From IMG/VR virus record IMGVR_UViG_3300031840_000456, positions 1-33,466 of that record: 33,466 nt of DNA; one strand, given 5' to 3'. The position numbers and the translations under genes were made by a program. Numbering within the stretch: the stretch's first letter is position 1; every line of letters starts with the position of its first letter. The notes beneath the pieces are model-generated. The model made no database searches, was not told the origin of the DNA, and saw nothing but the letters and a program-made list of their open reading frames with translations. This DNA comes from a virus. This document shows, in pieces, positions 1-33,466 of this stretch.

Positions 1-126
1 CTAGAACTGCGCCAAGCCATCAGCCGCGCAGGCGGTGCGCCGGTCATTAGCCTCGATGATGCCAGACGCTTGCTGGTCAGCCCATACAGCTACAATCTGC
101 CTGATAGCGGCTATGGTGCGGTCTGA
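1..126 (+). CDS. Tail tube/head-tail adaptor protein, C-terminal fragment (partial)
   Basis: Frame 1 encodes the last 41 residues of a protein that is complete at the right end of the window, with the same C-terminus ending in SGYGAV. The start lies off the left edge, so this is a partial gene caused by where the contig begins and not a broken gene. Its stop codon overlaps the next ATG by one base (TGATG), the same junction seen in the right-hand copy, which implies translational coupling. Confidence 0.9.
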   Translation, partial: LELRQAISRAGGAPVISLDDARRLLVSPYSYNLPDSGYGAV

Positions 127-602
127 TGTTAGCGGCTCTGCCAACAAGTAGAGGATACCGCGTCAAAGCGGCATCTGTGCCAGCCCCGGTCGGCGGTCTA
201 AACAGCCGTGATTCCATTGATGCGATGCCGCCAACAGACGCGCTGATTATGTCCAACTTTTTCCCAACTGTGGAAAAGGTCACATTACGCGATGGCTATA
301 CATCATTTTGCACCGGCGTTGGCAGCGGTAATGTAGAAACGCTGATTGAGCATAACGCAGGCGCAAACCGGCAGTTGCTGGCGATTGGTAGCAATGGCAC
401 GTTTTACCAGATCGACAGCGGGACAGCCGTTAGCAAGAAGACCGGCCTTGCTAATGGCAGGGCAGAGCATATTGAGTTCAACAACGTGACAGTGGTTGTA
501 CCGTCTGGTGCTAATGTGCCGTTTTCATGGAACGGCTCAAGCGCATCTGATCTGTCAATTACGCTCTCTGATAGTGTTAATCCCAATACATTAACCGGCG
601 TC
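1..602 (+). repeat. Left copy of the terminal near-identical repeat
   Basis: This segment is collinear with 32865-33466 without gaps. I counted 32 mismatches over 602 bases (about 94.7% identity), only one of them in the first 136 bases. It contains the end of the tail-tube gene and the start of the nozzle-type gene. Nearly all differences are synonymous and only two amino acids change (Thr to Ser, Pro to Ala). It therefore looks like a second natural allele and not sequencing error. Confidence 0.95.
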
Positions 603-1670
603 CATGCCCATAAGAACCGCGTGTACTACTGGACAGGCACAAGCCAGAATTTTTATTACAGCGCCACCGTGGACACATTCACCGGCAATTTTACAAAGTT
701 CCCGGTTGGCCTTGTTGGCACATTCGGCGGTAACATTGTGATGATCAACACTCTCACTTTAGACGGTGGCGAAGGTGTTGAGGATTTACTTTGTATTATA
801 ATGACTAGCGGCGAGGTTCTTATTTACTCAGGTTCGAACCCCGGCAGCGACTTTTCTCTGGTAGGCACATTCCGCATTGCAGAGCCGATTGCAGAAAAAC
901 GCGCTATTGCCAAGTTAGGCGGCGATGTCATCGTGATGACAAAAGAGGGTTATTTGCCTCTGAGCCAAGTTGTCAGGCAGGACATTGTTGGCAACAAGGC
1001 AGCGGCCATATCAGAGAAAATTCGCGGCACAGTCATTGCACAAGTCAAAGCCACCGGCACTACCACTGGTTGGCAAATATTTGTCAGCCCAGACGGTGAC
1101 AAGGTGATTTTCAATTATCCAACTGGTGAACCTGATCCGTTCAATCAGCACGTTTTCAATCCCATCATCAGGGCTTGGTGCATCTTTGAGAATATGCCAG
1201 CCCATGTCTGGGGGCAGTTTAACGGTGATACATACTTTGGCAGCGCATCCGGCGTTGTGTTCAAGGTGGGCGGTGATGCCGATAACGGCGAAAACATCAC
1301 TGGTGATGTGGCTACGGCATACAATTATTTTGGTGATCGCGGCGGCGTCAAACGCTTTAGCAGCGTACAGCCGATGCTTGAGGGTGAGACAGATATTGTG
1401 TTCAGCTTTGGTGTAGGCGTTGATCAAGCACCGACCACCACAATTGACGTATCCCCGGTGACATTCGCATCAAATCTTGCGTCTTGGGACACGGCCACTT
1501 GGGATGATTTCTTCTGGGCTGACACAACTGGCGCAGGCGTTACCAAGCGCCGCAAGGCAGTAAATCGGCTTGGATATTCAGCAGCATTGCGGATCAAGGT
1601 CGCAACCAGCACGCAAACCATCAGCTTTATTAGCGCACATTACACATTTGCACCCGGAGGCCCAATCTAA
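126..1670 (+). CDS. Tail nozzle/stabilisation-type structural protein
   Basis: A 514-aa protein without signal peptide or membrane segment. It is rich in Gly, Thr, Val and aromatic residues and has recurring short beta-strand-like segments with aspartates and glycines, as in beta-propeller tail proteins. It directly follows the tail-tube/adaptor gene and precedes the tail fibre. In podoviruses this place is taken by the nozzle (T7 gp12-like) or DNA-stabilisation (P22 gp10-like) protein. The role is inferred from order and composition; no diagnostic motif is visible. The ATG overlaps the previous stop (TGATG), and its stop overlaps the fibre ATG (TAATG). Confidence 0.65.
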   Translation: MLAALPTSRGYRVKAASVPAPVGGLNSRDSIDAMPPTDALIMSNFFPTVEKVTLRDGYTSFCTGVGSGNVETLIEHNAGANRQLLAIGSNGTFYQIDSGTAVSKKTGLANGRAEHIEFNNVTVVVPSGANVPFSWNGSSASDLSITLSDSVNPNTLTGVHAHKNRVYYWTGTSQNFYYSATVDTFTGNFTKFPVGLVGTFGGNIVMINTLTLDGGEGVEDLLCIIMTSGEVLIYSGSNPGSDFSLVGTFRIAEPIAEKRAIAKLGGDVIVMTKEGYLPLSQVVRQDIVGNKAAAISEKIRGTVIAQVKATGTTTGWQIFVSPDGDKVIFNYPTGEPDPFNQHVFNPIIRAWCIFENMPAHVWGQFNGDTYFGSASGVVFKVGGDADNGENITGDVATAYNYFGDRGGVKRFSSVQPMLEGETDIVFSFGVGVDQAPTTTIDVSPVTFASNLASWDTATWDDFFWADTTGAGVTKRRKAVNRLGYSAALRIKVATSTQTISFISAHYTFAPGGPI

Positions 1671-3997
1671 TGGCATTTTCAGGCGGTACATTCTCGCGGC
1701 TTTACGACTGGACAACGGATCGTGATAACGGCGTTAAAATCCTTGCATCTCGCATGGATCAAGAATTCGATGGCATGGCTACTGGCCTGTCTACTTGCAT
1801 CCTCAAGGATGGCACCCAGACTTGCACGGCAGCAATACCGTTTGCACAAGGCATCACGCTGCCTGACAACAAGACCATCATCCTTGGCACTAATAGTGAC
1901 ATCACGATCCAATATGATGAAAGCACCAATGACAGCCTAGAGATTGCGGCCAATGTAGAAGGCGCGGCGCTTGGCATCGTGCTAAAGGCCGATCAGGGCG
2001 ATGATAATGCTGACCAGCATAAGGTCGGGATTGCTGATGGCGGCACGCTCACTATGGCCAGCAAGATCAGTGGCAGCTTTGTCAGCTATCTCACACATAC
2101 TCCAAACAGCACTGTCGCCAGCAGCACCACGGCGGTTGCAGGAAATCTGACAGTCGGTGGTGATCTGACGCTGGGATCAGGCGCGGTCATCAGCGAGGCA
2201 GAGCTAGAAAAGCTGGACGGTATAACTAACGGCACTGTGGCGGCTAACAAGGCCGTGGTCGTGGATGGTAACAAGGACATTGCCAGCTTCCGCAACGTCA
2301 CGCTTACAGGTGAGCTAGACGCCGGGTCACTGGACATTAGCGGTGATGCTGACATTGATGGCACACTTGAGGCTGATGCAATCACTGTCAATGGCACAGC
2401 ACTGAATACCGTTATTGCGGGTGTCACCGTTACTGACGCCACTAACTCTGCTCACGTTTTGGTCACTGATAACGAAAGCACAAACGAAGAAAACCTTATT
2501 ACTTTTGTAGAGGATGCCACCGCTAGCACAGGTAATGTTGGCCTAGAGATGGATGGTAATCTCACTTACAATCCAAGCACAGGCACTATTACATCAACTA
2601 TATTTAAGGGTAACATAGACGCAGTAGATGGAGACTTTGATGGCACGCTGGAAGCCGATGCAATAACACTGAACGGCACGGCGATCACAGCCACCGCCAC
2701 GCTGGACACAGGCATCTCAAACAACAATGTGCCTAAGTTTACCAGCGGCGTTGCAGACGATGATTTCCTGCGCGTGGCTGGCACAGCTATCGAAGGCCGG
2801 TCTGCGGCAGAGGTGCTATCAGACATTGCGGCAGCACCAGCGGCTGGTAGTTCCAACATCGTCACAACTGGCGCACTAAACTCTGGCAGTATCACTAGCG
2901 GCTTTGGCGCAATCGACAACGGTGCTTCTGCAATTACAACGACAGGCGTAATCACTGGCGGCACCCTAGAGGCCACAGCCGATACCTCTGCTGGTGACAA
3001 CGCAGCGATTGGCTACACTAGCGCAGAAGGGCTTATCCTGACAGGACAAGGCTCTACATCAGACATCACCCTGAAAAACGATGCAGATGCTACAGTATTT
3101 ACTGTGCCGACTGGCACGGATGATATTCTGTTCCCAGACAATGCTAAAGCTATGTTTGGTGCTGGGTCTGACTTGCAGATTTATCACGATGGGTCATCTA
3201 GCCGAATTGTGGATGCTGGCACAGGCAATCTTTTGATTCAAGCAGACGAACTGATTATTCGTAATGCTGCTGGCAATGAAACAAAAGCAGATTTTTACAG
3301 TAATGGTGCGGCAGGTCTTTACTACGACAATGCCCTTAGAATCGCTACGAGCAGCACAGGCGCGGATATAACGGGCGATACAGCTATCACAGGTCATGCG
3401 TCTATTGGAGTTGACGCGATAGCTAGCACCCGCGCACTGACCGTGGCTGGTGCAACTGACGGCTCTGGAAGCAGCATTTTGGTCTGCTATAACAGCAGCC
3501 TCGCCCAAAAGTTTGCAGTGAGAGATGATGGATACATTACTGCTGCTGGCGATATTCAAGTTGGCGGCGGTGTCTACTTGGGCGGCACAGGTTCTGCTAA
3601 TTATTTGGATGATTATGAGGAAGGCACTTGGACAGGTACTCTTAAAGGTGTCGGTTCTGACCCAACAACGGCAGTTACTGCAACAGGAGAATACACTAAA
3701 GTAGGCCGTAAAGTTTATGTTGAAATAAAATTTTCTAATATTAGCAATGCGGGGGCTTCTGGTAATGTTTATGTGTCTGGGTTGCCATACACCCCAAACA
3801 ACTCATTTGCTTCGTCAGGCAACTGCGCTGCGTATCTTTTTGATTTCCCCACTGGCCTGACGAGTTTAAGCGTGCAAGTTTCTGGAACAAACCTATTTCC
3901 ATATCTATCTGGGGACAGCACAACTTGGGATATTTTGCAACACGCTGCCGGCACAGGGCGTTATTTAGAAATATCTGCACAATATACGGTAGCATAA
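1670..3997 (+). CDS. Tail fibre protein
   Basis: A 775-aa protein with the layout of a host-recognition fibre. A short N-terminal attachment part (about residues 1-50) is followed by a long Thr/Ser/Gly/Ala/Asp-rich repetitive shaft and a distinct C-terminal domain. Two shaft units share the sequence DGTLEADAIT followed by NGTA (about residues 229 and 324). Around residues 500-570 lies a segment reading DLQIYHDGSSSRI, then LYYDNALRI, a motif very common in marine phage fibres. The C-terminal part begins near YLDDYEEGTWTG, also typical of fibre tips. No chaperone/protease triad is evident. It probably sits at the tail tip and determines host range. Confidence 0.85.
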   Translation: MAFSGGTFSRLYDWTTDRDNGVKILASRMDQEFDGMATGLSTCILKDGTQTCTAAIPFAQGITLPDNKTIILGTNSDITIQYDESTNDSLEIAANVEGAALGIVLKADQGDDNADQHKVGIADGGTLTMASKISGSFVSYLTHTPNSTVASSTTAVAGNLTVGGDLTLGSGAVISEAELEKLDGITNGTVAANKAVVVDGNKDIASFRNVTLTGELDAGSLDISGDADIDGTLEADAITVNGTALNTVIAGVTVTDATNSAHVLVTDNESTNEENLITFVEDATASTGNVGLEMDGNLTYNPSTGTITSTIFKGNIDAVDGDFDGTLEADAITLNGTAITATATLDTGISNNNVPKFTSGVADDDFLRVAGTAIEGRSAAEVLSDIAAAPAAGSSNIVTTGALNSGSITSGFGAIDNGASAITTTGVITGGTLEATADTSAGDNAAIGYTSAEGLILTGQGSTSDITLKNDADATVFTVPTGTDDILFPDNAKAMFGAGSDLQIYHDGSSSRIVDAGTGNLLIQADELIIRNAAGNETKADFYSNGAAGLYYDNALRIATSSTGADITGDTAITGHASIGVDAIASTRALTVAGATDGSGSSILVCYNSSLAQKFAVRDDGYITAAGDIQVGGGVYLGGTGSANYLDDYEEGTWTGTLKGVGSDPTTAVTATGEYTKVGRKVYVEIKFSNISNAGASGNVYVSGLPYTPNNSFASSGNCAAYLFDFPTGLTSLSVQVSGTNLFPYLSGDSTTWDILQHAAGTGRYLEISAQYTVA

Positions 3998-4043
3998 CTT
4001 GATTGGATTATCAGGTCGGACAGTCCAAGCATAGGAGATAAAA

Positions 4044-4325
4044 ATGCTTACAGAAGAAACAATCCAAGACAAAATCGAAATCGTGAACAGCGGCACATTT
4101 TCAGTCGTTCAAGTACGCACAGCAACAGTCATTAAGCGTGATGGCGAAGAGATTAGCCGTAGCTTTTCACGGCACGTTTTGCAGCCAAGCACCAAGACCG
4201 GCGACACTTGGGGCGACACAGACATCTCTGGCGAAAGCGCAGAGGTGCAGGGCATTTGTAATGCTGTGTGGAGCGATAGTGTGAAGACTGCGTATCAAGC
4301 TGCGATGGATGCACAAAGTGTCTAA
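4044..4325 (+). CDS. Small hypothetical protein after the tail fibre
   Basis: A 93-aa soluble protein without membrane segments, preceded by a good ribosome binding site (AGGAG seven bases before the ATG). The middle part (about residues 20-60) alternates charged and beta-prone residues and contains the motif DTWGDTDISGE. Small proteins of this size just after the fibre gene are frequent in marine phages and may be fibre accessory or chaperone-like proteins. That role is a guess from position. The 3' end overlaps the next small gene by 17 bases. Confidence 0.7.
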   Translation: MLTEETIQDKIEIVNSGTFSVVQVRTATVIKRDGEEISRSFSRHVLQPSTKTGDTWGDTDISGESAEVQGICNAVWSDSVKTAYQAAMDAQSV

Positions 4326-4485
4326 GCCCACCGCTGCATCTGTCCAAGCACAAATCGACACCCATGAGGCGGTCTGCGCGGAACGCTGGAAAGAGACCAT
4401 TCTGCGTATCAAGCGCATCGAACACATTATGATTGGCACGGCTGGCACGACTATCGTGCTGCTTTTAGGCATCATCCTAACATAA
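4309..4485 (+). CDS. Small membrane protein (58 aa), possible lysis accessory
   Basis: This reading frame starts inside the end of the previous gene with ATG (MHKVSKPTAA). It has a charged central helix (about residues 20-38, including ERWKETILRIKRIE) and a C-terminal hydrophobic segment (about residues 39-58) that could span the membrane. A helix followed by one C-terminal membrane anchor resembles XhlA-type holin-associated proteins. The resemblance is in layout only. GTG (third codon after the ATG) is an alternative start. It ends three bases before the next start, consistent with operon organisation. Confidence 0.55.
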   Translation: MHKVSKPTAASVQAQIDTHEAVCAERWKETILRIKRIEHIMIGTAGTTIVLLLGIILT

Positions 4486-4488
4486 TTA

Positions 4489-4683
4489 ATGGAAATCCTC
4501 GTTGCTTTCAGCCTCCATGTTTTCATAGGCACTGGAGAGGATCGCAGGCGCGTGCCTGAAACGATGCGTTTTAGAGACATAAATGACTGCGTTTATTTTG
4601 CTAAAAAGTTGCACGCTCAAGGGCAAAAGATCACAGCATATTGCATCCCGGAAGCCATCACTGAGAATATGAAAGTGTACTGA
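4489..4683 (+). CDS. Small hypothetical protein (64 aa)
   Basis: This ORF is tightly packed between two others, three bases after the previous stop and one base before the next ATG. The N-terminus (MEILVAFSLHVFIG) is hydrophobic and could be a weak signal or anchor. The remainder holds two cysteines (about 34 and 52) and a helix around YFAKKLHAQGQK. No family is recognised. Tight packing and normal composition support a real gene; the function is unknown. Confidence 0.55.
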   Translation: MEILVAFSLHVFIGTGEDRRRVPETMRFRDINDCVYFAKKLHAQGQKITAYCIPEAITENMKVY

Positions 4684-4684
4684 C

Positions 4685-5386
4685 ATGGAACCGATTTCCA
4701 CCGCATTGGCTGGTATCGCACTGGTCAAGGCCAGCGTGGACGGTATCAAAAGCGCCATCGGCACTGCCAAAGACATTGGCGAAATTGCTGGTTTTATCGA
4801 CAAGCTGTTTGAGGGCGAAAAGCAAGTCCAGCAACAACGCGCAAAAAAGTCTGGCGTTAGCAGTCTTGATGGGATTGGCGATGTTGCTTTAGAGACAATC
4901 AACGCAAGGCTGGCTCAAGAGCAAATGCGGGAGATTGCCCATTTAGTTGATATGCGGTTTGGCCACGGGACTTGGCGCGGAATTGTTGAAGAACGCGCAC
5001 GCCGGGTCAAAGAGGTCAAAGAAAAAGAGGTCATAATTCGGCGGCAGAGGGCGGCAGCGCGAAAGGAAACAGTTGATGATTTGTGGACAGTGTTCACTGT
5101 TCTAATTGTTGTTGTCGGCATATTGGTTGCCGGTTTGACTGCGTTCTTTGTTTATCAAGCAGCCGCAGATGATGTGATGGTCACTTGCCGAAAAGTGAAA
5201 TGTGAAACACTAGACAACAAGCAGACTGTCTGTGTTTTCAAGGGCGCTAATAACACCATCGAAACGCAGTTCTTTGAGTATATGGAATTTATACCAAACC
5301 AATATGAATGCAAATATGACCCAAATGCCAAGAAAGAAATGACGATCCAAGAAACTCTTACAGAGATTCGGGAAAGCCAAAAGTGA
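4685..5386 (+). CDS. Membrane-anchored virion-associated protein, hypothetical
   Basis: A 233-aa protein. The N-terminus (about 1-45) is an Ala/Gly/Ile-rich amphipathic helix. A charged, coiled-coil-prone stretch (about 70-135, rich in Arg, Glu and Lys) leads to one clear membrane segment (about 136-162, WTVFTVLIVVVGILVAGLTAFF). A C-terminal domain with four cysteines (two close together at CRKVKC, later CVF and YECKY) follows and may be disulphide-bonded outside the membrane. Proteins starting with this kind of helix occur next to fibre and internal-protein genes in T7-like marine phages, where the function is not established. The stop overlaps the next GTG start (GTGA). Confidence 0.65.
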   Translation: MEPISTALAGIALVKASVDGIKSAIGTAKDIGEIAGFIDKLFEGEKQVQQQRAKKSGVSSLDGIGDVALETINARLAQEQMREIAHLVDMRFGHGTWRGIVEERARRVKEVKEKEVIIRRQRAAARKETVDDLWTVFTVLIVVVGILVAGLTAFFVYQAAADDVMVTCRKVKCETLDNKQTVCVFKGANNTIETQFFEYMEFIPNQYECKYDPNAKKEMTIQETLTEIRESQK

Positions 5387-5841
5387 ACCGGCTGATATTT
5401 GAGGCTGATGACTATCTAAAATCGTGGGCAGCAAAACGCATTGGCATTGATGGCTTTGGCCCAAGCACCGCAATCGGCGTTGAGCGTGATGGCAAGATCA
5501 TTTGCGCCGCTGTGTATCACGATTATCGGGATGGGCAGATCGAGGCGTCAATAGCTGCTTCCTCCCGGCGCTGGGCAAATCGGTCTGTCCTGTTCACGCT
5601 GTTTGCCTACCCGTTCAATCAGGTGGGCGCACACAGACTGCTCGTATCGTGCAATGAGGCCAACGACAAGGCCATGAAGATGAACCGCCAGCTTGGCTTC
5701 ACGCAAGAGGGCAGGCTGCGGCAGCTATACCCACCGCATGATGCAATCTTGTGGGGAATGTTAAGAAGCGAATGTAAATGGATAAGGACACAAAATAATG
5801 GGCAAGAGAGCGCCATCACCACCACCCGCGCCAAATCCTAA
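5383..5841 (+). CDS. GNAT-family N-acetyltransferase
   Basis: A 152-aa protein matching the GNAT fold in order. An early beta strand contains GVERDGKIICAAVYHDY, the central part (residues about 62-85) holds the acceptor-strand region, and the end reads NKAMKMNRQLGFTQEGRLRQ, the motif in which GNAT enzymes place the C-terminal helix and the L-G-F/E-G-x-L-R element. GNAT enzymes transfer acetyl from acetyl-CoA to amines; the phage substrate cannot be deduced. GTG start, overlapping the previous stop by four bases. The 3' end overlaps the next gene by 44 bases, so the last ~15 residues may be non-essential. Confidence 0.8.
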   Translation: MNRLIFEADDYLKSWAAKRIGIDGFGPSTAIGVERDGKIICAAVYHDYRDGQIEASIAASSRRWANRSVLFTLFAYPFNQVGAHRLLVSCNEANDKAMKMNRQLGFTQEGRLRQLYPPHDAILWGMLRSECKWIRTQNNGQESAITTTRAKS

Positions 5842-6976
5842 CGAGTTAATCAACGCTCAAGCTGACGCGAACCGCATCAACCAATACACGCCGCAGGGCA
5901 ATTTGTTATTTGGTTATGTAGGTGATCAAGGTCAATTCATGCAGGGCAGGGCGCCGGAAGATGGTGACTTTCAAACCGCTGCGTTCACGCAGGAAACGCC
6001 GTATCAAGCGCAGATGCGTGCCGCTACCGAAGGCACTGGTCTGGGTCTTGGCAATGTAGCGTTTGACCGTATTTCTGGTCGCACTGTTACGGGGCAAAAC
6101 CCTGACGGCTCACCGATCTATGAGGCTGACCCAGATTTTCAGAATCCGTTTAGAACAGCCCCTACTTTAGCAGGCATTACGGCGGCACAGAACATTGACC
6201 CGACCACTGGCCTGCCTGCGTTCCAAAGCAGCATCAACAGCCCGACAGCTTTGCCAACTGGCATTGACACAACCGGCCTGACAGCCCTGCAAAGTGATCC
6301 AGAGGCGTTTCGTAGCAACATAGAGCAAACCCTCTACAACCGACAGCTAGGGCTGTTGCAGCCAGAGTTTACACGGCAAAGGGAAACCCTTGAGCAGAAC
6401 CTTGCTGACAGAGGTATTCCAATTACCTCAGAGGCTTATGATTCAGCCATAAACCGATTTGAGAGCCAGCAAGGCGAACAGCTTGGTCGGCTGGCGCAGC
6501 AGGCCACATTGGCGGCGGGGCAGGAATCAGACCGGCTGGTCAACCAATCGCGTGCGGCGCGGCAACAGGAGTTTGGTGAGCGTGCGGCGGCTGGCGAGTT
6601 CGGTCTGGCGGCACAAGGCCAAGGCTTTGGACAAGCAGCAGCAAACGCGCAATTGGCTAATGCAGCGCGTCAAGATACTGTTGCTAACCAGTTGCTTTCT
6701 AATCAGATTGCCAATCAGAATCGTAGCCGTCAGATTGCAGAGCGTAACGCGCTGCGCGGTCAGAACTTTAACGAACTGGCGGCACTGCTTGGTGGCCCAC
6801 AAGTGCAGCAGGCATCGTTCTTTGCACCGGGATCAATCGACACGCAGGGTGCCTTTGCTGCACAGATGGCGGCGCAACAGAATGCCTATAATCAGGCAAT
6901 GCAAAGTCAATCAGCAAACTTAGGCGGTTTATTCGGCCTCGCCGGAAACCTCGGCGCAGCTTATCTGCTTTCATAG
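5798..6976 (+). CDS. Candidate internal virion protein (gp14-like position)
   Basis: A 392-aa protein with a proline-rich start (MGKRAPSPPPAPNPNE), a middle domain with aromatic and glycine residues, and a long Gln/Ala/Asn/Arg-rich coiled-coil region (about 160-350, for example LLSNQIANQNRSRQIAERNAL). It ends in a small Gly/Leu/Ala hydrophobic tail (GGLFGLAGNLGAAYLL). It is the first of three large genes between the fibre region and the lysis cassette, where podoviruses keep the ejection proteins that form the DNA-delivery channel. Function is inferred from position and the coiled-coil plus hydrophobic-tail layout. Confidence 0.6.
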   Translation: MGKRAPSPPPAPNPNELINAQADANRINQYTPQGNLLFGYVGDQGQFMQGRAPEDGDFQTAAFTQETPYQAQMRAATEGTGLGLGNVAFDRISGRTVTGQNPDGSPIYEADPDFQNPFRTAPTLAGITAAQNIDPTTGLPAFQSSINSPTALPTGIDTTGLTALQSDPEAFRSNIEQTLYNRQLGLLQPEFTRQRETLEQNLADRGIPITSEAYDSAINRFESQQGEQLGRLAQQATLAAGQESDRLVNQSRAARQQEFGERAAAGEFGLAAQGQGFGQAAANAQLANAARQDTVANQLLSNQIANQNRSRQIAERNALRGQNFNELAALLGGPQVQQASFFAPGSIDTQGAFAAQMAAQQNAYNQAMQSQSANLGGLFGLAGNLGAAYLLS

Positions 6977-6985
6977 GGGTAAAAC

Positions 6986-8260
6986 ATGGCACTAAATCCA
7001 AGGCAAATGCTGGGGCTGGGTAACACGCGGCCTTCAATGCAGTATCAGCAGCTAAATCAGGCATTTCAGTCTGATCCGCGCCGCATATTAGGCCAGACGC
7101 TGATGGGACAGGGCGCTAGTTCTGCGCCTGTTAGGACGCCACTGCAAGGGCTAGGCAGGCTGTCTAGCGCATTGATTGGCGCATACCTACAGCGCAGGGC
7201 TGGTGACGCACAAGTCGAGCGTGAGAGTGAATATAGCAATCAATTAGCAAACGCTTTGACGGGTCTGGGTGATAATATTCCATCCGCTATAACTACATTG
7301 GGTCGAGTGCCGGGCATGGAAATACCGGCCCTAACTGCGGCGGCAAATTATCAAACCACCGTTGCTGGTAGAACACCTAAAAACACTAGGCGAGATATGA
7401 CTCCAGATGAGGTTAAGGCCACAGGGCGTGACCCTAGTTTGGGCGTTTATCAAATAGACACGCTCGGTGCAATCTTTCCGCCCAGTGGTTCACAAGTTTC
7501 TGGTGATATTTCAAACCGTTTCGATCAAATTAATGAAGTGATTCGATTAAGCCAAACAGATAACCTGACGCAACAGGAGCAAATGCGATTAGATTTATTT
7601 ACTAAAGATTTAGCTAGGCCACGTCCGGTGGTAGTGCCTGACGGAGCAGGCGGCACTGTTACCGTAATGCAACCTGGCTTAGACGTAAGCTCCATCACTG
7701 GCGGTCAGACGGTCACGGGAGACGCCGCATTGCAAGGCGATCCAACCGCTGGCACAACAGGCGGCGCTGACGTTGCTGGCATACCAGGCGGTACAGTTGT
7801 AGCCCAAAAACCAGCGCAACTTTCATCAACCGAATCTAAATTTGTAGCTAACTTGTCGTCTGCAAAAGTTGATTTGAACGCTGTTTTAAACAAATTGTTT
7901 CCTGACGGTTTAGGTGGCGATGTCAATAGATCATTGGTAGTCGGATTGAACACGCCTGCTGCTGGTGCGTTTAGCGGAGATATTCAAATAATTAAAAATG
8001 CCCTAAACAATTTGGCAGATTTAACAACACGCGACCGATCTGGCGCAACTGCGCCTCCAGAGGAAAGACAATTCTTTTTCAATCAAATTTTGCCTGCCGC
8101 AACCGATACGGCTGAAACTGTGAGATTTAAGCTTAAAAGGCTTGTCAACAATTTTAATACAAATGTGGATGCTTTTAGTGCAGGCCGAAATATTCCTGGA
8201 TTAATCAAACTGGAATTCGCCATGACAAGTGACGATGACCCTGGCGACATTGAATTTTAG
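6986..8260 (+). CDS. Candidate internal virion protein, second of three
   Basis: A 424-aa protein preceded by GGGGT about seven bases before its ATG. The N-terminal 90 residues are Gln/Arg/Leu-rich and contain GASSAPVRTPLQGLGRLSSALIGAYLQRRAGDAQ. The central part is Gly/Thr/Val-rich, and the C-terminal 130 residues look globular and end in an acidic tail (DDDPGDIEF). No catalytic motif is visible. It lies between two other large candidate ejection proteins with short spacers, so a virion or DNA-delivery role is likely but not shown by the sequence. Confidence 0.55.
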   Translation: MALNPRQMLGLGNTRPSMQYQQLNQAFQSDPRRILGQTLMGQGASSAPVRTPLQGLGRLSSALIGAYLQRRAGDAQVERESEYSNQLANALTGLGDNIPSAITTLGRVPGMEIPALTAAANYQTTVAGRTPKNTRRDMTPDEVKATGRDPSLGVYQIDTLGAIFPPSGSQVSGDISNRFDQINEVIRLSQTDNLTQQEQMRLDLFTKDLARPRPVVVPDGAGGTVTVMQPGLDVSSITGGQTVTGDAALQGDPTAGTTGGADVAGIPGGTVVAQKPAQLSSTESKFVANLSSAKVDLNAVLNKLFPDGLGGDVNRSLVVGLNTPAAGAFSGDIQIIKNALNNLADLTTRDRSGATAPPEERQFFFNQILPAATDTAETVRFKLKRLVNNFNTNVDAFSAGRNIPGLIKLEFAMTSDDDPGDIEF

Positions 8261-8267
8261 GTGAAAC

Positions 8268-10292
8268 ATGGCAAAATTAGCTGAAAATTTAACTGGTGCG
8301 CCATTAGCCATCAGAGAAGTTCTGGCGTCTGTGCCAGACAACCAAAAGGTTGAAGTTCTAGGGCAGTATTATGACGATGTGCGCCGTGGGTCAGACATAC
8401 TTGCCAAAAATCCCGACAACAATACTTTAAGAAAAAAAATAGACGCTGACGCTATTTATTTTTTACAAAATGACGGCACTATTCAAGTGCTTGACCCACC
8501 AGGTTTCTTTCAATCTTTTTTCCCACCAAAGGTTGATGTCGGAGATATTGTTGAAGGCGGTCGCACTATTGCAGAAACTGCGGGTGGATTGGTTGGCGGC
8601 GCGATACCACTCGCTGTTGGACAAATGGGGCCACAGGCTCTAACGCCTGAAGAAGTCTACACCGTGCCAGCAGGCGCTGCCCTTGGCGCAGAGTTCGGTG
8701 GTCAAATGTATGACCGCACTATGGATATGATATCTGGTGGTGCTATACCACGCGGTACGCCACTGCAAGAAACAGGTCAGGCTGCAACTAATATTGGCTT
8801 AGAAATGGCGGGGGGCCGAGCGGCGGACGCAGCGTTCAGAGGGGTAAAGACTGGTATCCAAAAAGGCACGCAACTGTTAACAGGCATCAGCCCTGGGCAA
8901 AGGGCAGAGGATTTTGCTAGACTTGATGTACAGCCGACAGCGGCAACATTGACAGGGCGTCCATCAGTTGGGCAGGCCGAAGAAGCGTTAGCATCGTTTT
9001 TCACCGCATCCGATATAATTAGGACGAACCGCGCTCGCGTGATTGACGAGCTTGGGGACGCTTCCAAACGGATTGCAAGGAAATTTGGTGATCCACAAGG
9101 CAGTCCAGAGGTAATTGGCAGCACTATTCGCGCGGGAGCGGAATCTGCTTTTGACCGCATCGCGGCCAAAAAAGAAAGTCTTTATGACGCTGCTTATGAC
9201 GCCGCTGGTGAGATCAGCATACCAATGGGTTCATTGCGTACATTGCAAGCAGAATTAAAAACAGAATTAGCAGCCGCACCCAACGCATTAAAAGAGGAAT
9301 ATGCGCCGGTATTAAAAAAACTAGATGCAATATTGAAAAACGCAGACGCTGTTGGTGGTGAATTTGATTTGAGAACTGCTAGGAATATACGCACAAATAT
9401 TGGCAAAACTATCGGTTCAACGCTTCCAGGCAAAACTGTGAGAGTAGCAAAGGCTGGTGATGAAAAGCTGCCTAGCATTTACAAGGCACTGACGGAAGAA
9501 ATCGACAGCGCGGTTACTGCCGCCAACCCAGAGGCAGCGCGTTTGTTGCGCCGCGCAAACGATTACACGCGGCAGACCGCAAATGACCAGCTCAAAACCA
9601 TAGCGAAAATTACACGCCAAAATTTGGATAGCCAAGTTTTCAGTTTTGCGATGCAAGAAGGCAGGCGAGGTGGCCAGCGAATTAGAGACGTTTTTAAGGT
9701 TCTCAATAGAGAGGAGCGTGACGCAGTAAGCGCAAGCGTTATGGGACGCCTTGGCATAAGTGGGTCTGCAACCGAAGGTGGTGGCGAATGGTCTGCAAAT
9801 GTTTTTTTAAGAAACTGGCGCAACATGGACAAACGCAGCAAAGACATTTTGTTTGGTGCGCCTAGATTTAAAGAGGTTCGTAAAGAGCTTGATTCGCTCG
9901 CTCGTCTTGCTGAAGTAGCGGTTGAAAATATTGGAGAAATCAACCGTTCACGTTCCGGTGTAACTTTGGCTGGATATTCTCAAATTGGCGCGACTATTGT
10001 TTCGCTTGGTGCGGCTGGTGGTTTGGCTTTCGCTGGCGACTTTAGTGGCGCAGGCTCAATGGCGGCGTATGGCGGTGGCGCGTTGCTTGCTCCACGATAC
10101 GCGGCCAAGCTAATGACATCACCGAAGTTTGTCCGCTGGCTAAAAACAACTGCACAGGCAACAAATCGTGGCGTTAATCCGTTAGCAGTACAGCTTGGTC
10201 GCCTTGCCGTTTTACCGGGCAAAGACCCTGAACTTGCTGAAGCGGTAAACGCTTTTGTGGCCAATATGCAGGCTAACATATCTGGCCAGTAA
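8268..10292 (+). CDS. Candidate internal virion/DNA-ejection protein, largest of three
   Basis: A 674-aa protein. Gly/Ala-rich stretches near residues 95-130 and 565-615 (SQIGATIVSLGAAGGLAFAGDF and AAYGGGALLAPRYAAK) could insert in membranes. Between them are long charged helical segments (about 230-560, many Arg, Glu and Lys). Large mostly helical proteins with two Gly/Ala-rich membrane-active stretches, placed last before lysis genes, are typical of podovirus ejection proteins. No transglycosylase motif is obvious. SD-like GGTGA precedes the ATG. The family assignment is by layout only. Confidence 0.6.
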   Translation: MAKLAENLTGAPLAIREVLASVPDNQKVEVLGQYYDDVRRGSDILAKNPDNNTLRKKIDADAIYFLQNDGTIQVLDPPGFFQSFFPPKVDVGDIVEGGRTIAETAGGLVGGAIPLAVGQMGPQALTPEEVYTVPAGAALGAEFGGQMYDRTMDMISGGAIPRGTPLQETGQAATNIGLEMAGGRAADAAFRGVKTGIQKGTQLLTGISPGQRAEDFARLDVQPTAATLTGRPSVGQAEEALASFFTASDIIRTNRARVIDELGDASKRIARKFGDPQGSPEVIGSTIRAGAESAFDRIAAKKESLYDAAYDAAGEISIPMGSLRTLQAELKTELAAAPNALKEEYAPVLKKLDAILKNADAVGGEFDLRTARNIRTNIGKTIGSTLPGKTVRVAKAGDEKLPSIYKALTEEIDSAVTAANPEAARLLRRANDYTRQTANDQLKTIAKITRQNLDSQVFSFAMQEGRRGGQRIRDVFKVLNREERDAVSASVMGRLGISGSATEGGGEWSANVFLRNWRNMDKRSKDILFGAPRFKEVRKELDSLARLAEVAVENIGEINRSRSGVTLAGYSQIGATIVSLGAAGGLAFAGDFSGAGSMAAYGGGALLAPRYAAKLMTSPKFVRWLKTTAQATNRGVNPLAVQLGRLAVLPGKDPELAEAVNAFVANMQANISGQ

Positions 10293-10296
10293 AACC

Positions 10297-10617
10297 GTGG
10301 TCCAGAAAAAACTTGAGCCGTCCAGCGAGTTTGAAAAGTACGACCTGGATGATGACGGCATTGTAAGCGATGCGGAGATTGAACGCGCAAAAGAGATACG
10401 CGAGTTCGAGGACAGATCACGCAAGCACCTAGCACAACTGCGCTTGGCTCGATACTCGCTAATCGGCATTGGCGTCTACACAATCATGCTGTTTATGCCC
10501 TTTGTGCCTGATAGCCGCATCAAGCTGCTCAGTGAGGTCAGCCCACTGCTGTATATCAGTTTGTCAGGCGTTGTTGGCGCTTACATGGGCTTTACGACTT
10601 GGATAGATAGGAAATAA
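10297..10617 (+). CDS. EF-hand membrane protein of the lysis cassette
   Basis: About 106 aa from a GTG start four bases after the previous stop; the frame is open further upstream, so the start is uncertain. Residues near 15-26 form a textbook 12-residue EF-hand loop, D-L-D-D-D-G-I-V-S-D-A-E, with acidic residues at positions 1, 3, 5 and 12 and Gly at 6. It is followed by a charged helix and two hydrophobic membrane segments (about 53-70 and 82-101). It sits one base upstream of the holin. Calcium binding is predicted from the loop. A role in timing or regulating lysis is inference. Confidence 0.7.
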   Translation: MVQKKLEPSSEFEKYDLDDDGIVSDAEIERAKEIREFEDRSRKHLAQLRLARYSLIGIGVYTIMLFMPFVPDSRIKLLSEVSPLLYISLSGVVGAYMGFTTWIDRK

Positions 10618-10618
10618 T

Positions 10619-10990
10619 ATGCTTGCAGTTCTTGCGTCCATATTGGGCAATGGTGATGTCATCAAAAAAGGCATGGACTTGATTGATGATGTCCACAGTT
10701 CTGATGAGGAAATGGAGCGCGTCAAAGCGCAGGCCAAGATTGACACAATGAAAGCCTATGCGCCGTTTAAAGTAGCGCAGCGCTATCTGGCCCTCATGTT
10801 CACCGGCACATTCCTCATTTCGTTTTTCCTTGTGCTTGTAATGACCTTGATGGGTCAGGCCAACATTCCTGAAATAAAGCAAGTCATCGATGATTTTTAC
10901 GTTGGTGAGGCAATGCTGACCATTCTGGCATTCTACTTTGGCGGCGGGATGCTCGAAGGTGTCGTTGGCAAAGTGAAGGATAAAAAATGA
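10619..10990 (+). CDS. Holin, 3TM family
   Basis: A 123-aa protein with an amphipathic, acidic N-terminus (about 1-45) followed by hydrophobic segments around 56-77 (LALMFTGTFLISFFLVLVMTLM) and 98-112 (MLTILAFYFGGGMLEGVVG). This is the layout of the GTA-type 3TM holins found in alphaproteobacterial phages and gene transfer agents. Holins form inner-membrane holes that release the endolysin. It sits between the EF-hand protein and the endolysin, and its stop overlaps the endolysin start (ATGA). Confidence 0.8.
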   Translation: MLAVLASILGNGDVIKKGMDLIDDVHSSDEEMERVKAQAKIDTMKAYAPFKVAQRYLALMFTGTFLISFFLVLVMTLMGQANIPEIKQVIDDFYVGEAMLTILAFYFGGGMLEGVVGKVKDKK

Positions 10991-11445
10991 GACTTTCACA
11001 AAATTTCACGCTTGATGAATTGTGTAAAAGCCAAACGGCAGAACGCAAGGGCATCCCAAATTTGCCAGACACTGACCAGATCGGTGCGTTAGAAGCGCTG
11101 TGTGAAAACATATTGCAGCCCATTCGCAATGAGTTTGGATCGTTCATTGTATCGTCAGGATTCCGTTCACCAGAGTTATGTGTGTCGATAGGCTCAAAAA
11201 TGACAAGTCAGCATACTTGTAACAATGGCGCGGCAGCAGCCGACTTTGAGGTGGCCGGGGTGGACAACTACGATTTAGCACGCTGGATCGAGGATAATCT
11301 GCCATTCGATCAACTGATTTTAGAGTGCTATACGGGCGGCAATAGCGGCTGGGTTCACTGCTCTTATGCAGAGGACGGCAGGCGCGAGACACTGACATAC
11401 AGCAAGGCCAAGGGCTATCGGCAGGGGCTGTTAAAAGATGGCTAG
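10987..11445 (+). CDS. Endolysin, M15-family peptidase
   Basis: A 152-aa protein with the M15 peptidase signature in order: FTLDEL near the N-terminus, SSGFRSPEL (about 54-62), SQH (about 74-76), AAADFEV (about 82-88) and WVHCSY (about 122-127). The His of SQH, the Asp of AADF and the His of WVH are the expected zinc ligands. Such enzymes cleave peptide crosslinks of peptidoglycan. No signal peptide is seen, so release depends on the adjacent holin. The ATG overlaps the holin stop and the 3' end overlaps the next gene by eight bases. Confidence 0.9.
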   Translation: MRLSQNFTLDELCKSQTAERKGIPNLPDTDQIGALEALCENILQPIRNEFGSFIVSSGFRSPELCVSIGSKMTSQHTCNNGAAAADFEVAGVDNYDLARWIEDNLPFDQLILECYTGGNSGWVHCSYAEDGRRETLTYSKAKGYRQGLLKDG

Positions 11446-11698
11446 GTTAACGCCAGCTAAAGGCAAGGCCAAGGTTAAAATCACAGCGACAGGCAAAAAG
11501 GTCAGCTATGGCCAAGCTGGTAAGGCCAAGGGTGGTGGGCCGCGTGTACGCGCAGGCACCAGCAAGGGTGATAGCTACTGCGCCAGATCAGCCGGTCAGA
11601 TGAGAAAGAATCCGAAAGCAGCAAAGAATCCCAATAGCCCTTTGCGGCTATCTCGCAAGCGTTGGAAATGCGCTGGCAAAAAATCGCGGAGATCATAA
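11438..11698 (+). CDS. Small Lys/Arg/Gly-rich protein (86 aa)
   Basis: Strongly basic, with many Lys, Arg, Gly and Ser residues and almost no acidic residues. The conserved-looking core reads KVSYGQAGKAKGGGPRVRAG, then SYCARSAGQM and PLRLSRKRWKC. I recall similar short basic proteins in marine phages, usually annotated as a domain of unknown function. Two cysteines (C in SYCARS and in WKCAGKK) could form a simple metal site. It is first of four consecutive tiny basic genes downstream of lysis and overlaps the endolysin end. Confidence 0.7.
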   Translation: MARLTPAKGKAKVKITATGKKVSYGQAGKAKGGGPRVRAGTSKGDSYCARSAGQMRKNPKAAKNPNSPLRLSRKRWKCAGKKSRRS

Positions 11699-11859
11699 TG
11701 CGGAAACCAAAAGCTTTAACGGCACGGCAGGAAGCCGCGCTGAAGCGCCATCGCGCCCATCATACTGCAAAGCATATCACATCAATGCGTAAAGCAATGC
11801 GCGGCGGTAAGACATTCACAGAAGCGCATAGGGCGGCTATGCGCAGAGCAGGAAGGTAA
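11698..11859 (+). CDS. Small basic protein (53 aa)
   Basis: Starts at ATG overlapping the previous stop (TAATG), giving MRKPKALTARQ. It is rich in Arg, Lys, His and Ala, with a His-rich helix (RHRAHHTAKHITSMRKAMRGGKT) and the end AHRAAMRRAGR. No family is recognised. The composition suggests nucleic-acid binding; a role in DNA condensation or packaging is speculation. An in-frame upstream ATG exists inside the previous gene but is less likely given the tight TAATG junction. Confidence 0.6.
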   Translation: MRKPKALTARQEAALKRHRAHHTAKHITSMRKAMRGGKTFTEAHRAAMRRAGR

Positions 11860-11863
11860 GAAG

Positions 11864-11983
11864 ATGCCCGGATATATGAAAAAACCAATGAAGAAAAAGA
11901 AACAGACAAAAACAGCAGCTAACAAAAAGCCTGCTGGCCGCATGGGTGGCCGCATGGGTGGCCGTAGTTTGCGGAGGGTTTGA
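11864..11983 (+). CDS. Tiny basic protein (39 aa)
   Basis: This short frame begins with ATG (MPGYMKKPMKKKKQ) after an AGGAAGG ribosome binding site about eight bases upstream. It is almost half Lys, Arg and Gly. Near the C-terminus a 12-bp tandem repeat gives a duplicated GRMG motif followed by GRS and an Arg-rich end. Overlap-free packing between neighbours of the same composition supports it as a gene. The function is unknown; it could bind nucleic acid. Confidence 0.6.
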   Translation: MPGYMKKPMKKKKQTKTAANKKPAGRMGGRMGGRSLRRV

Positions 11984-11985
11984 TA

Positions 11986-12162
11986 ATGAAACGACCCGGA
12001 TTATACCGCAACATTGCTAGAAAACGTGCGCGAATCAAAGCGCAAAAAGCGGCTGGTAGAAAGCCAGAACGCATGAGAAAAGTCGGCAGCAAAGGCGCAC
12101 CGACAGCCGCTGCGTTCAAGCAATCTGCTAAGACGGCAAAAAAGCGTAAGGCAAAGGCATAA
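11986..12162 (+). CDS. Small Arg/Lys/Ala-rich protein (58 aa)
   Basis: MKRPGLYRNIARKRARIKAQK is followed by a second basic block ending KKRKAKA. It resembles ribosomal-protein or histone-H1-like tails in composition. It starts two bases after the previous stop. GGAGGG about 14 bases upstream and inside the previous gene is the nearest SD-like element. Last gene of the long rightward block; a terminator hairpin follows. Function unknown. Confidence 0.6.
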   Translation: MKRPGLYRNIARKRARIKAQKAAGRKPERMRKVGSKGAPTAAAFKQSAKTAKKRKAKA

Positions 12163-12163
12163 C

Positions 12164-12182
12164 TGTTATAGTTTTGTTATAG
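12164..12182 (+). repeat. Arm-type integrase sites, left arm (2 copies)
   Basis: Two copies of TGTTATAG in the same orientation, starting at 12164 and 12175, are spaced 11 bp, one helical turn. Together with three identical copies on the other side of the tRNA-like core they form the expected arm pattern of a tyrosine-integrase attP. The arm-binding role is inferred from motif, spacing and place. Confidence 0.65.
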
Positions 12183-12216
12183 GTTTTGGGTTCCCAGCAA
12201 ATACCATGAAATCACA

Positions 12217-12240
12217 AAAACGGCGGGAAACCGCCATTTT
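12217..12240 (+). terminator. Terminator hairpin after the late operon
   Basis: GGCGG, loop GAAA, CCGCC, preceded by AAAAA and followed by ATTTT. The GNRA loop and flanking A and T tracts make this a likely rho-independent terminator that could act in both directions. It would stop late transcription before the attachment site. Confidence 0.65.
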
Positions 12241-12268
12241 AGGTGTTCAAAAACCACCAAAATCGTGA

Positions 12269-12313
12269 CTGTCACGCCAGAGGCCGCGGGTTCGAGTCCC
12301 GTCACTCCCGCCA
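12269..12313 (+). other. attP: attP core: 3' half of a tRNA-Asp(GUC) gene
   Basis: The sequence reads from a tRNA anticodon loop CTGTCAC (anticodon GTC) through variable region, a T arm with the GGTTCGAGTCC loop, an acceptor 3' strand CACTCCC, discriminator G and CCA. The 5' half of a tRNA is absent: no matching D arm or 5' acceptor strand is found upstream and the anticodon stem does not pair. This is the usual form of a phage attachment core that restores the host tRNA after integration. It lies about 170 bp upstream of the integrase. Confidence 0.85.
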
Positions 12314-12344
12314 TCCCCAAACCGAGGCATAGCCTCAAAAACAA

Positions 12345-12379
12345 GCCCTCAGCCTTTAACGGCTGGGGGCTGTTTTTTT
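12345..12379 (+). terminator. Rho-independent terminator beyond the attP core
   Basis: A stem of about ten base pairs (GCCCTCAGCC with GGCTGGGGGC, loop TTTAAC, one G-T pair) is followed by TG and seven Ts. It would end transcription of the restored host tRNA or of the late operon. It lies between the attP core and the right arm sites. Confidence 0.85.
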
Positions 12380-12383
12380 GCGT

Positions 12384-12413
12384 TGTTATAGGTTTGTTAT
12401 AGTTTTGTTATAG
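12384..12413 (+). repeat. Arm-type integrase sites, right arm (3 copies)
   Basis: Three copies of TGTTATAG start at 12384, 12395 and 12406, exactly 11 bp apart and in the same orientation as the two left-arm copies. They sit between the attP core and the integrase start, so integrase binding here could also control its own promoter. Confidence 0.7.
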
Positions 12414-12480
12414 TTTTTCTTTAAATACGTGACCTTTTGTGTCAATATAGCAAGCGCAATAAGACAATTGGGAGCTTGTG

Positions 12481-13629
12481 ATGAAAGATTTATCAGTAAA
12501 ATTTTGGGCAAAGCGTGGCTATTACACAATCAACGCATCGCGTGTAGGGTTGAGTGTCAATCACGGCAGATTCGAAACTGAAGCAGCGGCGCTGGAACAA
12601 GCTGAAATGCTGAAGGCCAAATTTTTGACTGGGCAGATTGCAGCGCCGGTTGCTGTAACTAAATGCAGTGATGCTGCCGTTGTTTTTTTAAAGTCTCAAA
12701 TGCGCAGGGTTGAAGATGGCGAAATCAGCGAACCTCACTATAACGACTTGCGGCGTGGTGTGGATTTTGCGTTAGCAATAAAGGTCGATGGAAGGCCATT
12801 CGGTAAGTATGATCTGGCAAAAACAATTTCAAAATCAAACAAAGATGATTTGGCAGCGGCTTTCAAGCGCGAGATAAAAGCGAAAAGTGCGAGCAAATCC
12901 ACCGCTGAAAAACGCATCAAAGTTATGAAAGCGTTTTTTAATTATTGCCAAGGTAAAGGGTGGATTGATCTAAACCCGTTGGACAAGGTTTCATTTGGTC
13001 TGTCTACAGAGATTGCGGATCGCGCTCCCAAAATTCAACCAGAAACAGTGCAGAAGCTGGTAACCAAGGGCGTTGTTGGCGAATCGATTGTTAGCCGTGC
13101 AATGATCCTCACAGCGTTGTCATCAGGTATGAGGCAGGGCGAGTTACGTGCTTTATCTTGGGGTTGTGTAGATTTTGCTGGTGGCACGGTGCGTGTAAAG
13201 CAAGCTGTTAAAAATGAAAGCAGTAACATTGGGGAGCCAAAAACCAAGCGTGGCTATCGCACGATCCCAGTGCCTGCTGAAACTATCCAAGTGTTGCGTG
13301 AGGTGAAATTGCAGAGCCGGTACAAATCTGATGATGATCTGGTTTTTGCAACTGGCTCTGGCTTGCCAAAACAGAAAAAAACACTGCGCGAGTTAATTGA
13401 GCGTGCCAGCAAACGAGCAGGCATCGAGCGCATGGTGTGGGGTGATATGAGGCATTTTTTCGCTAGCGTGCAATTGTCTGGTTTAGGTGAGGATTGGGCA
13501 GATGTTGCTGCCCACATGGGTCACAGCAACCCATCTTTCACATATCGACAATATGGCCATTATTCAAAGAACGAGGCCAAGCAAGAAAAGGCAAGGTCAG
13601 CAACAGCCAGCGCCATATTTGGCACATAA
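12481..13629 (+). CDS. int: Tyrosine-family phage integrase
   Basis: A 382-aa site-specific recombinase that integrates the phage at tRNA-Asp. The N-terminal part (about 1-60) is an arm-binding-type domain, the core-binding domain covers about 60-170, and the catalytic domain follows. Visible catalytic residues are R218 (GMRQGELRAL), K256 (KTKRGYRTIP), R324 (GDMRHFF), H348 (HMGHSNP) and nucleophile Y358 (YRQYGHY). The usual first His of the H-x-x-R box is Gly (G321). ATG was chosen over the adjacent GTG because GGGAG lies six bases before it. It stands alone on the + strand and ends at a hairpin shared with the opposing operon. Confidence 0.93.
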   Translation: MKDLSVKFWAKRGYYTINASRVGLSVNHGRFETEAAALEQAEMLKAKFLTGQIAAPVAVTKCSDAAVVFLKSQMRRVEDGEISEPHYNDLRRGVDFALAIKVDGRPFGKYDLAKTISKSNKDDLAAAFKREIKAKSASKSTAEKRIKVMKAFFNYCQGKGWIDLNPLDKVSFGLSTEIADRAPKIQPETVQKLVTKGVVGESIVSRAMILTALSSGMRQGELRALSWGCVDFAGGTVRVKQAVKNESSNIGEPKTKRGYRTIPVPAETIQVLREVKLQSRYKSDDDLVFATGSGLPKQKKTLRELIERASKRAGIERMVWGDMRHFFASVQLSGLGEDWADVAAHMGHSNPSFTYRQYGHYSKNEAKQEKARSATASAIFGT

Positions 13630-13630
13630 A

Positions 13631-13651
13631 AAGGGCGCTAACGCGCCCCTT
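13631..13651. terminator. Bidirectional terminator between int and the leftward operon
   Basis: GGGCGC, loop TAAC, GCGCCC is flanked by an A run on the left and CCTTT on the right, so it can terminate from both sides. It lies where the integrase and the leftward recombination operon converge, and overlaps the last codons of the final leftward gene. Confidence 0.65.
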
Positions 13652-13808
13652 TCACCCTCTCCCAAAATTGCTGTAACCAACTGGTCTCTGGCGGTTTGGC
13701 TACTTGCTTGACAGCCGCCCTCTGTTTTTCAGCCCACATTTTACGCATCGCAATGCTATGTGCCGCACGCCTCTCAGGCGTCCAGCTTGTTGCTCTCTTG
13801 TCCAACAT
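13638..13808 (-). CDS. Small hypothetical protein, last gene of the leftward operon
   Basis: About 56 aa from ATG (MLDKRATSWTPERRAAHSIAMRKMWAEKQ), with GGGAGG just upstream. An in-frame GTG 27 bases further upstream would give 65 aa. The segment WTPERRAAHSIAMRKMWAE resembles short basic helices found in phage DNA-binding proteins. The rest is Lys/Ala/Trp-rich. It overlaps the end of the upstream HTH gene. The function is unknown; I rate it as probably translated. Confidence 0.5.
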   Translation of the reverse strand: MLDKRATSWTPERRAAHSIAMRKMWAEKQRAAVKQVAKPPETSWLQQFWERVKGAR

Positions 13809-13986
13809 CACCTCCCATTTTGGCAATTTCGCCACGCGGTATAAACCAGCGTGATCCGTCTCGAATCGCGTTCAACTGGCCGTTGCTGATCCAGCGCCTT
13901 ACACGCTTGCGGCTGGCCTCGCTGTAACCCTCACCAAACAGCGCATCACACGCCTCTTTAACCGTATACAGAGCCTGCCTAGCCAT
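13774..13986 (-). CDS. HTH DNA-binding protein, candidate excisionase
   Basis: About 70 aa from ATG (MARQALYTVKEACDALFGEG). It has a helix-turn-helix of the excisionase/MerR type: TVKEACDALF, then RKRVRRWISNGQLNAIRDGSRWFIPRGEIAKM, where the wing ends in the typical G-S-R-W-F-I-P motif. Such proteins bend attachment-site DNA or act as small regulators. The ATG overlaps the upstream stop by eight bases, which excludes the longer His-rich frame upstream. Its closeness to int and attP fits an Xis role, but 19581-19799 encodes a second candidate. Confidence 0.65.
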   Translation of the reverse strand: MARQALYTVKEACDALFGEGYSEASRKRVRRWISNGQLNAIRDGSRWFIPRGEIAKMGGDVGQESNKLDA

Positions 13987-14350
13987 TTTTAGCTGCCCCA
14001 TAGCCTGCTGGTGGTGGCGGTGCGTCAGGCACGTTTGTGTGAGGCGGCGGGGCAGGGGCATAGACTGGTGCCGGTGCTGGTGCCGGTGCCGCTGGTGGCC
14101 CGGTGTCAAGCCACAGCCTGCTTTTGCAAACGGTCATAAACTCGTTGCCAACTTTTACTTGCAGTTGCACACCCGGCTCTCGCTTCCATCCGTTTTCCTT
14201 GTCAGCCGCTGCCGCTGCGTAATAGGCATCAAGCCTTGCACGCAGATCAGGGTCATCAATGTTAAACCAAAATCCTATTTGGAGATTGTCAGTGATTTCC
14301 ACCCCGCGCTGTAGTTTGGGGTTGCCCCCTTTGTAATCAGGTCTTGCCAT
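13979..14350 (-). CDS. Hypothetical protein with Pro/Ala-rich tail in the recombination operon
   Basis: About 123 aa from ATG (MARPDYKGGNPK), overlapping the stop of the ERF gene by 14 bases. The first ~85 residues look globular, with FWFNIDDPDLRARLDAYYAA and VQLQVKVGNEFMTVCKSRLWLDTG. The remainder is a low-complexity Pro/Ala/Gly tail (PPAAPAPAPAPVYAPAPPP). A compact domain with a flexible tail next to an annealing protein suggests a single-strand-binding partner, but I do not recognise an OB-fold signature, so this is a guess. Confidence 0.6.
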   Translation of the reverse strand: MARPDYKGGNPKLQRGVEITDNLQIGFWFNIDDPDLRARLDAYYAAAAADKENGWKREPGVQLQVKVGNEFMTVCKSRLWLDTGPPAAPAPAPAPVYAPAPPPHTNVPDAPPPPAGYGAAKNG

Positions 14351-14942
14351 CGGATATGTCCTTTTCCTGTTTTTTCCAAAATGCAAAAAAGCGGTTATAG
14401 TCGGCGTTGTTTTCTTTGTGCATCGCCGTTAGCACAGGATTCATCTCGCCGATCCAAGCGTTCAGCCCGGTCAGTGATTTGAATGTCTGGATTTTTGTCT
14501 CAAGCGCATCGAGGTCATATGCCTTGGCTGCTTGCTTTGGTGGGTCTTTTAGTGCGCCATTGATCTCGCCATCGTCATCATCGTCAAAATCAACCTCTTG
14601 AATGCCAGCAGCCATGCCAAGTGCTGCCATCAATGCATATCGCCGTGCATAGCTGATTGCTGAACCCAGCTTCTGATTGTTGGTCATATCATCAACTGCA
14701 ATCGGATAACGGCCCACCTTTTCCTCGCCAGAGGTGTGCATGATGTAGGTTTTCAGATGCGTGCCGACACCATCCTCATAATCAACCAATTGGCTGAAAG
14801 ACAGGCCATGCTGTGCGGCCTGCTTCACCTTGGTCATCACAGAGCCAACGCTGGCATACTGTGATCTGTTGCCCTGCTTGTCTAAATCCAAGCCTGTCTG
14901 CGCCGCTTGAAACTCAGCTAGAGCCTTTGCTAGTTCACTCAT
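14337..14942 (-). CDS. erf: ERF-family single-strand annealing recombinase
   Basis: About 201 aa from ATG (MSELAKALAEFQAAQ), overlapping the upstream stop (ATGAGTGA). It shows the ERF pattern: an N-terminal segment with YASVGSVMTKVKQAAQHGLSFSQLV, and the hallmark NNQKLGSAISYARRYALMAALGMAAG (about 89-114), followed by an acidic stretch (VDFDDDDDGE). ERF proteins anneal complementary single strands during phage recombination or circularisation. The gene lies in one operon with a PD-(D/E)XK exonuclease that would supply the single strands. Confidence 0.9.
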   Translation of the reverse strand: MSELAKALAEFQAAQTGLDLDKQGNRSQYASVGSVMTKVKQAAQHGLSFSQLVDYEDGVGTHLKTYIMHTSGEEKVGRYPIAVDDMTNNQKLGSAISYARRYALMAALGMAAGIQEVDFDDDDDGEINGALKDPPKQAAKAYDLDALETKIQTFKSLTGLNAWIGEMNPVLTAMHKENNADYNRFFAFWKKQEKDISDGKT

Positions 14943-15276
14943 TGTCACCCTCAACTGATCTTGTGTTAAACAGCCCTACATGGGCCGGGTTGTTCTTCAT
15001 CCACAGCCGCGCATAGTAAGGCTTGTGATGGTCATTGATCTTCAGCGCCTCGCCATCAGGCCGCGCATCGATAATGTTGATCGTGGTTTCCCACCGAATA
15101 CGTTCCATGATCATTTGAGAGCCAACGCGCTTGTGGCCCTTGGCCAATGCCTCGCGGGTAAATTTATCCCATAGCTGATAAACAACAGGGTTTGACCGAT
15201 GGAAAGTTAGAAATCGCGCCTCTCGCTGGTTTCTAGGTGCCTCTAAGGCCTCAAAGAGCGTTGCTTGCACCATCAT
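14935..15276 (-). CDS. Conserved-type phage hypothetical protein
   Basis: About 113 aa, with start at ATG overlapping the upstream stop (TGATG). It contains FEKFT-like DKFTREALAKGHKRVGSQMIMERIRWET and then KINDHHKPYYARLWMKNNPAHVGLFNTRS. I recall the pairing of an R-W-E-T segment with a later YYARL...F-x-T-R segment from many phage recombination or replication modules, where it remains unassigned. Position between exonuclease and ERF suggests a DNA-metabolism role. Confidence 0.7.
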   Translation of the reverse strand: MMVQATLFEALEAPRNQREARFLTFHRSNPVVYQLWDKFTREALAKGHKRVGSQMIMERIRWETTINIIDARPDGEALKINDHHKPYYARLWMKNNPAHVGLFNTRSVEGDNE

Positions 15277-15449
15277 CACATTCCCGGTGTCATGGCGAAG
15301 GCAAAGGTCAGCGTCCACCAGAGCGAGAGGACAACGGCGTAAATCATTGCCAGATAGCCCAAGCAACGCAACACACCAAAAGTCATACGAAAGCGCCGCC
15401 GTGTTGAGTGACTAGCCTGATCTATGTGCAGTTGTAAGTATTTGTTCAT
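15276..15449 (-). CDS. Small single-pass membrane protein (57 aa)
   Basis: Start at ATG overlapping the exonuclease stop (ATGA), giving MNKYLQLHIDQASHSTRRRFRMTFGVL. A basic N-terminal part is followed by one hydrophobic segment (about 30-52, CLGYLAMIYAVVLSLWWTLTFAFA). The positive-inside pattern predicts a cytoplasmic N-terminus. No family is recognised. Couplings on both sides support translation. In temperate phages such proteins can be superinfection-exclusion or lysis-control factors, which is only a possibility here. Confidence 0.55.
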   Translation of the reverse strand: MNKYLQLHIDQASHSTRRRFRMTFGVLRCLGYLAMIYAVVLSLWWTLTFAFAMTPGM

Positions 15450-16363
15450 TTGAACCCCCATAATTTTTTGGCTTCATTAAGAACGGCAGGGCGCATATCC
15501 CATGCCCACATATGTCCGAAATCTGGCTCAATGAGGCGCAGCATTTCGTCCACAGAATTTGTGCTTTTGAGTAGATTTTCGCGGATCGAGCATTTGGCAA
15601 CGATATGGTTTACTGCCGATTGCAGCCCATCTTTAGATAGCTGCTCACAGTTATCCTCGTTAAACACACGATAATCTTTGGCGTTTGCGTATACGATGGT
15701 CTGCATCAGGCCAGTACCAAACCAGTAACCGGCCACCTGACAAATGTGTGGCCACGTGGGTTTGTTCGGCAGGCTGGCAGACCGCTTGCCAGACTTTGTG
15801 TCGGTGGCAGTTGACCATTTTGTTTTAAGCTCAATGCGCCGTGAGAAATCTGGAAAGCCAGAGTAAGGCAGTTCTAGCCCCGGCAGATTGGCGAATATCT
15901 CGCTTTCGCCCTCAATGCGGTTAAGGCCATAAAGTGCGTGCGCTTCTTTAACGCCCTCGATGGCATTGGTCAGCACATCAGCAAACTCACCGCGATTGAC
16001 CGCCAGCTTGCGCTCATCTTTGCCGCCATCCCAAGTGCGTGGATGGTATTCATCAAACCGGCTCATGCCCTGCCTGATGGCTGCGTCCAGCGTATGCTCA
16101 TCAATTAGAACAAGATTGGCGCAATCCTGCACAACACGGCCAGCCAGCATATTGGCATTGTCATCTGCATAAAGATCAATGGTCGCTCTGGCAGCTTGCT
16201 TATCGCCCACCAGATCACCCTTAATGATCATCCAAGCCTTGTTGACCTTTGGCCTGATAATGCACTTTTCAAATAGAGTGCGGCACACCGGGCGGGACGC
16301 CGGGTTACTGTGATGATGGTAGTGTTTTGATGCAGCCCAACTGGTGCTTGGTGGTAAGGACAT
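15446..16363 (-). CDS. PD-(D/E)XK exonuclease, recombination partner of ERF
   Basis: A 305-aa nuclease. The active-site motif is YSGFPDFSRRIELKTKW, with D172, E178 and K180 in the D-(x5)-E-L-K arrangement of the RecB/Cas4/lambda-exonuclease superfamily. A preceding Glu in the GESEIF region (about 153) fits the alpha-helical acidic residue. C-terminal part: HICQVAGYWFGTG with a Gln typical of RecB-like motif (Q-V-A-x-Y). It would resect DNA ends for ERF. It is the first gene of the leftward recombination operon, downstream of a predicted promoter. The first ~40 residues are less conserved-looking, so a later start is possible. Confidence 0.85.
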   Translation of the reverse strand: MSLPPSTSWAASKHYHHHSNPASRPVCRTLFEKCIIRPKVNKAWMIIKGDLVGDKQAARATIDLYADDNANMLAGRVVQDCANLVLIDEHTLDAAIRQGMSRFDEYHPRTWDGGKDERKLAVNRGEFADVLTNAIEGVKEAHALYGLNRIEGESEIFANLPGLELPYSGFPDFSRRIELKTKWSTATDTKSGKRSASLPNKPTWPHICQVAGYWFGTGLMQTIVYANAKDYRVFNEDNCEQLSKDGLQSAVNHIVAKCSIRENLLKSTNSVDEMLRLIEPDFGHMWAWDMRPAVLNEAKKLWGFK

Positions 16364-16395
16364 AAAAAAACCCCGATAGAAATCAATCTACCAAG

Positions 16396-16424
16396 GTTCT
16401 AACGACCATATCATTTAGTGTCAA
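16396..16424 (-). promoter_or_regulatory. Predicted sigma70-type promoter of the exonuclease-ERF operon
   Basis: Reading leftward, TTGACA (complement of 16419-16424) is followed after 17 bases by TAGAAC (complement of 16396-16401), about 30 bases before the exonuclease start. The -35 is perfect and the -10 is weak. It would let the recombination operon be expressed apart from the repressor transcript. Confidence 0.5.
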
Positions 16425-16442
16425 GCTACATATTGTAAAATA

Positions 16443-17222
16443 TTATTCTAACTTAACACCCCCCACCTGTGCCTTGGTGCCAATTACCTCTTTTAATTTT
16501 GGCGTGGGCCGTTCAACAATCTTTACCCCGCGTAAGTCAGGGCGGGTTATCAACGCTAATGATGGGGCAGCCCACAACAGTTTAAGATTTGTATGCGTCC
16601 CAAAATTTACTGATTCTATAGTAAAATTATTTTTGCCAGCTTGGTATAAAATGCCATAGAGAAGCTCGCCATTCTCAGTCATGGCATAGCTGAAATAGCC
16701 GAAACAATCTTTCGATATTGTTTTTGTGCGCAATGGCTCTGCATCAACAATCTCAATGGCGCTGGCTAAGTAGGTGTTGTTTTCTGGCAAATCGATTGTG
16801 TGATCCCAGTAGACAGCCATCACCTCATCTTTGTAATAGTCATGCAGAAAAACAGACTTGTTCTCAAACCGTTTCGAACGCTCAGTACACCATTCATGCG
16901 CGATAAAAAGCCGTGGCTTTCCACCGTTGTCGCTTGTCGGTATTTTGGAATCTGGCGCGTTTTTTGCAAAATATTCATCAGTGGTTTCGTCCCACGGCAT
17001 AATCGCGGCCAGCAACGGCACTGGCGGGTTTTGGTACATGATATCCCACGGATTACAACCTAGAATTTCGGCATAGTCCTGTGCGTCATACTCATTTAAA
17101 GGCGTTTTACCATTGCATTGGCGGCTGATTGATTCCGGCGTGATGCCTTTTTGCGCGGCTACATCGCGCAATGTCCGATCAGACGCCTTGATCATGTTTT
17201 TCAGGTTGTTCATAAGCATCAT
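16443..17222 (-). CDS. cI: CI-like phage repressor
   Basis: A 259-aa protein with an N-terminal helix-turn-helix (about 12-50: RTLRDVAAQKGITPESISRQCNGKTPLNEYDAQDYAEILG), a linker, and a C-terminal domain resembling the LexA/CI fold by layout (about 125-220, ending near NNFTIESVNFG). The usual GDSM motif with catalytic Ser and a clear Lys partner is not visible, so self-cleavage is uncertain. It is transcribed away from the Cro-like gene across a shared palindromic operator, the classic lysogeny switch. ATGs at codons 1, 2 and 4 are all possible starts; the first has a GGTGA element upstream. Confidence 0.8.
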   Translation of the reverse strand: MMLMNNLKNMIKASDRTLRDVAAQKGITPESISRQCNGKTPLNEYDAQDYAEILGCNPWDIMYQNPPVPLLAAIMPWDETTDEYFAKNAPDSKIPTSDNGGKPRLFIAHEWCTERSKRFENKSVFLHDYYKDEVMAVYWDHTIDLPENNTYLASAIEIVDAEPLRTKTISKDCFGYFSYAMTENGELLYGILYQAGKNNFTIESVNFGTHTNLKLLWAAPSLALITRPDLRGVKIVERPTPKLKEVIGTKAQVGGVKLE

Positions 17223-17223
17223 G

Positions 17224-17267
17224 TTATCACCGTGTCATAAAGTGTCATAGCCATGTTATGGTGATAA
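17224..17267. promoter_or_regulatory. Operator region with inverted and direct repeats upstream of cI
   Basis: TTATCACC at 17224-17231 is inverted as GGTGATAA at 17260-17267. Between them GTGTCATA occurs twice, 10 bp apart (17232 and 17242). The repeats lie between the cI start and the -10 box of its predicted promoter, so they are likely repressor or Cro binding sites. Confidence 0.6.
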
Positions 17268-17290
17268 GGCCACTTGACCTACTGTGTCAA
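17262..17290 (-). promoter_or_regulatory. Predicted leftward promoter for cI
   Basis: Reading leftward, TTGACA (complement of 17285-17290) and TTATCA (complement of 17262-17267) are 17 bases apart. The -35 lies within one arm of the 27-bp palindrome and the -10 overlaps the GGTGATAA arm of the other repeat, so repressor binding should control it. Confidence 0.6.
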
Positions 17291-17295
17291 GTGGC
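17269..17295. promoter_or_regulatory. 27-bp palindromic operator of the lysis-lysogeny switch
   Basis: GCCACTTGAC, seven-base spacer, GTCAAGTGGC is a perfect 10-bp inverted repeat. Its left arm contains the -35 of the rightward promoter and its right arm contains the -35 of the leftward promoter. One bound dimer would therefore cover both -35 boxes. Confidence 0.75.
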
Positions 17296-17302
17296 ATATT
17301 AC
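17274..17302 (+). promoter_or_regulatory. Predicted rightward promoter for the Cro-like operon
   Basis: TTGACC at 17274-17279 and TATTAC at 17297-17302 are 17 bases apart. The expected transcription start is about 17308-17310, right at the ATG of the Cro-like gene, so the first message may be leaderless. Confidence 0.6.
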
Positions 17303-17308
17303 GGATAC

Positions 17309-17533
17309 ATGACATTAAATGATTTCAGATTGGCCAAAGATTGGTCATTTGCAGAGTTAGCACGCCAAACAGGCGCTGCCCATGCCACTGTTACGAGGCG
17401 CTGGTGTTTGCCGCCGGGCGATGAAGATCGCAAAATTCCATCAGCAAAATTTATGCAGGCAATTGTCAGGATCACTGATGGCGAGGTGCAGCCCAACGAC
17501 TTTTACTTGTTGACTGATGATGACAGAGGATGA
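17309..17533 (+). CDS. Cro-like small HTH regulator
   Basis: A 74-aa protein from ATG (MTLNDFRLAKDWSFAELARQTGAAHATVTRRW). The helix-turn-helix covers about residues 12-36 (SFAELARQTGAAHATVTRRW), followed by a short C-terminal part that is rich in Asp and Pro. It is divergent from the repressor and first in the rightward operon, the position of Cro. The ATG starts where the promoter predicts the transcript to begin; longer in-frame starts would run back through the operator. Its end overlaps the nuclease gene by 17 bases. Confidence 0.75.
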   Translation: MTLNDFRLAKDWSFAELARQTGAAHATVTRRWCLPPGDEDRKIPSAKFMQAIVRITDGEVQPNDFYLLTDDDRG

Positions 17534-17936
17534 ATTGCAAACCTATGTCGTTCACTGGCTGCAAATGGCTTTGCCTCTGGGTAGTGTCTGGCATCACAGC
17601 CCCAACGAAGGCAAGCGTCATGTTGCCTACAAAGTGCGTTTGAAAAAGCTGGGCATGGCGGCAGGCTGGCCTGATCTGGAAATCTTTGTGCCGGATAACG
17701 GGTGGCGTGACAAGGCTGCAAAAGGCCCGATAATGATCGAGTTGAAGCGCCCGAAAGGCGGCAGCTTGTCAGCAAATCAAAAGGATATCCAAGAGCGCCT
17801 GAAATGCTGCGGCGTCTATTGCGTCACAGCAAAGCGCATTGGCCATGTCGAGGCGTATCTAAAGCCGCTGATCAAGCTGCGCGATACAACGCAGGCAAGC
17901 ATCGTCAGGCAAATGTGTGAGGCTGCTGGTGGCTGA
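17517..17936 (+). CDS. VRR-NUC domain nuclease
   Basis: A 139-aa protein consisting of little more than a VRR-NUC (PD-(D/E)XK superfamily) domain: GWPDLEIF (D53), IMIELKRPKGG (E75, K77) and LSANQKDIQERLKCCGVYC (Q at the following helix). These match the family order G-x-P-D, E-x-K, Q-x-x-x-x-x-L. VRR-NUC proteins act on branched or flap DNA, in phages usually within replication or recombination modules. Two ATGs in tandem begin the frame. It overlaps the Cro-like gene and the next small gene (GTGGCTGA). Confidence 0.85.
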   Translation: MMTEDELQTYVVHWLQMALPLGSVWHHSPNEGKRHVAYKVRLKKLGMAAGWPDLEIFVPDNGWRDKAAKGPIMIELKRPKGGSLSANQKDIQERLKCCGVYCVTAKRIGHVEAYLKPLIKLRDTTQASIVRQMCEAAGG

Positions 17937-18075
17937 AGGGTGCGGATATAGCAACAGCTATACCACTTGCAAGAACGGCTGGGTCTATGAGCCGGATGGC
18001 TATGGCTGTGTGCAGTCGGGTTTATGCCCGGAATGTGATGGAACAGGTGAGAGGGGTGATGACGATGAAGAATAA
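17929..18075 (+). CDS. Small cysteine-rich zinc-knuckle protein (48 aa)
   Basis: A short GTG-initiated frame overlapping the nuclease stop by eight bases. Residues about 32-41 read CPECDGTGER, the C-x-x-C-x-G-x-G motif of DnaJ-type zinc fingers. Earlier cysteines occur at about 5, 14 and 27. The C-terminus is acidic (GDDDEE). Overlapping starts on both sides and the cysteine pattern support a real gene. It likely binds zinc; its target is unknown. Confidence 0.55.
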   Translation: MAEGCGYSNSYTTCKNGWVYEPDGYGCVQSGLCPECDGTGERGDDDEE

Positions 18076-18250
18076 GCCACCTCATCCAAAGTTTGATGTC
18101 ACGTTAGAACTGACCTACCAGAAATCATATTGTGTCAGGGCAAAGTCGCAGGCTGATGCCGTGGAAATTTGCAAGCTACGCGCACAACGCAGGACTACGG
18201 CTTTAAAGAACTTGGGCATGACTTTTGTCTCAGCCAAGAGCAAAGCATGA
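18065..18250 (+). CDS. Small hypothetical protein (61 aa)
   Basis: Begins MKNKPPHPKFDVTLELTYQKSYCVRAKSQADAVEI. The ATG was chosen because GAGGGG lies eight bases upstream; an ATG six bases earlier would be too close. Beta-strand-like start and a helix (SQADAVEICKLRAQRR) suggest a small alpha/beta fold. The stop overlaps the next ATG (ATGA). No family recognised. Confidence 0.55.
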   Translation: MKNKPPHPKFDVTLELTYQKSYCVRAKSQADAVEICKLRAQRRTTALKNLGMTFVSAKSKA

Positions 18251-18621
18251 ACCGCGAGGCAGCATTGATAGAGGCTGATAGAGAGATCAGCCGCCTTATC
18301 GGGCTAGGTTGCGGATTATTCTACATAGCAGAGGCGTACAGCGTGCCAGTGCGCCGCTTGGGCAACGATATGCAGCTAGAACAGGATTACAACTATCAGG
18401 CATTGCCAGAGCATCTAAAGGGCAGTCCGGGTGTGCTGACGCTGGATTATCTGCGCCACGCTTTGGCATATAAAATCATGGGGATATGGGTCAATGAAGC
18501 GGAGAGCGAAGGGCGCGACACCAAGCGGCAAATCAGAGCCGTGCGCGGTGTGCGGAAAGGATCACAAGATCAATCAGGGGACTTGGATTATGACAGGAAA
18601 CAGATTGCTGCTATGCGCTAA
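18247..18621 (+). CDS. Hypothetical protein (124 aa) of the early operon
   Basis: From ATG (MNREAALIEADREISRLIGLGCGLFYIAEAYSVPVRRL), overlapping the previous stop by four bases. The first ~85 residues look like a helical domain. The last ~40 residues (SEGRDTKRQIRAVRG) are Arg-rich and overlap another frame that encodes a good zinc-finger pattern. This raises the possibility that the true protein shifts frame there or ends earlier. No family recognised. Confidence 0.55.
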   Translation: MNREAALIEADREISRLIGLGCGLFYIAEAYSVPVRRLGNDMQLEQDYNYQALPEHLKGSPGVLTLDYLRHALAYKIMGIWVNEAESEGRDTKRQIRAVRGVRKGSQDQSGDLDYDRKQIAAMR

Positions 18622-18688
18622 TGATTTGTGCTGGCGCGAGGCTGTAGCAAAAGAAAGGCACAGCAAGCCATTTGTCTCACGTGCCTAG
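18494..18688 (+). CDS. Putative zinc-binding protein overlapping the previous gene
   Basis: A 64-aa frame with CAVCGKDHKINQGTWIM followed by LLLCANDLCWRE: two C-x(2-4)-C pairs separated by about 25 residues, a zinc-ribbon-like arrangement. It overlaps the previous gene by 128 bases in another frame. The regular cysteine spacing makes it more than a shadow. It may be an independent gene or the C-terminal domain of the previous product reached by a frameshift. Confidence 0.5.
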   Translation: MKRRAKGATPSGKSEPCAVCGKDHKINQGTWIMTGNRLLLCANDLCWREAVAKERHSKPFVSRA

Positions 18689-18697
18689 TGTAGCCCT

Positions 18698-18725
18698 ATT
18701 AGGTTACACAGTGATGTAACCTAAT
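18698..18725. promoter_or_regulatory. 28-bp perfect inverted repeat, candidate operator
   Basis: ATTAGGTTACA, six-base spacer CAGTGA, TGTAACCTAAT. The 11-bp arms are perfect. There is no T tract after it, so it looks like a protein-binding site more than a terminator. It lies in a 170-bp gap without a confident gene that also holds AGTGTAACACT (18811-18821) and two copies of AAGCGAAAAA. Confidence 0.6.
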
Positions 18726-18858
18726 CGCGTAGCTATGAAGCAATCATCGGCTAGGGCAGAAATTAATAAATGTTTAAAGAGAAAAAGCGTGAAACTTTAG
18801 CCACACGGGGAGTGTAACACTGATTTTACAAAGCGAAAAAAATCGGTCAAGCGAAAAA

Positions 18859-19107
18859 TTGCAACGTGAGCAAATACAACAGCTTATAAGCCGTACTGTG
18901 AAGCACACAAATTACCATTATAGGTGTGTCGCGGATAAAAGCGGCAAGGATCGCTGGGCTGCAAGACAGGACAGAGTATGGAACCGGCTCAGAGATGAGT
19001 TGTCAGTCGAGGCGTTTAAAGATGCCAGAACCAGTTACTGGCAGATGAACCAGTTTCAGCAGCGTGATTTCATTGAAAGACATGAGTTGGCATATGACAG
19101 ACGTTAA
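18859..19107 (+). CDS. Hypothetical protein (82 aa)
   Basis: TTG-initiated frame (LQREQIQQLISRTVKHTNYHYRC), open further upstream but without an ATG. Mostly helical, rich in Gln, Arg and aromatic residues, ending FIERHELAYDRR. No ribosome binding site is clear and the start is uncertain. It overlaps the DUF6362-like gene by 14 bases, which supports operon membership. Function unknown. Confidence 0.45.
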   Translation: MQREQIQQLISRTVKHTNYHYRCVADKSGKDRWAARQDRVWNRLRDELSVEAFKDARTSYWQMNQFQQRDFIERHELAYDRR

Positions 19108-19486
19108 CAGCCTACATAGCCTGTTCTTAGAAGCTGCCGAAACAGATCGCCGCCTGCCACCGGCCATTCGAAAGCAGAAAATGGCAGCTTGGCCTGATGT
19201 TATCAATGACTGGCATGGCTATGGATGGACGCAGATAGGTGAGACAGTTCTGCGGCCAACGTCAAAGCAGATCAGTGACTATGATTATGCATTGGAATTA
19301 ACGGCCCGGATGCCGGAGCCAGATCGCAAGCTGGTCTGGGCAGTCGCGCATAGCGCGGCGTTCAAGGCCAGAGGTGCGCCGTGGACACGCCTAGCGAGGC
19401 TGTTGGGCATGGGAACTGATGGCAGGGTGGTCAAGCGCAACTACATGGATGCGCTGGTTAGGCTGCATTACAACGTATCGGAATAG
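19094..19486 (+). CDS. DUF6362-like protein
   Basis: About 130 aa from ATG (MTDVNSLHSLFLEAAETDRRLPPAIRKQKMAAWPDV). The order of motifs fits my recollection of DUF6362: LEEA-TLRRLPP-like start, a W-P-D/E segment followed by YGW, a RP-S segment with DYALELTARM, then LVWA and GAPWTRLARLLGMGTDGRVVKRNYMDAL, which looks like a C-terminal helix-turn-helix. Found in alphaproteobacteria and their phages, with no known function. Just upstream of the terminase region, a late-gene regulator is a reasonable guess. Confidence 0.7.
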   Translation: MTDVNSLHSLFLEAAETDRRLPPAIRKQKMAAWPDVINDWHGYGWTQIGETVLRPTSKQISDYDYALELTARMPEPDRKLVWAVAHSAAFKARGAPWTRLARLLGMGTDGRVVKRNYMDALVRLHYNVSE

Positions 19487-19537
19487 AACACGGTTTTTTC
19501 ACAATATTATTTTCTGGCCCACGGTTTTATTTTTTTA

Positions 19538-19555
19538 GCAGTTTACAGTAACTGC
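19538..19555. promoter_or_regulatory. Inverted repeat upstream of small HTH gene
   Basis: GCAGTT, six-base spacer TACAGT, AACTGC, about 26 bases before the start of the HTH protein gene, in an AT-rich gap of 94 bases. A possible operator for the protein encoded just downstream. Confidence 0.4.
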
Positions 19556-19580
19556 AAGTTTTTGAACAACGGAGTGAGCA

Positions 19581-19799
19581 ATGGACAAAATACAATTATA
19601 TGATGAAACACAATTATCTGATGTGACAGGCATTTCAGTTAAGACGCTTCAATATTGGAGATTTAGCGGAGCCAAGCACGCGCCGCCATTTATCAAGCTA
19701 GGGACTAGAGTTTATTATCGGCCAAAAGACGTTGAAGAATGGATCGATAACAGGCGCACCTTTCATAAGTCTGGTATTGCAAAAAATCATGCCTATTGA
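19581..19799 (+). CDS. Small HTH protein (AlpA/excisionase type)
   Basis: A 72-aa protein with GGAGTGAG seven bases before the ATG. It is a winged helix-turn-helix: LYDETQLSDVTGISVKTLQYWRFSGAKHAPPFIKLGTRVYYRPKDVEEWIDNR. The T-L-Q-Y-W-R helix, the P-P-F-I-K-L-G wing and the YYRPKDVEEWI end match the HTH_17/AlpA family. Such proteins act as excisionases or regulators. Together with the gene at 13774-13986, the phage has two candidates for Xis. Confidence 0.75.
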   Translation: MDKIQLYDETQLSDVTGISVKTLQYWRFSGAKHAPPFIKLGTRVYYRPKDVEEWIDNRRTFHKSGIAKNHAY

Positions 19800-19913
19800 T
19801 TTTTTATGATAAGGTTGTTGCAAACGGCGTGAAATCTGTTACGGTTGCGTTATACTGAGCGCAACTACGGTTGCAGCAACCAGTGCAACCAAGTGCAACC
19901 ACCGGGAAATCCT

Positions 19914-20534
19914 ATGAGAAAGTTTCAGCCATCACTTGTTGATTGGTCTGCAATTAAAGCGCGTGTGCTAGCCGGTGAGGGCTATACGAGCGTAGCCAAG
20001 GACTTTGACGTATCAAGGCAGGCCATCCAGAAGCGGTGCAAACGTGAAGAATGGCTACGCGGCAAGGATCGCACAATGGCAGTGCGTAGAGAGTTGCACA
20101 AGCGCAACCAAGTAGCGCAACCAGTGCAACCTGACGCGCAACCAGTTGCGGTTGCATCAGCGCAACCGAAAGCGGTGGTCGTTGACAGAGATGATAAGCG
20201 CAACGCAGTCCTTGAATTGCTTAGTGATGGCGTGCCAAAGGTTCATGCAGCACAAGCAGTCGGGGTGCATGAGAACACGCTGACACGATGGATGAACGAG
20301 GATCGTGAGTTTAGTGCGAAGGCACGCGCCGCAGAAAGCGCGGCGGTCGCTCTCAGGGTGCAGCGCATTGGAAAAGCTGGAGAAAAGGACTGGCGAGCCG
20401 ATAGCTGGTACTTAGAACGCACGCAGAGGGCCACGTTTGGCTCTGACAGCGGCAAAGGCGGCGGTGTAGCGGTACAGATCAACATTGTGCGCGGTGACGA
20501 GCCAGAGGTCATAGACGTAACGCCGGGCAGCTAA
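19914..20534 (+). CDS. terS: Terminase small subunit-like DNA-binding protein
   Basis: About 206 aa from ATG (MRKFQPSLVDWSAIKARVLAGEG), with GGGA upstream. Two helix-turn-helix segments are visible: YTSVAKDFDVSRQAIQKRCKREEW (about 25-48) and KVHAAQAVGVHENTLTRWMNEDREF (about 108-132), linked by a Gln/Pro/Val-rich stretch encoded by GCAACC repeats. The segment RADSWYLERTQRATFG near residue 170 is typical of phage terminase small subunits (W-x-L-E-R-R-x-P-x-x-F). It would bind the packaging site and recruit the large subunit, which here lies 3 kb away. Confidence 0.75.
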   Translation: MRKFQPSLVDWSAIKARVLAGEGYTSVAKDFDVSRQAIQKRCKREEWLRGKDRTMAVRRELHKRNQVAQPVQPDAQPVAVASAQPKAVVVDRDDKRNAVLELLSDGVPKVHAAQAVGVHENTLTRWMNEDREFSAKARAAESAAVALRVQRIGKAGEKDWRADSWYLERTQRATFGSDSGKGGGVAVQINIVRGDEPEVIDVTPGS

Positions 20535-20757
20535 ACTATAACAAAGCTATAACAAGCAACGGCAATGCTAGTGCAAAGCCTTGGCAGGGTTGCGTTACAG
20601 CGGCACAGACCTCTGGACTACATAGCCAGTTTGGATTCTGACCGCCCCCGGCCACAACCCCCAGCCCCCGCCTCGGCGCGAAGGCGAAGGCGATATACAA
20701 TCACGCCCCCGTCTACAAATATCAGCTTTCTCAGGTTGCAGTTCACAGGAGTTCAGG
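20535..20757. other. Non-coding gap after terS with C-rich tract
   Basis: No convincing gene is seen in these 223 bases. The gap holds two inverted-orientation CTATAACA motifs (20536, 20547), three GGTTGC hexamers, a tract very rich in C on this strand (about 20641-20680), a short direct repeat AAGGCG (about 20689-20696), and AGGAG serving the next gene. It may be part of a packaging or regulatory region. Confidence 0.5.
20536..20554 (-). repeat. Remote pair of integrase arm-type motifs
   Basis: CTATAACA, the complement of TGTTATAG, occurs at 20536-20543 and 20547-20554, again 11 bp apart. The same octamer pair flanks attP 8 kb away. Identity of both motif and spacing suggests the same protein binds here. 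Confidence 0.55.
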
Positions 20758-21813
20758 TTGCACGCAGGGCCACGCATTATCGACATAGCGCCTTTTGATG
20801 GCAGCGACAGGCGCGAGTTCATAGACGGCTCTGGCGCAGATATGCTCTCCAGAGACAAGCGCTACTGCACCACGCTTTATTTAGCCGATTGCACGGAATT
20901 GCTCGAGTTTGTTCCCGAAAATTTTTTCTCGTTAAGTCTTTGGTCGCCACCTTATTTCGTAGGCAAAATATATGAAGAACACTTATCTTTTGAAGAATGG
21001 AGAACACTACTTAGGGAAGTTATCGAACTGCATTTCAGAGTTCTAAAACCGGGCGGTTTTTTAGTAATAAACATTGCTGATATAAAATGCTTTGAAGATG
21101 AAAAAATACCAAAGTTTTCTAGTAATAACATTTCTGGAAAAAAACATACGGTAACTCGTGAGATGGTTTTGGAGATGAAAGAAAAACATCCCAATGCCAA
21201 TAGAAATGCTTTGGCGAAATTATTAGGTTGCTCAGAACAGACGATTGATCGCCGATTGAATGGAACGAACATCAGAGGTGGTAAATATGTGCCTCAAACC
21301 CGAGTTAGACTATCTGGGTCAGACTTGGAACAATTTGCTTACGATGCTGGATTGTATTTGTATGATCATAGAATTTGGAAAAAAGACCCAAGTTGGGCAA
21401 ATAGTAGATGGACAAACGGCAGTTATAAAAGTGTTGATGAATGGGAGGACATCTATGTTTTTTGGAAACCCGGAGAAACACAAATAGATAAATCGAAGTT
21501 GACCAAAAATGAGTGGTCAGAGTGGGGAAGTAGGTCAATTTGGGAAATTAAAAGCGTCCGAAAAAATGATGATCACCCTGCCAAATTTCCTCTCGAACTC
21601 GCCTCAAAAATTATCAAATTATATTCGACAAAAGAGGATGTGATTTTAGACCCATTTATGGGTAGTGGCACAACAGGCGTTGCGTGCGCTAAAATGGGCC
21701 GCAAGTTTATCGGCATAGAAAAAGATGCCACATATTTTGATATTGCTTGTGAGCGCATTGCAGATGCCTACAAACAGCTAGACCTTTTTGTGCCGCAGCC
21801 GGTAGCGATCTGA
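20758..21813 (+). CDS. DNA methyltransferase, beta-class (SPPY type)
   Basis: A 351-aa S-adenosylmethionine-dependent DNA methyltransferase. The catalytic motif SPPY is at 63-66 and the SAM-binding motif DPFMGSGTTG at about 298-307, followed by GRKFIGIE. The order catalytic motif before SAM motif defines the beta class. SPPY is usual for N4-cytosine enzymes but also seen in some N6-adenine ones. Between them (about 135-175) is a probable helix-turn-helix (NRNALAKLLGCSEQTIDRRLNG) in the target-recognition region. The TTG start is supported by AGGAG six bases upstream; ATG at codon 29 is the alternative. The middle of the gene is more AT-rich than neighbours, a sign of transfer. Confidence 0.88.
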   Translation: MHAGPRIIDIAPFDGSDRREFIDGSGADMLSRDKRYCTTLYLADCTELLEFVPENFFSLSLWSPPYFVGKIYEEHLSFEEWRTLLREVIELHFRVLKPGGFLVINIADIKCFEDEKIPKFSSNNISGKKHTVTREMVLEMKEKHPNANRNALAKLLGCSEQTIDRRLNGTNIRGGKYVPQTRVRLSGSDLEQFAYDAGLYLYDHRIWKKDPSWANSRWTNGSYKSVDEWEDIYVFWKPGETQIDKSKLTKNEWSEWGSRSIWEIKSVRKNDDHPAKFPLELASKIIKLYSTKEDVILDPFMGSGTTGVACAKMGRKFIGIEKDATYFDIACERIADAYKQLDLFVPQPVAI

Positions 21814-23342
21814 TGGCAGAACAGCCACAGGGCTTTGCGCGGCGCATGATGGCGCAGAAGCTGATGACAGATGCGCGTGCTGATCCGTTTAGCGATAGCC
21901 GGTTTATGAGTGGCAAGATGCGGCCATCGATGGCTGACATTGAGCAGCCTACAGCAGCGTCTGACTATGCGGGCCTGTTCAATGGCCTTGGCGATGCTTT
22001 GATGGGTGACACGGATGTTGAAAGCAGCATCTTGTTGCCATTAGGCCGCACACCAGAGGGTGAAATTGTCCCAGCATTCCCGCAAGTAGTGCAAGGCATT
22101 GCACAGGGCGTCAGGGGTATGGGTCAGACTGTTGGCAGGGCGATGCAGGGCGATCCGCGCTATGTGCCCATTGATGGCAAACTGCCTGACAGCGTGATTG
22201 ATGAGGTCAATAATATTGGGTTGTCAGTTTTAGGCTTTGGTGTAACTGGCGCTAACTTAATTAAAAATGCTGTGCCTGATGGCGCGTTGGCGATGTCGGC
22301 AGCTAAGATTAAGACATTAGCGCGCAACCTTGGTAGAGATGCTGCTAAAGATGCGAAAGATGACCCCGGTTATTTAAATCTTGCGAAGGTGCGTGTTCCG
22401 CTGGACGAAATGTCGGCCAGTTACAAGCCTACAGAGAATTTGGCTAAAACAGCCACTACTGATCCTCAGCAGATGGTTGGGGGCACAATGGTTGCCCTAC
22501 CGGGTGATCGCACGGCGGCTGGCAAAATGTTAACTGCTGTTAATGAACAACAATTAGAAAACCCAGTTTTGTTGCAAGGTGGACGTGACTTTGCACGCAC
22601 AAAAGCAGCGCAAGACGCAAAAGCTGGTTGGGCGTCTGAAAAAGCAGTTTTGTCTAGTGTTCGTAAAGGCGTTCTAGACGCTGAAGGAAACCCTGTTTAC
22701 GGCGTTTATTCTGCAATGGGCGGTAGGTCAGCAGATTTCTCCCACCATGTAGCTGACACAATTATTGAATTATTGCCTAGTTCTAAAATTGCAAAAAAGA
22801 ATATAAAAAAGTTTGACGCAGAAATGCGAAAAACTGACAAGGATTGGCCGGGCATAGGCAGTGAACGGTTGAAAACTTATCTGTACCAGCCCGGCAAAGG
22901 TAACGTGCGAAAGTTGATGGCTGACACTATGGAGAAGGGCGCCTATCGGGACGCTGGGTTCCCAGACCTTCCTTCAATACGTTCCTCTGTTGCAGCAGAT
23001 GATTTAAGATATGGTGTTAACGATCCAACTGGTGGCGCGAACCCAACAGGGAGTACGATTTTACGATTAAATCCTGAAGGCGTAGTTACTGAAGGGTCAC
23101 CAAAAATACACAAAACATACCCTTCAATAATAAAAGCTGATGAAGTGGGGGGATTTGATGTCCCTGTGCCAAGGCGGCTGGTTTTTCCCAGCTTTTACGC
23201 AAACAGAAGGGCGCAAGGCATACCAGAATTAGGTGATAGACGGTCGTTTGAAATTAGCTCTGTTAAGGAGCCTGTTACACAAGAACTTGCCGACAATTTG
23301 TCCCTATTCAGAGAAAATTTTATTAAAGGACTATTTGACTAG
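21813..23342 (+). CDS. Unknown 509-aa protein between methyltransferase and large terminase
   Basis: The ATG overlaps the methyltransferase stop (TGATG), so the two are translationally coupled. The N-terminal third has Met/Gly-rich low-complexity helices. The region about 240-430 looks like a folded domain with NPVLLQGGRDFAR, YGVYSAMGGRSADFSHHVADTIIELL, DWPGIGSERLKTYL and AGFPDLPSIRSSVA. The conserved-looking His pair in SHHVAD and the YSAMG motif may mark an active site. The last ~70 residues contain PRRLVFPSFYANRRAQ. I do not recognise the family. It could be a virion-delivered effector or a polyvalent phage protein. Confidence 0.6.
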   Translation: MAEQPQGFARRMMAQKLMTDARADPFSDSRFMSGKMRPSMADIEQPTAASDYAGLFNGLGDALMGDTDVESSILLPLGRTPEGEIVPAFPQVVQGIAQGVRGMGQTVGRAMQGDPRYVPIDGKLPDSVIDEVNNIGLSVLGFGVTGANLIKNAVPDGALAMSAAKIKTLARNLGRDAAKDAKDDPGYLNLAKVRVPLDEMSASYKPTENLAKTATTDPQQMVGGTMVALPGDRTAAGKMLTAVNEQQLENPVLLQGGRDFARTKAAQDAKAGWASEKAVLSSVRKGVLDAEGNPVYGVYSAMGGRSADFSHHVADTIIELLPSSKIAKKNIKKFDAEMRKTDKDWPGIGSERLKTYLYQPGKGNVRKLMADTMEKGAYRDAGFPDLPSIRSSVAADDLRYGVNDPTGGANPTGSTILRLNPEGVVTEGSPKIHKTYPSIIKADEVGGFDVPVPRRLVFPSFYANRRAQGIPELGDRRSFEISSVKEPVTQELADNLSLFRENFIKGLFD

Positions 23343-23524
23343 GCTGTTGGGTCTGGATGCGCTTGACGGTCAACGTCTAAGGCGTTGCATAGCGCGTAGT
23401 CAATGGTTTCTAACTTTGCATACATTTCAGGCGTTAAGTCAGCATTTCCATTAGGCAGTGCGCCCTCAATAAGTTCGTAAATATTGGTCATTATGAATGA
23501 TCGCTTTGGCGCGTTGTCGCTCAT
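23339..23524 (-). CDS. Antisense small gene, candidate lysogenic moron (61 aa)
   Basis: On the opposite strand inside the rightward late block. The ATG (MSDNAPKRSFIMTNIYELIEGALPNG) has GGGAG seven bases upstream and an extended -10 promoter before it. The protein is acidic, helical and without cysteine motifs or membrane segments; it holds DLTPEMYAKLETIDYALCNAL. Its stop overlaps the end of the 509-aa gene by four bases, so the two converge. Orientation and own promoter are those of a moron expressed from the prophage. Function unknown. Confidence 0.55.
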   Translation of the reverse strand: MSDNAPKRSFIMTNIYELIEGALPNGNADLTPEMYAKLETIDYALCNALDVDRQAHPDPTA

Positions 23525-23536
23525 GTTTGGCTCCCG

Positions 23537-23545
23537 ATTGTAGCA
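23537..23545 (-). promoter_or_regulatory. Extended -10 promoter for the antisense small gene
   Basis: Reading leftward the sequence TGCTACAAT combines an extended TG element with a near-consensus -10, about 13 bases before the gene start; the -35 at suitable distance is weak (TTAAAA), as is usual for extended -10 promoters. Confidence 0.45.
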
Positions 23546-23577
23546 GATGAGTGTACTATTTTAAAAGTCAGGTTTCA

Positions 23578-25020
23578 ATGGCCCAGAAAACAATTGTGCT
23601 GGATTACGAGCCGCAGCCTAAACAGGCGCTGCTTCATAAATGCCATGCCAAGCAGATATTGTTCGGCGGTGCGGCTGGCGGTGGCAAATCACATTCAGGA
23701 CGGTGGGACGTTATAGGCTTTTGCCTAGAGAACCCCGGCTTGCAGGCGTTTATATTCAGGCGCTCGTTGCCAGAGCTTGATAGCAATCATATACAGCCGT
23801 TGAAGAAAGAGATGCCTCAAGAGCTTGGCAACTTTAATGAGACGCGCAAGCGATACGAGTTCTACAACGGCAGCAGCATACAGTTCCAGTATCTGGAACG
23901 TGACAGCGATTGTGACCGTATTCAGGGAACAGAGATACATATTGCCCTAGTCGATGAGGCTGGGCAGATGACGCCGTATCAGTTGGGCTACATAAAAAGC
24001 CGGATGCGCCTTGGCAATTTTGCGCCAAAGGAAAGCCAGCGCCATTTGCTGCCAAGGCTGGTAATGACAGCCAACCCCGGCGGTCAGAGCCATAATTTCT
24101 TAAAGGCGCTCTATATCGACCCTGCACCGGCAGAAAGTTATTTCTATGATCACACCATGCGCGATCCCAACAACGACAAGGATCGTGGCTGGCTGACCAT
24201 GTATATCCCTGCAAAAATGCAGGACAACAAATATATCGATCCGTCCTATGCCTCTAGCTTTAGCGCATTGCCAGAAGAACTGGGCCGCGCCTTGCGTGAA
24301 GGCGATTGGGATTTGGTCGTTGGCTCATTCTTTGGCGATGTCTGGAAACGTGATCTGCATGTTATCAAGCCGTTTGAAATACCGCAGCATTGGACAAGAT
24401 TCAGATCGTTTGACTGGGGCAGCGCCTCGCCATTTAGCGTGGGCTGGTGGGCTGTGGCAGATGATCACGATAAATACCCAGATGGTGCATTGATCCGTTA
24501 CCGCGAATGGTACGGCTCATCAGGCAGGCCGAATGTGGGCCTGCGGATGACCGCAGAGGAAGTCGGTGCCGGTATTCGCAGCCGTGAGCGCCATGAGCGT
24601 CTGGATTTTAGTGTGGGCGATCCCAGCATCTGGAAATTTGACGGTGGGCCATCGATTGGTGAGCGCCTGTCCAAGATGGGTGTAAAGTTTCGCCGTGCAG
24701 ATAACAGTCGTATTAGTGGATGGGATCAGGTCAGACAGCGCCTGATAGGTGATGATGGTATCCCAATGCTTTATGTTTTTAGCGAGTGTACGGACACAAT
24801 CAGAACGCTGCCGGTACTTACGCACGACAAGCACCGGGTCGAGGATATCGACACCACCCAAGAAGATCATGCGGCTGACGATATCAGATACGCTTGCATG
24901 GCAAGACCGTGGCAGCGCAGAGCGCCGGAAATAGAAGATGACCCGTGGCGTCCACCGACAGTGGACGAAATGATGGCTGGGCTGGATAACGCAAGCAAGC
25001 CGCAGGGCTGGAGACTTTAA
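23578..25020 (+). CDS. terL: Terminase large subunit
   Basis: A 480-aa packaging motor from ATG (MAQKTIVLDYEPQPKQ). ATPase: Walker A GAAGGGKS (31-38), Walker B IALVDE (D126, E127), coupling motif TANPGG (164-169). Nuclease: FDWGSASPF (D279) and VGDPS (D348), with a later Asp in the DHAADDIRYACM region, forming the RNase H-like metal site. Length is normal for the family. The frame is open to a GTG nine codons upstream, but the ATG has AGG at suitable distance. Its stop overlaps the portal start (TAATG). Confidence 0.95.
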   Translation: MAQKTIVLDYEPQPKQALLHKCHAKQILFGGAAGGGKSHSGRWDVIGFCLENPGLQAFIFRRSLPELDSNHIQPLKKEMPQELGNFNETRKRYEFYNGSSIQFQYLERDSDCDRIQGTEIHIALVDEAGQMTPYQLGYIKSRMRLGNFAPKESQRHLLPRLVMTANPGGQSHNFLKALYIDPAPAESYFYDHTMRDPNNDKDRGWLTMYIPAKMQDNKYIDPSYASSFSALPEELGRALREGDWDLVVGSFFGDVWKRDLHVIKPFEIPQHWTRFRSFDWGSASPFSVGWWAVADDHDKYPDGALIRYREWYGSSGRPNVGLRMTAEEVGAGIRSRERHERLDFSVGDPSIWKFDGGPSIGERLSKMGVKFRRADNSRISGWDQVRQRLIGDDGIPMLYVFSECTDTIRTLPVLTHDKHRVEDIDTTQEDHAADDIRYACMARPWQRRAPEIEDDPWRPPTVDEMMAGLDNASKPQGWRL

Positions 25021-27002
25021 TGGCTGAATCCTATGATTATGACCGCGAACCCACCAAGAAGGGGGAACGTGCGCGGTATTGGAATGAGCAAATCAGGCGT
25101 GCCAGACGGTTCGAGGAAAACTGGCATGACCGCTGTTACAACATCATTGACCGCTACAGAGATGACACGCCGGATCGCGTAACACGCGAAACACGCATGA
25201 ACATCTTTTACAGCAATGTCGATACGCTGAAATCCAGCTTGTATTTCAAAACGCCAAAGCCGCGTGTCACACGCCGTTTCAAAGACCAAGACCCCATTGG
25301 CCGGATTATTTCGACTGTCCTGCAACGTGGTTTGCAGTACCAGCTTGATGTTTACAATTTTGACGGTGCGGTCAGGCGCGTCATTGAGGATATGCTGATT
25401 GTCGGACGCGGCGTGATGCGTATGACATATGAGCCATTGCTGGTTGAGGGTGAGCCGGAGCGCATTCCTGTGCAAGTAAACAGGATCATGGGCGTGGGCG
25501 AGGTTGCGCCCGGTCAGATGGGCGAGGTGCCTATCGGCCAAGCATTCATTGGCGCTGATGGCAGCGAGATTGATCAGAACATGGTCAAGGTCGGGCCGCA
25601 GGGGCCGTATATTGAGGGTGCGCCGATTGAGTATATCGGTGAGCAGTCAATACGCTGTGAATATGTCCATTGGCAGGATTTCACAATGGCCCCGGCAAGA
25701 AGCTGGGAAGATGTTAACTGGATTGCCTTCAGGCACCTGATGACCCGCCAAGAACTGGTTGATTATTACGGCGCAAAGGGTGAGCAAATACCGCTGACCT
25801 ATCGCGGTGAGGATGCTGGCGGCTATGATGATGACCAGCAGCCAGACATGGCAGAGGTCTATGAAATCTGGGACAAGCGCAGCCTGAAGCAGATATTTGT
25901 TGCCACTGATTTCAATGAGTTGCTGGAAGAATTTGATGATCCTTACAATTTAGAGGGCTTCTGGCCAATGCCAGAGCCGCTTTATGCCATCAGCACGACA
26001 GACACAACGGTGCCGGTGCCAGAGATACTGACCTATGAAGATCAGCTATTCGAGCTTGATCTGATCACACAGCGCATTGCCAATCTAACCGAAGCCCTGA
26101 AACGGCGCGGCGTCTACGATGCCAGCTTTAGCGAGTTGCAGCGCCTGTCCAATGCCAGCGACAATGAATTTGTGCCGGTGGACAACATGGCCATGTTGCA
26201 GGCTGGCGGCGGTCTTGCCAATGTCATGCAGGAAGCACCGCTGGACAATCTGATCAAGGCGCTAGCCCAGCTATATCAATCGCGCCAGATCGTGGTGCAA
26301 ACCATTTACGAGATTACCGGCATCTCAGATATCATGCGCGGTCAGTCGGCCAGCCGTGAGACAGCCACGGCGCAGCGCATCAAGGGCCAGTTTGGTGCCA
26401 TGCGTCTGGTCAACCGGCAACGGCGTGTAGAACAGTTCCTAGACCAGATCATGGAACTAAAAGCAGAGTTGCTGGTCGAAAACCTTGAGCCGTCACTACT
26501 CTCGCGCATAACCGGCATTGAGATTTCACCAGAGGTTGTTGCTGTGATGCGGGATGACCGGCTGCGCTCATATCGCGTGTCGGTGGATACTGATGAATCC
26601 AGCGCAATGGATTCTGCAACAGAACAAAAGAGCCGCACAGAGTTTTTGACAGCCACCGTGCAGTTTTTGCAGGCCATTGGCCCATTGGTGGCATCTGGCG
26701 CTGTAGGCTTTGAGCAGGCCAAACAAATGCTGTTATTTGCCGCCAGAGCCTTTCCCGGCGCAAGAGATTTGGAAGAAAGTCTGGAAAGCATTGAGGCACC
26801 GCAGGAATCAGGGCCAACGCCTCAAGACAAACTGATCGAGGTGGAAGCCGCCAAGGTGCAGGCGCAGACACAGCAGGCAGCAGCCGATGCACAAGTCAAA
26901 GTTGCACGCTTGCAGCTTGATCAGCAAAAAGCCGCGCAGGATGCCGACTTTAAGCAGCAAAAGCTGGAAATTGATGCAGCCAAGGTGGTGACAAACGGAT
27001 GA
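25020..27002 (+). CDS. Portal protein
   Basis: A 660-aa protein directly coupled to the terminase. It shows the podovirus portal layout: N-terminal WNEQIRRARRFEENWHDRCYNIIDRYRDD, then NIFYSNVDTLKSSLYFKTPKPRV (wing region), a central EMWDK-like segment VYEIWDKRSLKQIFVA, and helices around MRGQSASRETATAQRIKGQFGAMRLVNRQRRVEQF, a typical stem/clip signature. The C-terminal ~90 residues are a Gln/Ala/Lys coiled coil (crown). Twelve copies would form the DNA gate at one capsid vertex. Confidence 0.92.
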   Translation: MAESYDYDREPTKKGERARYWNEQIRRARRFEENWHDRCYNIIDRYRDDTPDRVTRETRMNIFYSNVDTLKSSLYFKTPKPRVTRRFKDQDPIGRIISTVLQRGLQYQLDVYNFDGAVRRVIEDMLIVGRGVMRMTYEPLLVEGEPERIPVQVNRIMGVGEVAPGQMGEVPIGQAFIGADGSEIDQNMVKVGPQGPYIEGAPIEYIGEQSIRCEYVHWQDFTMAPARSWEDVNWIAFRHLMTRQELVDYYGAKGEQIPLTYRGEDAGGYDDDQQPDMAEVYEIWDKRSLKQIFVATDFNELLEEFDDPYNLEGFWPMPEPLYAISTTDTTVPVPEILTYEDQLFELDLITQRIANLTEALKRRGVYDASFSELQRLSNASDNEFVPVDNMAMLQAGGGLANVMQEAPLDNLIKALAQLYQSRQIVVQTIYEITGISDIMRGQSASRETATAQRIKGQFGAMRLVNRQRRVEQFLDQIMELKAELLVENLEPSLLSRITGIEISPEVVAVMRDDRLRSYRVSVDTDESSAMDSATEQKSRTEFLTATVQFLQAIGPLVASGAVGFEQAKQMLLFAARAFPGARDLEESLESIEAPQESGPTPQDKLIEVEAAKVQAQTQQAAADAQVKVARLQLDQQKAAQDADFKQQKLEIDAAKVVTNG

Positions 27003-27400
27003 AGAACATTGAAGCAGTTGGCAAAATGACTTGGCTAATGGGCCAGAGTGATGAGCATGAGAATTACACGGTGGCTGACATACACCGGCTAATTCTGCCG
27101 CCGGTTGCAGCCCAGCAGTTTCGCATCTGGGAAGTTGAAAGCCATCCAGTGGCATTTCTGACTTGGGCAATGCTCAATGAAGATGCGGAGCAAGGTTATC
27201 TTGATGGCACACGCAAGTTGCAACCAGACGATTGGCAGGCTGGCGAAAGCCTGTGGCTGATCGACTTTATAGCGCCCTATGGCGGCGTTAGAGAGATTGT
27301 GCGCGAGGGCCGTGCGCACTTACGCGCAATATTTGGTAAGGGCGTAATTGGACGCGCTAATAGGCTTCATAAGGGGAAATTGTGGTGTTCGGTAACTTAG
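26999..27400 (+). CDS. HlyC-like toxin-activating lysine acyltransferase
   Basis: A 133-aa protein matching the RTX toxin acyltransferase family along its whole length: GKMTWLMGQSDEHENY (catalytic His20), ILPPVAAQQFRIW, HPVAFLTWAMLNED, LQPDDWQAGESLWLIDFIAPYGG (catalytic Asp89). The His-Asp spacing of 69 residues equals that of HlyC (His23, Asp92). These enzymes move fatty acyl groups from acyl-ACP to internal lysines of secreted toxins. No RTX toxin is seen here; the gene lies between portal and capsid genes, so the target may be a virion protein. It overlaps both neighbours. Confidence 0.85.
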   Translation: MKNIEAVGKMTWLMGQSDEHENYTVADIHRLILPPVAAQQFRIWEVESHPVAFLTWAMLNEDAEQGYLDGTRKLQPDDWQAGESLWLIDFIAPYGGVREIVREGRAHLRAIFGKGVIGRANRLHKGKLWCSVT

Positions 27401-28590
27401 TCGAAAACAGAATTTGCTATAAGAGTGACGGCCCTAGTGGTGGCGGTGATTCAAACCGTGGTGTAGAGCGAGGCCGCACTAATCAGCCACCAGCCGCAGC
27501 AGGGCGTAACTTTTCGCAAGGCTCCAACAATCAAAGCAATCGTGACGATAACAGCCCACGCGACACAATGTTAGATATTGTGACGCTTGGCAATCCGGCG
27601 GCGAATACAATTCCAAACCAAATATCTCAACGTGACGAGTTAGAAATACAAAACTTTGTTGAATCAATGCCTACTGGGTCAAGCACCGCTGCGCCGTTAG
27701 GTGGCAGAATACCAGCGAGGTCAATGACAGACCGGCAAATGCTAGCCCCATCTGCTGGTGCGCCTGATCCGTTTGCTGCCCCATCAGGTGGCGGCATACC
27801 AGCGGGGTCAATGCCGGGATCAGGCAATGCAGAACAGGCCGCAATCGTTGAAGCACTTGTAAACAAAGCCGCGCAGCAATCATATGCAAACGGCGGCACC
27901 GATGCACGCAATACTGTGCAGGGAGCAGCAGGGCGCAGGGATGCAGAAAGCGGCTTCTTCGCTGATGTTTATGATGCCCGGTATGGCACCCCTGACCCTA
28001 ATGACCCGCGAGCCACCGCACCCGGAACGGCTATTGGTTCGATATTGTCTGGTGGAATATTAGGTAATCTTTTCAATGCGCCAGATGCGGCTGATTCGGC
28101 AGCTTTCAATCTTGGGCAAATGCAGCGATTAGCTCAGACATCGCAAACAGGCACAATTGACCCGCAAACTGGCGCTGTGACTGGCGTGCGGGCTGGCCCC
28201 GGCACATTGAGCATGAACGCATTGGGCGGTGTCGTTTACAGCGGCATGAATGATCCTAATTACACTGGGTTGTATCAAGACCTCGTCCGTGGGACTGCTA
28301 ACAACAACAGAGGTTCGGGCGATAATCAGCAAAGCAATAATCAGATGGCTGCTCAACAGCCAGACGCACCAGTAGACCCCGGCACAATCACGCCAGAACA
28401 GATTGACGATCTGGCGGTCAATTATCTGCAAAATCCATATTACCTCTATTCAGGCCAGAATAATTTATTCCAGCCATATGGATATGCGGGCGGCACGCTG
28501 GTTGATCTGTTGCAAACACGCAATATGCAGATGCCCGGCCAAGCTGCGCCAGACTTAGGATTATTCGGAAACCCAAGGGACTTTAGATAA
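27382..28590 (+). CDS. Hypothetical Gly/Asn/Gln-rich protein of the head module
   Basis: A 402-aa protein from GTG, with AAGGGGA seven bases upstream and an 18-base overlap with the acyltransferase gene. Low-complexity throughout: SNRGVERGRTNQPPAAAGRN near the start, repeated GGRIPARSM / GGGIPAGSMPG around 105 and 140, and NNRGSGDNQQSNNQMAAQQ near 315. A short folded-looking part ends in YLQNPYYLYSGQNNLFQPYGYAGG. No family recognised. Between portal and scaffold, it may be a minor virion protein; its placement next to the acyltransferase makes it a candidate substrate. Confidence 0.6.
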   Translation: MVFGNLVENRICYKSDGPSGGGDSNRGVERGRTNQPPAAAGRNFSQGSNNQSNRDDNSPRDTMLDIVTLGNPAANTIPNQISQRDELEIQNFVESMPTGSSTAAPLGGRIPARSMTDRQMLAPSAGAPDPFAAPSGGGIPAGSMPGSGNAEQAAIVEALVNKAAQQSYANGGTDARNTVQGAAGRRDAESGFFADVYDARYGTPDPNDPRATAPGTAIGSILSGGILGNLFNAPDAADSAAFNLGQMQRLAQTSQTGTIDPQTGAVTGVRAGPGTLSMNALGGVVYSGMNDPNYTGLYQDLVRGTANNNRGSGDNQQSNNQMAAQQPDAPVDPGTITPEQIDDLAVNYLQNPYYLYSGQNNLFQPYGYAGGTLVDLLQTRNMQMPGQAAPDLGLFGNPRDFR

Positions 28591-28802
28591 TGGAAATTGA
28601 TCTGGATGCTGCTGATGCCGCCTATCAGGCGCTATCAGAGCAGGAAAAAGAGATTGTGCGCGAGGCACTCGATAGCCCACTAGCGGCGGTGCTGTCCAAG
28701 ATATTCCCTGACTTGATGAGTAGCTTGGGTCAGTTTAACAGGCCACGGCGCAAGATGGACGCAGAAATGCGTCAGGTGGCGGCAGGGATGCTGATGCGAT
28801 GA
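28590..28802 (+). CDS. Small helical hypothetical protein (70 aa)
   Basis: The ATG overlaps the previous stop (TAATG) and the stop overlaps the next ATG (ATGA). The first half is acidic (MEIDLDAADAAYQALSEQEKEIVREAL), the second basic (FNRPRRKMDAEMRQVAAG), all predicted helical. No family recognised. Possibly an assembly cofactor for the head. Confidence 0.6.
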   Translation: MEIDLDAADAAYQALSEQEKEIVREALDSPLAAVLSKIFPDLMSSLGQFNRPRRKMDAEMRQVAAGMLMR

Positions 28803-29011
28803 GCAAAAAAACATTCGTCTACAGAGACGGTAAATTAGTCGAAAAGTCAGAGGCCAGCGGAAACGTTGGCCTTTCTCTTATCCGCGACATAGAGCCGTAT
28901 CAGAACATGAAAGATCGTGGCTGGATCACCAGCCGTTCACAGCATCGTGAGTTCCTGCGGCGCAATAATTTTGTCGAAATCGGCAACGAGCAAAACAAAC
29001 TATTTAGTTAA
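28799..29011 (+). CDS. Small conserved-type phage protein (70 aa)
   Basis: Begins MSKKTFVYRDGKLVEKSEA and ends SRSQHREFLRRNNFVEIGNEQNK. I recall this pattern (Y-R-D-G-K-L-V-E-K near the start, S-R-S-x-H-R-E and V-E-x-G-N near the end) from small proteins just upstream of the scaffold gene in many podoviruses. Function not known. It overlaps the previous gene by four bases; AAAGGAAAA follows its stop as the ribosome binding site of the scaffold gene. Confidence 0.7.
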   Translation: MSKKTFVYRDGKLVEKSEASGNVGLSLIRDIEPYQNMKDRGWITSRSQHREFLRRNNFVEIGNEQNKLFS

Positions 29012-29023
29012 AGGAAAAACCAA

Positions 29024-30103
29024 ATGCAGCTTGATAGCACTCCTGAAGTTGAGGCCACAACCCCAGCAGCGGAGCCAGCGAGGCCCGAAACCGTAGCGGA
29101 AACACTGGCGAAAACACTAGAATCATTTGATAGCGAGGCCGATGAGGTTAATGAGCAAACAGATGAAGCCGAACCGCTGCCGGAGCATATTGCAGACGGC
29201 CAAGATGAAACTGATGAGCCTGATGAGGCTAATGAGGATGAGGGCGAAGAAGCAACGCAAGACAGCGCCGATCTTGAGCCACTACCAGCGCCAAACCATT
29301 GGCCGAAAGATTTTGCCGCTAAATTCGAAGCCCTAGAGGCACCAGCGCAACATATGTTTATGGAGCGTTATAAGGATTTAGAAGGCGATTATACAAAGAA
29401 AACGCAAGCCGTGGCGCAGTATCGAAAGCGACAGGAAGCGTTTGACGAAATCATGCAGCCGCACAAAAGCGATTTTGAGCGTGCTGGTATGGATGAGGTG
29501 GGGGCTGTCAGGCAACTGTTAGCCGCCCATGACTATCTGCGGAAAGACCCTCAAAACGCTATTGCTTGGCTTGCAAACCAGTATGGCGTGGATATTGGCG
29601 CAATCGGTAACGATCCAGCGGTTGAGGATGAATTTGCAGACCCTCAAGTGAAACAGTTGCAGCAACAAGTTGCCCAGCTAACTGGCTTCATACAAAATCA
29701 ACAGACACAGCAGCAGAGCCATGTGCAGCAAAGCACACAGTCTCTCATTGACCAATTCGCAGCAGAAACTGATGCAAACGGCAATCCAAAGCACCCGCAT
29801 TTTGAAAGAGTGCGCGGCGTGATGGGTTCGTTGATCAGTTCTGAAAATGCCAAGGACTTGAACAGCGCGTATGAGATGGCGGTTTATGCCGACCCGGAAT
29901 TACGTGCAGAGCAAGTCAAGGCAATGGCGGCAGCGGAATCACAGAACAATGTGAAAACCGAAGCTGTTGCAAAGGCGAAGAAAGCAGCAAGGTCAAAGGT
30001 CAGAGGCAGTGCAACCCCAGCCGCGCCTGCGCTTCCAGCAAATGCGTCTATTCGTGACACAATCAATGCGTCAATTAGACAACTGGAAAATGGAAGGAGC
30101 TAG
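29024..30103 (+). CDS. Capsid scaffolding protein
   Basis: A 359-aa protein. The first ~90 residues are extremely acidic (ESFDSEADEVNEQTDEAE, DETDEPDEANEDEGEEATQD), then a helical core with PNHWPKDFAAKFEALEAPAQHMFMERYKDLEGDYTKKTQAV, a Gln-rich coiled coil (about 210-240), and a basic C-terminus (AKAKKAARSKVRGS, ending NASIRQLENGRS). Acidic start, coiled coil and basic capsid-binding tail immediately before the capsid gene is the usual scaffold layout of T7-like phages. Confidence 0.85.
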   Translation: MQLDSTPEVEATTPAAEPARPETVAETLAKTLESFDSEADEVNEQTDEAEPLPEHIADGQDETDEPDEANEDEGEEATQDSADLEPLPAPNHWPKDFAAKFEALEAPAQHMFMERYKDLEGDYTKKTQAVAQYRKRQEAFDEIMQPHKSDFERAGMDEVGAVRQLLAAHDYLRKDPQNAIAWLANQYGVDIGAIGNDPAVEDEFADPQVKQLQQQVAQLTGFIQNQQTQQQSHVQQSTQSLIDQFAAETDANGNPKHPHFERVRGVMGSLISSENAKDLNSAYEMAVYADPELRAEQVKAMAAAESQNNVKTEAVAKAKKAARSKVRGSATPAAPALPANASIRDTINASIRQLENGRS

Positions 30104-30106
30104 CCA

Positions 30107-31307
30107 ATGGCCAGCCCAAATCTTTCCGAAATCGTCACAACTACGCTGCGAAATCGTAGTAAGACACTTTCGGACAACGTGAGCAACCACAACGCTTTGT
30201 TGCGGCGCTTGCGCGAGAATGGCAATCAAACGTCTGTCACAGGACGCGACATTGTCCGTGAACTTGAATATGCCGATAATGGAACCGTGCAGTTCTATAG
30301 CGGTTATGAAACACTTGATGTTTCACCCTCAGACGTACTCAGTGCAGCCGTGTACGAATATCGTCAGCTTGCTGGTAACGTCACAATCTCTGGTCTTGAG
30401 CAAGTCAAAAACTCAGGCACAGAGGCACTCATCAATCTTCTTGAGGCACGCATCAACGTGCTCGAAAAGTCACTTATGAATAGTCTCAGCGTCAGTTTAT
30501 ATTCTGATGGGACAGGAAGCAGTGGCAAAGAGGTTGGTGGCTTGCAGCTAATCGTAGCAGATGCCGGAACAGGAACCGTTGGCGGGATTAACTCATCAAC
30601 TTACACTTTCTGGCAAAACCAACAGACCACTGCAACATCGAGTGCTTTCTCAGTCGCTAACGTGCAATCAGATATGAATACTATTTATCTGTCGCTTGTT
30701 CGTGGCGCTGACAGCCCTGATCTTGTCATGGCTGGCACAAATGCCTTAATGCACTAGGGCCATTGCAGAGCAATCTGCATTGCAAACTGTGTGAATTGCT
30801 GGGAAGCCTAAGTCGAAAGATATGGTAATCAGCAGCCAAGCCCCAAACGGGGAAGGTTCAACGACTATCCTTTATGGAGTAGAGCCAAGCGGCTCGAAGC
30901 GCACAGCACCCCAACGGGGTGATGATATAGTCTCGTCCCTGAATATCGAAAGACAGGGCAGCCGAAAGGCGGGTTAGGGCTAGCGACCCTGATTGAAGGT
31001 AAACGATACAGCATTTTTGGGCAGCTTGCAGGCTATCCAGCGTATTACCAGTGACGATATGGCAAACTCTGGATTCACCTCATTGCAGTACCTAAACAGC
31101 GATGTTGTGTTTGATTCAGCTTGTAACACCAATCGGATGTATTTCCTAAACACTGACTATCTCCGTCTGGAAGTAGCCGCTGCAAGGGATTTCGTTCCGG
31201 GTGAAGCAAAAATGTCCGTCAACCAAGACGCTATGGTAACGCCAATGTTCTGGTCAGGAAATCTGACTTGTTCAAACCGCGCTCTCCAAGGCGTGATCCA
31301 CACTTAG
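30107..31307 (+). CDS. Major capsid protein, gene split by a group I intron
   Basis: Exons 30107-30746 and 31006-31307 join to a 313-aa protein (942 bases including stop). AAGGAG lies nine bases before the ATG. Exon 1 carries SDNVSNHNALLRRLRENG, ELEYADNGTVQFYSGYETLDVSPSDV and GLEQVKNSGTEALINLLEARI, a podovirus HK97-fold capsid pattern. The junction completes a TAT codon (Tyr214), giving GTNAYTAFLGSLQAIQRIT. This has the same length and pattern as uninterrupted homologues I recall (NNAYKAYLASLQAIQRIT). Exon 2 has the typical MYFLNTDYL and VNQDAM segments. Without splicing, translation ends after 216 aa at 30757. Confidence 0.85.
30747..31005 (+). ncRNA. Group I self-splicing intron (259 nt, no ORF)
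   Basis: Core elements: P AATTGCTGGGAA (30794-30805), Q AATCAGCAGCCAAG (30827-30840), R GGTTCAACGACTA (30855-30867), S GATATAGTC (30924-30932). Helices: P1 ATGCCT with GGGCCAT around the 5' site, ending in U30746-G30757; P3 CTGTGTG (30787-30793) with CGCACAG (30900-30906); P6a CCCC-GGGG (30841-30852); P7 GACTA with TAGTC; P8 CACCCC-GGGGTG (30907-30921); P9 CCCTG-CAGGG (30937-30958); GCC-GAAA-GGC (30961-30970); AGGG-CCCT (30976-30990). The intron ends in G31005. No homing endonuclease is encoded. P10 is not obvious. Confidence 0.9.
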
Positions 31308-31321
31308 GAAGGGGAATTGTA

Positions 31322-31795
31322 ATGACTATTGCAGCAGTAATGGGGATTGACCCCACAGCAGTTGCTGACACCCCTGAATTTCAGTTGGGTCAGCTTGGTG
31401 CGATCATTGACGACACCAGCGGTACACGCATCTACAAATACGTCCAGTATGACACTGGCAGTGGAAGCGTGGCAGCAGCAAGCGGGAACGCTTGTTATTA
31501 TTACACTTTGGATGGCTATAAGCTGTTTAAGGTAACGTCTGATCTGTCCGATTCAATTGAAATCGGTGCAGGCATTCTGCAATCAGCGCCAACTGATGGC
31601 CAGTATTGCTGGGTGCAGATCAAAGGCATGGCAACTATGGCAGCAGCACTAACTGCTGGCGCAGATGGCGATCCTTTAACGGCGACCGGGAGTTCGGATG
31701 GTAAATTAGATGTTACCGCCGATGTGACCAGCGTTGTCGTGGCTTATGCTGGGGATGCGTCAGACAAGGAAATCATCTGCGATTTCCCCATGTAA
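31322..31795 (+). CDS. Capsid decoration-type protein
   Basis: A 157-aa protein from ATG (MTIAAVMGIDPTAVADTPEFQLGQLG), with AAGGGGA ten bases upstream. Ala/Gly/Thr-rich beta-type sequence: YKYVQYDTGSGSVAAASGNACYYYT, IEIGAGILQSAPTDGQYCWVQIKGMATM, LTAGADGDPLTATGSSDGKLDV. The segment G-x-G-I-x-Q-x-x-x-x-G-x-Y-C-W-V-Q-I-x-G is a common feature of proteins found straight after capsid genes in marine podoviruses and thought to decorate the head. A terminator follows. Confidence 0.7.
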   Translation: MTIAAVMGIDPTAVADTPEFQLGQLGAIIDDTSGTRIYKYVQYDTGSGSVAAASGNACYYYTLDGYKLFKVTSDLSDSIEIGAGILQSAPTDGQYCWVQIKGMATMAAALTAGADGDPLTATGSSDGKLDVTADVTSVVVAYAGDASDKEIICDFPM

Positions 31796-31801
31796 AACAT
31801 T

Positions 31802-31828
31802 GGGGGCGGGGCAACTCGCCCCCTTTTT
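31802..31828 (+). terminator. Rho-independent terminator after the capsid genes
   Basis: GGGGGCG, loop GGGCAACT, CGCCCCC followed by TTTTT. It lies directly after the decoration gene and would enrich capsid over downstream tail messages. Confidence 0.85.
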
Positions 31829-31849
31829 CTATGCAATCGGGAGGATTGA

Positions 31850-32305
31850 ATGAGCGAAAAAGGCATCTTTTTCGAAAGAGAACTTAACGGCCAAAAGCGT
31901 GACTTTTGCCGCATTGAAATAGCCGGTGTGCGGGACATATGGGAAGGCCCAGCACGACCAGAGGATTTGCAGCGTTTTCCTGACGAATGGAAAGCGTACA
32001 AAGGCAAAAAGAAAAAGCCGCGCACAAAAGGCACTGGCTTGGCAGAACTGCCGGGGATGACAGAGCCGCGCCGGACTGAACTAGAATTGCACGACATTGA
32101 AACGATTGAAGCACTAGCAGCAGCACAGGAAACTGCGCTGCGTGCCATTGGTGAGCCTTACGTTGAGCTTGCCAAGATTGCCAAACTGCAAGTTGAGGCT
32201 AGCAAGAAAAAAGATGATCTAGTTGTTGAGGTTGCCGTTGCGGCACAGACCTTGGCAGAAGGGGTAACGAATGAGCCTGTTAACGATAGCGCAGAACGTA
32301 GCTGA
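31850..32305 (+). CDS. Neck/head-completion candidate protein
   Basis: A 151-aa protein with GGGAGG eight bases before its ATG. N-terminal part (MSEKGIFFERELNGQKRDFCRIEIAGVRDIWEGPA), a basic linker (YKGKKKKPRTKGTG), a helix-hairpin-helix-like segment (LAELPGMTEPRRTELELHDIETIEALAAA), and a helical C-terminus. Located between capsid and tail tube genes, where neck or connector proteins are found. Its 3' end overlaps the next gene by 35 bases. Function inferred from position. Confidence 0.6.
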   Translation: MSEKGIFFERELNGQKRDFCRIEIAGVRDIWEGPARPEDLQRFPDEWKAYKGKKKKPRTKGTGLAELPGMTEPRRTELELHDIETIEALAAAQETALRAIGEPYVELAKIAKLQVEASKKKDDLVVEVAVAAQTLAEGVTNEPVNDSAERS

Positions 32306-32990
32306 TTTTACCGGCTTCGAGCGCCCGACCACGGTGGTTGGCAATACTGACCCGATAGCGCGTCAGTTATTTGCCTTTATCAACCGCGAGGGCAAGCAGC
32401 TTATGCGTGCCAGCAACTGGCCGATTTTGCTAAAGGAACATACTTTTAACACGGTCAATGGCACCCAGAGCTATGCGTTACCAACAGACTTTGATCGGTC
32501 TGTAGGCTCTACAATGTACAACCGCACCGATCTGGATCAGATGATCGGGCCAATCACACCGCAGCAATTTCAGCAAGACCGTTACGGGACTGCTAGCGCA
32601 GGCATTACGCAAAAGTTCCGTTTCAAGCCGTCAAGTAATGTCCTCAAGTTTGATATTACCCCAACACCTACGTCAGCCGAATCTATTGGCTTTGAATATG
32701 TCAGCAGCCACTGGAATCAGACCAGCGGCGGCACCTCACAGGCTGCTATGGCGGCAGATACTGATGTCGGCATCCTTGATGAGACTTTGCTGGAAATGGG
32801 TGTCACATGGCGTTTCAAGCAGAACCACGGCCTGACATATGATGAGGATTTCCGTCAGTACCAGCTAGAACTGCGCCAAGCCATCAGCCGCGCAGGCGGT
32901 GCGCCGGTCATTAGCCTTGATGATGCCAGACGCTTGCTGGTCAGCCCATACAGCTACAATCTGCCTGATAGCGGCTATGGTGCGGTCTGA
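32271..32990 (+). CDS. Tail tube/head-tail adaptor protein (gp11-like)
   Basis: A complete 239-aa protein (MSLLTIAQNVADFTGFERPTTVVGN). It has the features of podovirus tail-tube A or adaptor proteins: a helical N-terminus with FINREGKQLMRASNWPIL, FNTVNGTQSYALPTDFDR, a beta-rich middle, and C-terminal WRFKQNHGLTYDEDFRQYQLELRQAI. It joins the portal to the nozzle. The stop overlaps the next ATG (TGATG). The C-terminal 41 residues are repeated at the left end of the window. Confidence 0.8.
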   Translation: MSLLTIAQNVADFTGFERPTTVVGNTDPIARQLFAFINREGKQLMRASNWPILLKEHTFNTVNGTQSYALPTDFDRSVGSTMYNRTDLDQMIGPITPQQFQQDRYGTASAGITQKFRFKPSSNVLKFDITPTPTSAESIGFEYVSSHWNQTSGGTSQAAMAADTDVGILDETLLEMGVTWRFKQNHGLTYDEDFRQYQLELRQAISRAGGAPVISLDDARRLLVSPYSYNLPDSGYGAV

Positions 32991-33466
32991 TGTTAGCGGC
33001 ACTGCCAACAAGTAGAGGATACCGCGTCAAAGCGGCATCTGTGCCAGCCCCTGTCGGCGGTCTAAACAGCCGTGACAGCATTGATGCGATGCCGCCGACA
33101 GATGCGCTGATTATGTCCAACTTTTTCCCAACTGTGGAAAAGGTCACATTACGCGATGGCTACACATCATTCTGTACCGGCGTTGGCAGCGGTAATGTTG
33201 AAACGCTAATTGAGCATAACGCAGGCGCAAACCGGCAGTTGCTGGCGATTGGCTCGAACGGCACGTTTTACCAGATCGACAGCGGGTCAGCCGTTAGCAA
33301 GAAAACCGGCCTTGCCAATGGCAGGGCAGAGCATATTGAGTTCAACAACGTGACAGTAGTTGTGCCGTCTGGTGCCAATGTGCCGTTTTCATGGAACGGA
33401 TCAAGCGCATCTGATCTGTCAATTACGCTATCTGATAGCGTCAATGCCAACACATTGACCGGCGTT
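32865..33466 (+). repeat. Right copy of the terminal near-identical repeat
   Basis: Homologous to positions 1-602. The offset of 32,864 bp gives the length of one genome unit. Codon changes include serine switching between AGC and TCN families in two places, showing real divergence between two alleles. Confidence 0.95.
32990..33466 (+). CDS. Tail nozzle/stabilisation-type protein, N-terminal part of second allele (partial)
   Basis: First 159 residues of a second version of the protein encoded at 126-1670; the window ends inside it. Compared with the left copy the protein differs only by Thr to Ser in the SGxAVSKK segment and Pro to Ala in DSVNxNTL. It is therefore an allele under purifying selection and not a paralogue with a new role. 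Confidence 0.9.
   Translation, partial: MLAALPTSRGYRVKAASVPAPVGGLNSRDSIDAMPPTDALIMSNFFPTVEKVTLRDGYTSFCTGVGSGNVETLIEHNAGANRQLLAIGSNGTFYQIDSGSAVSKKTGLANGRAEHIEFNNVTVVVPSGANVPFSWNGSSASDLSITLSDSVNANTLTGV

Follow-up and report, generated by a model that had tools for sequence, protein, structure and literature searches.

In phage lambda the N-terminal domain of the integrase binds arm-type sites, of which there are five, while its other domains bind the core (PMC4880445). The locus analysed here, in a window of 33,466 nucleotides (the whole stretch of DNA examined, a virus record without end repeats), resembles lambda in that five arm sites flank a core. Unlike in lambda, all five arms lie in one orientation on a single 11-bp grid, the core is half of a tRNA gene and a further pair of arm-type octamers is found far away, on the side of the terminase genes; sites for IHF, Xis and Fis, which lambda possesses (PMC4880445), were not identified in the window phage.

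The part of the cluster K account that was consulted (PMC3203893) describes a similar arrangement in Pixie, where two left and three right direct arms surround a tRNA core, although Pixie has a sixth, inverted arm that the window attP lacks. The same part reports for CrimD a terminator between the core and the right arms and a variation in the arms that is matched to N-terminal residues of the integrase, both of which are also found here. The arm variation it reports for the K1 phages is small, however, whereas among the relatives of the window phage whole octamers differ (about 20 types), and it makes no mention of a pair on the terminase side. Our limited search of open-licence papers likewise returned no published integrase-type pair beside terminase genes. 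The repeat scan described below gave no terminase pair in lambda or Pixie, but it equally missed their own attP arms, and the GC-rich Pixie yielded unrelated matches.

A comparison beyond attachment sites is with MrpR of SPbeta, which has a tyrosine-recombinase fold, binds repeated elements across the prophage and controls it (PMC10516654). A comparable binding is predicted here; MrpR has lost its recombinase function, however, while the protein considered below would be an integrase with a second site. Similarly to the window phage, the marine alphaproteobacterial phage CRP-810 carries an integrase and targets a tRNA, but its core is 13 bp long and lies in tRNA-Thr, and its genome is 57.7 kb (PMC11288001).

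The attachment site and its integrase

Positions 12164–12413 are strongly supported, at the level of sequence, as the attP of a tyrosine integrase of a temperate phage. The features of this region are as follows.

12164..12182, + strand: left (P) arm, two TGTTATAG octamers starting at 12164 and 12175, 11 bp apart and at the same place in relatives
12269..12313, + strand: attP core, 45-bp 3' half of tRNA-Asp(GUC), from exact match and alignment with alphaproteobacterial genes
12344..12371, + strand: intrinsic terminator, 11-bp stem and T-run, between the core and the right arms
12384..12413, + strand: right (P') arm, three TGTTATAG octamers starting at 12384, 12395 and 12406, exact matches
12430..12444, no strand assigned: operator-like palindrome TGAC-N7-GTCA upstream of int, read directly
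12481..13629, + strand: tyrosine integrase, 382 aa from the ATG at 12481 (a GTG at 12478 is also possible)
12481..12645, + strand: N-terminal arm-binding domain of the integrase, predicted as beta-beta-beta-alpha from a model and from covariation

An earlier note on this DNA had proposed an attP in tRNA-Asp with five TGTTATAG sites, two on one side and three on the other, in a common orientation and with 11-bp spacing, and every one of these sites is present exactly as it described. The inner sites of the two arms are 209 bp (19 x 11) apart. Eight exact copies of TGTTATAG occur in the 33.5 kb, against about one expected from the 8-mer frequency, and seven of the eight sit in 11-bp registers; an unbiased scan of the window for 7-mers paired 10–12 bp apart in at least three separate places returned the arm motif only. 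The tRNA-Asp 3' half claimed as the core is likewise exact; it reads CTGTCACGCC...CCCGCCA, runs from the start of the anticodon loop through the CCA and probably contains the 7-bp overlap, CTGTCAC, at 12269–12275.

That note did not mention the terminator, the palindrome or the octamer pair at 20536/20547 that is discussed below. Almost all the relatives whose attP was printed retain the terminator hairpin, which would shield int from read-through out of the restored tRNA gene, and a similar palindrome is found upstream of int in relatives.

The adjoining tyrosine integrase was also correctly recognised: the open reading frame at 12478–13629 matches Pfam PF00589 (E 2e-21) and PHROG 1 (E 2.5e-44), and its matches in the PDB include Tn1549 Int, XerA and, by fold, lambda Int. 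Residues R219, K255, R325, H349 and Y359 are invariant among the aligned relatives (P0001 numbering). An AF2 model of overall moderate confidence (pLDDT 70) places strands at residues 7–10, 15–18 and 29–32 of the N terminus and a helix at 35–50; an arrangement of this kind is known for the arm-binding domains of lambda-type integrases. V26-N27, encoded at 12556–12561, are residues that track the octamer. As a separate observation, the family motif around residue 322 is W[GA]D[ML]RH: none of the aligned relatives has the catalytic His of the usual HxxR box, a Gly or an Ala standing in its place.

Host site

Searching alphaproteobacterial genomes, as the earlier note had suggested, bore out the tRNA gene but not the expected prophages. 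Of the 385 alphaproteobacterial genomes sampled, 21 contain a perfect copy of the 45-bp core, ARAGORN reports tRNA-Asp(gtc) at each of the 10 core-bearing host loci checked, and at all 15 host loci printed a normal tRNA 5' half precedes the core and the similarity to the phage ends just upstream of it. Among 84,980 genomes none had a prophage with a closely related integrase, and no attL or attR was seen; nor was an isolated phage with a close integrase present in 50,697 phage records. Because no prophage was found, use of the host tRNA-Asp gene as attB remains a prediction.

Covariation of the octamers with the N-terminal domain

For comparison we fetched viral contigs encoding related integrases, 25 in the narrower set and 80 by a broader profile. 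Where both sets of arms could be located, they consist of direct octamers spaced by about 11 bp on either side of a tRNA 3' half, and the distance between the inner arms is mostly 208/209 or 220/221 bp, with extremes of 203 and 232 bp. Some twenty loci gave no arms with the first detector, several of them being cut before attP or having extra genes between attP and int, and a search further upstream recovered the arms in some. The octamer, of which there are about 20 types, swaps as a set on both sides of the core with the geometry retained, and the tRNA (Asp, Ala or Glu) varies independently of it. The window integrase itself was not encountered at a tRNA other than the tRNA-Asp proposed in the earlier note; relatives that are 75–76% identical have a tRNA-Ala core together with the same or another octamer, so that the octamer predicts the N-terminal domain of the integrase and not the tRNA.

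This relation can be expressed quantitatively. Across 24 integrases, which were hand-picked for a known octamer and exclude the divergent L267-type and the 41–49% group, octamer similarity correlates at r 0.75 with identity over residues 1–34, but at r 0.08 does not correlate with identity over the rest of the integrase. In a partial Mantel test on the same number of integrases the N-terminal domain retains a value of 0.75, reached in 0 of 2000 permutations, as against -0.11 for the rest of the protein. Two integrase families that are 32% identical outside the domain display the same behaviour, the N-terminal identity between them being 80% when the octamer is the same and 56% when it is different. 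For each of the four octamers common to both families, residues 26–27 do not vary, and they read VN with TGTTATAG, TK with TGTCCCAG, DK with CAGTCCAG and HS with TGTTGTAG; TGTTAACA, which has TGTTA in common with TGTTATAG, likewise comes with VN. The attP itself is of a known kind; the roughly 20 octamers paired with their N-terminal domains constitute a natural series, through which the code of arm recognition would be directly testable by swapping two residues.

An octamer pair beside the terminase genes

The earlier note regarded the arms and core as a complete intasome layout. This goes too far, since bending-protein and excisionase sites were not identified and a further pair of octamers lies beside the terminase genes, 8.2 kb from attP and inverted relative to the attP arms.

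19845..20534, + strand: terminase small subunit-like gene (terS; PHROG 4102, E 1.7e-14; Pfam HTH_23)
20536..20554, − strand: remote pair of exact TGTTATAG octamers starting at 20536 and 20547, 11 bp apart, directly after the terS stop
20615..20757, + strand: conserved non-coding block, C-rich, then GACGAAGGCGWTATRYAAACACGC, then TTTCAGGTTGCA, from an alignment of 22 sequences
23551..25020, + strand: terminase large subunit (terL; PHROG 979, E 7.2e-35)

About 40 relatives of terS have an octamer pair at the same place with differing sequences, and in all but one case the pair agrees with the attP arms of its own contig. When the unbiased scan for 7-mers paired 10–12 bp apart in at least three places was extended to 30 contigs it again returned the arm motif only, present in 18 contigs and of 13 types, two of the places being at attP and the third elsewhere. 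In the window family, and likewise in G035–G038, G043, G045, G046 and G048–G051, the third place lies beside terS or precedes terL; in G044 it is near the end of the contig, and the terminase neighbourhood refers to the other contigs examined. Phages with another type of terminase have the pair between terS and terL. Where it was measured, the distance from attP to the remote pair is roughly 7.5–10.5 kb. Control octamers taken from other phages matched in 1 of 369 trials, and that match is itself a genuine remote pair. Two integrase-less pelagiphages with a related terL have no pair, and none was found in several integrase contigs, many of which are short or do not contain terL.

The single mismatched contig is G001 (L259; 2758–2776 and 11981–12230), in which the arms are TGTCCCAG and the remote copies TGGTCACG and TGGCCACG, one of these differing by one base, a change in common with L196. 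A recent exchange of the arms or a chimeric contig could account for the mismatch, which signifies that the coupling between arms and remote pair is not absolute. The orientation of the pair also varies, opposite to that of the attP arms in the window family but shared with them in another group, so that any geometric requirement must be loose.

In the window's family the remote pair is followed by the conserved block, which is about 130–140 bp long; before the block stands a small hairpin whose changes are paired. The block is a candidate for a packaging site or a late leader. Behind it, relatives carry different genes (a methyltransferase and others), as if this were a point of cargo insertion.

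Proposed mechanism and alternatives

We propose the following mechanism of how this integrase might operate. The N-terminal beta-sheet domain would grip the TGTTATAG arms, and the core-binding and catalytic domains the tRNA-Asp core, allowing recombination into the 3' half of the host tRNA-Asp gene, which the phage would restore. From the covariation, we infer that the same N-terminal domain reads the remote pair at 20536–20554, and we hold it to be probable, with good confidence, that one domain is the common reader of both the attP arms and the remote pair. Domain and octamer could then form a module, swapped between integrases without regard to the tRNA, with the remote pair subsequently re-matched to the new octamer. 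The conservation of a pair on the terminase side suggests that the integrase acts outside attP, where it may reach the packaging or late-gene region and, for example, hold either off during integration or excision. On balance we lean towards a model in which the integrase, bound to its own octamers by the terminase genes, couples the state of integration or excision to packaging or late expression, the site coevolving with the exchangeable module. If true, such action would link the lysogeny decision to packaging and late expression.

It is improbable that another phage protein, such as the terminase, a repressor or an excisionase, reads the remote pair and that the integrase uses attP only. 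The pair does touch terS and lies by the conserved non-coding block, but 99% identical TerS proteins occur beside different octamers, which takes TerS out as the reader, a second protein with an integrase-like N-terminal domain appeared only as weak matches in the phage contigs searched, and the two relatives that lack an integrase also lack the pair. Least credible of all is a reading of the pair as what is left of an old attachment site, or as a chance repeat: the partly mutated, mismatched pair of G001 would be weakly in keeping with this, against which stand the octamer matches of 18 contigs, covering 13 motif types, the near-empty control and the concerted change of the pair with the arms. 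A function as an accessory recombination arm, in the manner of a long-range enhancer looping to attP, is unlikely, if less so; spacing and motif are those of the attP arms and the separation from attP is of the order given above, yet the pair is inverted in only some lineages and its position is tied to terS and terL.

Two further proposals specify what the integrase would do at the remote pair, and we consider them about equally likely and an accessory recombination arm less so. Control of transcription, by which bound integrase would repress or roadblock the late genes and keep them low while integrase is abundant, is a tentative possibility: in those phages that were looked at, terS comes before the pair and terL and the late genes after it, and SPbeta MrpR provides a precedent for a phage repressor with a recombinase fold (PMC10516654), but a scan gave no clear promoter consensus at the pair and its orientation varies between lineages. 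Alternatively, the pair may be in or next to the start of packaging (pac or cos), where bound integrase would delay the terminase and thereby spare DNA that is committed to integration or not yet excised. This reading, which we also advance with reserve, would fit the conservation of the C-rich block beside terS despite the different genes that follow it, and also the finding that phages whose terminase is of another type have the pair between their terS and terL genes; contig ends, however, judged by eye, do not pile up at the block and thus give no support for fixed cos ends there, which we have discarded.

Repressor region and other features

The palindrome upstream of int has a counterpart on the side of the repressor gene.

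16443..17222, − strand: Cro/CI-type HTH repressor

The intergenic region at 17233–17290 has TGTCATA repeats and a palindrome, TTGAC-N7-GTCAA, at 17274–17290. The form common to this palindrome and that at 12430–12444 suggests that one repressor may control both places. Also by the repressor gene, at 17243–17261, are two imperfect arm octamers, TGTCATAG and TGTTATGG, 11 bp apart, which may be due to chance.

A group I intron (Rfam RF00028, 91.7 bits, E 1.7e-22) is located at 30737–30958, at the end of the major-head-protein open reading frame (30107–30757). It probably interrupts the capsid gene, the reading of which seems to resume near 31000.
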